Source of the DNA: Desulfocapsa sp. | Lineage (GTDB): Bacteria; Desulfobacterota; Desulfobulbia; Desulfobulbales; Desulfocapsaceae | Direction: 5' to 3' | DNA length: 64,000 nt | Assembly (NCBI GenBank): GCA_030145625.1 | Contig: JAQYVF010000008.1 | Location: forward strand, 1 to 64,000 | Part shown: in pieces, positions 1-64,000 of the stretch | Numbering within the stretch: the first letter of the stretch is position 1 | Layout of the letters: every line of letters starts with the position of its first letter | The notes under the pieces: generated by a model | What the model was told of the DNA's origin: nothing | What the model saw: only the letters and a program-made list of their open reading frames with translations | Database searches by the model: none | Translations under genes and position numbers: made by a program

Positions 1-87
1 TGGTGCCCAGAGCGAGAATCGAACTCGCACAGAGAAAACTCCGAGGGATTTTAAGTCCCTTGCGTCTACCAGTTCCGCCATCCGGGC
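1..87 (-). tRNA. tRNA-Leu (anticodon TAA)
   Basis: Reverse complement GCCCGGATGGCGGAACTGGTAGACGC...GGGACTTAAAATCCC...GGTTCGA-type T arm...TGGGCACCA; Leu-type long variable arm, encoded CCA. Confidence 0.95.
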
Positions 88-339
88 AGTGCTTTGTTTG
101 TACCATAGAGCCGTTTTGTTTGTCAATTGCCAAAACGGTGTATTTTTTTTATGGAGTATATAATATCTGTTTTTTAGAAAAGACAAATGAATACAGCCTG
201 TTGAGGTGGCCAGTTGTAATGGGAAATCATCGTTTAGCTGTTAGGCAGGAGAGAACTGGATTTTGAGCTCTCTCCTGCCTAAAGAACGTATAAGGGCTGC
301 TGGTCATCATTAAGGGGAATTTATTCAAGGATTTGAAAT

Positions 340-1536
340 TTAAAAAATCATTGATGCATTGCGAACGATGGCCAGCATTTCCCGCACTGCCTGGTCGAGG
401 CCGACAAAAACTGCTCTGCTGATAATGGCATGGCCAATGGAAAGTTCTTCAATGGTATCCAGGGAAGCAATTTTTGCTGTGGTCTGGTAGTCGAGGCCAT
501 GTCCAGCATTTACTCTCAACCCCATCTGGTATGCCTCTTCAGCTGCTGAGGCAATGAGTTGGTACTCTTTTTCCCTTTTTCCTTCACTTGTGGCATCACA
601 GTAGCGTCCGGTGTGGAGCTCCACATAGGTGGCTCCAATTTCCAGGGCAGCTTCTACTTGCTTATGTTCAGGGTCGATAAAGAGTGAAACCGGAATCCCT
701 GCTTTGTTCATTTTGGCAATGGTTTTGGCAAGTTTTTTCTTCTGTCCTTCAACGTCAAGGCCGCCTTCGGTAGTCAACTCCTGTCGTTTTTCCGGAACAA
801 GGGTGACCATGTCGGGTTTAAGGCCCAAGGCAATATCAATGATTTCTTTGTTCGCTCCCATCTCTAAATTCATTTTGGTCTTGATGGTTTCACGCAGCAG
901 CCGGACATCACGGTCGTTGATATGGCGTCGATCCTCACGGAGGTGGACGACAATGCCTGCGGCACCAGCAAGTTCACAGATTGCAGCGGCTGCAACAGGG
1001 TCCGGTTCGTTAATGCCGCGCGCCTGGCGTACTGTGGCTACGTGATCGACGTTAATTGCAAGATGTGTCATTTGATTACTCCTGGAAGATTGTAACTGAT
1101 TAATCAGACTGGTTTCTAGTGCCCACATATCCTCAGCCTCTTTTTCGGAACGCTCATGGTCGTAACCGAGCAGGTGCAGCAGGCCATGGGTAATGAGCCA
1201 GGTGAGTCGATCATGAAGTGAAACCTTAAGGGTGAGAGCTTCCCTGGAGGCGGTTTCCACTGAGATGATGATATCACCAAGTTCTTGAACAGGTATGATG
1301 CTGAGACAAGGATCCGTCTCATCTGCAAAGGGAAAAGAGAGGACATTGGTTGGTCCCTTTTTTTTACGATAATGGTTGTTGAGCCAGCTTATTTCCTGGT
1401 CATCGACAAAAAGTATGCTCACTTCATAACTTGCCACTTTGTTTTTGCGCATGAGCCATGCAGTACGCCTTTGCAGAAGTTTGCTGTTCAGGTGAAATTT
1501 ACTGGTGTCGCAGTTTATGGTGAGGTTTGCTGGCAT
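340..1536 (-). CDS. YbeY (rRNA maturation RNase) fused in frame to PdxJ (pyridoxine 5'-phosphate synthase)
   Basis: 398 aa ORF: N-terminal part has YbeY motif [13 protein letters not shown]-terminal part ([19 protein letters not shown]...) is full-length PdxJ. Internal ATG at 1071 is preceded by AGGAGT. Confidence 0.9.
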
Positions 1537-1574
1537 GTTACTGTTGGATTATGGGAAAGTGTTTGGTTGGCGTG

Positions 1575-2588
1575 TTAATGGTTTTGGGTGCGTGAGTTTT
1601 TTGCCAGGTGAGGGCGTGTTGTATTGGTCCCCGAATTTTTCTCATAGGCGGCAATGATCTTTTGTACCAGAGGGTGTCTTACCACATCCTGTTTAGAAAA
1701 ATTACAGAAGGATATCCCGTCGATACCATGTAAAAATTTTTTAGCCTGTAGCAATCCGGATTGTTCCGTATGTGGCAGGTCAACTTGAGTGACATCACCG
1801 GTGATGACAGCTGAGGAGTCGAATCCGATGCGGGTCAGGAACATTTTCATCTGTTCCCTGGTGGTATTCTGGGCCTCATCAAGGATAATGAATGCATCAT
1901 TCAAGGTTCTTCCACGCATAAAGGCGAGAGGCGCGATTTCGATAATTCCCTGTTCTATGAAACTTTCACTTTTTTCAGCTCCGAGCATGTCGCTCAGGGC
2001 ATCATAGAGTGGCCTCAGGTAGGGATTGACCTTCTGGGCAAGGTCACCGGGAAGGAAGCCAAGTTTTTCCCCTGCTTCTACTGCGGGACGGGTGAGAATA
2101 ATGGACCTGACTTGGCCGGTGTTTAAGGCTGAAACAGCCATGGCAACAGCCAGGTAGGTCTTGCCGGTACCAGCAGGTCCAATGCCGAATACTATATCGT
2201 TATTGCGAATGGAATCGATATAGGTCTTCTGATTTTGGGTTTTGGGCGAGATGATGCGATTCTGGGCAGTAATGTAGACTTTATCCAGAAAAATTTTGTC
2301 TAGATGGCAATGAGGAGTTGCTTCGAGAACACGAAGGCCAAAGAGAAAATCAGAACTGTAGACCTTGAATCCTTTACTGATGAGTCCGTAAAATTGTTCG
2401 AGGAGATTAGCGGCAAGGCTTATCTCATGGTCCAGGCCGATAAGGTGAAGACCGCTTCCCCGGACATGAATTTGAACCCCAATATTCTGCTCAAGGGAGT
2501 GAAGGTTCTTGTTCAGTTCTCCATAGAGAATACTTGCCAGATTATTATCCGGAAAGCAGAGATCCTTGCTGAGTTGTTTACCTGCCAT
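1575..2588 (-). CDS. PhoH-like ATPase (YbeZ)
   Basis: Walker A GIGPAGTGKTYLAVAMAV, RPAVEAGEKLGFLPGDL, ILDEAQNTT motifs; adjacent to ybeY. Confidence 0.93.
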   Translation of the reverse strand: MAGKQLSKDLCFPDNNLASILYGELNKNLHSLEQNIGVQIHVRGSGLHLIGLDHEISLAANLLEQFYGLISKGFKVYSSDFLFGLRVLEATPHCHLDKIFLDKVYITAQNRIISPKTQNQKTYIDSIRNNDIVFGIGPAGTGKTYLAVAMAVSALNTGQVRSIILTRPAVEAGEKLGFLPGDLAQKVNPYLRPLYDALSDMLGAEKSESFIEQGIIEIAPLAFMRGRTLNDAFIILDEAQNTTREQMKMFLTRIGFDSSAVITGDVTQVDLPHTEQSGLLQAKKFLHGIDGISFCNFSKQDVVRHPLVQKIIAAYEKNSGTNTTRPHLAKNSRTQNH

Positions 2589-2617
2589 TGTTCTGTTGGT
2601 TTTTTATGTATGCAAGT

Positions 2618-2655
2618 CTACAGGCACCTTTCTCTGAGGAGAAAGGTGCCTGTAG
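2618..2655. other. 17-bp perfect hairpin between the DsbA-like gene and phoH
   Basis: CTACAGGCACCTTTCTC-TGAG-GAGAAAGGTGCCTGTAG; no downstream T-run on the minus strand. Confidence 0.7.
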
Positions 2656-2693
2656 ATGTCCAAGATTTAGGGAGGAGCATTATCCAAATGCTG

Positions 2694-3572
2694 TTATTTT
2701 GCAGGTGGTGTCTTCTTTGCAAGTTCTTTATCGATGATTTTCTGAATGGCCGGGAGGGTACGTTCTTTTAATAGCATACCATTGATGATAATGGTTGGTG
2801 TGCCTCTCACGCCGGCTTCCTGAGCATCAAAGATATCTTTGGCGAGTTTCTGCTGGATTTGAGGAGATACCATATCTTCTTTTAACTTTTTTACGTCAAG
2901 CTCAAGCTTGGCAGCTATGGTATCGATGGTTTTAGCATTCAGTTTAGGGGCTTCAAAAAGAGCGTCATGAAATTCCCAGTATTTCCCCTGATTGCCTGCT
3001 GCAAGCGCTGCAAGTGCTGCAGGTTTAGCAAACTTATGGAAATTCAGAGGTAAGTTTTTGAGTACGATTTTTACTGTGTCAGGGTTATGCTCGAGCACCT
3101 GCTCGAGTAGCGGCACTGCTTTGCCGCAGTGAGGTCACTCAAAGTCCGTAAAAACGGCGATGGTCACTGGTGCATTTGCGTTACCGAGAAAGGGTGATCC
3201 TGTAGTGTCAATATTGACTATAAAACTGACAGAAAGGTCAGAAAAGCTGTTCTCTCCCTGGTTGATGAGATAAAGTTTTTCTCCTCGCGGAGCAATATCA
3301 ATAGCGGAGACACCTTTATCCACGGGGATGGCACCAAGAAGTTCACCATTGGCGCTATAGGCGAGGATTTCTTTCTGATCGGTAAGGATGAAAACCCGTT
3401 TTCCGTCAAGAGTATAGACGATATCCAAAGGTGTGCTTGGAAGTTTCCAGCTTTTTTCCACCTTCCACTGAATTTTTGACGACCCTTGGGTGTCGGTCGC
3501 AGCAAAAGCAAGCGAAGGTGAAAAGGAAAGCATGAGTAGGGCACAGGCTGTGATGGTCTGTTTGTACGTCAT
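2694..3572 (-). CDS. Secreted DsbA/thioredoxin-like protein, probable selenoprotein (Sec at in-frame TGA 3135-3137)
   Basis: ORFs 3135..3572 and 2694..3116 share a frame; read-through gives ...NAPVTIAVFTDFE-U-PHCGKAVPLLEQVLEHNPD..., a DsbA active site CPHC with the first Cys replaced by TGA; signal peptide at the N-terminus. Confidence 0.82.
3090..3107 (-). promoter_or_regulatory. Candidate bacterial SECIS hairpin
   Basis: Minus-strand CTCGAGC-AGGT-GCTCGAG: 7-bp stem, loop AGGU, 34 nt between UGA and the loop. Confidence 0.6.
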
Positions 3573-3938
3573 TGGTTCCTCAATTCTAAATTGATGATTA
3601 ATCCGGCGCGGAAGGGTTGAGTGAATACCAATCTCAGGCCGGGTCGTAGAGTAATAGTGGAAGGATTACGATAGAAGAAAATCCTTTTCTATATGAGGTG
3701 GATAATAGTCTCTGTGAGATCGTTTGGCAAGCCGGATTAGGAAAAAGGATTTCATCGTATTTAAAAATAATGGATAAAAAGAAAGATTTTTTTTACTCCA
3801 TAAGAGTATCTGTCTTGACTGGGAGCTATATGTGAATTAATTACTAAAGGATTATCTGATGTTCTTTTGACGGTTTTGCAAAAAATGCTTAGTCTTGATC
3901 AATGGAATAGTCGATGTTCTGTTTGAAATATTTGATAT

Positions 3939-4022
3939 GCGAGGGTGGCGGAATTGGTAGACGCACTGGTCTTAGGAACCAGCGCCTAGTGCATGGGGGT
4001 TCGAGTCCCCCCTCTCGCACCA
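3939..4022 (+). tRNA. tRNA-Leu (anticodon TAG)
   Basis: GCGAGGGTGGCGGAATTGGTAGACGCACTGGTCTTAGGAACCAG...GGGGGTTCGAGTCCCCCCTCTCGCACCA. Confidence 0.96.
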
Positions 4023-4206
4023 AATGATTCATTTTGTTTTGTGAACATATAACCGGTAGATGTTCTGGCGGTGATCGCCGTTCAGGTCAGAAATACCCAT
4101 GAAGGGTAAGCTTTTTTTGGTAGTTGACAATAAATTTATAATTTTGAACTAATCTGAGTTTGAGTGACGAGTTCTTAAATTAACCGAGTAAGAATTTTAA
4201 TAAAGG

Positions 4207-5541
4207 ATGGATACGATGGAAGTAGTTGTTGAAGATGTGAGTGCACTTACAAAGAAAGTGACCATAACCCTGCCCAAGGATGGTGTTCAGAAAAAATTGG
4301 AGAAGGCCTACAATAAGCTGCAGCGTGAGACCAAGATGAAGGGGTTTCGCCGTGGAAAAGTGCCTCGTTCCGTCATTATTAAGAACTTCAAACCTCAGGT
4401 AGAGAGTGAGGTTGGTGAGAAACTCGTTCAGGACACTTATTTCGACGCCATTGAAAAAAACAGTATTGATCCTGTTGTCCATCCGGAAATTTCAGATCCT
4501 ACTTTCAAAGAAGATGGGACTTTTGTATATGTGGCCAATATTGATATCAGGCCTGAATTTGAGCTTGGTGAGTATAAAGACATAGAGGTAGAAAAAATCT
4601 CTAACGAAGTCAGTGATGCCGCCATAGAGGTAGAGGTTGAGAGCCTTCGTCAGGACATGGCACCGCTTCGTTCAGTTACTGAAAGGGCCCTTGAAGATGG
4701 TGATGTAGTAGTCGTTGATTTTGAAGGTTTTCATAACGGCAAGGCCATGAAAGAGATCAAGAATGACAATTACTCCGTAGATGTTGGTTCTGGAAAGCTC
4801 AGTCCTGAATTTGAAGAAAAATTGGTGGGAATGAATAACAATGAAGAAGCCAGCCACGAGGTTGATTTTCCTGCCAAGTATCCCAATCCTGTTCTTGCCG
4901 GAAAGAAGATCGAATTTCGGGTTAAGGTAAAAGATATTAAAGAGCGCGTTCTTCCTGAACTCAATGATGAATTTGCCAAAGATGTTGACGATGAATACAA
5001 GACACTTGCCGATTTGCAGAATGTAATTCGCGAACGTCTGCAGAAGGAAAAAGATGATCGTGCTGATGGAGACATTACTGATCGCATAATGCTTAAGCTC
5101 CTCGACAATCATGAGTTTGAGGTTCCTTCCCGACTTGTACGCTTCGAAGTTGAAGAGATGATCAAAAACACTGAAAAATCTCTTGAACAGAATGGTATGG
5201 ACCTGGAATCTGCCGGCATTAATCGTGACGATCTGGCAGAGAAAAATAAGGAAACGGCCGAAAAACGAGTGCGCGGTGATTTCATCCTGAAAAAAATTGC
5301 CGAAGTTGAAGAGATCAAGGTCAATGATGAAGATCTGGATCGAGCCTTCAAACGGATCGGTGACCAATACAATATGCCCATTGCCCAGGTGAAAGAATTC
5401 TTTAAAAGCCGTGATGATTTGCTTCCATTCATGAACGAGATCTTAAATGAAAAAATTCTCACTTTTCTTCGAGAGAATGTAAAGCTTGTTGAGGCAGCAC
5501 CTGTTGCCGAGGAAGAAAAGACTGAAGAGACTGCAGACTGA
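4207..5541 (+). CDS. tig: Trigger factor
   Basis: 444 aa, trigger-factor N-terminal ribosome-binding and FKBP-like domains (GFRRGKVPRSVI); followed by clpP-clpX-lon. Confidence 0.95.
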   Translation: MDTMEVVVEDVSALTKKVTITLPKDGVQKKLEKAYNKLQRETKMKGFRRGKVPRSVIIKNFKPQVESEVGEKLVQDTYFDAIEKNSIDPVVHPEISDPTFKEDGTFVYVANIDIRPEFELGEYKDIEVEKISNEVSDAAIEVEVESLRQDMAPLRSVTERALEDGDVVVVDFEGFHNGKAMKEIKNDNYSVDVGSGKLSPEFEEKLVGMNNNEEASHEVDFPAKYPNPVLAGKKIEFRVKVKDIKERVLPELNDEFAKDVDDEYKTLADLQNVIRERLQKEKDDRADGDITDRIMLKLLDNHEFEVPSRLVRFEVEEMIKNTEKSLEQNGMDLESAGINRDDLAEKNKETAEKRVRGDFILKKIAEVEEIKVNDEDLDRAFKRIGDQYNMPIAQVKEFFKSRDDLLPFMNEILNEKILTFLRENVKLVEAAPVAEEEKTEETAD

Positions 5542-5618
5542 TAGAAAGTCTGTGTTTCCGGTGGATTTTGAATAAAAATGGTTAGGCTGGGACCTGTCTG
5601 ATCAGACTGTGTAATTGA

Positions 5619-5653
5619 ACGACTGCAGCGGCCCGAGGGGGCTCTGCAGTCGT
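5619..5653 (+). terminator. Hairpin between tig and clpP (terminator/attenuator-like)
   Basis: ACGACTGCAG...CTGCAGTCGT stem with GC-rich interior followed by GTTATTT. Confidence 0.5.
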
Positions 5654-5673
5654 GTTATTTAAGGAGAAGGGAA

Positions 5674-6276
5674 ATGAATCTTGTACCAATGGTTGTAGAG
5701 CAGAGTCCCAGAGGGGAACGAGCCTTTGATATTTATTCCAGACTGCTGCGGGAACGGATCATTTTTCTGGGAACTTCCGTGGGGGATGAAGTGGCAAGTT
5801 CAATTATTGCCCAGCTCCTTTTTCTTGAGGCCGAAGACCCTGATAAAGATATTACCTTTTACATTAATTCTCCTGGTGGATCGGTTACGTCCGGACTTGC
5901 GATTTATGACACCATGCAATATGTGAAATCCGACATTGCCACATTGTGTATGGGCCAGGCTGCCTCCATGGGTGCATTGCTTCTGGCTGCAGGTACTGCC
6001 GGTAAACGTTATTCTCTGCCAAATTCAAGGATTATGATTCATCAGCCTATGGGTGGTTTTCAGGGCCAGGCCACTGAAATAGATATTCATGCCAAAGAAA
6101 TTTTGCGCATGCGTGATGATTTGAACAAAATTCTTGCCTTTCATACTGGACATACGAAGAAAAAAATCCAGTCGGATACGGACCGTGATAATTTTATGAG
6201 TCCTACAGAGGCGAAAAAATATGGTATATTAGATAAGGTGTTAGTGAAACGACTTGATCCTGTAGAGGAAGATTGA
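5674..6276 (+). CDS. clpP: ATP-dependent Clp protease proteolytic subunit
   Basis: [42 protein letters not shown] motifs. Confidence 0.97.
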
Positions 6277-6277
6277 A

Positions 6278-7549
6278 ATGGATGATTTTGAAAAAAAAGA
6301 AAGCAGTTCTCATTGTTCTTTTTGCGGTAAGGGTCAGGAAGAGGTTTCTAAGCTCATTGCCGGTCCTGAGGTCTACATTTGTGATGAATGCATAGATCTT
6401 TGCAATGAGATCGTTAAAGATGAGGAAGTGTCTGATGTTGCTAATGATGGGGATATGAAGACGGGTTCCCTTAAACCCATGGAGATTAAGTCCCATCTTG
6501 ATGAGTATGTAATTGGTCAGGAATTTTCCAAGAAGATTCTTTCCGTGGCAGTCCATAATCATTACAAACGGATTGATGCACCAATATCTGACGATACAGT
6601 TGAGCTTCAAAAAGCCAATATTATCCTGATTGGTCCTACCGGGAGTGGTAAAACTCTGGTGGCGCAGACCCTTGCCAGGGTTCTCAATGTCCCTTTTTGT
6701 ATGGCAGATGCTACCACACTTACTGAGGCCGGATATGTCGGAGATGATGTTGAAAATATCCTGGTCAATCTTCTTCAGGCCGCTGATTATGACATCGATC
6801 GGGCTGAACGCGGTATAATTTATATCGACGAGATTGATAAAATTGCCAGAAAATCCGACAGTCCATCCCTTACCCGTGATGTTTCCGGAGAAGGCGTACA
6901 GCAGGCATTGTTGAAAATTATCGAAGGTACCGTTGCTTCAATTCCTCCTAAGGGAGGTCGGAAACATCCACAACAGGAACTAGTGAAGATAGACACCACC
7001 AATATCCTGTTTATCTGTGGCGGTGCATTTGTTGGCCTGGATTCAGTTGTCAAGAGACGTTACGGGACAAAATCCATGGGTTTTGGTGCCAAAGTCGTTA
7101 GTGATAAGGATGTGAAACTGGGAGACCTTTTGGAATCTGTTCAACCCGAAGACCTACTCAAGTTTGGACTTATTCCAGAGCTGGTTGGACGTCTTCCGGT
7201 TATTGCCACCATGAAGGAACTGATGGAAGAAGATCTGGTCCGCATACTTAAAGAACCTAAGAATGCCCTGACAAAACAGTATGAGCGTCTTTTTGAATTT
7301 GAAGATATTCGCCTACGCTTTACGGAAGGCGCTCTCGCCGCCATTGCCAAGAAAGCATTGAGTCGTAAATCAGGAGCACGTGGCCTTCGCTCAGTAATGG
7401 AGGCTGCCATGCTGGATGTTATGTATGATCTGCCATCCCAGGAAAATGTGCAGGAGTGTGTCATTAGTGAGCAGGTGATTAACGATGGCGATTATCCGGT
7501 AATTCTCTATGAGAATAAACCTGAAGATAAACATCTGGAAAGTGCTTGA
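6278..7549 (+). CDS. clpX: ATP-dependent Clp protease ATP-binding subunit ClpX
   Basis: N-terminal Zn finger CSFCGK...CDECIDLC, Walker [16 protein letters not shown]. Confidence 0.97.
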
Positions 7550-7562
7550 AAATGAAATACCA

Positions 7563-7595
7563 TAAGGGATTATGTCCCTTACTTTTATTATTATT
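7563..7595 (+). terminator. Small hairpin plus T-rich tail between clpX and lon
   Basis: TAAGGGA-TTATG-TCCCTTA then CTTTTATTATTATT. Confidence 0.4.
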
Positions 7596-7603
7596 GAGGT
7601 AAA

Positions 7604-10000
7604 ATGAATACCAGTCTATACCCGCTCATGTCTTTACGTGACATTGTTGTTTTTCCGCACATGGTTGCCCCTCTGGTGGTTGGAAGGAGTAAGTCTATCC
7701 ATGCCCTGGAAGATGCCATGGAAAAACGAACTGAGATTTTTCTTGTGGCCCAGCAGGATTCCAGGGTCGATGATCCGGAAGAAAGTGAGATCTATAAAGT
7801 CGGTACCCTGGCTGTGGTTATGCAGCTCCTTCGTCTTCCTGATGGAACGATTAAGGCCTTAGTGGAAGGAAAGAGAAGGGCAGAAGTTGTTTCGTTTCTG
7901 CCTCATGAGCAGTTTATGCAGGCAGAGCTTCGAATCCGAGAGGACGTTGATCAGGATAAAGGAGAAACTGTTGTCTTTATACGTCAGTTGCGAGCAAAGT
8001 TTCAGGAGTTTGCTGCTCTCAATAGGAAAATACCGCGTGAGGTACTCAAATCGATTGATACCATAGAAGATAATGGGAAGTTGATTGATGTGGTCAGTGC
8101 CCATCTTCCTTTGAAATCGGATGAAAAACAGATCATTCTCGAAATTGATTCTCTCTCGGAAAGGGTCGAGAAAATCCTGAAGTATATTAATCGGGAAATT
8201 GAGCTTGCCGAGCTGGAAAAGGATATTAATGCGAGGGTGAAAAAACGTATGGGGAAAACCCAGCGTAACTATTTTCTTGGAGAAAAGGTCAAGGAAATCC
8301 AGACTGAAATTGGTCAGAATGAGGATGGCCTTGATGAGATAGGTGAACTGGAAGATATTGTAAGAAAGAAGAAATTACCTGTCATTGTTCGTGATCAGGC
8401 AAGAAAGGAGCTGAAAAAACTCCGCAACATGCCTCCCATGTCAGCTGAGACTACAGTCGTTCGCAATTATATAGACTGCATCCTCAACCTTCCCTGGGGA
8501 AAAAAGAGCAGGGCACGTCTGGATATTGATAAAGCTGAAACAATTCTTGATGAGGATCATTATGGCCTTGAAAAACCCAAGGAGCGGATTCTCGAATATC
8601 TGGCAGTACAGGCTCAGGTGAAAAAGCTACAGGGACCTATCCTCTGTCTTGTCGGGCCGCCAGGCGTTGGAAAGACTTCCATCAGTCGATCTATTGCCAG
8701 GGCCATGGCGAGAAAGTTCGTTCGCCTTTCCTTGGGAGGTGTACGCGATGAAGCTGAGATAAGAGGCCATCGGAGAACCTATGTGGGTGCAATGCCTGGA
8801 AAGATTATTCAGTCCATGCAAAAAGTCGGGGTCGCAAATCCAGTTTTTTGTCTTGATGAGGTGGACAAGATGAGTACTGATTTCCGGGGTGACCCATCTT
8901 CTGCACTTCTTGAAGTCTTGGATCCGGAACAGAATTTTGCATTTAATGATCACTACCTTGATCTTGATTACGACCTTTCTGAGATATTTTTTATTACGAC
9001 GGCCAATAATCTGGAAGGGATACCTCTGCCGTTACAGGATAGGATGGAGATCATCCGTCTCAATGGCTATACAGAGGAAGAGAAATTGAAAATTGCTGAG
9101 GGATTTCTCATTCCAAAGCAGCTGAAGGTTAACGGATTTAAACCGGAAGACATCATCATGACAGAGGGTGGAGTCATGGAGATTATTCGCCGTTATACAA
9201 GAGAAGCCGGAGTGAGGAGTTTTGAGCGAACCATAGCCTCGGTGTGTAGAAAAATAGCCAGGGACCGACTGAAGAAGAAGGTAACTGATAAAAAATACAA
9301 AATTACTGCCCAATCGATACTGAAATACCTGGGGACACCTAAATATCGATATGGCCTGGCCGAAGAGCGTGATGAGGTTGGCTTGACTACTGGGCTTGCT
9401 TGGACCTCTGTGGGTGGCGAAATACTGCAGATCGAGGCAACATTGATGCCTGGTACCGGGAAAATGACCGTCACCGGAAAGCTAGGGGAGGTCATGCAGG
9501 AGTCTGCTCAGGCAGCGCTCAGCTATGTTCGTTCCCGTGCCATGCGTCTAGGCCTAAGTGCTGATTTCTACCAGAAGTTGGATATCCATGTGCATGTCCC
9601 TGAAGGTGCTATTCCCAAGGATGGTCCTTCAGCCGGAATAACAATTGCCACCACTCTCGTTTCTGCTATTCTCAAACTGCCTGTGAGACATGATTTAGCC
9701 ATGACAGGAGAGATTACACTGCGTGGCAGGATTCTTCCCATTGGTGGCCTTACTGAGAAGTTGCTCGCTGCTAAGAGGGGAAATATCAGAGAGGTTATTA
9801 TCCCTAAGGCAAATGAGCGCAATCTTGCAGATGTTCCTGCAAAAATTCGCAAGAGTCTGGTCATTCATTGTATTGAAAATGTTGACGAAGTACTGGAAAA
9901 AGCGCTTGTTTTGAAAAAGAAAGAAACTTTGTTTAAGGATGTGTCTCTGGCTAGTGTTTATGGGGATTTCACAGTGTCTTCACATAATACTCCACAATGA
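7604..10000 (+). CDS. lon: ATP-dependent Lon protease
   Basis: 798 aa; [15 protein letters not shown] Walker A, catalytic PKDGPSAG motif. Confidence 0.97.
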
Positions 10001-10081
10001 CTTACATAATACTTTTTACACACTTTTTTGCTTGACGGCTTAGGGTCTTCCTGTTAAAAAGATGTCCACAATTGATTGACG

Positions 10082-10157
10082 GGGCGGTTAGCTCAGCTGG
10101 GAGAGCATCGGCCTTACAAGCCGAGGGTCACAGGTTCGATCCCTGTACCGCCCACCA
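10082..10157 (+). tRNA. tRNA-Val (anticodon TAC)
   Basis: GGGCGGTTAGCTCAGCTGGGAGAGC...CCTTACAAG...GGTTCGATCCCTGTACCGCCCACCA. Confidence 0.95.
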
Positions 10158-10173
10158 TTCAATTTGATTCTTA

Positions 10174-10250
10174 GGAGCGGTAGTTCAGCTGGTTAGAATA
10201 CCGGCCTGTCACGCCGGGGGTCGCGGGTTCGAGTCCCGTCCGCTCCGCCA
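10174..10250 (+). tRNA. tRNA-Asp (anticodon GTC)
   Basis: GGAGCGGTAGTTCAGCTGGTTAGAATACCGGCCTGTCACGCCGGGGGTCGCGGGTTCGAGTCCCGTCCGCTCCGCCA. Confidence 0.96.
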
Positions 10251-10258
10251 AAAATCCA

Positions 10259-10293
10259 AGGGTTTAGCCGTCATGGCTAAACCCTTTTTTTTT
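10259..10293 (+). terminator. Rho-independent terminator after the tRNA pair
   Basis: AGGGTTTAGCC-GTCAT-GGCTAAACCCT followed by TTTTTTTT. Confidence 0.85.
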
Positions 10294-10387
10294 CCTAGTT
10301 TGCCGAAAAGTGGGTCCACTCAAACCTATTTTGCTATAATGGCTTTTCCGTGAGGTTTGAATCCGAAAACTGAAGTTGCAGCTTAAG

Positions 10388-10427
10388 AGACCTGTCTGGA
10401 TGTTTAAATCCAGGCAGGTCTTTTTTT
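10388..10427 (+). terminator. Rho-independent terminator-like hairpin
   Basis: AGACCTGTCTGGATGTTTAAATCCAGGCAGGTCT followed by TTTTTT. Confidence 0.75.
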
Positions 10428-11434
10428 GTTTACGATTATCATTTGAACTCAGCCAAACAAGAAGCAATCAAAGTAGCCATTGATACCATTAAATTATTCC
10501 TATTCCACAAAGTTAATTCTGTGCAGGTGGAAATCCAATGTATTTGGCAAGGTCTCCTTGATTCGAGTTTAAGCGGGATGACACTGGATGCGTTGAGATT
10601 CGTGGTAACTGCTTTTTTAAAAGGAGGGATTAAGACTCTGTCAAACCAGATTGGATATTTTATGAGTAAGTAAGTTTTTGCCAAAGCCACATTTGTTATG
10701 AAGTTCATAAGATTATTGCAGTCCAAATAAGAGTACGAGTGTAAATTGATATATTGACTTTAAGGAACATAATATTTACTTTGCGTATCTGTAAAGGATA
10801 AGTAGGTTGGTCTTTGTTGATGTACCGAGTATTTTACCCCTATTTTGTGTTGAGCCAGAATAATCCAAAAAGTTGAAGGGAAAATTTATCCAGGGTGTGT
10901 TGAATATAGAGCAACTTTCCGAATTGATTCTTGGAAAGCGAGGATATAACCAGGCATGACACGTCTAATAAGAACAAGTTGTATTATTGAATCCGCAATG
11001 GATAATATTCTTCACATTTAGTTATGTATGCCATATTGTTTAATTAGTATATTCAAGATGATATTCAAAAAAAATCAGTAAGTGCGTGCTCCGCATAAGA
11101 TACTCCTTTTGTGGTGCCGGAGGGATCAGCTTCAATAATCATTGAAGCATAAGTATCAAAAAACTATAGAAAATTTGTGTCTTTCGTAATGCTTTGCTTA
11201 TCAAAGGGATAATTGTGAGATGCATTTCAGACATAGCTAATACAATGTTTGATGTGAACAGTAACAGCTGCCGATTGTTTTTACTGTTTCTTGCCTGATG
11301 GTAAGTATATCTGTCTGATATCGAAAAGTTATCAACAAGCTGAAACGATAGCTAATAAACGAGACTGAAAACAATAAACTGATGACCTGTGAGTCAGGAG
11401 AAAACCTTTCTTACACACAATGAGAGGATAAATA

Positions 11435-12121
11435 ATGCCTAACGAAAACATTTGTCCATTGTGCAGTTTTGACCAAATAAGTCATGAAACTCGTTTGGAA
11501 AAAGTATCTAATCATTTTGGCGGACACAAAGAAATATTGTTAGCTTATGATACTTGTCAACGGTGCGGCACTGATGGTGACTTTGCTAATAAAAATGGCG
11601 CGTTAATCCGTGAAGCAATAGATTCTTTACGGGTCGAGTCAGTAAAAACTATTCTTCAATATTTTTCAGATAATAAAGTAAATTTAGCTGGGATGGAACG
11701 TGCGCTTGAATTGCCGCAACGAACTTTGGCCAAATGGAAAAGAGGATCTCCTCCGCCATCTGCCGCAGGGGTTGCGCTATTAAGATTTTTAAGGTTATTT
11801 CCTTGGCTTGTTGATGTTGCTAATTACAATTTTGATTCTGAAGAAGGTCAACAAATTCATATTAAGGCAGCAATCGATACGTTACTGACTAAAATAAATT
11901 TTAAGGAGAATCAAAAAACTGACAATAATTTAATACCTGCAATATGGGTTGATTCTCTTTGTCTTGAAACCAGACCGGACGGTGTGTCTTCTTTAAGTTT
12001 CAGTACGTTATTGCCTGAAAAAGAAATGGAACAAGTACGATTGATGGTAGGAAAGGATCAGCTGAAGGCTATGATAGATTTATTATGTGAAAACCTGAAT
12101 TATTATCCTGTAAAAGATTAA
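11435..12121 (+). CDS. Orphan zinc-finger/helix-turn-helix protein
   Basis: 228 aa; CPLC...CQRCG zinc-ribbon-like N-terminus, then HTH-like segment (MERALELPQRTLAKWKRG). Confidence 0.65.
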   Translation: MPNENICPLCSFDQISHETRLEKVSNHFGGHKEILLAYDTCQRCGTDGDFANKNGALIREAIDSLRVESVKTILQYFSDNKVNLAGMERALELPQRTLAKWKRGSPPPSAAGVALLRFLRLFPWLVDVANYNFDSEEGQQIHIKAAIDTLLTKINFKENQKTDNNLIPAIWVDSLCLETRPDGVSSLSFSTLLPEKEMEQVRLMVGKDQLKAMIDLLCENLNYYPVKD

Positions 12122-12433
12122 CAAAAAAACAGCCAACTGCTCATGTACTTGTTCCTTATTCGGCAAATGCCATGACTGGGCTAACAACAGAGTGACATCT
12201 GGATTTTGATTACTTTGAACGTGGTGAATTCTAGGCAGGTTTGTAATAGAGGGTAACGTCGAGGTCTGCTCCCTATTGTTTTTTGTGTGATCCGTCGTTA
12301 TGTCGTTGCCTGGAGGTGAGCTGTTGAAACCAATTTGCTCTGCCTAAAGTTTAAGGGATGAACTGTTATGACCAAATCTCTTTTTTCGTTTTAGGTGAGT
12401 CGAAAAGAGGTAATTGTATTTAACTGCCTAGTA

Positions 12434-12985
12434 TCAGGGTTTGTTTCTCGTTCTTGGCCTGCCGAGTCCCACTGCACCGTAGAGTTGGGTCAGGAAGGTT
12501 GTTGTAGTTTTTGATGGACTGATAAATTCTGCACCACATTTCCTTCCTTTAACCATCCGGATCTTGACCTGTTCTTTCATCCTGAAATTTGGCCCAATAT
12601 GACAGCTGACCAGCAGATCATCGCCGGAGACATATTTTTCTTTGGTTACCATGAGTAGTCCGCCAGGGCTTATATCCAAGATGATACCGTTGCTGCTTTT
12701 TCCGGTTTTCAGGTTGCGGCAATAGAGTTTGATATCTTCATCTAAGATCTGGCCCCTATTGATTCTCATATGTTTTCGCTTCACCACATTAACCAGATCC
12801 TGGTCCATGTCAGCTTCTTCCAAAGTGATATCTGGAAAGTCTTCGTCTTGTGATCTGTCGAGAGTAAGCGATGTGGTAGCCGACCTTCGTGAGTCTGAGG
12901 GCCTGGGCTTTGACTTTGCTTTTACGGGATGAGAATCTACGTTCTTTTGCAGCGTTTTAGATTTGAGAAATGTAAAAAAACTCAT
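12434..12985 (-). CDS. PilZ-domain protein (predicted c-di-GMP binding)
   Basis: RKHMR (RxxxR) and DISPGG (DxSxxG) motifs. Confidence 0.8.
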   Translation of the reverse strand: MSFFTFLKSKTLQKNVDSHPVKAKSKPRPSDSRRSATTSLTLDRSQDEDFPDITLEEADMDQDLVNVVKRKHMRINRGQILDEDIKLYCRNLKTGKSSNGIILDISPGGLLMVTKEKYVSGDDLLVSCHIGPNFRMKEQVKIRMVKGRKCGAEFISPSKTTTTFLTQLYGAVGLGRPRTRNKP

Positions 12986-13298
12986 GGGTGAGTTAACCTT
13001 TTTCTTTGAATTGTTCGTTTGTTATTCCGGGCTTCTCTTTTGAGAAGCACAGCTACCGACTTGAATCCTGTGGGTATTTGTTTTTGTGTCAATAACAATT
13101 GTAAATGAAAATTCAGTAGGTTTTCTGCTGCAACAACTGAAGGTCACCTAACGATATCAAAACAGAAAGTTAGATGTCAAAGATTTTGAGGGAGGATCAC
13201 TGTTTTGCAGCTGTGATTTTCGGGCAGGTAATATTGAAAAGACATGAGTGGTAACGGGTATGGGATGGTCGATGTTACTTTGGTAATTACTTGAGGCC

Positions 13299-13430
13299 AC
13301 CTCGAAAAATTACCTTTTTGCCCAAGCTCTTCGTCACAGCCAAAAAAACAATGCTCACATATCGACTATATGCTGCGCTTATTTATTGTCTGCTCCTCGA
13401 TCTTGAACAAAAAATCTTATTTTTCAAGGT
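13299..13430. repeat. MITE-like imperfect inverted repeat (~132 bp)
   Basis: Left ACCTCGAAAAATTACCTTTTTGCCCAAG versus reverse complement of right end ACCTTGAAAAATAAGATTTTTTGTTCAAG; central palindrome CATATCGACTATATG. Confidence 0.6.
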
Positions 13431-13570
13431 ACCATTGACTTGTTATAAGTGAGATTTGTCTTGCTGTCAGGGGTGTACATTTTTCGGGAGCTTTAGTGGT
13501 TACTTCTTAATCGTTTTAGTGGGCTACTGTACTGGCTGGTAAGATTTGTGTAATATAAAAATGATGTTTC

Positions 13571-13864
13571 TTATCTTTCAGTGGGTCCCATCTTGGTTTT
13601 GAATTTTTCATTTACCTGATAGACAAAGGCAAGAACTTCGGCAACTGTCTGGTAGAGTTCTGTCGGGATTTCGTCACCGAGTTTGATCTTGGACAGGAGT
13701 TCAACGAGGTTTGGGTCTTCCTGGATATGGACTCCAGCTTCTCGGGCTGTGTCGATTATGCGCTTGGCAATTTCTCCTTTACCAGTGGCAACTATCTTGG
13801 GTGAGGATCCTTTCTGTTCGTCGTAAAGAATGGCGACTGCCTTTTCAATTTCTTTTTTCTTCAT
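13571..13864 (-). CDS. FlhB C-terminal-domain homolog (EscU/YscU/HrcU family, YlqH-like)
   Basis: AVAILYDEQKGSSPKIVATGKGEIAKRIIDTAREAGVHIQEDPNLVELLSKIKLGDEIP. Confidence 0.85.
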   Translation of the reverse strand: MKKKEIEKAVAILYDEQKGSSPKIVATGKGEIAKRIIDTAREAGVHIQEDPNLVELLSKIKLGDEIPTELYQTVAEVLAFVYQVNEKFKTKMGPTER

Positions 13865-13867
13865 ACC

Positions 13868-14902
13868 TTATACCTTTGTATCCAGCATGGATTCATCTTC
13901 CGGGATCAATTGTTGAATAAGTGCACTGGCTGGATCTTCTGCTGTGTCTGAAAAACTGAGGTTTAATAGATTGGTGGAGCTGATGTTGTTCTTCAGGTCA
14001 TCCTGGTATCTACTGGTAAAGTGTTCTTTCTCTTCTGACTCGCAGGAGAAATGTATTGAAAGGTCTTTTTCTGATTGGGTAAAATGGATTTCTATGTTGC
14101 CAAGGGGTTTGAGATTCAGGTGCAGTGAAAACAAGAGAAGATGGTTCTTGCTTTTGGCTTTGTCAGTAGTTTGGTCTTTGTTAACAAGAAGATATCCGTG
14201 ATCAAGAAAAGGAAGGGGGAGAGAATAAATGAACTGGTTTTCAGATTTTAACTTTAATTTTGCAATTTGGTAGAGTTCCAGAGTTTCAAAAAAACGATTG
14301 GTTGTTTCAGCAACTGTTTCTGCATTTTTGAAAAGAGTAGCAATTTCCAAAAGGGCCTTGTTTAGTGTCTCTGCACCAGTCTTACTACCTCCTTTTGTCA
14401 GTAGGGCATCAAGTGATAGACCAAGACGATCAATGAGTTGCTTAAGAACCGTTCTGTCATTGTTGTTGCCTAAGGGGAATTGTTGCAGGCTATCCAGGTT
14501 GTCTTGAGTGGAAGTGCTTTCTGTGTCAATAGGAGGAGAAGAGGTAGTGCTTAATGACTGGAAGAGTCCGCTAACATCAAAATTTTTACCAAGAAGTGTT
14601 ATTATTTTGCCAAAGGCAGATGGTGGGTCATCGGAAATGATTTTGAGTTCTACCAAGGGGGTGGTGGTCAGTACTTGAAGCTTGAGTTTGGCCCCTGGGC
14701 TTAAGCTTACCGTATCACTTTGGGCAAGTATGTTTTGTTCATGAATACTTAAGAAAAAACGGTTGCGACCAGCTGATTTCAAGACAGTGGCAGTAAATAT
14801 TTGGCCAGGTTGAGCGTGTTGCTGGGATTGTTGCCTGGCATCGGAGTCTGAGGTGGAAGAACCGACTGGTTTAATAGGTGAAAGTGGTTTGATGGTATTC
14901 AT
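13868..14902 (-). CDS. FliK-like flagellar hook-length control-related protein
   Basis: 344 aa, low-complexity N-terminal half, C-terminal part like FliK C-terminal domains; directly upstream of the flhB-like gene. Confidence 0.55.
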   Translation of the reverse strand: MNTIKPLSPIKPVGSSTSDSDARQQSQQHAQPGQIFTATVLKSAGRNRFFLSIHEQNILAQSDTVSLSPGAKLKLQVLTTTPLVELKIISDDPPSAFGKIITLLGKNFDVSGLFQSLSTTSSPPIDTESTSTQDNLDSLQQFPLGNNNDRTVLKQLIDRLGLSLDALLTKGGSKTGAETLNKALLEIATLFKNAETVAETTNRFFETLELYQIAKLKLKSENQFIYSLPLPFLDHGYLLVNKDQTTDKAKSKNHLLLFSLHLNLKPLGNIEIHFTQSEKDLSIHFSCESEEKEHFTSRYQDDLKNNISSTNLLNLSFSDTAEDPASALIQQLIPEDESMLDTKV

Positions 14903-15015
14903 ATTACTCTTTCGGTTTCCATAGAGGCAATCTTAACCACCTAATTAGTAAGGAGTTGTCTGGAAATAAGCTGAAAGAAGCAAGAAACAAAGTACGTGTT
15001 GCGGTCAAACAACAA

Positions 15016-15693
15016 TCAGTCGACTGTCTGTATTCGTTCTCGAAGCTGCATCCTTTGTTCTTGGAGACAGTCAGAAATAATAGAATCTCTGTGTTTGGAA
15101 GAGACATGATCAAAATGAAAAGCTACCTGGTAACGACCACGTCGCAATCGCTTAGTTCTGATAATGTGAGCTGCGCATTCAATTAGTACATTTGTATGTT
15201 TGAGACTGATTTCAATATTGAGTCGATGGTTATTCTTAGGTTGAGCCGGAAGGATGGCAAGAACTCCGCTTCCGGATAAATCGAGAGTTTCACCCTGGAG
15301 CGTCCAGTAGTTGTTCCGATCTTCTGAAGGTCCGGGTTCGTAGATTACATTAATTTCCATCCGGGTGTCGACACGAAAATATTCTCTCAAACTTGTGGGA
15401 TCTACGGAGTTCTTGGCATTAAGCTCAAGGGTACGATCTCCATTGATATCCAAAATTTCTGCTGTGAGGGTGAGAGATACTTTTTCTCCTTTGATAGAAA
15501 TGGGACAGAGTTGATTGGTATCAATATTGGATGGAAGCTGTTTGGGGGGGAAGACCAGGAAAAAGTTGGGGGCAAGAGATTCTTTATAAATGCATTTTAG
15601 GCGGATTGTTTGACCTTCTGTGGTTGAAATGTCAATTTCTGCACCTGCACTGTCTATAATTTTTTTGACTATATCTGTGATTGATGAATTCAC
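15016..15693 (-). CDS. PilZ/YcgR-like flagellar brake protein
   Basis: REYFR (RxxxR), DLSGSG (DxSxxG); YcgR-type N-terminal domain. Confidence 0.78.
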   Translation of the reverse strand: MNSSITDIVKKIIDSAGAEIDISTTEGQTIRLKCIYKESLAPNFFLVFPPKQLPSNIDTNQLCPISIKGEKVSLTLTAEILDINGDRTLELNAKNSVDPTSLREYFRVDTRMEINVIYEPGPSEDRNNYWTLQGETLDLSGSGVLAILPAQPKNNHRLNIEISLKHTNVLIECAAHIIRTKRLRRGRYQVAFHFDHVSSKHRDSIISDCLQEQRMQLRERIQTVD

Positions 15694-15749
15694 TGCAAAA
15701 AGCCTTTATCAAGGGAGTTGGTAACGAGAAGAGGTGATGCGATAAGATT

Positions 15750-16439
15750 TCAGGAATCCTTGACTTGAACCTTCAATCGCAGGAGTCGCCGCTGAGCCAC
15801 CAGGCAGCAACCTATGATTTTATCACGATCTTCGTCCTCAATATGATCAAAACGGTAGGCGGCATCCCAGAGTTTTTCCGTGAGTTGTGAAATGCGTACC
15901 GGTGAAGCAAGGGTAGAAACAACACTCATTTCAGCCAATGGTAAAGCCAGTTCCAACCTGACCTGGGTGTTTGGTGGAGGGGCCGTCTTGAAACTTGCGC
16001 GCAGGCCACTGCCACTGAGGTCAACTGTTGTTCCCATGATTTTCCAACTGTCTTCAGGATCTCCAAATCCTTCTGGAATCAATGACTTGATGACAATGGG
16101 GACGGTGCAGTCAACTCGAAAATACTCACGCATCTGTTCATGACTGATGGTTTTCTGGGCCACCATTTCAAGGGTCTGGTCATTAACAATCTGAATAATC
16201 TTGCTTTCCAGGGATACGCTTTTTCCGCCCAGATCCAGATTGATGAGACAGGAAGTGTTCATGTCAATCTTGTTCTCAGGCAGGGTGCCTGGCTTGAATA
16301 ACAGTTTAAAGTGAGTTGTCTCTGTTTTTTTAAATACACACTGAATCAGCAGGCGGTCATCCATATCACGGATGGGTAGAAAAACACGGACAGGTTTGTT
16401 GTCAGAAATTTGTGGGAAAAAATTTTCTAGATCTGTCAC
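15750..16439 (-). CDS. PilZ/YcgR-like flagellar brake protein (tandem paralog)
   Basis: REYFR and DLSGSG motifs; same architecture as the neighbouring ORF. Confidence 0.78.
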   Translation of the reverse strand: MTDLENFFPQISDNKPVRVFLPIRDMDDRLLIQCVFKKTETTHFKLLFKPGTLPENKIDMNTSCLINLDLGGKSVSLESKIIQIVNDQTLEMVAQKTISHEQMREYFRVDCTVPIVIKSLIPEGFGDPEDSWKIMGTTVDLSGSGLRASFKTAPPPNTQVRLELALPLAEMSVVSTLASPVRISQLTEKLWDAAYRFDHIEDEDRDKIIGCCLVAQRRLLRLKVQVKDS

Positions 16440-16711
16440 GGATGATCCTTGAGGCAGTATTGATGCTAATCAGGATATGTGAAGGTTGATTTAATCCTGA
16501 ACCATTTATAATCATAGATACTTTATCACCTATGAAATTTTCTATCAAGCTACTATATAAAAAATGAACGATGACGTACAATCTATGTAGGTGTTTTTAT
16601 CACAATGTTCATTTGGCCAATTGGTGTGGCCCTGGTGTATTTAGTATCGTGTTAGAATTGTCACTGATTGTATGAAAATGGAATTATTTTCTAGAATTAT
16701 TCATTTTATCC

Positions 16712-16739
16712 TAAAGCTCTCATGACGTCTTGTCGATAT
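16712..16739 (+). promoter_or_regulatory. Candidate sigma-28 (FliA) promoter for flagellin
   Basis: TAAA-N18-CGATAT (TAAAGCTC...GTCGATAT); same geometry as the candidate at 57002-57029. Confidence 0.5.
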
Positions 16740-16845
16740 GTACGGTAAGGGTCAAACCAACACCCGGTTTAACCCGAGATAATTAACTTTAAAAATCAAC
16801 TTTTAAGGAGGGAAAGAAACTAGTAGTAAAGCAATCGATGTAAGC

Positions 16846-16880
16846 GGGCAAGGACGCCCAATCTATCAAATTCATGGAGG
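16846..16880 (+). promoter_or_regulatory. Candidate CsrA-binding leader of flagellin mRNA
   Basis: Hairpin GGGC-AAGGAC-GCCC (ANGGA in hexaloop, 16846-16859) plus ATGGAGG overlapping the SD at 16874-16880; csrA/fliW present at 52.4-53.0 kb. Confidence 0.6.
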
Positions 16881-16886
16881 ATCACC

Positions 16887-18038
16887 ATGGCCTTAACAAT
16901 TAACACAAATGTAGCATCCCTCAACGCCCAACGTAATCTGGGAACCTCTCAAAGTGCTCTCAACAAATCAATGCAGCGCCTTTCTTCAGGTCTGCGTATT
17001 AACAGCGCTAAAGACGATGCTGCCGGTCTTGCAATTTCTGATCGTATGACTTCGCAGATTCGTGGTTTGAATCAAGCATCCCGAAATGCCAACGATGGTA
17101 TTTCTCTTGCGCAAACGGCTGAAGGTGCTCTGCAGGAAAGTACCAATATTCTGCAGCGTATTCGTGAATTGGCTGTTCAGTCTGCCAATGATACCAACAG
17201 TGCAAGTGATCGTTCTTCTCTGAACGATGAAGTTTCTCAACTTGTGGCTGAGCTGGATCGTATTTCTGAAACTACCAGCTTTAATGGAAAGGAACTCCTT
17301 GACGGTACCATGGACAATGCGACTTTCCAGGTTGGTGCAAATGCCGGATCAAATCAGACCATTTCTTTCGCCATCGAAAGTGCACGTTCTGATGATTTAG
17401 GTGCTGACAATCTTACGACAGTAGCCGCACAGGCTGCAGTATTCTCAGCAGGATCCTTTCAGGCTACTGCTGATGCCACTGGTTCTGATGGTAACAACAT
17501 TAAAGTTAGAGTTGTAGATGGTACTGCCAATAGTACCGTGGTAACAGGTAATACCATTACTGCTACCTATCAGTTTACAGCAGCTGGCTCCGATGACATG
17601 TCTGAAATTGGTGCTCTTGTTAATGCGGCACAAAGTTTGGTTACAACTAATTTTGCAGCTACCACAAGTTCGGAAATATCAATTAATCTCGCCGGTGGAA
17701 ATGATGCCGGGTTGGAAGGAACCAGGATTATCTCTGATATTTCTGTTGCTAATCGTCAGGAAGCAGACATTACCATCGCAAGTATTAGCGGTGCACTGGA
17801 ACAGATTGATACGATTCGTGGTGGATTGGGTGCAATGCAGAATCGTTTTGAATCAACCATTGCTAACTTGAACAATGTTGCTGAAAATCTTTCAGCTGCT
17901 CGTTCTCGAATTCTTGATGCTGATATTGCTATGGAAACTTCAAGCATGACCAAGCAGAATATTCTGCAGCAGGCCGGTGTCTCTATTCTTGCACAGGCCA
18001 ACCAGGCTCCGCAGCTGGCATTGTCACTGCTCGGTTAA
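16887..18038 (+). CDS. fliC: Flagellin
   Basis: [18 protein letters not shown]...[24 protein letters not shown] and C-terminal [25 protein letters not shown]. Confidence 0.98.
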
Positions 18039-18054
18039 TTTACGGGCTAATCTT

Positions 18055-18090
18055 CTGGGGGCCGGTTTATCCGGTCCCCAGTTTTCCCTT
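18055..18090 (+). terminator. fliC terminator
   Basis: CTGGGGGCCGG-TTTAT-CCGGTCCCCAG-TTTTCCCTT. Confidence 0.8.
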
Positions 18091-18128
18091 ATTCGACTTA
18101 ATCAGTGACGGGGGTGGAGGGTACCGCA

Positions 18129-18476
18129 ATGAACGTTGAAGCAATTAATGTACAGAACAATGCTGAACTCCAGATGCGAAAAGCGTCTGATCAAGTTTCT
18201 GAGGCACGAAAGCAAAAAGAAGTACAGGTTCAAAGTGAATCTGTAGAAAAAAAGCAGGTTCAACCGGAAGAATTGCTGCAGCAGATTAAATCCTTGACCG
18301 AGGACGGGCTGTACAGTGTTCATTTTGAAACTGATGAACGGTCCAATGGTATGGTGGTCAAGATTGTTGATCGTACAAATGATGAAGTGATCCGTCAGGT
18401 ACCTGCTGAAGAGTTGCTTGAATTGAAAGCGGCTCTGGATGATTTGCGCGGTAATATTATCGATACAGAAGGTTGA
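18129..18476 (+). CDS. flaG: FlaG family protein (start chosen at MNVEAIN after GGAGG)
   Basis: C-terminal VKIVDRTNDEVIRQVPAEELLEL typical of FlaG; located between fliC and fliD. Confidence 0.85.
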   Translation: MNVEAINVQNNAELQMRKASDQVSEARKQKEVQVQSESVEKKQVQPEELLQQIKSLTEDGLYSVHFETDERSNGMVVKIVDRTNDEVIRQVPAEELLELKAALDDLRGNIIDTEG

Positions 18477-18497
18477 AGTAACGATACAGAAGGTTGA
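18461..18497 (+). repeat. Short direct duplication spanning the flaG stop
   Basis: CGATACAGAAGGTTGA at 18461-18476 and 18482-18497. Confidence 0.9.
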
Positions 18498-18542
18498 TTT
18501 ACATAGAGCTGAGAGTTTTCTACTGGTTCTGGGGAGATAGTT

Positions 18543-20168
18543 ATGGCCATCACATTTGGAGGTCTGGCAACAGGTCTGGATACCAATACAATTGTCAAAG
18601 AGTTGATGGCGTTGGAGCGTCGGCCGCTTAACACCCTTGAGATAGATAAGGCATGGTTTGAAAGGCGACAGACAGAGTATTCAACCTTAGATGGAAAGTT
18701 AAAAGGGTTTCTGTCAAAAATTGAAAATCTTGGCTCCAGTGAAAATTTAAGGCAGAAAAAGGTCACTGCGTCTAACGAGGATTTCCTTTCGGTTACAGCG
18801 AGTTCTGAAGCCCTTCCTGGATCCAGTTATCAGGTTGAGGTTGTTTCCATGGCCCAGGTAGAAAAAAATGTCAGCCAGGGCTACGCGTCTAAAATTACCA
18901 ATAATTTTGGTACAGGTGAACTTACTTTCAGTGTAGGCGAAAATGATCCTGTCACAATCAGTATCGATGGAACAAATAATTCGCTTGAAGGGATTATGCA
19001 GGCGATCAATGACGCTGATGTTGGAGTAAATGCCGCAATTATTAATGATGGAACTGACAATCCTTATCGTCTTGTATTGACAGGTGAAGATGCCGCTACG
19101 TCCTATTCCATGACTTCGACGTTGCCAACCTTTAATGGCGACATCAGTACTCAGTTGCAGGCTGGTGGCTTTACAGATCAGGATGACGCAGTTTTCGGAA
19201 GCGGCACCATTGATTTGTCAACAGGAGATCAAATCACTCTTAGTGATTCTTCGAACTCCTTGACCGATATCATGGACGCCATCAATAATGAAAGTGGCGT
19301 CACTGGTGTAACTGCTTCTATCGTCGCTGACGGTGATAATTTTGTAATCTCTCTCAGTGGTGGGGAAACGATTACTGCAACAGATCTGAGTGGCGGTAAC
19401 TATGATGCTTTTAGTTTCACTGAAACCCAGGCGGCAACACAGGCACATATTCGTGTAGATTCAGTCGATATCTATTCCGATTCCAATGTATTAGACGAGG
19501 CTATCCCAGGTTTGACTCTGGACCTGGTCAGTGCTGAAGAAGGGACAACTACTACTATCTCTGTCTCGCTTGATGAGGCAGCAATAAAATCTCAGATTGA
19601 GATGTTTGTGCAGGGATACAATGATGTTGCAGCTTTTATAAATTCGCAAGCAACAACGGAAGATTCCAACGGTGGAATTCTAGGCGGTGAGGCAACTATT
19701 AACAGTGTTAAAAGACGTCTTCAAAGCTTTCTTACAACATCTGTTAATACAAGTGGCAATTTATCCACTTTGTCTCAATTAGGGTTGAAAACACAAAAAG
19801 ATGGAACCCTTGAGCTTGATGATTCTGTTTTAACAGATGCAATTCAAAATGATCTGGATAGTGTTGAGAAGTTACTGGTCGGTGAAGATGAGACAGAGGG
19901 AATTGCGGTTCAATTCCAGAATTATCTGGAAGGGATAACTGATTCGATAGATGGAATAGCGGCGACAAACAAAGAAAGCACTGGAGCGACTGTTGCCAAT
20001 ATTGAGAATCGTATGGAACAGTTAGAATTACGCATGGAGAAGAGGGAAGAAACCTTGCGTAATAAATTCAGTGCCATGGAGCTGTTAGTCAGCAGTATGA
20101 ACTCACAGAGTTCTTTCTTAAGTCAACAGCTCGATATGCTTACCAATATGATGACGGGGAATAGATAA
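18543..20168 (+). CDS. fliD: Flagellar hook-associated protein 2 (filament cap)
   Basis: MAITFGGLATGLDTNTIVKELMALERRPL; FliD C-terminal FSAMELLVSSMNSQSSFLSQQLDML. Confidence 0.96.
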   Translation: MAITFGGLATGLDTNTIVKELMALERRPLNTLEIDKAWFERRQTEYSTLDGKLKGFLSKIENLGSSENLRQKKVTASNEDFLSVTASSEALPGSSYQVEVVSMAQVEKNVSQGYASKITNNFGTGELTFSVGENDPVTISIDGTNNSLEGIMQAINDADVGVNAAIINDGTDNPYRLVLTGEDAATSYSMTSTLPTFNGDISTQLQAGGFTDQDDAVFGSGTIDLSTGDQITLSDSSNSLTDIMDAINNESGVTGVTASIVADGDNFVISLSGGETITATDLSGGNYDAFSFTETQAATQAHIRVDSVDIYSDSNVLDEAIPGLTLDLVSAEEGTTTTISVSLDEAAIKSQIEMFVQGYNDVAAFINSQATTEDSNGGILGGEATINSVKRRLQSFLTTSVNTSGNLSTLSQLGLKTQKDGTLELDDSVLTDAIQNDLDSVEKLLVGEDETEGIAVQFQNYLEGITDSIDGIAATNKESTGATVANIENRMEQLELRMEKREETLRNKFSAMELLVSSMNSQSSFLSQQLDMLTNMMTGNR

Positions 20169-20593
20169 TGAACGCCTATATGAACCAATACCAAAATAAT
20201 CAGATTCAGACCGCATCTCCAGAGAAGATCCTGATTATGCTGTACGACGGAGCTATTCGTTTTACCCGTCAGGCTATTTTGGCTATGGATGCTGGAGATA
20301 GGGCTGTCCAAGGCGAGAAGATCAGTCGAGTGATGGCCATTGTTTGTGAGTTTTCCAATACCCTCGATCATGAAATTGGCGGGGAGATAGCTGTAGAACT
20401 AGATGCTCTCTATAATTTTATGACCCGTGAGTTGACACGAGCTAATCTAAAAGGGGATCGCAAGGCTTTGGAGACAGTGGAAGATCTGCTTTCCGGATTG
20501 CGGGAAACCTGGGTTGAAGCGGCAAAAATTTATGCAAGGGAAAAGCAGGTAGAGAGTGAAGTGGTAGGTGAAAGTCTTTCTGTGGCACTTTAG
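20168..20593 (+). CDS. fliS: Flagellar export chaperone FliS
   Basis: YQNNQIQTASPEKILIMLYDGAIRFTRQA, immediately after fliD. Confidence 0.95.
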   Translation: MNAYMNQYQNNQIQTASPEKILIMLYDGAIRFTRQAILAMDAGDRAVQGEKISRVMAIVCEFSNTLDHEIGGEIAVELDALYNFMTRELTRANLKGDRKALETVEDLLSGLRETWVEAAKIYAREKQVESEVVGESLSVAL

Positions 20594-20603
20594 GGAAAAA
20601 AGA

Positions 20604-21020
20604 ATGGGCGAATTTGATCCTCAAACTGAAAAGCTTCTCAAGTCCTCGTTTGAGCAGTATCGTGAAATTTTGCAACAGGCTGAAAATCTGTTGAAAATGA
20701 TGGATGCCTGTGATTATTCTCAGGTAGATGAACATGTGATTAGGTCACAGCAGTTGCAGAGTGAGGCAAGCCGACAGGATGAACAGTTGCTGCCGCTGCT
20801 TACACTTGATCTTCCGACCTGGGAAAAGCATACTCAGTATCAGAATCGTCTAGATTGTATTAGATCAATTGTTGAGCTTAACAAGGTACTTTTGCCGAAG
20901 ATTCATGGCGTCATGGCAATTACTAAGGCAGAGCTTGGGAATCTGAGTGGTGGCCGTAATGCTCTTGTTGGTTACGCTTCACAGGATGCTGACAAGCGAG
21001 TTTTTCTCGGAATTGGTTAA
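20604..21020 (+). CDS. Small coiled protein, possible flagellar chaperone (FliT/FlgN-like by position)
   Basis: MGEFDPQTEKLLKSSFEQYREILQQAENLL; follows fliS. Confidence 0.55.
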   Translation: MGEFDPQTEKLLKSSFEQYREILQQAENLLKMMDACDYSQVDEHVIRSQQLQSEASRQDEQLLPLLTLDLPTWEKHTQYQNRLDCIRSIVELNKVLLPKIHGVMAITKAELGNLSGGRNALVGYASQDADKRVFLGIG

Positions 21021-21105
21021 TGATAGGCAGGGATCTTGGGGGATCTGAAAATAGAATAATCAGGTTAAGGAGTATCAAAAAAATCAGATATCTTTGGTGT
21101 AGTGG

Positions 21106-21504
21106 ATGAAAACGATAGATGTCTTATTCAGCGAGTCCATTGAACAATATCAAAGTTTCACTGCACAAACCGTGGGACTTAGGGAAAATATTGATTCTCT
21201 CCCCATTGGAAAAATAGTGCAGAGGTTGGAATCAATAAAACAGCTACAGGAAGATATCGCTGAGCGAGACGGAAAACTTCACGTGATTATGGACTTTACC
21301 GGATCAGAGGTTCTTGAAAATCCTCTTACTGGAGAGTATCAGCGCGCCCTTGATGCTGCTATCAGTGAAACTGACAGAGTTGCATCAAAAATGCAGCTTC
21401 GCAAGATATTGCTGATGCAGAAAACAAGCAGAATACAGGCCTTTAAAAAAGACTCATTCGAGTATATTACGGCTATAAAAAAATACAACAGTTTGGTACA
21501 GTAA
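21106..21504 (+). CDS. Conserved-looking unknown, possible flagellar chaperone
   Basis: 132 aa helical ORF at the end of the fliD-fliS block; SD weak. Confidence 0.5.
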   Translation: MKTIDVLFSESIEQYQSFTAQTVGLRENIDSLPIGKIVQRLESIKQLQEDIAERDGKLHVIMDFTGSEVLENPLTGEYQRALDAAISETDRVASKMQLRKILLMQKTSRIQAFKKDSFEYITAIKKYNSLVQ

Positions 21505-21590
21505 AGAATTTTTTCCAGCTATTGTTCTTCAATAATTGTCAATACTCTTTTGACAACTTTACGTTTAATCCACCCGGAAGTATATATTCT

Positions 21591-23576
21591 TCATTCCTTT
21601 TGAGAGGCAATGTGTTGTGTTTGAGTAGGCTCAATCTTCAAGCAGAAAGGGAGTAATTCTCTATTGCAGCTCACTGTATCGTCGGTTTCGCTTATGGAAA
21701 AGAAGAGCCGAAACAATTTACTTTCTTTGCAAAACATGTGTTGAACTAACGGCATACAGGCGCATTCGTCTGGTGCCCAGGAGAACATGAGTCCCTTATT
21801 ATCTGTTTGTACAATTATTCCACCATTTGTTGAACCAAAACCACCGTTGCTTGAGACGAGAGTAGACGCAACAGAAGAGTGATCGAATTCATGATTTAGT
21901 GAAAAATGTTCTTGAGCTGGCCCTCCGTTGGCTGTAATTATTTCTATATTGTCGCCCAGGCTCTCCGGTAAAAAAGTCATTATACCGGCTCTGATTGAGC
22001 TGATATACGTCTGTGTGCCTGCATCAAAAACATAGCATAGAGAAACAGACTCTGTATCTCGAGCAATTGTTATAGTCTTGAGCAATACACCAAGTTTAGT
22101 ATTAATTTCACTGCTTATTTCAAGTTCATTTTCTGTCCATTTAAATTTTGGTATAACAGGCTCGAGATCTGTTGTACGGGTGTGTTCAGTTGGAAGTTCG
22201 GCCACTAAATTCCCACTGTAAAAATCTGCACCAAAGGCAATGGATTTATAATAGCCATGCGGTAGGCTACCCACCAATGTTGAAAAATCGTGACTCTTAA
22301 AGGCCAGCGATTTTATAGCCATTCCCCTTCGCATGTTCAATACCAATTCAATTTGAGCGGTCTTTACAGATAAATATATGTTGTCGTTTTTCCATTTGAT
22401 TTCAAAACCTTTTTTGTCAGCAGCAACGATAGGATAGCAACAAGCTTCTTTGGGTTTCACCAAGTTATGTTCGCGTAAAAAACATCTCAGTTCTTCAGTC
22501 ATTTTATCCCAGCGTTTTTTTTCGATATGTGTCCGAAAATCACTGGCCCAGAATTCACAAAGTTTCAGCCAATCCTCTTTGTTATCGTTTGAAGTTTGAG
22601 ATAAATGTCTTCTGATGCGGTGACACATGGTGTTCAGCCACAAATCATTTCTGCCGGTTATTGCCCAACGAGCAATGTTATATTTTGCTTGTTTTTTTAC
22701 TGGGATGGGATGAGATGCTGAAGTTAAACGTGAGACCGTCCGGTTAACAGATTGGTTGTTGATTCGGAGTGCCTGGCCAGGTGAAATCCACTCTATTTCT
22801 GTTTCTTCGGCAACTGATCTTAAAAGATCACGTAGACGATTCCATTCTCCTTCGATATGTATTGAGCGCTCCTGACCGAAACGACCGGGGCGATAATCAA
22901 AAATTTCAGCATCATTGCAGTATAGAGGCAGAAGCTCTTCACCGTCACCTATACGTTTTTTCAAGTACTGCAAATAATCAGTTTTCGCAATATCTCCGTG
23001 AGCATAATGTTGGATCTTCTGAAAGAGAATAGAATCTGCCCATAACACGGGTAAGACAGCATCAGTTGTCCCTTTAGCATGGGTTGGGACAGCAGACATT
23101 TGTGCACCATCAAGATCCAAGGCTAGGCGTACATTGTCCCTGTCCATGATAAAACCCTGGTAGGCGAACTCGGTATACAGTTCAATCAGACTGTTGGAAT
23201 AGGCCATTTCGTTAACTAATACAATGTTCGGTCGAACATCGAGGACACGCTCGTATTCTTGTAATCCCAGTCTCTGGTTCCAGACATTTACCTCGTGGGG
23301 GACGAGTGGAGCAATAATCTGGCAGTAGCCGCTGCCAATGAGTTCACACTGCTTGGCTTTTAACAATTTTTTAAATTGGGTTATCCAGCCAGGGTCAATT
23401 TGTTCTATCTGTTTCAGGGTCCAGCCTGTAAGCTCAACACCCACAGGAATAGCCGTTTCTTCGATGAATCGCAGTAAGGAATGATAGCAAATGTTGATGA
23501 CATCTGACCGTGATTCAGCGGCAATTGAAGAGAATGCGAGATTAAGATGAAAAATTATATAACCTTTTGGGTGCAT
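21591..23576 (-). CDS. Glycoside hydrolase family 57-like / polysaccharide deacetylase-like protein
   Basis: 661 aa; N-terminal YIIFHLNLAFSSI...GVELTGWTLKQIEQIDPGW...LIGSGYCQIIAPLVP resembles GH57 (alpha/beta)7-type fold; last gene of a compact operon. Confidence 0.65.
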   Translation of the reverse strand: MHPKGYIIFHLNLAFSSIAAESRSDVINICYHSLLRFIEETAIPVGVELTGWTLKQIEQIDPGWITQFKKLLKAKQCELIGSGYCQIIAPLVPHEVNVWNQRLGLQEYERVLDVRPNIVLVNEMAYSNSLIELYTEFAYQGFIMDRDNVRLALDLDGAQMSAVPTHAKGTTDAVLPVLWADSILFQKIQHYAHGDIAKTDYLQYLKKRIGDGEELLPLYCNDAEIFDYRPGRFGQERSIHIEGEWNRLRDLLRSVAEETEIEWISPGQALRINNQSVNRTVSRLTSASHPIPVKKQAKYNIARWAITGRNDLWLNTMCHRIRRHLSQTSNDNKEDWLKLCEFWASDFRTHIEKKRWDKMTEELRCFLREHNLVKPKEACCYPIVAADKKGFEIKWKNDNIYLSVKTAQIELVLNMRRGMAIKSLAFKSHDFSTLVGSLPHGYYKSIAFGADFYSGNLVAELPTEHTRTTDLEPVIPKFKWTENELEISSEINTKLGVLLKTITIARDTESVSLCYVFDAGTQTYISSIRAGIMTFLPESLGDNIEIITANGGPAQEHFSLNHEFDHSSVASTLVSSNGGFGSTNGGIIVQTDNKGLMFSWAPDECACMPLVQHMFCKESKLFRLFFSISETDDTVSCNRELLPFCLKIEPTQTQHIASQKE

Positions 23577-24587
23577 TTAAGTACCTATGAGTGAGCAGAT
23601 TAGCTTAGCAAGTTGTTGTGCACCGTTTACTGATAATTTTTCCAATGCACTTTGTGAGCATGCCTGTGCGAGATCCGTATCATTCATCAGCATAACAAGT
23701 CTCTGTGCTGCAGAATCAGAGGTATTGCAGACAACCGCAACTTTCTCTTTTGCCAAGGCCTCAAGTTCCGGCTGATCTTTAGCATCATAGGGGGAAAAAA
23801 CAACTGCTGGTATACCATATTGCAAGACCTCAAAGAATGAGACACCAAAGACTGTCAGGACATAATTACTTTGGACTATCAGTTCATCGAGTTGTGGTGG
23901 GGCGGTGTGTACGTGCCAGTTTAATCGTTGGTTGGCAGGTATCGTTGGTGGATTGGCGTAAGGTCCACGAACCCAGTGTATTTCTGATTCTTGAGGCAGT
24001 AAATTGTCAAGCTGTTGAGGAAGGCTGTTTCCTAAGTGAGTAACATCACCACCGCCTGTCAGAACCAAAATATTGCTGCCTGGTTTCCAGGCTTGGTTTG
24101 GCAGGCGTTGTTGAATCAAAAAGCTGTCCCAACCAGATTTTAACTTGTTAGTGCAGGAAGGTATCTTACTTGAATCAAAATAAAAAGATGGAACCCAGGT
24201 GAAATCAAGAAGTTGACAATACTTGACCAGTGAATCGATACCAACTAAGCGGATATCGCGTGATTGTAACCATGCAAACAGTTCTTCCAGAGTAGGGGAG
24301 AGCATCTTTGGATAAAGATCAAAGACCACAATACTGGGGGTGATTGCTTCCACTGTTGTTTTTACAGACGTTACAAAATCGTTTTCAGGTGAGTGGCATG
24401 AGAAGTTGAAGGAGGCGAGTTCTTCATTTTCGATTGTATCGCCGAAAATTAAAAATTCTGGCTGAGCACTGCCGGTTTTCCTTATTGCTTGAGCCAAGGC
24501 CATTAATCTCGCTAGATGACCAAGGCCCATACTACTCGACGCATGGCAAACCAGTAAAACAGGTGGTACCGTCATAGCATTTTGCAC
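23577..24587 (-). CDS. PseG-like UDP-sugar hydrolase / glycosyltransferase-fold protein
   Basis: MGLGHLARLMALAQAI, VLTGGGDVTHLG, FGVSFFEVLQYGIPAVVF. Confidence 0.7.
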   Translation of the reverse strand: MQNAMTVPPVLLVCHASSSMGLGHLARLMALAQAIRKTGSAQPEFLIFGDTIENEELASFNFSCHSPENDFVTSVKTTVEAITPSIVVFDLYPKMLSPTLEELFAWLQSRDIRLVGIDSLVKYCQLLDFTWVPSFYFDSSKIPSCTNKLKSGWDSFLIQQRLPNQAWKPGSNILVLTGGGDVTHLGNSLPQQLDNLLPQESEIHWVRGPYANPPTIPANQRLNWHVHTAPPQLDELIVQSNYVLTVFGVSFFEVLQYGIPAVVFSPYDAKDQPELEALAKEKVAVVCNTSDSAAQRLVMLMNDTDLAQACSQSALEKLSVNGAQQLAKLICSLIGT

Positions 24588-24588
24588 A

Positions 24589-25443
24589 TCATGGGTTGAA
24601 GGTTGAGCGAATAGATTTCAGCGGACGTAAGCCGTCTGAGGGATCTGCACGCCACATACGATCTGAATGCTCAGATTGTACTGGTGTTTTAACTCCATTT
24701 CCGTCTGCGACCAGGCCATGTTGCACTTGTTTAATCACGGCATCTATTTGGTTCGGTAGCCAGCAGTGGCCAGCGCCAAATTCTTCACCTTTACCATCCA
24801 GGTCAAGATGGAATTCTATGACTTCTGCACCCCAGCGGTGGATAGCGCGGTGAATCACACCAGCATCAACGGTATGGTCGGACCAGCCCATTCTGCATCC
24901 GGTGGTTTCACGCAATGTTTGAATAGCTGACAAATTCGCTTCCTGATAAGGTGTCGGGTAGGCAGACGTACAATGGAGGAGTGTCGGGGCGCTGCATCCA
25001 TTTTGCTTCAAGACATCGACAGCATGGAGAATTTCATCAGGGGTTGCCATGCCGGTTGAGAGGATTACAGGTTTGTGGGTTTGGGCACATGAGGCCAGTA
25101 AATCATCCCATAACAATTCATAGGAAGCAATCTTGTAAAAAACGACATGGGGTTCAAGTTCTTTGACTGCCTCTAAATAGAATGGGGTACAACTGAATTG
25201 AATTTCTTTTTCTTTGCATCGGTCAGCTAAGAGTGGCAAAAATTCCAGAGGGAGTTCCCATTTTTTCCGATCACTATGGGTTTGAGATTTTTCTAATATT
25301 TCCGGCGAAAAAAGTTGGTCTATTTTAAAGAGTTGGAATTTAACAGAATCGCAACCAATTGCTGCGGCAGTATCTATGAATTCCAGTGCTCGAGTAATAT
25401 CTTTGCAATGATTGCTGGATACTTCTGCGATAAAAAAAGTCAT
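24589..25443 (-). CDS. NeuB/PseI-family sialic (nonulosonic) acid synthase, short form lacking a C-terminal SAF domain
   Basis: FIAEVSSNHCKDITRALEFIDTAAAIGCDSVKFQ; ILSTGMAT; CTSAYPTP; GWSDHT; ends at 284 aa. Confidence 0.88.
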   Translation of the reverse strand: MTFFIAEVSSNHCKDITRALEFIDTAAAIGCDSVKFQLFKIDQLFSPEILEKSQTHSDRKKWELPLEFLPLLADRCKEKEIQFSCTPFYLEAVKELEPHVVFYKIASYELLWDDLLASCAQTHKPVILSTGMATPDEILHAVDVLKQNGCSAPTLLHCTSAYPTPYQEANLSAIQTLRETTGCRMGWSDHTVDAGVIHRAIHRWGAEVIEFHLDLDGKGEEFGAGHCWLPNQIDAVIKQVQHGLVADGNGVKTPVQSEHSDRMWRADPSDGLRPLKSIRSTFNP

Positions 25444-25444
25444 C

Positions 25445-26683
25445 TTATTGAATCTCTACATGCAAACTTGAAATAGCCTCTTCCACACGTGTTATCGCTT
25501 CTTCACGATTGGCACCCTGCACAAGGACATAGCCAAAACGATCAGGATGCATATGGATGATTGGTTGTATCTCTCCGAGTTTACGAAAAAAACCATACTG
25601 TAAAAGTCCTGGAGTTTCCTTGAGGATCTCTTCGCCTGTGATGGCCTTGATTCTACCGGATTCAGGAAACCAATATCGTATCGCTGTGGAATAATCCCAT
25701 TTTGGCTTAAAGTGTTCATGGGAAACATTCTCTCCCAGTGCATATGAAATTACCGCATCGACCAGGCTAACTCCTGTGGCAGCGGGAATTTCATGGGAGG
25801 CAAACCAACCACCGGAAAGTCGTGCCGCCAATTCGATAATTAGCGGGTTGCCTTTTGAGTCGATAACTAGGTCCCCCTTGACTATTCCACTTGTTATGCC
25901 CATGGCGTTGGAACCTCGTAAGATAAGGTCATCAATGGCGATGAGTTGTTGGTTACTCAACTGTGCAGGAATGGTCCCACCATCTTCGATGATGTAAGGC
26001 TTGAATTGGTCGATCCTGGAATAATTTCGTTCTGCGATAGCAGGGGTATGGCAGATATTATTTAGAATAAAACTCTCAGTGGATAGTTGAACCCCTGGGA
26101 TAAATTTTTCAAGGATCAGTCTTCCGGAATCTCCCCATCTTTTGGATTCTTCAAATGCCCAATTAAGATCAATTTTATCATCGATAAGTAAGACCCCTCT
26201 TGCACCACGACCATCTACCGGTTTCAGGACATAGGTCTCTTGAGCTCGATTATCAGTCAAGTTTTTGAGCTGCTCAATGTTTTCAACGGCTGAAAACCAG
26301 GGACAGGGGATATTGTCCGTCTGGAATCTTTGCTTCATCAATATCTTATCAGATGCACATTGGGCAGCGTCCAGGCTGATCGAATGGAGGCCAAGTTTTT
26401 TAGAGGTCAATGCAACTGTGTAGGGAACGTCATTGGCAATGGTCATCACTCCATCAATCGCATGACTCTTGTTAAATACCACAGCCCTTTCGGCGGTAGC
26501 TTCAGCGTCCCTGGTGGATACTATCAATACATGATCAGCCAAAGCCAATGCAGGCGCATCTTCCTTTATATCTGTACCAACGATGCTCAATCCACGTTGT
26601 TTTGCTGCTTCGTAGGCTGGTATCTGTTCCACACCACCCCCGATTATCATAAGTGTTTTAGCCAAGGAGATATGTCCCTCCAT
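25445..26683 (-). CDS. ATP-grasp family protein (start may be internal at 26650)
   Basis: MIIGGGVEQIPAYEAAKQRGLSIVGTD; LKPVDGRGARGVLLI; IIELAARLSGGWF. Confidence 0.85.
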   Translation of the reverse strand: MEGHISLAKTLMIIGGGVEQIPAYEAAKQRGLSIVGTDIKEDAPALALADHVLIVSTRDAEATAERAVVFNKSHAIDGVMTIANDVPYTVALTSKKLGLHSISLDAAQCASDKILMKQRFQTDNIPCPWFSAVENIEQLKNLTDNRAQETYVLKPVDGRGARGVLLIDDKIDLNWAFEESKRWGDSGRLILEKFIPGVQLSTESFILNNICHTPAIAERNYSRIDQFKPYIIEDGGTIPAQLSNQQLIAIDDLILRGSNAMGITSGIVKGDLVIDSKGNPLIIELAARLSGGWFASHEIPAATGVSLVDAVISYALGENVSHEHFKPKWDYSTAIRYWFPESGRIKAITGEEILKETPGLLQYGFFRKLGEIQPIIHMHPDRFGYVLVQGANREEAITRVEEAISSLHVEIQ

Positions 26684-27392
26684 TTACATTGAGTGTTTGC
26701 CCGCTGATATAAGATGACTGCTTTGAACAGAGATAGACAACTGTGGACGCGACTTCATCAGGGGTTCCGACCCTTCCTACAGGAATATCTTCAAATAGTT
26801 TGTCGGATTTTTTTTCATCGAGTTCATCTGCAATCATGTCGGTCTGGATAAGGCCGGGAGCAACACAGTTACAACAAACACCTGATCGTGAATATATTTT
26901 TGCAAGAGACTTGGTAAAATTAATAAGACCAGCTTTTGCAGCGGCATAGTGGACTTGATAAAGGCCGCCCCATTGTCCTCCAACAGACGATATATTGACT
27001 ATTCTACCAAACCCCCTGTCAACCATTCCCGGGATAACGTGTCTGGCGCAACGTACAGCACCCAGGAGATTCACTGATAACATATGTTCCCATTCGGCAT
27101 CACTGATCTCGAGAAACGGCTTCACTTGAGAAATTCCGGCGTTATTCACCAGTGTGTCAATAGGACCAAGCTCATTTTCAGTTGCATGAATAGCTGTTTC
27201 GACTGATTGTTGCGATGAAACGTCCAGTTGAATTGGAATTCCAGTATGCGGTTGAGTAATTATTTCACAAGCAAGTTCTTTGTTGTTTTGATATCCAACG
27301 GCTACATGATAATCATTTTCCATCAAGGCTATGGCGATGGCACGACCGATACCTCGACTGGCACCTGTAACCAGTGCGACACGATTGCTCAT
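26658..27392 (-). CDS. Short-chain dehydrogenase/reductase (FabG-like)
   Basis: VTGASRGIGRAIA, NNAGIS, YAAAKAGLINFTKSLA, GGTYLLG. Confidence 0.93.
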   Translation of the reverse strand: MSNRVALVTGASRGIGRAIAIALMENDYHVAVGYQNNKELACEIITQPHTGIPIQLDVSSQQSVETAIHATENELGPIDTLVNNAGISQVKPFLEISDAEWEHMLSVNLLGAVRCARHVIPGMVDRGFGRIVNISSVGGQWGGLYQVHYAAAKAGLINFTKSLAKIYSRSGVCCNCVAPGLIQTDMIADELDEKKSDKLFEDIPVGRVGTPDEVASTVVYLCSKQSSYISGQTLNVNGGTYLLG

Positions 27393-29116
27393 GACTCACG
27401 CCCCATCCACATTTCGCCCATGTGCTGCCCGGCAAGTAATAACGGAGTGACATCTGCTGCCGGGTCAATGGCAACGTCAAGTAATACTGGGCCGGATTGT
27501 TCCCAAAACCAAGTGAGTTTCTCAATACTGTCTTCTGGGTTCTGTAACTGATCTGAAGGAATGCCGAAACCATGTGCAATTGCTTTAAAATCAGGTGCTT
27601 TGAAATCACCGGTAACAGGGTCATCTCCCCATGTTATGAGTTGAAATTGCGAGACAAGTCCTAAGCGGCTGTTGTTGAGGACCAGGATTTTCACATTGAG
27701 CTGACGTTCCTGGAGAGAGGCCAATTCCTGAATATTCATCAGCAGAGAACCATCTCCGACGACACATAAGATGGATCTCTCCGGATAGGCCATGGCTGCA
27801 CCTATGGCTGAAGGCAAATCATATCCCATGGTGCCATGCCCTCCGGAAGTGAGGTGCAGGTGGGTATCTGGTTTGAAGGGAAGATGACGTGCAGCCCAGT
27901 GCTGATGACAACCTACACCGGTGACGACGACGGTTTCCTGGTTATCTATCAGTCTTGCCAATTCTTGCATGATGTGGCGAGGCTGGAGATAAACAGAACC
28001 TTTAAGTGGAATATCATCGAGTTGTTGTGACTTGATCTCCAGAATTTTTTCCTGCCAGCCTTTGTCGGATTCTATTTCTTTGATTCCAATTGTGTCAATA
28101 AACGAATCACAGAAGTCGATCAGATTCGCTTCCATTTTCCATGTTACAGGTACTCTTCCATGCTGGAGTTCGTTGGCATCAATATCCACCCAGGCGATTT
28201 TACCATTGGGAACAAATTGATCGACCACAGTACCTGTTTGCCTGACATCAAGACGTGATCCCATTACGAGCAGAAAGTCGCATTCAAAAACAGCTCGATT
28301 GGCAACCAGATGACCTGTGTGGCCAATATACCCTAAGTAGCGTTGATCCATGCTGTCGAAGCTGCTGACACCCAGGAAGTTCGTGACCACCAGAGCATCT
28401 AACCTGGAAGCAATTTCGCTATATTTTTCATATGCGCGTGCAGTCAATGCACCGTGTCCCAATAACAATACGGGCCGGCGTGAGTTAACAGCTGCCTGGC
28501 TGATCTCGTTGAGCGTTGTCATATCAGGTAGTGAAGGTCTCACCTCGGTCTTGGCAGATAAGGAAAGTGGTGATACCTCAGGATCATCTATCTTTTCTCT
28601 TTGAATATCCATTGGGAAATCAATGACGCATGGTCCTTTTCTGCCCGTGGTAGCAATACGAAAGGCATCTGGCAGTTCTCGGTAAACATCTTCAGCAGAA
28701 AGCAAACATACTGAATGTTTACTGATTGGTTCTGTTATGGCAACTGTTGGGGTCTCTTGAAATCCCCTTTGTCTGACACTTTCACGAATTGTAAGATCTC
28801 CTGTTCCAATCTGGCCTGTGATCAAGACAAACGGAGTAGAATCGTAATATGCATCAGCTAAGGGGGTTATTGCATTGGTGGCCCCTGGCCCGGATGTTAC
28901 CATTACAACCTGTACACGACCGGTTAGTCTCGCGTAAGCGAGAGCAGCATAGCCAGCACCTTGCTCGGATTTAAAACATTCAACTGCTATTTTAGCTTTG
29001 AGGCAGGCATTGATTAATGGGATAATGGTACCGCCAGGATAAACAAACACCTTTTGTACACCATGAAAAACGAGAACACCGGCAACCCAGTCTGATATGT
29101 TTTGTTTCATAAGCAC
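27389..29116 (-). CDS. Thiamine-diphosphate-dependent enzyme, acetolactate-synthase large-subunit-like
   Basis: 575 aa; FKSEQGAGYAALAYARLTGR, VTSGPGATNAITPLADAY, GDGSLLMNIQELASLQERQLNVKILVLNN. Confidence 0.9.
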   Translation of the reverse strand: MLMKQNISDWVAGVLVFHGVQKVFVYPGGTIIPLINACLKAKIAVECFKSEQGAGYAALAYARLTGRVQVVMVTSGPGATNAITPLADAYYDSTPFVLITGQIGTGDLTIRESVRQRGFQETPTVAITEPISKHSVCLLSAEDVYRELPDAFRIATTGRKGPCVIDFPMDIQREKIDDPEVSPLSLSAKTEVRPSLPDMTTLNEISQAAVNSRRPVLLLGHGALTARAYEKYSEIASRLDALVVTNFLGVSSFDSMDQRYLGYIGHTGHLVANRAVFECDFLLVMGSRLDVRQTGTVVDQFVPNGKIAWVDIDANELQHGRVPVTWKMEANLIDFCDSFIDTIGIKEIESDKGWQEKILEIKSQQLDDIPLKGSVYLQPRHIMQELARLIDNQETVVVTGVGCHQHWAARHLPFKPDTHLHLTSGGHGTMGYDLPSAIGAAMAYPERSILCVVGDGSLLMNIQELASLQERQLNVKILVLNNSRLGLVSQFQLITWGDDPVTGDFKAPDFKAIAHGFGIPSDQLQNPEDSIEKLTWFWEQSGPVLLDVAIDPAADVTPLLLAGQHMGEMWMGRES

Positions 29117-29210
29117 CTGATTTGGATAGATTCTTTATAAGTACCATATTGATACTTATTACAGGAAAATCACAACATTGGGGACTGTTCAACAACAAAT
29201 GGTTGACCAT

Positions 29211-29311
29211 CCATGTGGGAGCGGCTTCAATCGTGAACATCCCACAATACAGTTCAACCAGACAGTCGGTCGCATCAAGCCCTGTTCACGGATAAATTCG
29301 CTCCTACATGG
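29211..29311. repeat. REP/BIME-like inverted pair
   Basis: CCATGTGGGAGCGGCTTCAATCGTGAAC ... GTTCACGGATAAATTCGCTCCTACATGG (reverse complement CCATGTAGGAGCGAATTTATCCGTGAAC). Confidence 0.65.
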
Positions 29312-30094
29312 AAACGATTTCTCTTGCTTCCTTTCCTCCGCAATTTTACATCTAAGTTGGGATAACAGCAAAATTGGGTTCGCCAGGAAGACCAAGATTT
29401 ACACCTTTAACAGAAACAACAATGCATTCTTGCCCGATAGGGTATAAAGAATTGTTTTAATCTATGAGCCTGTTTCAGGTATAAGGCAAATTAAAACTAA
29501 ATTCAAATCCTGTTCATAATAACATGGTACCTGGATAATTGTCTAAACTTATTGGTAACTCTTCATCTTTCAGTAAAGAGGTTGATGACTGAAAAATGAA
29601 GGAAAAGATAACAAGATAACAGTGGAAAATTGTTGTTCGTATCGGGGTAGGTTAAAACGGCAGTGATTGCTTTGTTTAGTCATCAGTCTTTAGGCAATCA
29701 GTTGGTTGATCTGAACAATTATACCTGCTGGAAGGTGTTATTTCAGAATAGAGAATGAATACGTTATATGACAGAAAACTCCACTTTTTTTAAAAATATC
29801 TTTTAGGGAGCTAAAAAAATAAAGGAATTCATACGATAAGTGAAGCTGTAGTTTGTTATATATTGGCATATCGTGATAATATCCATACAGCATCTCATTT
29901 TACTGAACTTGTAGATTGATGTCAGGGAGGCTATTCGATGGACTTAAATGGGTAGCCTTTTTATGGCTGGCGATAACCCGTTCAAATCAACTCTCTTGCC
30001 AAACAATGATATTAAAATAACAGATGAAGTTGAACCATTTCTACTTATGTAAAATGTAGAAATATCAGTCTGATAGATAGGGGAAATACCAATT

Positions 30095-31900
30095 GTGAAT
30101 TATCTCTTTATCGTTCCAAAAGATAACATGTATGGGATGATGACCATTCCTCCCGGAATTGTCTATGTCGCATCTGCGTTAAAAGAGTCCGGTCGTAACG
30201 TGTTTGGCATACATCTGAATTTTGAAGATGATGCTGATGCTGCCATTCGGCAGTCTATGCTTGAACATGATATTGATGTGGTCTGCACTGGTGGACTTTC
30301 CGATCAATATCTTGAAATAAAAAAAATCATAAGAATTATTAGAGAAGTAAAGGCAGACGCTGTCACTGTTGTGGGGGGTGGACTTATTACCAGTGAGCCG
30401 GAAGTCGCTCTTGCAGGTGTAGAGGCGGATATCGGTATTGTCGGTCAGGGGGAAATCAGCATCTGTGAGGTTGCGGATGCCCTTGAAACAAAGAGGGAAC
30501 TGCATGATATTGATGGTCTGGCACTAAATGACTCCGGACAGGTCACTAAGACAGCGCTTCGCTATGATATTAAAGATATCGACTGTATCTGTTTTCCAGA
30601 CTACTCCATTTTCAATTACAAGCAGGTGCCAAATGACCCTGTTTATATCAATGGGAAGCTTAAAAAAAGTCTGAACGTTACCGCCAGTCGTTCCTGTCCA
30701 TACAACTGCACTTTCTGTTATCACCCGAGTGGGTCTCGATATGTCCAGAGAAGCATCAAGAACATCTTTCAGGAAATCGATCTGATGTTGAAAAGCTATG
30801 CTATAGAGCATATCTCTGTCATAGACGAACTCTTTGCCACGAATAAAGAAAGAGTCTTCGAATTCTCTGAAAGAATTAAAAGTTACGGTCTTACTTACGG
30901 TGTTCAGCTCAGGGTAGACAGTATTTCTGAAGAAATTCTTATGTCCCTGAAGGACTCAGGTTGTATAGCGATCAGTTATGGAATTGAAAGTGCTGATAAT
31001 AACATTCTGTCCAGCATGCGAAAACGAATCACCATTAAACAAATTGAAGAGGCCCTGGTCCTGACAAAAAAAGTTGGGATATTCATTCAGGGTAATTTTA
31101 TTTTCGGGGATATAGAGGAGACTGTTGAGTCGGCCAATCGCACATTGCGCTGGTGGATGAACCATTTGGATTATGGTCTGAATCTGTATATGATTCGTGT
31201 TTTTCCTGGAAGTTATCTTTACAAATACGCCTTAGAAAAAGGAATTATTAACGATCGATTGAGCTATCTCGAAAATGGCTGCCCCCCGATAAATGTGTCC
31301 AGGCTCAGTGAATCTGAGATGAAAGCTCTGCGTGATAAAATCATTTATCTGAATTCTGAAATGGTTGGTGCCACCTATGGCATCCAGGTTTCGCGTATAA
31401 CCGATGACGGGGCCTATGACCTAACTGCTGAGTGTATGAACTGTGGTGCTCTGAACAGTTTTAACAATACAAAATTTGAATATAAAAATGTGACCGGGGC
31501 AGATTCGTTCAGCTGTGGGCATTGTTTTCAGAAGATGAGAGTCTCTCCAGCGAATACTGTGTCAAAGGGAACCTATAAAACCATCCTTGATAATGTTCTT
31601 GAACAGCATTTTTTAGCCTTTGCAAAACAAGGAAAGAAGATAGTGATCTGGGGTGTTACGGAAAAATCTACTGCGTTACTCATGAGTTCAAAATCTCTGC
31701 GTGATGCTGTCGTCGCTGTGGTGGATCGGGATTATAAGGTTAAAAACTGGACCTTTTTGAATCGATATAGGATTGAAAGTCCAGACGTGTTGCAGGAGTT
31801 GTCGTTTGACAGCTTAATTATCGGAGCTGCTGGATATGAGAAGCAGATCTCAGATCAGGTGAGTGCCATGGGGTTGAATGTTGATATCCTGGATATTTAA
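30095..31900 (+). CDS. B12-binding-domain radical SAM protein with C-terminal Zn-ribbon and Rossmann-like domain
   Basis: CPYNCTFC motif; N-terminal TGGLSDQYLEIKKIIRIIREVKADAVTVVGGGL; CMNCGA...CGHC; C-terminal KKIVIWGVTEKSTALL. Confidence 0.88.
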   Translation: MNYLFIVPKDNMYGMMTIPPGIVYVASALKESGRNVFGIHLNFEDDADAAIRQSMLEHDIDVVCTGGLSDQYLEIKKIIRIIREVKADAVTVVGGGLITSEPEVALAGVEADIGIVGQGEISICEVADALETKRELHDIDGLALNDSGQVTKTALRYDIKDIDCICFPDYSIFNYKQVPNDPVYINGKLKKSLNVTASRSCPYNCTFCYHPSGSRYVQRSIKNIFQEIDLMLKSYAIEHISVIDELFATNKERVFEFSERIKSYGLTYGVQLRVDSISEEILMSLKDSGCIAISYGIESADNNILSSMRKRITIKQIEEALVLTKKVGIFIQGNFIFGDIEETVESANRTLRWWMNHLDYGLNLYMIRVFPGSYLYKYALEKGIINDRLSYLENGCPPINVSRLSESEMKALRDKIIYLNSEMVGATYGIQVSRITDDGAYDLTAECMNCGALNSFNNTKFEYKNVTGADSFSCGHCFQKMRVSPANTVSKGTYKTILDNVLEQHFLAFAKQGKKIVIWGVTEKSTALLMSSKSLRDAVVAVVDRDYKVKNWTFLNRYRIESPDVLQELSFDSLIIGAAGYEKQISDQVSAMGLNVDILDI

Positions 31901-32033
31901 TATTGCAGCGAGAAAAGCTAAGCTTAGTGGGGTGTTTCATTTTTGAATTCAGTATGTTATGTGGTGTGTGATGGGTGGCTTTCTGAATAGTAGGAACTGG
32001 TTTTAGTGTCTATCATCATTCCTTGAAAATAAT

Positions 32034-33086
32034 ATGCGTGTTCTTAGCCGTGACAATGGAGAAAATGTGGATAACCCATTAGTGAGTATATGCATTCCTA
32101 ATTACAATAATGGGAAATATTTAGATAGTTGTGTCGCGAGTGCATTATCACAAGAGTATAGCAATATAGAAGTGATTTTGGTTGATGACAATTCAACGGA
32201 TAATTCTCTGGAAATCGCTAAAAAATATGAAAGTAATGTTACGATTATTAAAAATATTAATAACTTGGGGCAACCTAAAAATACAAATAAAGTAGTCAAT
32301 CTGGCGAGCGGTGAATTTGTTGTCATTCTGCATAGTGACGACCAGCTCCTTCCAAACTTTTGTACTGCTCTTGTTCCGTTACTTTGCAGGTATCCCAATG
32401 CTGTGATGGCTGTTGGAGAAAGAAAGGAAACAGATGAGTCAGGCATAGCGCACAGTATAACTCCTTTCTATTCTGTAGATTGTGTTATTCCTGGTGAGAA
32501 ACAGGCTAAAGTTTTTTTGATGATGTCATTTCTTCCATGCCAGGTTCTTTTTAGAAAAAATAGATTTGTAGAATCCGGCCAAATCAATGAACGACATATT
32601 GTCAATTTGGATGGATTGTTATGGTTTCAAATGTCTTTGTTAGGAGATGTCATATATATACGAGACGAATTGTCAGTTTATCGCATTCATAAAAATAATA
32701 TTACTTCAGAATATAATAAGAAAATAAACCATATGATGGAATATTATGGAACCATGTCAGAGATGTTTGATATGGCAAAGGGGCGGCCATATTTAGAATT
32801 TTATTTTAAAGACGCTCAAAAAAGAGTGGCTTTATTGACAATAAGATATTGCCATGAAGTAATCAAAAATAAGAATTATGAACTCGCTAAACAGTATATA
32901 GCTTTGGCAAGAGTATTCGATGAGGATATAGTTAATGATAAAATGTACAAATTAATTAAATATTCACTTGAGTCAGAGTTAGATGATCCTGTCAAAGTAT
33001 ATGAAAGTCTTATGGTAAAAACTGACATTAGAAGAATGACAAGTTATGAGCCGCCTGAGGGTTTTGTAGCGTTACAAAGGATGTAA
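32034..33086 (+). CDS. Family 2 glycosyltransferase
   Basis: VSICIPNYNNGKYLDSCVASALSQEYSNIEVILVDDNSTDNS. Confidence 0.93.
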   Translation: MRVLSRDNGENVDNPLVSICIPNYNNGKYLDSCVASALSQEYSNIEVILVDDNSTDNSLEIAKKYESNVTIIKNINNLGQPKNTNKVVNLASGEFVVILHSDDQLLPNFCTALVPLLCRYPNAVMAVGERKETDESGIAHSITPFYSVDCVIPGEKQAKVFLMMSFLPCQVLFRKNRFVESGQINERHIVNLDGLLWFQMSLLGDVIYIRDELSVYRIHKNNITSEYNKKINHMMEYYGTMSEMFDMAKGRPYLEFYFKDAQKRVALLTIRYCHEVIKNKNYELAKQYIALARVFDEDIVNDKMYKLIKYSLESELDDPVKVYESLMVKTDIRRMTSYEPPEGFVALQRM

Positions 33087-33088
33087 GT

Positions 33089-34342
33089 ATGTATTGTAGT
33101 AATAATATTGAATCGTTGATTGATGATCTGTCAAATAAGAAGGTAATTATTTACGGTGCGGGTAAAATTGGGAAGAGAATATATCAAACCTTGAAGAAAG
33201 ATAATATCTCTATCGATAGATTCTGGGATAATAACTATTCTTTGCATACTTCAATAGATGAGGTCCCAGTAGACAAACCAAATCTAGAATTCTTAGAAAA
33301 AGACAATGTTTTTATAATAGTAACAATATATGCCAAGAATGTAACAGAAGAAATAGTTTCTCAATTATCCGCAAGTGGATTCAAAAATATTTTATATGAT
33401 CGGCAGACAATTAATAATTTAATATATGGGGAGTGTGCGAAGGAAGTGCAGAGGCATACACATATATTTGACTTGAATCGATGTCATATTTGTCCTGTCT
33501 CAAAAGATTTAGATGATCGTTGCGATATATATGACAGATTTGTAGAAAAAGAATTGATGGTAAGTAGCAAGAATAGCTCTGGGGTTATTATTCCTTCAAT
33601 GGGAATACTTGTATCTAATAGATGTAATTTAAAATGCATTGGTTGTAATCAGTTACGAGATTTTTATAAGAAATCAGATATTGTTGATATTAAAGCTGTA
33701 GATGTAATTTCTGATGTTATGAAAATAAGTAATGCCGTAGGAAAAATTGAAAAAATCGTAGTTGTCGGTGGTGAAGCTCTTCTTCATAAAGAAATAAATG
33801 TTATAATTGAAAAACTGATATCAATTCCAAATGTTGGTATTCTACAATTTATAACAAATGGAAGTGTTCTGCCAAAGAATGACCTTATCTTTAGTTTGTT
33901 AAGCAATAAAAAAGTGAAAGTAGAAGTAAGTGGTTATGGGGATTTTCTGTCGAGTAATGCCAAGTCAAATGTGGTTAGCGTTCTAAAGAAATTAGAAAAA
34001 TATAGTGTCAACTTTGAGTACGAAAAGACATTGCAATGGTTTGATTTTGGTGATTTTCAAGATAGAAAATATTCTCCAGAAAGACTTAAGCATGTCTATG
34101 ATACTTGTTGTTTTGTGTCTAATGATCTTTTTAACGGAGAATTACATAAGTGTGCTAGGAGTGTGTTTGGTAAGCATTTAGGGAAAGTTGCTGATTTTAA
34201 AAATGATTATGTGGATATTAGAAATTCAAAAGATGAAGAATTGTCTGAGATTATAAATGAATTTATGAAAAATAGAACACCTCAAATTTGTCAGCATTGC
34301 AATGGAACGTCTTCTTTGACAATTTCTGCCGGGAAACAGTAG
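33089..34342 (+). CDS. Radical SAM protein with N-terminal GAG Rossmann-like domain
   Basis: KKVIIYGAGKIGKRIYQTLKKD N-terminus; CNLKCIGC cluster motif; C-terminal CC...C...CQHC cysteines. Confidence 0.85.
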   Translation: MYCSNNIESLIDDLSNKKVIIYGAGKIGKRIYQTLKKDNISIDRFWDNNYSLHTSIDEVPVDKPNLEFLEKDNVFIIVTIYAKNVTEEIVSQLSASGFKNILYDRQTINNLIYGECAKEVQRHTHIFDLNRCHICPVSKDLDDRCDIYDRFVEKELMVSSKNSSGVIIPSMGILVSNRCNLKCIGCNQLRDFYKKSDIVDIKAVDVISDVMKISNAVGKIEKIVVVGGEALLHKEINVIIEKLISIPNVGILQFITNGSVLPKNDLIFSLLSNKKVKVEVSGYGDFLSSNAKSNVVSVLKKLEKYSVNFEYEKTLQWFDFGDFQDRKYSPERLKHVYDTCCFVSNDLFNGELHKCARSVFGKHLGKVADFKNDYVDIRNSKDEELSEIINEFMKNRTPQICQHCNGTSSLTISAGKQ

Positions 34343-34365
34343 GTTTGTTGTAATTGTAATATTAT

Positions 34366-34410
34366 TTCGTTGTTCGTGCTCGTGTTCGTTGTTCGTGTTC
34401 GTTGTTCTTG
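34366..34410 (+). repeat. Low-complexity tandem repeat (TTCGTTGTTCGTG-type units)
   Basis: TTCGTTGTTCGTG-CTCGTG-TTCGTTGTTCGTG-TTCGTTGTTCTTG directly upstream of a glycosyltransferase start. Confidence 0.85.
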
Positions 34411-34432
34411 GTTACTTGGAGATTTTATTTAA

Positions 34433-35482
34433 ATGAACAATTGTAAAAGTGTAGCTATTTGCATATCAAATTTCAACATGGCTAATAGCATTTCTAAAGC
34501 TATTGATAGTGCATTAAATCAATCTTATGAAAATTTGGATGTTATAATTGTTGATAACGCATCTACTGATAGCTCTTGGAATATAATTTCAGGTTATTCT
34601 CAAAAATATAATAATGTGAAAATCTATCGAAATGAAAAACACCTACCGATAGATTTTACTGGTAATAAGCTTCTTGAGTATACGTCAGACTATGGTTATG
34701 TCAATTTTTTATCAGCAGATGATACCTTAGAACATGATTTTGTTAAAGAATGTTTAAGATTGTATGGAAAGTCAAATACATTGTTAGGTTATGTGTCAAC
34801 TAGTAGAAATGATGTCATTGGTGATGATGTTTTTCCACAAAAGGCTTTTTATAAACATAGCGCAATAATAAAGGGGTTGGAGCAATTTGTTATTAATTTA
34901 AAAGGTTATAGCATATCACCAGGTCAAATTTTATTTAATAATTTTGCGCTAAAAAAAGTAAACGGTTTTGATGTAAGGTTTAGAGCGTTTGCTGATATGC
35001 ACATGGTTTTACGGCTTAATTCCTTGTTTGATGTTGGCTATATCAATAAACCATTATTTAATTATACAAAGTCTGGTACCAGTGAGACATCTATGAGGGT
35101 CAGAAAAAAGCTTGCCCCAAATTTCATTTATTCCATTAAAATGGATATAATTGAAAACCACCTTCTTAAAGAATTCGAAAGTAGAACAGAAGAACTAAAA
35201 AAATATGTAAATCAATTTATGGTTAAGTATTGCACGCAATTTATTCCTACTATGATGAGAGATAAAGAGTATAAATTGGCTTTAGAATATCTTTTGGCAG
35301 CTGCTTCTTATGACGCATCATTCTATCGTTCAAAGCTGTTTGATTACTTAGAAAAAAACATAGAATCTCAAAACAATATAGATATGGTCATATTTGATTG
35401 TTTTAAAAAAGAATTTCTTAATGATGCAGTATGCGGAACATCACCGCCGTATGATTTGCCTAATGGTTCCATAGCCATTTAA
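34433..35482 (+). CDS. Family 2 glycosyltransferase
   Basis: VAICISNFNMANSISKAIDSALNQSYENLDVIIVDNASTDSS. Confidence 0.92.
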   Translation: MNNCKSVAICISNFNMANSISKAIDSALNQSYENLDVIIVDNASTDSSWNIISGYSQKYNNVKIYRNEKHLPIDFTGNKLLEYTSDYGYVNFLSADDTLEHDFVKECLRLYGKSNTLLGYVSTSRNDVIGDDVFPQKAFYKHSAIIKGLEQFVINLKGYSISPGQILFNNFALKKVNGFDVRFRAFADMHMVLRLNSLFDVGYINKPLFNYTKSGTSETSMRVRKKLAPNFIYSIKMDIIENHLLKEFESRTEELKKYVNQFMVKYCTQFIPTMMRDKEYKLALEYLLAAASYDASFYRSKLFDYLEKNIESQNNIDMVIFDCFKKEFLNDAVCGTSPPYDLPNGSIAI

Positions 35483-35533
35483 TATTATAAGTTATCCTTT
35501 ATGGATGAGTGAACCAATGGACTGTGGGGAGTT

Positions 35534-37252
35534 TTATGCTTTACACCTTATTGTCTTCAGCTTGAAGGTCTCAGAATGATTCTTCCAGTTTTTGTCTTTG
35601 TTGATAATATCGTTGTATTTGTTAGATAGTTCTTTGATTTTATCTGTACTGTAGTTTAGGAAAGTGTAGATTTGTATTAAAACATAGTATGCAAATGCAT
35701 GTGATGGATATTTTCGTACCATAGATTCAAAATATGGTAGAGCTATTTCATGTCTGTTATTTTTTAAGTTCCAGTTGTTGACAAAATTAGCATCAAGATT
35801 CATGTGATACATTTCATCACTAATTGTGCTCGGATCAATTCCTGGAGCTTTAATAGTTGCATTGGAAATTAGATGTTTGGAAAAGTCATTTTCAACAATG
35901 TAATTATTTTCAATGCATTGGTTGTATAATCTGCTGCCAACTATTGGAACTGCCAGAAAAAAATAAACCCAGTCAAAACCAACATCTTGTATCATCTCGG
36001 CTGTCTCTAGTCTATGTTCTGGTAGCTCCCCTGGTAATCCTAGAACTATAAACGCATGCACACGGATATCTTGATCTCTTAAAAATTGAACAGCTGGCTT
36101 TATGTGCTTGCTTAAGTGGGGTTTTCTTATTAATTTGCTGAGAACAAAGTCTGAACCAGATTCGACTGCTAGATTGACAGCAGAGACCCCTGCATTTTTA
36201 AGAGCAATCGACAATTCGTAATCAATTCCTCTTACCGAAATTCCATTCGGAAATTCTACTCTTATATTTCTTTTTGCTATTTCTTTTAAAACTGCCTTTG
36301 CCCGATCTGTATCGGCTAAAAAATGATCATCTTCAATGAGTAATACATTCATTCCATAATTATCAATCATGGAATCCAGCTCTGAGGTAATTCTTGAGAT
36401 ACTCATCTTTCTTATGATTTTGCCATGGATTGATGTGTTCGAACAGTAGATGCACTTATATGGGCAACCTCTCGATGTGTGAATCGAAAATTCTTTTTTT
36501 AATAAAGAGTTGGCGTATCTTTTATCAACAGATCTGCCATTATACTTTTTTAGGTCAATGAGATCATATTCCAATATCGGAATTTCATCCAAATTTTCGA
36601 TATAAGATGCTTTGAATGTGAACTCTTTCTTTATTTTTTCTCTAGTAATCCAACTATTACTAGTATTGAAAGATGATTGCATGTTTTTCGAATTTAGTAA
36701 GTCAAGCATAGGTATCTCACCTTCAGCCAGACATATTGCATCTACATTTTCGAAATTCTTCAGAATTTCGTGGGGGAGATTGGATGCTAGACCGCCTCCG
36801 ATGATAAACAGTGGTGGATTTATGGTACTTTTAACAACATTCGATAAGTCTTCAATGTATTTGTAGGCATTGTTGAACAATGCGGAAAGGCCAACGATGT
36901 CATAATCCTTTTCTAGAAGTTTGTTCCGTACCGTTTCATATAATGAATTATTGACATTTGGTTTACTGTGAGGACTTTCCTTACCACTTAAATATTCAAA
37001 TGCTTCTAAGTTTAAATCAATTAGGTCGATATCTAATTCTACTAACGAATATTTTCTCAAATAAGAAACGATTGATAGGATTCCATATGGAACCGTAAAT
37101 ACCGGAATAGAATCTAGTCGGTCACTATTTAATGATTGAAAATTAAAGTATGGTGGAATAATAAAAAGTATATTTTTATTATTATGACTGTTGGTGGCTA
37201 GGACGTTTTCTGGGCTATTAAGATGGTTCATACTTACATTTTCCCTGTGCAA
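35534..37252 (-). CDS. B12-binding-domain radical SAM protein
   Basis: CPYKCIYC motif; N-terminal IVGLSALFNNAYKYIEDLSNVVKS...FIIGGGLASNLPHEIL cobalamin-binding-like domain; FIVLGLPGE. Confidence 0.88.
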   Translation of the reverse strand: MHRENVSMNHLNSPENVLATNSHNNKNILFIIPPYFNFQSLNSDRLDSIPVFTVPYGILSIVSYLRKYSLVELDIDLIDLNLEAFEYLSGKESPHSKPNVNNSLYETVRNKLLEKDYDIVGLSALFNNAYKYIEDLSNVVKSTINPPLFIIGGGLASNLPHEILKNFENVDAICLAEGEIPMLDLLNSKNMQSSFNTSNSWITREKIKKEFTFKASYIENLDEIPILEYDLIDLKKYNGRSVDKRYANSLLKKEFSIHTSRGCPYKCIYCSNTSIHGKIIRKMSISRITSELDSMIDNYGMNVLLIEDDHFLADTDRAKAVLKEIAKRNIRVEFPNGISVRGIDYELSIALKNAGVSAVNLAVESGSDFVLSKLIRKPHLSKHIKPAVQFLRDQDIRVHAFIVLGLPGELPEHRLETAEMIQDVGFDWVYFFLAVPIVGSRLYNQCIENNYIVENDFSKHLISNATIKAPGIDPSTISDEMYHMNLDANFVNNWNLKNNRHEIALPYFESMVRKYPSHAFAYYVLIQIYTFLNYSTDKIKELSNKYNDIINKDKNWKNHSETFKLKTIRCKA

Positions 37253-37337
37253 TTTTGCCTTTACTTAGTTGATTACGAAAACCTAAGCCGGATGCCTATT
37301 TTGTATTATTGTTGTTTTCTTATTGTGTGGTCAAAGG

Positions 37338-38525
37338 TTAAACGTTAGTTCTTTCTTTTGGTAGTGCGTAAACGACTAATCCAGTTCCCCACCATCCGTG
37401 TAATCTAAGATAGAAATGATAGTTGGTTACATGGCTCATGAGCCATGTGGCAAGGTCTTTCATGTGATGCTCACCATGGTAGACCGTTGCAGCTATTATC
37501 GGTCGATTTTGTTGTAATTTTGTCAGGCCACCTTTCAGAGCATCGAGTTCCCCTCCTTCCAGGTGAACCTTAATGAAGGTTGGGCAAAACTCTAAGCTGT
37601 CTAAGGTGGTAACTTGTACGTTCATACCACCTTTTCCAAGCTGGCTGGCATAGTTAAGTCCAGAAATAAAAGAGCCTTTATGCTTTTTTCTTCCAATAGC
37701 TATCTCTTTAAATTGTATTTTTTTTCTTGAATAAGAAGGCAGTGATTGGAGGAGGGTTTTTTGAAGCTTGATCATGTTTTCGGGGTCAGCTTCTATTGCC
37801 ATTATTTTCATGAATTTACCTGCAACTCGGTCCAAAAACTGCGGAATAATCTCTCCATGGTGTGCTCCAACATCAAGGAAACATTCACTACCGGTCAGGG
37901 CTTTAGTGACCTCAGGGATAAAGTATCTGGAGGAAGTATCAACTTCGGCTTTATGAAAAGACCATTCTTCACGAAGCATTCTCCATGCTAAAAATTGTAA
38001 ATGACTAGCACGCGAGTGATTATCTTGCCATGCCCCTAAGAGAGAAGCGTGAACTTGTCTGTCTTGTTCAGAAAAACGATGACCAAACCAACCATTGTTT
38101 AATGGATGTTGATCTTTAAATTGGTGAGTTAGGTCATAGAAAGGAATAATTTTTTCCCAACCCTGCTTTTGCAGGGGGCGAACTACATTATTCCAGGAGA
38201 AAGTTGATATGCAAATGGCTAGTATTGCATTTTTTTTATCCATAGGAGGCACTTCCTCTGGATTGAGGATCTGTACGTCCTTCCAGAATTCTTGTTGTCT
38301 AGCTGTGTCGGCATTGCGATCAACTATGTAGAGAAAGGTCTGACCTACTTTTTGTAGATAGTCGCAGGCCAATTTTCCTAGCTTGCCGGCACCGTAAAGA
38401 ATCAGGGGGCCGTTAAGCTGAGGATAGCTTTCACAGGGGGGAGGAGAACAAATTTTTTCCAATAGGACCAAAGACTCGTCAGAGTTGGGTGCCGAGGGGA
38501 AAATTATTTCATCGTAGAGAGCCAT
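37338..38525 (-). CDS. FkbM-family methyltransferase with N-terminal GAG Rossmann-like domain
   Basis: LILYGAGKLGKLACDYLQKVG; CFLDVGAHHGEIIPQFL...AIEADPENMIKL...VTTLDSLEFCPTFIKVHLEGGELDALKG. Confidence 0.85.
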   Translation of the reverse strand: MALYDEIIFPSAPNSDESLVLLEKICSPPPCESYPQLNGPLILYGAGKLGKLACDYLQKVGQTFLYIVDRNADTARQQEFWKDVQILNPEEVPPMDKKNAILAICISTFSWNNVVRPLQKQGWEKIIPFYDLTHQFKDQHPLNNGWFGHRFSEQDRQVHASLLGAWQDNHSRASHLQFLAWRMLREEWSFHKAEVDTSSRYFIPEVTKALTGSECFLDVGAHHGEIIPQFLDRVAGKFMKIMAIEADPENMIKLQKTLLQSLPSYSRKKIQFKEIAIGRKKHKGSFISGLNYASQLGKGGMNVQVTTLDSLEFCPTFIKVHLEGGELDALKGGLTKLQQNRPIIAATVYHGEHHMKDLATWLMSHVTNYHFYLRLHGWWGTGLVVYALPKERTNV

Positions 38526-39790
38526 TGACTCCAGATCCTGAGCTGTTGGTTGTTCTTAAAGTAATTGCAAAAATGGTAAACTGAACCTTTTTTTTGCTCA
38601 ACAAGACCATGAAACGAATAGGGGGGGATTTCCGATCTGTTGGATTGTGTAGAAAAAAAAGACGTTTCTCTTTGTTGCATCAGAAACCATTGTGATGGGT
38701 CGGTCCCCAGTTTTTCTTGAAAGGGTATGATGCTTTTTTCATTTTGGATAATTATATGATATTGCTCTAGCATGTCTGTTTTGAGTCGATCAAGACTGAA
38801 TCGACTTCTCACTTTCTTAGTGGCTTGCTCTGATAACGTCAGTCGTTCTAAAGGATTTTCATGAAGCCATCTTATGACCTCGCCAAATTCCTGAGGGGTT
38901 TTGACGATGAGGCCTGTTTTATGATTCGTGATAAGGTTTGATTCCACCGGGTTGTTTAAAACAACGGGAACTACACCCATGGCCATGGCTTCGAGCAGAG
39001 CATTCTCTGTCGTACCGTAATGTTGAGGATTGAGGATGTAGGGAATGACATTGATATTCTTAAGCTCGGTGACAATGTCAGGGCAATAACCCCGAAATTC
39101 TAACATTCCTTTACATCCTGCCTGTCGGCACTGAGATTCCAAAATGTCTCTGTTGGTCTCGTCTCCAATCATACGAACTTGAAAATCAGGCAGGGTAACA
39201 CTGGCCAGAAAATTGACATAGTCTGGATGAAGCTTCGAGAAGTTGAGGCTGCCAAGGTAACCGGCCCTCAGAGGGTCTTCAATGCTGCGAACAGGTAAGG
39301 GGAGTTCATTGATGCCTCCGGCACTATGGATAACTCCCAGTTTATTCCTATCGTCAGGGGGAAGACTTTGAACCTCCTCAGTTTCCAATGAACACGGTGA
39401 GGTGAACAGACATCTGTGGGCAATTTTTATCAGTGCTGTTGGAATGGTAGGTGTGTGAAGGCCTGAAACATGGCACCAGAGGAGTAGTCGGATGGCGGGT
39501 AGCGGCGGAGTGCCGCACAGGGCAGCCATAACGGCAGGGTGCCCCCACCATTCAACCTGGACGATATCTGCATTTTCGGCAAGGTTTCTTAGCTGGCGCT
39601 GAGATGGCGCAAGGATAACCTCTGTTCCTGATTGTTTAATCTGATTAACGAACTGAAATTTTTCGGGTCTCTCCAGGCAAACAATCGAATGAGAAATACC
39701 TGAACTGTCTTGCGTCAGGCCGCTTAAGGCTTTGCCAATACCGCCACCCAGGTGAGCAGTTATATGAAGCACTCGAATGTTTTTAATCAT
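38504..39790 (-). CDS. Group 1 (GT4-like) glycosyltransferase
   Basis: HITAHLGGGIGKAL; YGTTENALLEAMAMGVVPVVLNNPVESNLI. Confidence 0.85.
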   Translation of the reverse strand: MIKNIRVLHITAHLGGGIGKALSGLTQDSSGISHSIVCLERPEKFQFVNQIKQSGTEVILAPSQRQLRNLAENADIVQVEWWGHPAVMAALCGTPPLPAIRLLLWCHVSGLHTPTIPTALIKIAHRCLFTSPCSLETEEVQSLPPDDRNKLGVIHSAGGINELPLPVRSIEDPLRAGYLGSLNFSKLHPDYVNFLASVTLPDFQVRMIGDETNRDILESQCRQAGCKGMLEFRGYCPDIVTELKNINVIPYILNPQHYGTTENALLEAMAMGVVPVVLNNPVESNLITNHKTGLIVKTPQEFGEVIRWLHENPLERLTLSEQATKKVRSRFSLDRLKTDMLEQYHIIIQNEKSIIPFQEKLGTDPSQWFLMQQRETSFFSTQSNRSEIPPYSFHGLVEQKKGSVYHFCNYFKNNQQLRIWSQWLSTMK

Positions 39791-40803
39791 GGATGTAAAA
39801 TCGTTATCTTTTTTAGCAGCTGGGCGGCATAGGGATCGATGTTGTCGGGTGCACAGTGGGTCAGTTGACCACAGGCAGCGCAGACAGCATTCTCTTTTCT
39901 GTTGCCTCGCAGGTGTTCCAGGCGATGGTTATGAAGGGGGAGGGCCTGCCAGATTTCTTTAAGGCTCTCTTTTTTAACATCACCAATCTGGAGTTTTCTG
40001 GCCCAGTCGAGAAAACAGAGACTGACTGTACCGTCGGAGTTGACCGCCATTGAGTAAAAGATATAGGGGCAGGTCATCACTTCACTGATGGGTTGGTCAT
40101 AGATGCCTTTGGTGATGTCGATGCCGAGTTTTTCCTGGATGTCGAACTCTGGCCAACAGGGCGCAATGTTTTCGATGAATATTCGGTCGGCATAGTTGCC
40201 GAAGGTGCTGTAAAATAAGTCCTTATCGTTGTCTGAAAGGAAGTCACCAGCAATTTTGATACAAATTTCGCAGCTCCCTTTCATCTCATAAAGTCGTTTA
40301 ATGTTCTCTACAAATTTTTGAAAATTTACTTTGGTGCGGGTGAATTCGAGAAACTGCTCGTCACTGAGACCGTCCACAGAGATATTAATACGGTCGAGAC
40401 CTGCTTCCAATGCAGGCTTGATTCTCTTGGGAGTCAGCAGTGAGCCGTTGGTAGTGGTGTCGATTGATTCTACACATCCAGAGTCTTTGGCGTACTGGAT
40501 CATGTCACCAAAGCGGGGGTTGAGAAAGGGTTCTCCTTCTTTATAGAGTCTGAGGACCTTTACTGGCCGGTCAAAGTCCCTAAGGTCATCGATGATCTTT
40601 TTGTAGGTGTCGAAATCCATGTTTCCCTGCCAGCGGCCAGCGCTGCGAATCAGCTCTTGATCACCGTTGGGACAGAATTTACAGCGGAAATTGCAGGCGC
40701 TGGAGGGATCGACAAAAAGGACGAAGGGGGTTGACAGGGGAATTACCTTTTCGAGACGGGTTCTGCCTTCCTGATTGATGCGTGGTTTGATTTCAGCTTT
40801 CAT
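39787..40803 (-). CDS. Radical SAM/SPASM-type protein
   Basis: CNFRCKFC; C-terminal CPYIFYSMAVNSDGTVSLCFLDW...CAACGQLTHC. Confidence 0.9.
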   Translation of the reverse strand: MKAEIKPRINQEGRTRLEKVIPLSTPFVLFVDPSSACNFRCKFCPNGDQELIRSAGRWQGNMDFDTYKKIIDDLRDFDRPVKVLRLYKEGEPFLNPRFGDMIQYAKDSGCVESIDTTTNGSLLTPKRIKPALEAGLDRINISVDGLSDEQFLEFTRTKVNFQKFVENIKRLYEMKGSCEICIKIAGDFLSDNDKDLFYSTFGNYADRIFIENIAPCWPEFDIQEKLGIDITKGIYDQPISEVMTCPYIFYSMAVNSDGTVSLCFLDWARKLQIGDVKKESLKEIWQALPLHNHRLEHLRGNRKENAVCAACGQLTHCAPDNIDPYAAQLLKKITILHP

Positions 40804-40817
40804 TTTTCTGTGCCAAG

Positions 40818-41702
40818 CTATGAATTGAGAACCTGGCCGGTGATGGCCTCGAATGTCGCGTTGTTTCCCCAGTAGGACATTGGCTCATAATTAGGATAGG
40901 GGTAATATCCCAGGTTCAGTTGGATGGAGGCTTGAGTATTTTTGATGTGTTTTTGAACTAATTGGCGTACCGAAACAGGTTTGCCGCTGCAGATGTTGAT
41001 GATGCCGTCAAAATCGTTATTTTCAAGAATGGTCGTAATTTTTTCGGCCATGGTTTCGACTGGAAGGTAGTCGCGGAGTTGTTCACCTCCGGACATATTA
41101 AAGATATTCTCTCCTCTTTTGATGGCCTGATCAAGCAAGGGCAGAAGGCTTTTGGGGTTCTGTCCTGGGCCGTGCATATAGAAGAGCCTTCCCCATTGTA
41201 ATCGAAAAGGCACACTTTTTTGAAGTTCCTGTAGGTATTTTCTTAAAAAATCCTTGGCCATGGCATAGGGGAGGACGGGGGCACTGGGCATCTCTTCTGA
41301 GAGGCAGCCTTCCTGCATGCCATACTCGAAACAGGTACCGGAAACGAAAATATTCGGAATTTTTCTTTCAGCAATCGTTCGAAGAAACTTCATGTCGCCA
41401 GGCAGCAGTGCATCTATATGTGCCAGGGATCGGTAGTCGTCCAGGTTTGACCAGGCCAGGTGGACGAGGGCATCGAATTGTTCGGCAGGGATGTGTTGAT
41501 AAGAGGATTCGTCATGAATGTCGCAAGAGATGATGCGAACACCTTCAGGCCAGGAATCACTCGGACTGATCGCAGTAGCAGGACGGATCAGGAGGGTCAC
41601 TCTGTGACCTCTGTCAAGGAGTACTCGGAGCAAATGTTTGCCGATAAATCCTGTACCACCTGTCATGAGAATATGCATGCACATCTTATCGGTTTTCTGC
41701 AA
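40818..41702 (-). CDS. NAD-dependent epimerase/dehydratase (possible CDP-hexulose reductase)
   Basis: ILMTGGTGFIGKHLLRVLLDRGHRVTLL, PYAMAKDFLRKYL. Confidence 0.85.
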   Translation of the reverse strand: MQKTDKMCMHILMTGGTGFIGKHLLRVLLDRGHRVTLLIRPATAISPSDSWPEGVRIISCDIHDESSYQHIPAEQFDALVHLAWSNLDDYRSLAHIDALLPGDMKFLRTIAERKIPNIFVSGTCFEYGMQEGCLSEEMPSAPVLPYAMAKDFLRKYLQELQKSVPFRLQWGRLFYMHGPGQNPKSLLPLLDQAIKRGENIFNMSGGEQLRDYLPVETMAEKITTILENNDFDGIINICSGKPVSVRQLVQKHIKNTQASIQLNLGYYPYPNYEPMSYWGNNATFEAITGQVLNS

Positions 41703-42246
41703 AATGAAAGGGGGATTTGAAGTCTTTCAATAAGGGGAATGAGAGATCACGAGGTGAAATGCTCGGATTGCGATCAGGCCAGGAAATGCCTGCAGAATCC
41801 CAGCGGATGCCCATGTCATGCTTGGGAGCATACAGGCTGGATACCTTATAGTGCATGGTCGCCCTGTCACTGGTGACATAAAATCCGTGTGCCAATCCTT
41901 TCGGGATGTAGAGCATATTTCTTTTCTCTGCGCAGAGTTCAACCAGGAAATGCCTGCCGAAAGTGGGGGAGCCCTGTCTGAGGTCCAGCACTGCATCGAC
42001 AATGTTTCCTTCGCTGCAGTAGACCAGCTTGTTGTGATCTTGGGGGGGAGTTTGAAAATGGAGCCCACGCAGGACCCCGTGTCGCGATACAGAGTAATAT
42101 TCTTCTTGCCAGTCTGTGCAGAGGTTTATTGTTCTGAACGCCTCCTGATGATAGGTTTTTATGAAAATGCCCCGGTCGTCCTCGATGACCTTCGGGGCAA
42201 TTTCGTAGCAACCGGGAATTTTTATCTCCTTCAGAGTCAGCTGCAT
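41686..42246 (-). CDS. dTDP-4-dehydrorhamnose 3,5-epimerase (RmlC)-family protein
   Basis: [39 protein letters not shown]. Confidence 0.9.
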
Positions 42247-43589
42247 GATGTCTTCACAAAATCTACTATGGTCTCGATTATATAGTCGAGCATTTCAGAG
42301 GTGAGACCGGGGTATACACCCAGCCAGAAAGTGTCTCTCATGATACGGTCTGTTACAGCCAGATCTCCAATGACACGATATCCCTGGCCGGTGGAGCGCA
42401 TCTCGTCGAAACAAGGATGTTTGATAAGGTTGCCGGCAAAGAGCATCCGGGTCTGTATTCCTTTTTTTTCCAGATGTTGAACAATTTCATCCCGTCCGAA
42501 AGATGCTTCCGGTTTGACTGTGAGCAGAAAACCAAACCATGAAGGGATTGACTCTTCAGTGGCCTCGGGGAGAATGAAGGTGTCTTGAAGATCATGAAGT
42601 CCATCATGGAGCTGTTGCCAGTTTTTGATACGTGCCTCGGTAAAACTATGCAGTTTCTTGAGTTGAGCGCAGCCTATGGCTGCCTGCATTTCCGTTACTT
42701 TCAGGTTGTACCCAAAGTGGGAATACACATATTTGTGGTCGTAGCCACTGGGAAGTTCACCGTACTGTTTGTTGAAGCGCTGGTGGCAGCTGTTGTCGCT
42801 GCCACCAGGACACCAGCAGTCACGGCCCCAGTCTCTAAACGACTCGACGATACGCTTCAAGAGAGGGTTGTCGGTATAGACGGCGCCTCCTTCCCCCATG
42901 GTCATGTGGTGGGGAGGGTAAAAGCTGGAGGTACCAAGATGGCCTATGGTTCCTGTTCGTTTCCACTCTCCGTCTATCAGGTATGTTGATCCGAGAGCAT
43001 CGCAGTTGTCTTCTATCAGCCAGAGATCATGACGGTCGCAGAAAGATTTGAGAGTGCGCAGATCGAAGGGGTTGCCAAGGGTATGGGCAATCATGACCGC
43101 TCTTGTTCGTTCCGAAAGAGCGTTGTCGAGCTGGCGAATGTCAATATTGTAGGTAGGCAGGGTTACGTCGACGAATACCGGGATGGCTCCAAACTGGATG
43201 ATCGGGGCTACCGTTGTGGGAAAACCTGCTGCTATTGTAATGACTTCGTCCCCTGGTAAGATACTTTTTTCTTCGAGCTTATGAGAGGTTAGAGTCATGA
43301 AGGCGAGTAAATTTGCTGAAGAGCCGGAGTTGACAAGTGAACAGTGGCCAATTCCCAGATAGTGGGCGAACTCCTTTTCAAACTGTTCGGCGTAACGCCC
43401 GGCCGTCAGCCAGAAATCCAGAGAGGAGTCTATGAGGGATGCCATTTCCTCCTCGTCGTAGACTCTGCCTCCATAGGGGATATAGTCCCCGCGAGCGTAG
43501 GGTCTTCTGTCGGCCTGGACCTGACGCTGGTAGGCCACTGCTGCTTCAATGGCCTTTTGCCTTAATGTTTCGCGTGTATTCTTACTCAA
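42237..43589 (-). CDS. rfbH: CDP-6-deoxy-4-keto-glucose 3-dehydratase (E1/RfbH family)
   Basis: [17 protein letters not shown] (His replacing the PLP lysine) and [17 protein letters not shown] Fe-S cysteine cluster, hallmarks of E1. Confidence 0.93.
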
Positions 43590-44677
43590 AGTGTGTCGCC
43601 TGGGGATTGTTTTTGTACCAGTGCTTCGTAAGCGTTGATCTGCTTCAATGTCAGAGCTCGCATATCAACACCACTTTTTTGCTGTGTTTTGTACCAGTTG
43701 ATGGTCCACTCCAGAGCAATATCAAGATTGAAGACAGGCCGCCAGTTTAGTAGACTGCTGGCTTTGGAACAGTCAAGTTTGAGAGTTATGGCTTCATGCG
43801 GATGGGGGCCTGGAGCGACAGACCATTGGGCTTCATCTCCCCAGAGGGTAGCAGATTTCTTTATGACTTCTTCGACAGTGCATATATCTCTTTCAGAAGG
43901 TCCGAAATTCCAGCCGCTGCAGTAGTCCTGGCTTTTTTGCGACATCTTTTTTGCCAGCAGGATATAGCCTCTTAAGGGTTCCAATACATGCTGCCACGGA
44001 CGGATGGCCTTGGGAGCTCTGATGTGCAACGTGTTTTCAGAAGAGAAGGCACGCACCATGTCGGGAATCAAACGATCTTCCGACCAGTCACCTCCACCAA
44101 TCACGTTACCGGCACGCACTGTGGCAATCTGCACTTGCGCCTGCGATAAATAGGAATCTCGGTACGCAGCGGTCACCAGTTCGGCACATCCCTTGCTGCT
44201 CGAATAGGGGTCATGTCCTCCCATGTTGTCTGATTCCCGATAGCCCCAAAGCCATTCACGGTTTTCGTAGCATTTGTCGCTTGTCACAACAATGGCTGCC
44301 CTGACAGAGGGTGTCTGGCGGACGGCTTCCAGGAAGTGGGCCGTCCCCATTACATTCACCTCATAGGTTTCGATCGGAGATTGGTATGATTTTCGCACCA
44401 GTGGCTGTGCCGCCAGGTGAAAGGCGATTTCTGGTTGTGCTTTTTGCATTTCCCGGGTCAGAGACTCAAGGGAGCGAATATCGTTCGTGCAGGATGATAT
44501 CATTTCTCCTAGAGAGGTTATTGCAAAGAAGTTAGGAGAAGTTAAAGGAGAGAGTGCATAACCAAAAACATTTGCTCCGAGATGGTTGAGCCATAGGCTC
44601 AGCCATCCTCCCTTGAAGCCGCTGTGTCCTGTGATAAAAACAGACTTGTCTTGCCAGAAAATATCCTTCATTTCCAT
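43586..44677 (-). CDS. rfbG: CDP-glucose 4,6-dehydratase
   Basis: [34 protein letters not shown]; between rfbF and rfbH. Confidence 0.93.
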
Positions 44678-45447
44678 ATCTTCCAGGCTGGTTGCTTGGA
44701 ATTCCAGATCGCTTCAAGATCCTGCTTATCCCTGAGTGCATCCATACATTTCCAGAAACCATGGTGTTTGAAGGCGGTAAGTTGCCGATCACGGGCCAGG
44801 CCTTCCAGGGTGTCTTCTTCCAGCATCTGGGTATCAGAATGTTCTGGGAGATAGGAGAAAATGCCAGGGCTCATGACAAAAAAACCGCCGTTAATCCACC
44901 CACCATCCCCAAGTGGTTTTTCATGAAAATGAGTGACTATATCGTCCTGATCAATACCGACCAGTCCGAAACGTCCAGCTGGCTGGACTGCGGTGACTGT
45001 AGTAAGTTTCTTCTGTTTTTTATGAAAGGCCAGGAGTTTTTGCAGATCTACATCTGCCAGTCCATCGCCGTAAGTGAGGAAAAAATCTTTTTCGCCAAGG
45101 TAGCGCCTGACCTGCTTCAGACGTCCGGCTGTTAGAGTATGAAGACCTGTGTCGACAAGAGTAACCTTGAAGTTTTCGGAGTTTGTACGATGAATGGCCA
45201 GGCTGTTGCTGGCTAAATCGACTGTGACGTCTGAGTTGTAGAGATAGTAGTTAATGAAATAATCTTTAATCATGTAGCCTTTGTAGCCCAAGCATATAAT
45301 GAAGTCGTTGAACCCTTGAGTTTCGAAGATTTTCATGATGTGCCAGAGAATAGGCTTGCCGCCAATTTCGACCATTGGTTTAGGCTTAAGGTATGATTCT
45401 TCCGATATTCTTGTACCTAGTCCGCCAGCTAATATAACAACTTTCAT
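44668..45447 (-). CDS. rfbF: Glucose-1-phosphate cytidylyltransferase
   Basis: MKVVILAGGLGTRISEESYLKPKPMVEIGGKPILWHIMKI. Confidence 0.95.
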   Translation of the reverse strand: MKVVILAGGLGTRISEESYLKPKPMVEIGGKPILWHIMKIFETQGFNDFIICLGYKGYMIKDYFINYYLYNSDVTVDLASNSLAIHRTNSENFKVTLVDTGLHTLTAGRLKQVRRYLGEKDFFLTYGDGLADVDLQKLLAFHKKQKKLTTVTAVQPAGRFGLVGIDQDDIVTHFHEKPLGDGGWINGGFFVMSPGIFSYLPEHSDTQMLEEDTLEGLARDRQLTAFKHHGFWKCMDALRDKQDLEAIWNSKQPAWKIWK

Positions 45448-45611
45448 AAGATCCTATCTGTTTGATTCCATAACGAGATTACAGGGTTTGAGCAAAATAC
45501 AAAAATGAGAGAGGTTAATAATAAATTTACTAAAAAAAATAGTAAAATGGAAATGGAAAGGGTCCAAGTCACAACTCTATTTGTGAGACTACCGGTATTG
45601 CCCGGCTACAC

Positions 45612-46838
45612 TCAATAAACACGTAACTCATCATACAATTGAACTATTCGTTCAACGGGAACACCCAATTTTATGCAGTTTTCAACTATTATGTTTTGAC
45701 TCCCGTAGCTGGAGACCACCAATGTTGTTTTTGACCAATCGATCGTAGTTATTTGCTCTGGCGTATGTATATGTATGCCACGCCATGATTTCCCATGCTT
45801 TATGGGGTCGCTGTCTATGATGGCAAAGACACTGCTGTTGTTTTGAAATAGGCTGGTTGTCTGATAGAGAAATTCTGTATGAAGTCCGGCTCCCCATATA
45901 ACGTATTGTGGAGTTTTTTCTATTTTATTCAATCTGTTGTTAACACCTTCCAGTGCATTATACCATGCTGATAGATAGCGGTATAATGAGCCTGTATCTT
46001 CCCTGTTGCCGCTAATGTCTTTAACTGTTTCATGAGGTGCAGCTAATACTCGGCAACCGTTATAATCAGGCTGTTCAAGCCATTCTTCTATTTTCCATCC
46101 ACTTCGTAGTAAACAGTTAGTTAAGCTGCGGCGACTAAAGTGGGTCATATGTTGCACAGAAAAAAAGCCATTTATATCATTAGTGATACCGTTCTCTAAA
46201 ATTGGAACTTCAACAACCAGTTGTGTACTAGGTTGGGCAATCTTTCGTAAATTATTTAATACTCTTAGGGGATTAGGTAAATGCTCCAGTACATGAAACA
46301 TGCTTATTGTGTCAATAGGCTTTTCATAAAAGAATTTGTCAAAATCACCTAAAACAAAATCTATTCGCTTCTCACTGTGGTTTTTACGTCCTCTTGTGAT
46401 TGCTTGTTCATCAATATCGATACCTACTTTTTTTATATCTTTAGGAAGGCGAGCCAGAAACTGTCCATCGTAACATCCTACATCAAGAAATCGACTACCG
46501 GCACTAAGAAGACCTTGTGCCTTTAACCAGTCAATCTGTTCAACGGGGCGACCTTCTGATGATCCATAAGATTGACCTGCTTCAGCAAATAATATTGAAA
46601 AACCATACTCTGAGTAACAAGGGTTCAGATATATAGCGAAACATTCATGACATTGATTAACTCGTACCGGTACACGTTTTGAAGAAACGGATGAGTCGCT
46701 GAAAAACTGGAAATTTTTAAACTCTGATACTGTTTTTGTATGAATTGCTCCGCAGATTGGACAAGGTCTATAATACACCAACTCTGGTATGGTCGTATTT
46801 CCAGCGTGAGAGTCAATTGCTGTCCAATGAATACTCAT
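45612..46838 (-). CDS. Class I SAM-dependent (C-)methyltransferase with C-terminal GAG domain
   Basis: CPICG...CHEC Zn-binding N-terminus, FLDVGCYDGQFLARLP, FHVLEHLPNPLRVL, C-terminal QYVIWGAGLHTEFL. Confidence 0.87.
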   Translation of the reverse strand: MSIHWTAIDSHAGNTTIPELVYYRPCPICGAIHTKTVSEFKNFQFFSDSSVSSKRVPVRVNQCHECFAIYLNPCYSEYGFSILFAEAGQSYGSSEGRPVEQIDWLKAQGLLSAGSRFLDVGCYDGQFLARLPKDIKKVGIDIDEQAITRGRKNHSEKRIDFVLGDFDKFFYEKPIDTISMFHVLEHLPNPLRVLNNLRKIAQPSTQLVVEVPILENGITNDINGFFSVQHMTHFSRRSLTNCLLRSGWKIEEWLEQPDYNGCRVLAAPHETVKDISGNREDTGSLYRYLSAWYNALEGVNNRLNKIEKTPQYVIWGAGLHTEFLYQTTSLFQNNSSVFAIIDSDPIKHGKSWRGIHIHTPEQITTIDWSKTTLVVSSYGSQNIIVENCIKLGVPVERIVQLYDELRVY

Positions 46839-47530
46839 TCTCTTTCCTGTTCCATTATTTTAAATAACAATTCTGCATGATACCAATCATCGACTGTGTC
46901 AATATCTAACACTCTCCAGCTTGGTAGTAAGACAACGGTGGTCTTCTCATTGAAGCCTTTTGACGGTTCGATCCAGGCTTTGGCATAGGCCCAATAAAAT
47001 TGACCGGCATCATGAACGGCTTCAGGGAGATCCTGAGAGCGTGAGTTAAAATGTTCTGGGAAAAACATCTTTACTCCTCCGCTGTCCTGAATGGAAAACG
47101 ATCGAAAAATAGGGTAGGTAAAACGAGTTGCCGCAAACACGCTCTCCCATTTGTCCTGATTCAGTAATGTTAATCCGTTTGCCAAATCTTGTTGTTGGAT
47201 GAAAGGTGCAGTCGCGTATATGCAACAGACTTCTTGTATATCCATTCCGGAATTAATAAGCCATTTGACAGCATGACTTATCACCTCATGGGTACCGGTG
47301 AAGTCATCAGAAAGCTCAGGTGGTCGTATAAAAGGTGTCTCGGCACCAAATTTATTGGCTACCTTAGCTATCTCCTGATCATCAGTAGAAACAATAACCT
47401 TATCAAATAATCCACTTTTCTCTGCGGTTTCAATGGAATGAGCGATAATAGGCTTTCCGGCAAAGTCGCGAATGTTTTTTCGCGGGATACGTTTACTTCC
47501 TCCCCTGGCGGGAATAATTGCAACTCTCAT
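46835..47530 (-). CDS. pseF: Pseudaminic/nonulosonic acid cytidylyltransferase
   Basis: MRVAIIPARGGSKRIPRKNIRDFAGKPIIAHSIE. Confidence 0.9.
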   Translation of the reverse strand: MRVAIIPARGGSKRIPRKNIRDFAGKPIIAHSIETAEKSGLFDKVIVSTDDQEIAKVANKFGAETPFIRPPELSDDFTGTHEVISHAVKWLINSGMDIQEVCCIYATAPFIQQQDLANGLTLLNQDKWESVFAATRFTYPIFRSFSIQDSGGVKMFFPEHFNSRSQDLPEAVHDAGQFYWAYAKAWIEPSKGFNEKTTVVLLPSWRVLDIDTVDDWYHAELLFKIMEQERE

Positions 47531-47569
47531 ATCATCTCATTGTAACTTAAAGAAGTACGTTGGTTGAAG

Positions 47570-48733
47570 TCACAGCTGTAAGGCTTCTTGCAGTGCGACA
47601 ACGACTTTATTCAACTGTTCGTCTGTCATCTTGGGATAAAGTGGTAGACTTATTGCTTCATTGTAATAGGATTCAGCTTGAGGGAAGTCACCTTGTTTAA
47701 AACCAAACCGTTGATAGTACGGTTGGGTATGTATAGGGATATAGTGAATATTCACCCCGATATCCTGTTCTCTGAGTTTTTCAAACACATGTTTTCGGTT
47801 AACGATATTTTTCTCTTGCTGCAGACGAATCACATAGAGGTGGTAGGCAGAGTATCCGTCGCTATGCTGATAAGGGATTGTCAGTGGAAAGTCAGCAAGA
47901 AGTTCATTGTATTGTTCAGCAAGGGCATGTCGTCGTGTAACATAATGATCCAATCGTTTGAGTTGACTCAGGCCCAATGCAGCCTGCAAATCTGTCATGC
48001 GGTAATTATAGCCTAGGTCTATCTGCTGGTAGTACCATGGCCCGTCAGGTTCCTGAGTCATTTGCTCGGCATTGCGGGTAATGCCATGACTGCGTAATAG
48101 CGCTATACGATTGGCGAGTTCGGTATCGTTAGTAAGGGCAGCTCCACCCTCAGCTGTGGTAATAATCTTTACAGGATGAAAACTGAAAACGGTGATATCG
48201 CTATAACGACAATTGCCAATGGGGGCATTCAGATATTTACCTCCGATGGCGTGGGAGGCATCTTCTATGATCTTAAAACCGTATTTTTGTGCAAGTGTGT
48301 GGATAGCTTGCATGTCACAGGGTTGGCCACAGAGGTGGACAGGGATAAGGATTTTTGGGAGTTGCCCCGACTGTTCAGCAGCAATCAGTTTTCTTTCCAA
48401 TGATTTTGGACAGAGGTTGTAGGTGTGTGGATCAATATCAACAAAATCAACTTTAGCACCGCAGTAGAGACCACAATTTGCTGAAGCGACGAAGCTGATC
48501 GGGCTGGTCCATAGCCAATCTCCCGGTCCCAAGCCAAGTGCTAAACAGGAAAGGTGAAGGGCAGAGGTTGCAGAATTTATGGCAATTGTATGCTTGGTAT
48601 TACAATATTCTGCTATTGCCTTCTCAAAGTGAGGCACCATTGGCCCTTGAGTGAGGAAATCAGAATTGAGGGCATCAATGACAGCATCGACATCAGCCTG
48701 AGTGATATCTTGGCGACCGTAAGGAATTGTCAC
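47570..48733 (-). CDS. pseC: UDP-4-amino-4,6-dideoxy-N-acetyl-beta-L-altrosamine transaminase
   Basis: MTIPYGRQDITQADVDAVIDALNSDFLTQGP; PLP lysine FSFHPVKIITTAEGGA; next to pseB. Confidence 0.93.
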   Translation of the reverse strand: MTIPYGRQDITQADVDAVIDALNSDFLTQGPMVPHFEKAIAEYCNTKHTIAINSATSALHLSCLALGLGPGDWLWTSPISFVASANCGLYCGAKVDFVDIDPHTYNLCPKSLERKLIAAEQSGQLPKILIPVHLCGQPCDMQAIHTLAQKYGFKIIEDASHAIGGKYLNAPIGNCRYSDITVFSFHPVKIITTAEGGAALTNDTELANRIALLRSHGITRNAEQMTQEPDGPWYYQQIDLGYNYRMTDLQAALGLSQLKRLDHYVTRRHALAEQYNELLADFPLTIPYQHSDGYSAYHLYVIRLQQEKNIVNRKHVFEKLREQDIGVNIHYIPIHTQPYYQRFGFKQGDFPQAESYYNEAISLPLYPKMTDEQLNKVVVALQEALQL

Positions 48734-48736
48734 TGC

Positions 48737-49741
48737 TTAAATCTTACCAATTTTATCGTGGTTTTTCTTAATCCACTGCCGCAAAGTTTCAATGGACATC
48801 CAGTCGGTATTGTTATCTGAACGATAGGAAAAATCTGCTGATACTTTTTTTCCATTATTTATTCGTTCAGGATCACAATCCCAGCTGTGAATTGCTGGGA
48901 GTATCTTAAAGTAGTTGTCATATTCATAGGTATATAGAGCGTCATCAGGACTGATCATCTGCTCATGAATTTTTTCGCCGGGTCGGATTCCAACTATTTC
49001 ATGTTGTGCTTTTGGGGCAACTGTCTTTGCGATATCGGTGATGGTCATGGATGGGATCTTCTTGACATAAATTTCACCACCTATCATATCTTCAAATGCA
49101 TGCCAAACCATATCAACACCTTGTTCAAGGGTGATCATGAAACGTGTCATGCGATCATCAGTGATCGGCAAAACGTCCTGTTTTGCAATGCTGATAAAAA
49201 AAGGTATCACTGAGCCGCGTGATCCCATAACGTTTCCGTAACGAACAGCAGCAAATCGTGTATTTTGCCCTCCGGCATATGAATTACCAGCTATAAAAAG
49301 CTTATCTGAAACAAGTTTGGTCGCACCGTATAAATTAATTGGGCTGCTGGCTTTATCAGTTGAAAGGGCTACAACCCGCTTAATTTTACTATCTATACAA
49401 GCATCAATCAGGTTCATTGCTCCGTCGATGTTCGTCTTTACACATTCAAATGGATTATATTCAGCTGTTGGCACTATCTTTGTTGCAGCGGCATGGACTA
49501 CGTATTCGATACCATCCAGTGCTCGATGCAGTCGTCTCTGGTCACGTACATCTCCAATAAAAAAACGAACTCGTTTGTCATTTCCGTAGAGCTTGGCCAT
49601 TTCCCATTGCTTCATTTCATCCCTGGAATAAATAACGAGCCTTCGAGGGTTGTATTTGGCAAGAGTTAATGGAATAAAAGTATGTCCAAAAGAACCAGTT
49701 CCTCCTGTAATCAGGATAGAAGAATTTGTTAGCATGTTCAT
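48737..49741 (-). CDS. pseB: UDP-N-acetylglucosamine 4,6-dehydratase (inverting)
   Basis: ILITGGTGSFGHTFIPLTLAKYNPRRLVIYSRDEMKQWEMA. Confidence 0.95.
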   Translation of the reverse strand: MNMLTNSSILITGGTGSFGHTFIPLTLAKYNPRRLVIYSRDEMKQWEMAKLYGNDKRVRFFIGDVRDQRRLHRALDGIEYVVHAAATKIVPTAEYNPFECVKTNIDGAMNLIDACIDSKIKRVVALSTDKASSPINLYGATKLVSDKLFIAGNSYAGGQNTRFAAVRYGNVMGSRGSVIPFFISIAKQDVLPITDDRMTRFMITLEQGVDMVWHAFEDMIGGEIYVKKIPSMTITDIAKTVAPKAQHEIVGIRPGEKIHEQMISPDDALYTYEYDNYFKILPAIHSWDCDPERINNGKKVSADFSYRSDNNTDWMSIETLRQWIKKNHDKIGKI

Positions 49742-49764
49742 CCTCTAAAAATCAGTTTGTTCAG

Positions 49765-51825
49765 TTAAGTATAGAACTCGATCTCTATCTCACTTTCTAT
49801 AGATTCCAGAATTTTTGCCAAATCCTCCCTGATGTCATGAATATATTCGATTAATATTTCTTTGGCTTTTGCGAAAAAATGTGCAGCGGATGCATCATCC
49901 TTTTCCATAGCTGTTTGTATATAGATGTTATTAATAAATTGTTTGAAACCAAAAGAGAGAAGTGATGTGGGGAGGAAGTGTGTCTGGTTGTTTCCGATAT
50001 CTACGGCCTTATACAGGAGAGAGAGGGTATTAATGATTTCTTCTCTGGTTTGGGGAACAGAATCCATAAAACCGAGCAGGGCTTGAAAATATTGTTCGAT
50101 TTGCTCCATTTGTTCAGTTTTGAGACGTTCTAAAATCTCTTCAGACGAATAATGGTTGTTGAAGCAGGACGATATCTCCTTACGCAGTCGAACTTTTTGT
50201 ATTTTCTTGGGGAATTTAATCGGTAGATTTTCAAATGCCACAGGAACTGTACCTGAAATTAGGGCACCTTCGCCAACATTGAACCACTGTATCTCAGGAT
50301 GGAGTGCTATCCTTTGTTCAGAGGTTCTATGGGACCAGGATAACGCTGTGGTGGTACGAATCACAGCCCCTAAATTTCCAGGTAAATCGGGGCACACTTG
50401 TTCGACGACACTGTCATCAACAGATTGGACATCGTAAATGGTGTTTGAGGCATGCATGTTTTTTCCGTGAACCGGTGCGCCATAGTCGACACCAAAGAGA
50501 TAAACCTCGTTTACTCCCAGTTCGGCTGCCATTGAAATACCAGCGTTGGTTACGGTTGGGTTGACGGCTGTGGTTACTGCGTAATCATTTCCTAATAAAA
50601 TGGATCCGGGATCTTTGAATTTTTGAAAAACGAGAGTTTCCTTGAAGTGTTTGTCTATCTTTGGACTCACTACATTAAGCTTGAGTAGTGATACTTGCTT
50701 CATTAAATTGAGGTCATGCCTTTCTTCAATTTTTTCTCTATGCCATGTTCGTTCCTGTATAACTTGGTAGTCAGGTATTATCCCGGCATTTAGCAGTGGA
50801 GTGATAGCTGATCCACAGCAAATGATGATAGCATCATCTTGATATCTTTTGATATAGTCTATTGTGTCGTTTAGTGATGGTCCACTTCCAATGATGAAAG
50901 CACGAAAATAGTGTTCTGTCTTTTGTCCTGAAAAAACTTTATTATTCTTTTGTATGTTTCTAGCACTGAAATAGAATCCAATTCTTTGATCTTCATACCA
51001 ACCTGAATCAGATTGGTGTCTTTGAAATTCATCTGTTTGCTCTTCTTTCTCGATTATCTCATTAATAAATGTGGCATTGTTGAAATGGCTGAATCGATAA
51101 AAACAGCTTGTGAGGGGGACAAAATTCTGCTGAATGAAAGCCTGGCCACGGTTTATTAAGTTATCGGGTGTTGCGGCAACTACCAGATTTATGCCTTTGC
51201 CTTTGCCTTCAAAGTACTTGAAGATAAGTTGCCAGGGGATTGTGTAGAGAGAGGTGTAAAAGAGGTCCAGGTGAGGTTCGTAAATGGTTATGAAGCTAAT
51301 TTTTTTTTGTTTGAGCAATTCGGTCAGGTGGTAACCAAGACCTATTCCATACACTCTGATAAATGGGAGATAATCAGTGCTGTAGCCTTGTAAAGGATCG
51401 AGTTCTAGTGCCGTTAACTTTAATTCGTGAAATATACCGATATCATATAAACTGTCCATCATTGTAACCTGAATCGGATTGTTTCGTTGCCATCTTTCAT
51501 CAGCACTTTTTAAATAATTTGCTGGTAATTGGCTATTGCATGCCAGGTTTTTAATGTTTTTATGAATAGGGGTTAGAATATCATTGATGGTGGATGCGTT
51601 ATAAATCAGTGTCTGATCAGGCATGTGCAGGATATTGGGACTTCCATCCTGATTACTGCACAGACGATACTCCTGACATTTGTGTGTAATTACTGAGTTG
51701 TATAGTTCTGGTTGATGTCCTTTTAGGTATTCCAGGTTCTGTTCGAACATCTCATTTCTATAATTTTCCGGCAGCAAGGTTATAGTTTTGCTGTTAGATA
51801 TCTTATTGTTATCAGTAGTTGGCAT
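49765..51825 (-). CDS. Motility accessory factor (Maf)/DUF115-family putative flagellin nonulosonate transferase
   Basis: 686 aa; AFIIGSGPSLNDTIDYIKRYQDDAIIICCGSAITPLLNAGIIPDYQVIQE; NAGISMAAELGVNEVYLFGVDYG. Confidence 0.9.
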   Translation of the reverse strand: MPTTDNNKISNSKTITLLPENYRNEMFEQNLEYLKGHQPELYNSVITHKCQEYRLCSNQDGSPNILHMPDQTLIYNASTINDILTPIHKNIKNLACNSQLPANYLKSADERWQRNNPIQVTMMDSLYDIGIFHELKLTALELDPLQGYSTDYLPFIRVYGIGLGYHLTELLKQKKISFITIYEPHLDLFYTSLYTIPWQLIFKYFEGKGKGINLVVAATPDNLINRGQAFIQQNFVPLTSCFYRFSHFNNATFINEIIEKEEQTDEFQRHQSDSGWYEDQRIGFYFSARNIQKNNKVFSGQKTEHYFRAFIIGSGPSLNDTIDYIKRYQDDAIIICCGSAITPLLNAGIIPDYQVIQERTWHREKIEERHDLNLMKQVSLLKLNVVSPKIDKHFKETLVFQKFKDPGSILLGNDYAVTTAVNPTVTNAGISMAAELGVNEVYLFGVDYGAPVHGKNMHASNTIYDVQSVDDSVVEQVCPDLPGNLGAVIRTTTALSWSHRTSEQRIALHPEIQWFNVGEGALISGTVPVAFENLPIKFPKKIQKVRLRKEISSCFNNHYSSEEILERLKTEQMEQIEQYFQALLGFMDSVPQTREEIINTLSLLYKAVDIGNNQTHFLPTSLLSFGFKQFINNIYIQTAMEKDDASAAHFFAKAKEILIEYIHDIREDLAKILESIESEIEIEFYT

Positions 51826-52355
51826 TTCGTTTTGTTATTGGCTGGTGTTGCTGATGAGTGTCTTCTGTGGATTATCCGAATTTACTGATTTAATCTTATC
51901 AAGTGAGAACTCTCAATTGAGCAATTTGTTTTGTGTAAAGAATGTATCGTAATTGCTTTATTTAAAAGGGCATCGCGGTTGGTATTTTTTTTTTGATGCC
52001 ATATTTTACTTTATGGTACGGGATAGAAAAAAACAAGGATTGGGTATTTTACCTATTGAAAAAACTATGTTTTAGCCTAATAACCAGAGGGACCACGAAG
52101 TTTGTCGTCACTTCAAGCAATAGAAGAACAATCGGAACCAGGGACGCAAGAGATATATTTTGCATTGAGGGTAAAAAAATATTGGGTGTATGATGATGAC
52201 AAGAGATAATGAAAAAATACATACATCTCTTAATGTTACTCGGTATTAGTACAACTTTCTGTTGCAGTAGGGACAGCTGTCCTGTTGTTAGGATGTTAAA
52301 TTAGCAAAGATGTGACAGGATATGATTAATGAGCTAATTGGATTAGCACAGGCGC

Positions 52356-52775
52356 TTACCCTGGAAGGGGGGTTTTAGATTTGTAGTTCGATTTTTCTAA
52401 AATAACCTGTATCGCCCTGTTGGTTTCTGGGGAGAAAAGGATAGGAGCTGCAAGGTTGACGGTTATTTTCTGATCCGGTGGGACGGTTACTACACTTAGG
52501 AAAAAACAATCATCATTTTCTTCAATTTGTAATGTACTTCTCTCGGAAGTGTCAGGAATAACCTTGTAGTCCAGAAAGAAATTAGTCGGGTCAGTAAGAA
52601 CGAATGCAATATCGGAATCATCCACACTCTGAATCCAGAAGAGCGGTCCTTCTTTTTTGTTCGGCATTACAATGAAGTGGTGCAGCGTTGGGAATCCGAT
52701 CATTCCAGCGGGGAAATGGAGAAGGTTTTCAGGGTCGTATTCAATTTCACCAAAACGTGTCTGTATTTTTCTCAT
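52356..52775 (-). CDS. fliW: Flagellar assembly factor FliW
   Basis: IQTRFGEIEYDPENLLHFPAGMIGFPTLHHFIVM; 4-bp ATGA overlap with csrA. Confidence 0.95.
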   Translation of the reverse strand: MRKIQTRFGEIEYDPENLLHFPAGMIGFPTLHHFIVMPNKKEGPLFWIQSVDDSDIAFVLTDPTNFFLDYKVIPDTSERSTLQIEENDDCFFLSVVTVPPDQKITVNLAAPILFSPETNRAIQVILEKSNYKSKTPLPG

Positions 52776-53014
52776 TTCTTTGTTTTTCCGGGTGAAAGAT
52801 TCAAACTTATGGCGTCAAGGTCGGTTATGTCCCACTGCGATGCCTCAAGGTTCTCGCGAGTAATCTTATCGTAGAGTTCCTGTCTGTAGATCTTTCGATC
52901 TTTGGGGGCATCGATTCCTATGCGAACACCTCCTCCTTTTAGTTCAATAACTTTTATTGTTACATCATCGCCGATAACAATTCCTTCACCGGCTTTTCTG
53001 GTTAAAACGAGCAT
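52772..53014 (-). CDS. csrA: Carbon storage regulator CsrA
   Basis: MLVLTRKAGEGIVIGDDVTIKVIELKGGGVRIGIDAPKDRKIYRQELYDKI. Confidence 0.98.
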   Translation of the reverse strand: MLVLTRKAGEGIVIGDDVTIKVIELKGGGVRIGIDAPKDRKIYRQELYDKITRENLEASQWDITDLDAISLNLSPGKTKK

Positions 53015-53186
53015 GGGTTGCTCCAGGAAGATTATTACATAACATCTGAAAATAAATACTGAATGGGTTCATGCTATGCGGAATAAAAAAGAATGTCAAT
53101 TAGTGTGGATATTTTTTTAGAAATGAGTTGCTGCCTCCTATCCCTATCCTGGAAAATCTTAAGGGCAATATGCCAAATAACCCATT

Positions 53187-54227
53187 CTAAAAATAATTCA
53201 GAATGGATATCTCTGAAACTTTGGATGTGATACTCAAGGCTGCCTGGAAGGCAGTTTCCTGCTGGATGATATCGTTAAATGTCTGAATGGCATCTGCGTC
53301 TTCATATCGTGAGAGAATTTGACTAAGATCGATTTTCACATCTTCCTGGTGCCTCATTGCTGTTTCAACTCGTGAGGCTCTGTTGCCAAGTTGACTACGG
53401 AGACGTCGGTTCTGGTCGGCCGCTGTGTCCAGTTCATCAAGTTTAGACTGGAGGCCACCACCTGCTGCGAGTGGATCATCTATATTTCCAGCAAGCAGCG
53501 CTTCTTCAGTGCGCATGAGGACACTGAATATGTCAATTCTTCCTGGCTCTGATGCATAAACAGCAGGAGGGGACGGGCCACCTGCCTGCATGGTACTGTT
53601 GGTTATCCCCATGAAAAGATCATTGCCGGTAAGATTTGCTTCCAGGTACTCACCAGGAGTTATTTCAAGTTCTGTAGGGTTTGGGTCCCCCATGTAGATA
53701 TAAGGCCATGTTGTAGAATCAGTGGGGTCATATGGTGGGTTGAGGTTGAGTGGGTCAACCGGAGGATTTGGATTGTAATTAGGGTTTTCAATAAATGGTG
53801 CAGTGGTCTCAGAATATCCGGAAAAAATATATTTTCCATCCACTTGTGCATTGGCTGCATCCAGGAGCTCTTCCCGCATGTTTGCAACTTCATCAGCAAA
53901 AGTGTTGAGATCTTCCTGACTCATGGCACTGTTAATGGAATTGATGGTAATCTCTTTGACACGTTGCAGAATATTTTCAACATGATTCAAATGTCCATCG
54001 GTGGTTTCCATCTTGTCAGAGGTGACACCCATGGTTTCAAGATATCGATCTGTATGCATCAATTGTGTGCGAGTGGTCAACACAGGACGAATGGCACTGG
54101 GATCATCAGAAGGTTTGTTCAGTTTTATTCCTGTGGCTCCCTGAATACGAAGTTCTTCCAGACGGTTGGTTACCCGGTTAAGGTTGGTCTGGAGCATGCG
54201 ATAAGTGGTACCTTCAGTGGCTTTCAT
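53187..54227 (-). CDS. flgL: Flagellar hook-associated protein 3
   Basis: TYRMLQTNLNRVTNRLEELRIQGATGIKLNKPSDDPSAI; flagellin-like C-terminus. Confidence 0.95.
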   Translation of the reverse strand: MKATEGTTYRMLQTNLNRVTNRLEELRIQGATGIKLNKPSDDPSAIRPVLTTRTQLMHTDRYLETMGVTSDKMETTDGHLNHVENILQRVKEITINSINSAMSQEDLNTFADEVANMREELLDAANAQVDGKYIFSGYSETTAPFIENPNYNPNPPVDPLNLNPPYDPTDSTTWPYIYMGDPNPTELEITPGEYLEANLTGNDLFMGITNSTMQAGGPSPPAVYASEPGRIDIFSVLMRTEEALLAGNIDDPLAAGGGLQSKLDELDTAADQNRRLRSQLGNRASRVETAMRHQEDVKIDLSQILSRYEDADAIQTFNDIIQQETAFQAALSITSKVSEISILNYF

Positions 54228-54249
54228 GTGTATTCTCCAAACAGCTTAG

Positions 54250-55674
54250 TTATCTTCTCAGTCCAATGATTGAGTCCATCATCTCATCTACGGTGGACAG
54301 GAATTTGGCAGAGGATTCAAAACCTCGCTGATATTGAATAAGGTTGATCATTTCTTCGTCCAAAGAGACGCCAGACAGTCCGTCGCGCATATTTTGAAAT
54401 TGGACCATGGCATCTTCAGCACCTCCGAGGGCCAGTTGATTCTGATTGGACTCAATACCAACTTTGGCAGTCATTTTACCATAATAGGCACCAAAGGTGT
54501 CGTTTCCATTTATGAGAAAGTTCTCGCCAAGGCTGGAAATGATGAGGGCGTTTCTATTATCTCCAGGTGCTACGGTTGCAGGTGGAGTTGGGGCGGCAGC
54601 AGCCGCAACATGACTTGAATCGGTAATGATAACCGACATATTACGTGCTGCATCAAGCCATGGGTCAGAGGCAGGTGGTGGTGGCAGTGGATTTGGAGGA
54701 GAGAAAAAATTTCGTTGGTCAACGGAATCAAGACCGGCCCCGGCAAAATGGGCAGCGTTAACTGCTTCAGTAATCTCATAGGCAAGGATATCAAGATCAT
54801 TTTTTAGAGAAGGAATGAATTGATCGCGGATACTGACTAAGCCTTCAAATTCTCCACCCAGATGATTCAAGTCAAGGGGCTTAGTGACTCCTCCGGTATG
54901 GAGGACAAGGTCTACATCACTGCCGTTGGGTATGGCTTCAATTTCCATGGCCAAGTTTCCCTGTACCAGGGGAAGGCCGCCAGGTAATTGGACAGCAAGC
55001 ATACCTTTCGAGTCTTCATACGTCTGAACACCAAGTGATGTTGCCAGTTCTTTGGCAAGAACATCCCGGCGATCACGTGCACTGTTGGCAGTCTGGCCTT
55101 GGATTTCGACGGTGAATATTCGTTCGTTAAGTTCGGCTATTTCAGAGATTTGAGAGTTGACGGCATCGACTTTTGATACCAGAGAGTCATTGATGTTGTC
55201 TTTGGTTTTATTGAGTTCATTTATGGTAAGGTTAAACTTCTCGGCAAGTAATTCACCTCGCTGGATAACAATGTCTCGCTCTACCAGGCCGGAAGGATTA
55301 GCAGAAAGTTCCTGCCAGGAATCAAAGAAACGATTTATTTCGGTGGAGATATTTTCTTCACCGATACTGAAAATCCTTTCAAGTTCAGAAAGTGCGTTGG
55401 TTTGACCGTTCTGCAGACCATATTCTATGGATTTTTCCTGGAGCATATTGGTGACAAAAACATCGTGATCACGGCTGACATCGGTTACAACAACACCTTG
55501 ACCTACAAAAAAATTACCAAAAGTCATGGATGGGTAAGGAGCAAGTTCTGCACTCTGGCGTGAATAACCTTCGGTGTTGATGTTAGAGATATTGTTGCCA
55601 ATAATCTCTATGGACTTCTGGTTTACACTGAGAGCGGTTTTACCGGCGTTGAGTGCTGAAAATAATCCTGCCAT
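54250..55674 (-). CDS. flgK: Flagellar hook-associated protein 1 (start MAGLFSALN)
   Basis: MAGLFSALNAGKTALSVNQKSIEIIGNNISNINTEGYSRQ; C-terminal EEMINLIQYQRGFESSAKFLSTVDEMMDSIIGL. Confidence 0.95.
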   Translation of the reverse strand: MAGLFSALNAGKTALSVNQKSIEIIGNNISNINTEGYSRQSAELAPYPSMTFGNFFVGQGVVVTDVSRDHDVFVTNMLQEKSIEYGLQNGQTNALSELERIFSIGEENISTEINRFFDSWQELSANPSGLVERDIVIQRGELLAEKFNLTINELNKTKDNINDSLVSKVDAVNSQISEIAELNERIFTVEIQGQTANSARDRRDVLAKELATSLGVQTYEDSKGMLAVQLPGGLPLVQGNLAMEIEAIPNGSDVDLVLHTGGVTKPLDLNHLGGEFEGLVSIRDQFIPSLKNDLDILAYEITEAVNAAHFAGAGLDSVDQRNFFSPPNPLPPPPASDPWLDAARNMSVIITDSSHVAAAAAPTPPATVAPGDNRNALIISSLGENFLINGNDTFGAYYGKMTAKVGIESNQNQLALGGAEDAMVQFQNMRDGLSGVSLDEEMINLIQYQRGFESSAKFLSTVDEMMDSIIGLRR

Positions 55675-55675
55675 A

Positions 55676-56035
55676 TCACACCTGTCCAGAAAGGAGTCGA
55701 CCGTTAACTTTAGAATTAACCATTCCGGCATTAGCCGAGTAACCGGAGGTCACTGTACGTTTCCCAAAAAATTCCATGGTTTCTCTGATCCAGCCAAGTG
55801 TTGCTTTGAAGAGATAAGCATTGCGTCTGTTTTCGTGACGGATGGTTTCGGCAATTTCTTTATCTTCTTCTTCCAGTACTTTCATGTGGGCCAGAACTTG
55901 AAGGAGTTCTTCTTTTTCTTGCATGGTTTTGGTTAAGGATTCCATGTCCAGAGCTTTGGCATTCTCCCGTTCTTTCAGGATAATTTTATGCAAGCGTATA
56001 AGGTACTCATGAGTTGTTCCGGCGGTCATAATCAT
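55676..56035 (-). CDS. flgN: FlgN-like flagellar chaperone
   Basis: 119 aa helical; between flgM and flgK; IILKERENAKALDMESLTKTMQEKEELL. Confidence 0.75.
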   Translation of the reverse strand: MIMTAGTTHEYLIRLHKIILKERENAKALDMESLTKTMQEKEELLQVLAHMKVLEEEDKEIAETIRHENRRNAYLFKATLGWIRETMEFFGKRTVTSGYSANAGMVNSKVNGRLLSGQV

Positions 56036-56316
56036 TTTTCCTCCATGAGGAACTGAAGTAGATTAGAGGCAACTTTGTTAAGGTCGGGTTCATAGGAGCC
56101 ATTGGCAATTTGGGCCTTGAGTTCTGCAACTTTTTCTGCTCTGCCACTATTGTCCGCTCCAGCCTGAGCTTTATGCACATCCTGCAAAACCGATGAAAAT
56201 TGCACCTGATCCGCTTCCTGCATGGAACCGGTTTTTTTCTCGGTCTGCGCCTTTTCACCTTTTTTAATGCTGCCTATTTGTCCAAGGCCGCCAATTCCGA
56301 AAAATTCAACACTCAT
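56032..56316 (-). CDS. flgM: Anti-sigma-28 factor FlgM
   Basis: C-terminal GRAEKVAELKAQIANGSYEPDLNKVASNLLQFLMEE; start MSVEFFG. Confidence 0.9.
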   Translation of the reverse strand: MSVEFFGIGGLGQIGSIKKGEKAQTEKKTGSMQEADQVQFSSVLQDVHKAQAGADNSGRAEKVAELKAQIANGSYEPDLNKVASNLLQFLMEEK

Positions 56317-56341
56317 TTTCTCACCTGTATTCAATCTCGAT

Positions 56342-56923
56342 TTAAGATACCTGTTCCTGGCTGTCCACTTCTGCCCAGGCGTCAAGTTTGTTCATTACTG
56401 CATCATAGGTTTCGTAAGAAATGTCAGGAAGTGAGCCGCCAAAAGCGTCAAGGGCTTCACTGAATCCTTTTTCCACCCCTTCTTTAATGGCTGCCAGTCT
56501 TGATGGATCACCACCTGCAAGGGATATTGCAAAATCTACAATACGATCAGAAGTTTGTCCAACTCCAAAGTAACCATCTTCGCCAATAAGCCCTGTGGCT
56601 TCTTCCTGGCTGAGATTGCTGATATCAATTTCCTGGTCGCCATTACTTGCTTGAAATTCAATTCCCTGTTCTTTAAGCATATTGACCACCAACTCTCTGA
56701 GCAGACCGTATTGATCCTGCGCATTGCCTGTCTCGATGGTAAGAGAACTGGAGTAGGTCATGGATACTTCCTGATGCTGGTTAATGGTAACTGAATCGGA
56801 TTTTTGTGTTGGGCTGTTTTGATTATTTGTCTCTTTATCAGCCAGCCGATTTATATTTTTATTGTTATGTTGTCGCAGTTCCTGGGGATTCAAATGAGCC
56901 TGGTTACTAATTGTGTTTGCCAT
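56342..56923 (-). CDS. Unknown protein heading the flgM-flgN-flgK operon
   Basis: 193 aa; good SD (aaggaggcgaaaacaATG), preceded by a sigma-28-like promoter. Confidence 0.75.
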   Translation of the reverse strand: MANTISNQAHLNPQELRQHNNKNINRLADKETNNQNSPTQKSDSVTINQHQEVSMTYSSSLTIETGNAQDQYGLLRELVVNMLKEQGIEFQASNGDQEIDISNLSQEEATGLIGEDGYFGVGQTSDRIVDFAISLAGGDPSRLAAIKEGVEKGFSEALDAFGGSLPDISYETYDAVMNKLDAWAEVDSQEQVS

Positions 56924-57001
56924 TGTTTTCGCCTCCTTGCACTCTTTTTATGCATCCTTGCATAGAATTTAAGAGATTCTTGTAAATTCCTCTTGTATTC
57001 T

Positions 57002-57029
57002 ATATCGGATTGTTAGAGTGAGAAGTTTA
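57002..57029 (-). promoter_or_regulatory. Candidate sigma-28 promoter of the orf193-flgM operon
   Basis: Minus strand TAAACTTCTCACTCTAACAATCCGATAT: TAAA-N18-CGATAT, identical geometry to the fliC candidate. Confidence 0.55.
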
Positions 57030-57359
57030 GTGCCTTAGAGCTAACTTTGTAACTTTTTGTGACAAACCAGTACAAAATAAAATATTTCCTCAGAGCTACC
57101 CCCTACGGTTAAGGCACTTATCCTTTTTTTAAGGGTTAGTGCCTTAGAGCTAACTTTGTAACTTTTTGTGACAAACCAGTACAAAATAAAATATTTCCTC
57201 AGAGCTACCCCCTACAGTTAAGGCACTTTCACCCCTCAAGGGGGTACTAAAAGGAGTCCTTTATGCTTGGTGCCTTAGAGCTAACCTTGTAACTTTTTGT
57301 GACAAACTCATTCAATAATAAAATATCTCCTCAGAGCTACTCTCTACAGTTAAGGCACT
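57030..57359. repeat. Three ~89 bp repeats (57030-57118, 57139-57227, 57270-57359) with terminal inverted repeats GTGCCTTA...TAAGGCAC
   Basis: Copies 1 and 2 nearly identical, copy 3 diverged in the middle; conserved GTGCCTTAGAGCTAACyTTGTAACTTTTTGTGACAAA...CCTCAGAGCTACyCyCTACrGTTAAGGCACT. Confidence 0.95.
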
Positions 57360-57654
57360 TTCACCCCTCAATGGGGTACTGAATAGAGTCTTTTTGTAAG
57401 TGAGTAGATGGTAGCAAACCCTGTTCGCAGATAACTCCACTGAAAACAAAAAACATTATAATTTCTGCTTGTTTCCTTAAAGCACAATGCATTCCTATGC
57501 AGATAGTTATGAAAATGGAGTTGGTTTGAAAGATGAAGGCGAAGGGAATATGAGGGCAGGTGGTGGATTTTGAAAATGCTAGATCAAATCCAAGATAATA
57601 AACTTTTGCTGGAACCTGGTTCAAAATAGAACAGATTTTATTCTTCTATTCATA

Positions 57655-57978
57655 TTATTTTTCACGTTTGGTAGAAAGTTGTTCTTTTAGTTGGTCGTAC
57701 ATTGCCTCTCCTACTCCCATACCTTTTCCGGATGCCGTCTGTTTGGCCAGTTCCATATCGAGCATCTCCTTATACAGTTCACTTGCCATATCTTTTTCAA
57801 AGAGTCCGCTATCAGGAACTGTTTTACGCATTGCCTTGTACATTTCATTGATGTAGATGGCTTCAAAATCTCGACATGATCGACGCAGCGCCTGTAGTTC
57901 CTTCTCTTTGGGATCGGTTGCCTGATCTTTTATATTTGTTGAAGAAAGCATTGTTCTTGGGTCAATGGAGAGGTTCAT
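57655..57978 (-). CDS. flgJ: FlgJ-like rod-binding protein (N-terminal domain only, no muramidase domain)
   Basis: ALRRSCRDFEAIYINEMYKAMRKTVP...YKEMLDMELAKQTA. Confidence 0.88.
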   Translation of the reverse strand: MNLSIDPRTMLSSTNIKDQATDPKEKELQALRRSCRDFEAIYINEMYKAMRKTVPDSGLFEKDMASELYKEMLDMELAKQTASGKGMGVGEAMYDQLKEQLSTKREK

Positions 57979-58004
57979 GTGATTTTGTCCATATTTGTTT
58001 GGTA

Positions 58005-59117
58005 TCAGAGGACGATGAATTCGCCCTGCATGGCTCCTGCCGCTTTTATTGCCTGAAATATGGCAATAAGGTCTCTAGGGGTTGCACCAATGGCATTGAG
58101 GGCATCAGCAACTTCTCCTATGGAAACACCTTCTTCCACTACCATGAGCTCACCGTCATCTTCAATAACATCAATAGTGGTTTGAGGGGTAACAACAGTT
58201 TGACCAGGAGACAGAGGATTGGGTTGAGATACCTCTGAGCTTTCTCTGATAACAAGGGAAAGGTTCCCATGGGATACTGCTACAGTGGAAAGACGGACAT
58301 CCTGGCCCATGACTATGGTCCCTGTTCTCTCGTTTACAACCACCCGGGCATTGGAGTCGGTTTCTACTCTTATTCCCTCTATATCGGCAACAAAAGAGAC
58401 TATGTTATTGAGAAAATTTTCTGGAATTACCACTTTTATGGTTGCAGAATCTACTGGATAAGCAGTGTCTTCTCCATAAATTTGATTGATAGCATTACTC
58501 ATATTAGATGCAGTGGTGAAGTCAGCATGGCGAAGGGTGTAGGAGAGGAGGCCGTTTTCTCCAAAGTGGCTGGGGACCAGTCTCTCAATTGTTGCTCCAC
58601 TGGCAATTCTGCCGACTGTAGGATGATTTCGTTGAGCCTTGGCTGCCTTACCGCCAAAAGAGAAGGCGCCAATGGTTAAAGGTCCTTGTGCTACGGCATA
58701 GACTTTTCCATCTGGTCCTTTCAAGGGGGTAAGGAGAAGATTCCCTCCTGCAAGACTATCGGCATCACCTATGGAAGAGACTTGGACATCAATGGTAGAT
58801 CCCGGCTTAGCAAAGGGTGGAAGCGTGCCCGTAACCATAACCGCTGCAACATTGTCTACCTTGATATTCTCAAATTCTGTCGGGTTGACAGTAATGCCTT
58901 GACGCACCAGCATATTATAGAGAGCCTGTCTGGTGAAGAGGACTTTCTTGAGGTCGTCACCAGTACCGGCAAGACCGGTAACCAGGCCGTAGCCAACAAG
59001 TTGATTGTTTCGTACCCCACTGATTTCGGCAATGTCCTTAATTCGTGCTCCCCAGCTATTGGAGCTGAGAACAGTCAATAAAAGCAGTAAGGTGATGTGA
59101 AAGTACATTCGACGCAT
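58005..59117 (-). CDS. flgI: Flagellar P-ring protein
   Basis: RIKDIAEISGVRNNQLVGYGLVTGLAGTGDD. Confidence 0.97.
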   Translation of the reverse strand: MRRMYFHITLLLLLTVLSSNSWGARIKDIAEISGVRNNQLVGYGLVTGLAGTGDDLKKVLFTRQALYNMLVRQGITVNPTEFENIKVDNVAAVMVTGTLPPFAKPGSTIDVQVSSIGDADSLAGGNLLLTPLKGPDGKVYAVAQGPLTIGAFSFGGKAAKAQRNHPTVGRIASGATIERLVPSHFGENGLLSYTLRHADFTTASNMSNAINQIYGEDTAYPVDSATIKVVIPENFLNNIVSFVADIEGIRVETDSNARVVVNERTGTIVMGQDVRLSTVAVSHGNLSLVIRESSEVSQPNPLSPGQTVVTPQTTIDVIEDDGELMVVEEGVSIGEVADALNAIGATPRDLIAIFQAIKAAGAMQGEFIVL

Positions 59118-59187
59118 TACGTTTCCAGAAGGGTAGAAGTAATCAACACGATAAGTAGCAACAAAAAGTTTTCTTTATACATAATGG

Positions 59188-59874
59188 TCAAAAGGGCCAG
59201 ACATTATCCAGAGCTCGCATGAGCCAGCCTGGTTTCTGTTTGTCACTGATAGCACCTTTACCTGTATAGGAAATTCTGGCATTGAGAACGTTTTTAGAAT
59301 CTATGGTGTTGTTTGCAAGAATATCAACAGGACGGATGATTCCGGTCATGTAAATGATTTGTACCTCATTGTTTACCCGAACCTCCTTGCCTCCGCGAAT
59401 TTTTAAGTTGCCGTTTCGGTAAACCTTAATGACCTGAGTAGTGAGCGAGGCAATCAGGTCTTCTTTTCTGACAGTAGTGCCGCTTCCTTCGAATTTGTTG
59501 CCGAAATTGGCTTCAACCAACTGAGTGATATCAATATTCGGGTTATTGGCAACCAGTGAAGAGTTTTCGATACCAAAGAGATGGGGGATCCCAGCAGTCA
59601 TACTGGTGGTGCGGTCTGTATTGGTGGAGGCCTGTTTGGAGGCACTGGCCTCCTCAGCAATTGTGACAGTCACCAAATCTCCTACAGCTCTGGCCTTATG
59701 GTCAGCATAGAGTGAATGCTGTTCACCGGGCCAGAGCGAACCGTTGGTTTGTGGGGCATCTCGGCTTTCCTGGATTTCTTCAAGTGGTTCCGGGATTTCA
59801 ACAACCTGTTGATCTCTTGTACTGCAGGAGGTAAGGCAGAATGTAATGGCGATGATGAGGAGTGTCTGTTTCAT
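59188..59874 (-). CDS. flgH: Flagellar L-ring lipoprotein
   Basis: Lipobox LTSC; SLYADHKARAVGDLVTVTIAEEASASKQASTNTDR. Confidence 0.95.
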   Translation of the reverse strand: MKQTLLIIAITFCLTSCSTRDQQVVEIPEPLEEIQESRDAPQTNGSLWPGEQHSLYADHKARAVGDLVTVTIAEEASASKQASTNTDRTTSMTAGIPHLFGIENSSLVANNPNIDITQLVEANFGNKFEGSGTTVRKEDLIASLTTQVIKVYRNGNLKIRGGKEVRVNNEVQIIYMTGIIRPVDILANNTIDSKNVLNARISYTGKGAISDKQKPGWLMRALDNVWPF

Positions 59875-59875
59875 G

Positions 59876-60826
59876 TTATATTTTCACCTCCACAAGTCCA
59901 GGGGCGATAACTCTGCAGAACACTATTTTTTTTGATCCTGTGTTTTTGACACGAATAACCTGATCCTGTTTCCCATTCATTGTAGAAATTCCGGTTGCAG
60001 TGAGATGTAACTCATTATGGTTAATAAGTATCTTGACCAGTTGCCCTTTTTGAACAAGAGGTGGGAAATCGATGCTGCTGAGATCAAGAACACTTCCCGT
60101 GCGTTGGCTTTTAATCAGTTTTTTTCCGAGCACTTCGCGCAGGTTGGTACATGGAGTACGCAGAGTTGAAAGGTCTTTACTCTCCATCTGTACCATGTCT
60201 GGATGAAGAATAGTGTTGCGCTTTACATTTTGGGTAAGGACAGCAACATGGGCCATGGCCTTCAGATTTCCTCTGACGGAGATGTTTTTGATAATTTTTC
60301 CATCAACTTTGTAAACCAGAGAAAATCTCTTGGTACCTATGATTCCTGGTTTTGCCGAAATAACTTCAAGGTCCAGTTTGCCGGTGGGAATCACAAAGGG
60401 AAGAGGAATGTCGTAGGGGACAAAAGAATATTCTGCCTGGGGAAGATTTGCTTTTTGTGTCTCTATGTAAGCTGCAATGGATGATTCAATTTTACTGGGG
60501 CCAATGGTGATACCTGTTCTTTTCAAGAGAATGGATGGTGATCCACTTAAACGGATATCACTGTTTTGGGAAAGGCTTTGGCGGAGTTTGTTTATAACAT
60601 TATTGGTGTCCAGTGTTATGCTTTCTCCAGCAGCTGGTGCGTGACCAATACGTTGACTGGCAAGAGCATTGCTGAGGGGTGTTTTTTTGTCAAAGACGGC
60701 AATGTCACCCAGGGTAACAAAGGGTGAGGAAACTTCAGCCGATGCGCTGAAGGTGATCTCAAGGGCTAAAGCTGGCATTGGTAAGGAACCAAGAAAAGCC
60801 GTGAGAAGCAAAAGAAGTTTAAGCAT
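59876..60826 (-). CDS. flgA: Flagella basal body P-ring formation protein
   Basis: SAF-like domain AVLTQNVKRNTILHPDMVQMESKDLS...VLGKKLIKSQRTGSVL; LVKILINHNELHLTATG. Confidence 0.92.
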   Translation of the reverse strand: MLKLLLLLTAFLGSLPMPALALEITFSASAEVSSPFVTLGDIAVFDKKTPLSNALASQRIGHAPAAGESITLDTNNVINKLRQSLSQNSDIRLSGSPSILLKRTGITIGPSKIESSIAAYIETQKANLPQAEYSFVPYDIPLPFVIPTGKLDLEVISAKPGIIGTKRFSLVYKVDGKIIKNISVRGNLKAMAHVAVLTQNVKRNTILHPDMVQMESKDLSTLRTPCTNLREVLGKKLIKSQRTGSVLDLSSIDFPPLVQKGQLVKILINHNELHLTATGISTMNGKQDQVIRVKNTGSKKIVFCRVIAPGLVEVKI

Positions 60827-60828
60827 AT

Positions 60829-61614
60829 TTATACCAGGTTATTAGTAGTCTGCATCATTTCATCAGAGGTCTGGATAGTTTTGGAGTTGATTTCATAGGC
60901 TCGCTGTGTTGTGATCATCGCTGTCAGCTCTTCGACAATGTTGACGTTAGATCCTTCCAGAAAAGTCTGCAATAAAAGTCCATATCCATCATCACCAGGT
61001 GTGCCGGCCTGAGCATCTCCTGATGAGTTACTTTCTCTAAAAAGGTTTTTGCCAATGGCAATCAGCCCACCATTGTTGGTAAACGTAACGGTCTCGAAGG
61101 TGCCAATTTCAGTACTTTCAGTATCATCTCCTATTATGGCACTGACAATACCTGTTTCGCTGATAGTGATTTGGCGGGAGCCGTCTGGGATGGTTATACC
61201 TGGAACAACGGGATAGCCATCAGAATTGGTCACACGACCGTCACTGTCTAGCTTAAAAGCACCAGCTCTTGTGTAGGCCGTATCACCAGTTGGTATTTCA
61301 ACCTGAAAAAAGCCTGCTCCTTCAATGGCAACGTCCAGCTCGTTTCCCGTCTGAATCAGGTCTCCCTGGGTAAAGAGTTTTTGTACAGCCGCCGGACGAA
61401 CACCCAGGCCAATTTGAATTCCAGACGGTGACTCAGTATCTGCAGAGGTTTGAGATCCTGGAACTTTCATGATCTGGTACATGAGATCTTGAAAATCGGC
61501 ACGACTCTTTTTAAAACCGGTTGTAGTGACATTGGCCAGATTGTTGGCAATAACATCAAGATTCAGCTGCTGTCCGTTCATTCCGGTGGTACCGGTCCAG
61601 AGAGATCGAAGCAT
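60829..61614 (-). CDS. flgG: Flagellar distal rod protein
   Basis: MLRSLWTGTTGMNGQQLNLDVIANNLANVTTTGFKKSRADFQDLMYQ. Confidence 0.97.
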   Translation of the reverse strand: MLRSLWTGTTGMNGQQLNLDVIANNLANVTTTGFKKSRADFQDLMYQIMKVPGSQTSADTESPSGIQIGLGVRPAAVQKLFTQGDLIQTGNELDVAIEGAGFFQVEIPTGDTAYTRAGAFKLDSDGRVTNSDGYPVVPGITIPDGSRQITISETGIVSAIIGDDTESTEIGTFETVTFTNNGGLIAIGKNLFRESNSSGDAQAGTPGDDGYGLLLQTFLEGSNVNIVEELTAMITTQRAYEINSKTIQTSDEMMQTTNNLV

Positions 61615-61669
61615 GTTTTTCCTTTTTTCGAGTGGTTGCGTCTATGAAAAGACAATGTCTGATGATGGA

Positions 61670-62419
61670 TTAACCGAGAGTTCCCAGTTCATCTTGTTTT
61701 TGTCCAAGTGTCCCATAGCTTTTTAAGACTTTTTGATAAGTCTCAAAGGTCCTGAGGGTGTCAATCATAAGCGTCATTTCTTCTGTCATATTGACGTTAG
61801 AGACCTCCAGACTGGCAATGGCAAGCCTGGGTTCCACTACAGGGATTTCCTGACCACCTTCTTTGAGAGAAAAGAGGGTGTCTGATTCTCTTTTTAATAG
61901 GTTGTTGTCGTTTACGGTGTAAACACCGATTCTGCCAACCACATTTCGCGTCCCATCAATGGAGAGAATGGATACCTCACCAAGAGTGTTTAGAGATATT
62001 TTGTTGGTTTCAGTGTTAGGGATGGTGATAGGCTGGTTGTCTTCGTCTAAAATAGGCATGTTGTTTTTTGTCTGAAGCAGGCCGTTCTGATCTAACTGGA
62101 GATCACCTCTGCGGGTATATCTGTCACCCTCCGGGCTGATGACTTTGAAAAAACCATCACCATGGATGGCAATGTCCAGGGGATTGGCAGTTGCTTTGAT
62201 CGGTCCTTCTGTGAATTCAGTGAAGTTTTCACGTACACGACTATAATTGATTCCCTTTGCTTCCTGGGTCTGTTTTTCGCCACGAAGAAGGGACTCGAAG
62301 CTCATACGCGTTTTTTTGTATCCCACCGTATTGACGTTGGCCAGGTTTGCGGAAATATTGGCCAATCGTTGTTCGCGGGAAATGGCTCCTGCAAGGGCAC
62401 TGTATTTTCCTGAAACCAT
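61670..62419 (-). CDS. flgF: Flagellar proximal rod protein
   Basis: MVSGKYSALAGAISREQRLANISANLANVNTVGYKKTRMSFESLL. Confidence 0.9.
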   Translation of the reverse strand: MVSGKYSALAGAISREQRLANISANLANVNTVGYKKTRMSFESLLRGEKQTQEAKGINYSRVRENFTEFTEGPIKATANPLDIAIHGDGFFKVISPEGDRYTRRGDLQLDQNGLLQTKNNMPILDEDNQPITIPNTETNKISLNTLGEVSILSIDGTRNVVGRIGVYTVNDNNLLKRESDTLFSLKEGGQEIPVVEPRLAIASLEVSNVNMTEEMTLMIDTLRTFETYQKVLKSYGTLGQKQDELGTLG

Positions 62420-62570
62420 ATATTTTTATCTCTCTCTAAAAAATAATTGTTCTTTTGAAATTTTCTTTCTCTTTTTGAATCGGTTGTTTGACTTTGTTTC
62501 TTAAGGAAAAAGACCTTTGTGTAAAGCTTGCAAACGATTAACAGAAGGTCCTATGGAAGCTATTGCCTGT

Positions 62571-63020
62571 TCAGTTTGATGCTGTAATCGTTTCCGGGGT
62601 ACGTTCGATTGTTTTTTCTGCAATGGCTGACAGCTTGAGCAGTTGTGAAATTTCGTAACTGGACATTCCTAAAGCAGAGGCTATCTCTTCTGCCTGCATG
62701 CCTGATCGAAACATACTTTGTACGTAGGCGTATCGCTCAGGAGTTCGTAATTTTAAGTTATCCTGGTGAAAAGAAATTCTTGATTTCTGGAGTTCAGTGG
62801 TAACTCCTGCTTGTTGCAGGTTGGTTTTAAAATTCTGGTCTCGGGTAATAGTTTGTTCCTGCAGGGAAAGATTCTCCTGATATTTCTGTAGGATGATTTC
62901 CTGTTTACGAAGAAGATCAGAGTGTGCGCTGGCGCGTTTACGCAATGCAATGGAGCGAATGAAAAGGAATGCACAGAGTAAGAGACTCGCTAAGGTCAGG
63001 AAAAGTTGGATGTTCAGCAT
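62571..63020 (-). CDS. Membrane-anchored DUF2802-like protein
   Basis: N-terminal TM; C-terminal MFRSGMQAEEIASALGMSSYEISQLLKLS; adjacent to fliA. Confidence 0.7.
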   Translation of the reverse strand: MLNIQLFLTLASLLLCAFLFIRSIALRKRASAHSDLLRKQEIILQKYQENLSLQEQTITRDQNFKTNLQQAGVTTELQKSRISFHQDNLKLRTPERYAYVQSMFRSGMQAEEIASALGMSSYEISQLLKLSAIAEKTIERTPETITASN

Positions 63021-63032
63021 GGTACCACCGTT

Positions 63033-63761
63033 TTAGATACGATTTTTGACCTTGGTCTTTAGTTTTAAGAGTGCCTGGCTGTGGAGTTGTGATATTCGTC
63101 CTTCTGATACTTCAAGGACCTCGGCAATTTCTTTCTGGGTTAATTCTTCGTAGTAATAGAGTGAGATAACCAGTCTTTCTTTTTCAGAGAGTTGCTTGAG
63201 TATTTCTGCTATGATTCCTGTCAATTCATGTTGCTCAAGTCTATTAACAGGTGATGCATCTTTTCGGGTGTCCATCAAGGCATCCTGGAAGGATCGTCCC
63301 TGGTCTGAATGGTCGAGGGTTTCGTTTAGACTGACACAGCCAAGGTGACTGACTTGACCGAGAAGTTTTTGGTACTGTTCAAGCGTTATTTCAAGCTCCT
63401 CGGCCATTTCCTGTTCCTCAGGATATCTGCCAAGTTTTCTTTCAAGGTCAGACATTGTTCGGCTGAGTTTATTCTGTTTTTCCCTGAGAGATCGGGAAAA
63501 CCAGTCGAGTTTGCGCATGTCATCAAGAATGGCACCTCTGATACGATATTCAGCAAACGTCTTGAACAGAATCTTTTTGTCCGGTTGAAATTTATTTGCT
63601 GCATCGATAAGACCCATCATGCCGGCGCTCCGCATGTCATCTCTGTTCATAAATGAAGGAACCTGAGTAACCATCCTGCCGACAATGATATCAACGAGAG
63701 TGAGATGGTCTTTGATCAAAGTTGTTCGATCTTCAGGGAGCTGTTGGGGAGTATAGGTCAT
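63033..63761 (-). CDS. fliA: RNA polymerase sigma factor for flagellar operon (sigma-28)
   Basis: DDMRSAGMMGLIDAANKF, RGAILDDMRKLDWFSRSLR, LYYYEELTQKEIAEVLEVSEGRISQLHSQAL. Confidence 0.97.
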   Translation of the reverse strand: MTYTPQQLPEDRTTLIKDHLTLVDIIVGRMVTQVPSFMNRDDMRSAGMMGLIDAANKFQPDKKILFKTFAEYRIRGAILDDMRKLDWFSRSLREKQNKLSRTMSDLERKLGRYPEEQEMAEELEITLEQYQKLLGQVSHLGCVSLNETLDHSDQGRSFQDALMDTRKDASPVNRLEQHELTGIIAEILKQLSEKERLVISLYYYEELTQKEIAEVLEVSEGRISQLHSQALLKLKTKVKNRI

Positions 63762-63764
63762 GAT

Positions 63765-64000
63765 TCAGACTCTACCTCCAATATCAAGGAGTCTTTTCCA
63801 GAAAAACTGTACCCCGCCTTTAGGTTCTGGTGTTGGTTGGTCGGCACAAATATTCACTGCCAGAGTGGCAAAGGCTGCAGAAATTTTTGATGAAGGATAG
63901 AGATCTACGATGACCCGTTGTTTACGTATGGCATCAATCATCTGCCGGTCCGCTGGTATTGAACCGAGAAAGTCGATGGAAATATCCAGGTAACGATTAG
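63765..64000 (-). CDS. flhG: FlhG/FleN MinD-like ATPase, C-terminal part (truncated by window edge)
   Basis: Partial translation ...YLDISIDFLGSIPADRQMIDAIRKQRVIVDLYPSSKISAAFATLAVNI...; directly upstream of fliA. Confidence 0.85.
   Translation of the reverse strand, partial: NRYLDISIDFLGSIPADRQMIDAIRKQRVIVDLYPSSKISAAFATLAVNICADQPTPEPKGGVQFFWKRLLDIGGRV

Follow-up and report, generated by a model that had tools for sequence, protein, structure and literature searches.

Elements of the IS200/IS605 type and the non-autonomous PATEs are inserted in one orientation 3′ of a fixed tetra- or pentanucleotide, which is kept, and no target duplication is formed. Very small mobile repeats of ∼21-27 nt were reportedly described in cyanobacteria by Elhai and colleagues in 2008, with precise insertion, also inside other repeats. 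REPs, 20-50 nt long, are tagged with GTAG (or CGTC), and those with GTAG often lie beside RAYT genes (PMC3733652, PMC3116915, PMC8266576). BOX repeats of Streptococcus pneumoniae have terminal inverted repeats and target duplications and are linked to ISSpn2 (PMC3049150). IS200/IS605-type enzymes are associated with different subterminal hairpins and with a short, oriented 5′ target that is kept (PMC8266576 and general knowledge).

The DNA analyzed here is a stretch of 64,000 nt from Desulfocapsa sp. (the window), in which a short repeat array lies between flgJ and orf193-flgM. The array most probably consists of three head-to-tail copies of a short non-autonomous, MITE/REP-like mobile DNA element (probability ∼0.8). 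Serial insertion of a short mobile element had been one proposal of a preliminary description made from the window alone, and it was borne out by a dispersed family, precise empty sites, independent insertions at a single nucleotide and recurrent arrays.

The element resembles REP and REPIN sequences, which are moved by RAYT/TnpA-REP, in being short, palindromic, extragenic and non-coding, in its many copies, in the short tag beside a hairpin and in its tandem clusters. Unlike REPs, members of the array family are ∼110-135 bp long, contain two hairpins and are flanked by TTTAG, and a search for a gene with matching ends found none; the base of both hairpins and of the 27-nt unit described below carries neither GTAG nor CGTC. 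Outer modules around a variable number of short inner modules, and mutual nesting with other repeats, are shared with BOX (PMC3049150), but the sequences are unrelated, and here a hairpin of 27 nt forms the inner module and is also inserted into other hairpins. Unequal subterminal hairpins, a kept short 5′ target and oriented insertion are shared with IS200/IS605 elements and PATEs, although no tnpA-bearing relative with these ends was found. The 27-nt unit differs in sequence and hosts from the small cyanobacterial repeats as reportedly described. MITEs of Thiomargarita are TATAG-ended, and their ends differ from those of the array family (PMC4853749). In kind the element is apparently ordinary, a short non-autonomous mobile repeat; its form (modular with two hairpins, a separate 27-nt unit and repeated targeting of a -35 box) appears unusual and undescribed. 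No description of the family was found in the open-access literature, the search of which was not a full survey.

Layout of the array beside the flgM promoter

The features of the region are as follows.

56032..56385, minus strand: flgM ORF (anti-sigma-28; PF04316, E 4.7e-15), ATG start probably near 56316
56342..56923, minus strand: orf193, first gene behind the sigma-28 promoter, no Pfam match
57003..57030, minus strand: sigma-28-like promoter of orf193-flgM, -10 core CCGATA (57008-57003), -35 CTAAA (57030-57026)
57030..57138, plus strand: copy 1, 109 bp, without a 27-nt unit at its CTTAT junction
57030-57117, plus strand: hairpin 1 of copy 1, arms GTGCCTTA..TAAGGCAC
57122-57135, plus strand: hairpin 2 of copy 1, CCTTTTTTTAAGGG
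57136-57138, plus strand: right-end TTA of copy 1
57139..57269, plus strand: copy 2, 131 bp, with hairpin 1 (57139-57226), junction, 27-nt unit and degenerate hairpin-2 end CCTTTATGCTTG
57231..57257, plus strand: 27-nt hairpin unit nested in copy 2, dispersed elsewhere
57270..57399, plus strand: copy 3, the most diverged, with hairpin 1 (57270-57358), 27-nt unit and decayed right end
57363..57389, plus strand: 27-nt hairpin unit nested in copy 3
57655..57978, minus strand: flgJ (rod-binding protein; PF10135, E 1.8e-14), upstream neighbor on this strand

Repeat comparison within the window gave three head-to-tail copies in register (57027, 57136 and 57268) with 90-99% identity, in agreement with the copies at 57030, 57139 and 57270 of the preliminary description. 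Tandem analysis resolved the array into a 109-bp tandem with 98% matches and a 132-bp tandem with 89%. By gapped alignment copies 1 and 2 are 99% identical and copy 3 is 90-91% identical to them; a 1-nt insertion in copy 3 had been masked in the ungapped comparison. The length of ∼89 bp first assigned to the repeat holds for its body but not for the repeating unit, which is 109 bp in copy 1 and about 131 bp in copies 2 and 3. The right end of copy 3 is uncertain and lies at about 57393-57399. There is no ORF of at least 60 amino acids inside 57030-57360, so the array has no coding capacity.

Each copy reads G-TGCCTTA...TAAGGCA-C (hairpin 1), CTTAT or CTTTC, CCTTT...AAGGG (hairpin 2, decayed in copies 2 and 3) and TTA. 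The terminal inverted repeat GTGCCTTA/TAAGGCAC noted earlier was confirmed. The segment TTGTAACTTTTTGTGACAAA, singled out before as strongly conserved, reads as an internal hairpin, whose arms by inspection differ yet pair in related subfamilies (e.g., TTTCTTG..CAAGAAA). In copies 2 and 3, but not in copy 1, CTTTC is separated from CCTTT/CTTTT by 27 further nt, ACCCCTCAAnGGGGTACTnAAnnGAGT. This is the hairpin that had been seen to follow copies 2 and 3; each of the two units has 2 mismatches from the dispersed consensus, with 0 such matches expected by chance in the window. The bodies of copies 1 and 2 are virtually identical, and their right ends differ in the presence of the 27-nt unit and in the letters before it (TTAT vs TTTC). 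Near-identical bodies with different tails are not explained by simple insertion, which suggests conversion or unequal recombination.

The promoter reads CTAAA-N17-CCGATA on the minus strand, and the edge of copy 1 directly abuts its -35 box, as had been described (TAAA). On the plus strand the match is TATCGG-N17-TTTAG, with the -35 box read as TTTAG (57026-57030) directly before copy 1. FlgI was also confirmed next to the array region by Pfam, and orf193 stands between flgJ and flgM in congeners as well.

A dispersed family and its 27-nt unit

The 4.98 Mb (229 contigs) of the window's own genome were searched for further copies. A genome-wide copy count, proposed earlier as a check, placed the 89-bp body at one locus, this array, and about ten occurrences of the 27-nt unit's hairpin were found. 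A purely local structure, read from the single locus of the body, was dropped because the 27-nt tail proved dispersed. Family matches were present in 26 of 38 relatives, from genus to order, with very different interiors on one plan: TTTAG-[hairpin 1, ∼88 bp here]-CTTAY-[0-3 × 27-nt unit]-[hairpin 2]-TTA. The dispersal that had been named as favoring a MITE was thus found for the architecture but not for the 89-bp body, which has no second locus in its own genome.

One branch of the family was searched for with a strict pattern, TTAGTRYCTTA...AAGGYACTT, which matched 215 copies in 23 of the 38 relatives and 0 in reversed controls. Another branch, F4 (GGAGCCGTTACG...CGTTACGGCTCC), was represented by 46-51 scored copies per genome in three further genomes; these had 0, 1 or 2 inserted units, and the closest copies were 98-99% identical to the query. 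The boundaries of dispersed copies are constant, and in one nested case (L195) F4 is inserted into another element at TTAG.

Arrays recur. A second array in the same genome (contig C19, about 22847-23160; L018:548-860) consists of 2.9 copies of 101 bp, the last with a 27-nt unit; it shares the architecture, is unrelated in sequence and lies immediately before an ORF that starts MTENKNTIYSL. L137, L035/L059 and L311 likewise have arrays whose junctions fall exactly at TTA(G), the one in L137 having three copies with a 27-nt unit in the middle one.

The 27-nt unit is a hairpin, ACCCCTCAAGGGGGTACTGAAAAGAGT, found in 0-3 copies at the middle junction of family elements. The exact 27-mer occurs in at least 119 stretches of GTDB genomes, across Desulfobulbales and beyond. 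Among the matches listed, most are metagenome-assembled genomes (MAGs) of Desulfobulbales; the isolate Desulfoluna spongiiphila is also represented, as are MAGs labeled Gammaproteobacteria, Thermodesulfovibrionales and Omnitrophota, labels that can be wrong for MAGs. The 4 nt before the unit, among 127 listed, included TTAT (54), TTAC (33), TTTC (12) and TTCT (11). No match to the unit with its flanks was found in the plasmid collection.

The sequences compared indicate that the unit behaves as an insertable unit in its own right, since it occurs as tandem copies (L119, L123), within the hairpin-1 loop (filled in L136, empty in L161) and inside unrelated palindromes of Gammaproteobacteria. Seven records (L095, L113, L118, L159, L174, L190, L204) have the identical unit inside a CCCTCT/AGAGGG palindrome family, and several of them are labeled Gammaproteobacteria or Ectothiorhodospiraceae; these cases suggest horizontal spread of the unit or of its enzyme. 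Two units in opposite orientation also lie in a composite of several elements on another contig of the window's own genome (C176:7643-7788; L004, L005).

The sigma-28 -35 box as insertion site

Regions downstream of flgJ were compared in 14 congeneric genomes, including the window's own. The promoter is kept at the same place in filled and empty sites, and so is TTTAG. In six genomes (G007, G012, G002, G010, G013, G011) the site is empty and the flank follows TTTAG directly; G008 has a changed box and no element. Seven sites are filled, by five subfamilies: G000, G003 and G009 by the same one, with one copy each in G003 (27-nt unit decayed) and G009 (no unit), and G004, G005, G014 and G016 by others. 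On the FlgI tree, some inner nodes of which are weakly supported, filled lineages are interspersed with empty sisters; the empty G011 is sister to the filled G005, and their flanks can be aligned on both sides.

Because filled and empty sites alternate on this tree and the interiors differ, at least five independent insertions have occurred at the same nucleotide in the 14 genomes. A single ancestral insertion is indicated by the related copies that three congeneric species have at this site; it multiplied to three copies only in the lineage of the window. The other subfamilies entered the identical nucleotide independently in four other lineages. The window copies are closer to each other (90-99%) than to the copy of G003 (82-85%) or G009 (73-75%), which argues for a local origin of the array, within this lineage.

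Read in reverse complement, the sigma-28 -35 box is TTTAG, so that the abutment of array and promoter is best read as choice of target, not as regulation. Since the -35 box is preserved, an insertion would only exchange the DNA upstream of it and would probably be near neutral for flgM. Searching 38 genomes for ATCGG-N(10-22)-TTTAG-TRYCTTA returned 11 matches, against none in controls. The spacing was N=17, that of sigma-28 promoters, in 9 of the 11 (six at orf193-flgM, three at flgF); P is ∼4e-9 for nine of 11 at one spacing, with flgM cases that are not all independent (G000 and G003 share one insertion). These genomes contain ∼94 TATCGG-N17-TTTAG sites, many of them chance sites judging by controls. 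Roughly one in ten of such sites has an element, a share above that over all TTTAG sites before any correction for intergenic position. What is claimed here is the identity of the target, not a preference for active promoters. At flgF the site is filled in G005, G014 and G023; in the window (62480-62506) the flgF sigma-28-like promoter has CTTAAG where congeners have CTTTAG, and there is no element.

Movement and alternative readings

The element lies directly 3′ of a kept TTTAG. Each copy ends in TTA(G) and follows TTTAG, so that both edges would regenerate the target; a new copy could then enter beside an old one and yield a head-to-tail array, and junctions exactly at TTA(G), as in the arrays above, would be expected. 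The outer ends, TGCCTTA.. on the left and ..CCGGTG, ..CTGCG or ..TCGGG on the right, are not inverted repeats of each other, and hairpins 1 and 2, which lie near the two ends, differ from each other. Among 16 F4 copies the left tetramer was TTAG in 15, and the right one was TTAG, TTAA, TTAC, TTAT or other. A duplication of TTA would be indistinguishable from the element end, as the target always has TTA.

Movement as folded single-stranded DNA, with an HUH/Y1-type enzyme (IS200/IS605- or RAYT-like) acting in trans, is tentatively put forward at a little under even odds: the outer ends are not mutual inverted repeats, a separate subterminal hairpin lies at each end, elements enter in one orientation after a fixed short target, and a faithful 4-bp duplication is absent. 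Genes with the Y1 domain (PF01797) are present in 34 of the 38 genomes. The flanks of those in the window's own genome showed no element ends, none of the Y1 loci examined was an autonomous copy, with tnpA between such ends, and element counts did not correlate with Y1 counts (rho 0.04). The best Y1 neighbor elsewhere was one weak case (L088), a RAYT-like gene in G032 with a partial element upstream. Other element fragments beside Y1 genes were set aside, as on inspection they were mostly ordinary IS200-type ends or short matches. For this exact subfamily no recent dispersal was seen in its own genome, which speaks against the explanation preferred here. Another contig of that genome (C197:17839-21582; L213) carries three near-identical RAYT-like Y1 genes in 4 kb, at least two of them preceded by the palindrome GGGGACAGACCCCG; this is possibly a REPtron cluster unrelated to the array element.

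A more radical account, considered unlikely, is a new system in which composites are built from separately moving hairpin modules (∼27-90 nt) that insert behind TTA-type sites, carried by an enzyme outside both the known Y1 and the DDE types. Its target would coincide with the sigma-28 -35 box, so that flagellar promoters would be recurrent landing sites across related bacteria.

Also improbable is a DDE-type MITE (e.g., IS5/PIF-like) with duplication of a TTA or YTAR target. Hairpin 1 alone (GTGCC..GGCAC), with perfect terminal repeats and TTA on both sides, has the look of a terminal-inverted-repeat element with a 3-bp duplication, and the outer ends are YTAG-like. However, at the sites examined the two hairpins move together and hairpin 2 is missing from empty sites; the mobile unit therefore lacks terminal inverted repeats at its outer ends, and the variable right tetramer of F4 argues against a faithful 4-bp duplication.

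The hairpins themselves are conserved as structures. Covariation across homologs, suggested in the preliminary description as a check, was found: the arms of hairpin 1 pair within the element (at least 6 of 9) in 48 of 62 diverged copies with TTAG in range, and in 36 of 950 controls with right arms swapped between dissimilar copies. In 18 aligned unit-free copies 97.6% of cells in the named hairpins were standard pairs vs at most 60% when slid, and both-sided changes occurred in three pairs, in an alignment that is imperfect in places for hairpin 2. RNAalifold returned hairpin 1 only from this alignment, and hairpin 2 was scored as a named structure. These comparisons place the stems under constraint, be it at the DNA or the RNA level; the orientation of the copies, given below, speaks for DNA.

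In favor of the earlier proposal of a structured RNA or riboregulator, in tandem within the flagellar operon, are the stable hairpins, whose stems covary, and the place of the array between flgJ and orf193, where a transcript might read through. The proposal is now very improbable. There were 0 hits to 4227 Rfam families at E ≤ 1, folding z-scores were modest (-0.3 to -2.0), and no terminator-like site was found in the array region. Seven congeners, half of those compared, have no element at the flgM site and others have one with an unrelated interior. Dispersed copies occur in either orientation to genes, with 17 vs 20 between same-strand genes (mechanical ORFs) and no bias; 1 of 67 copies lies inside an ORF.

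Integron attC-like sites or an array of empty cassettes, with G^TTAG junctions and recombination of folded single strands, are slightly less credible still: units do begin with TTAG after G and are tandem in several genomes, but by inspection there is no RYYYAAC/GTTRRRY simple-site pair at unit ends, the sequence after the right TTA is free and single copies are found scattered over TTTAG sites. A multi-site operator for a flagellar regulator, also proposed earlier and given the least credence here, would consist of three spaced sites with a conserved palindromic core upstream of the -35 box, but species with no element keep the same promoter and genes, filled sites of other species have unrelated interiors at that promoter, and the same architecture stands at many other loci with no orientation bias.

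With the array read as copies of a mobile element, its conspicuous position beside a flagellar regulatory promoter would be explained by the target site and not by regulation. Insertion would then have left a natural record at the flgM site, where one nucleotide was hit independently five times or more among 14 related genomes. The 27-nt hairpin, apparently self-inserting, nested in larger elements and present letter for letter in distant bacteria, would be close to the smallest mobile DNA described.
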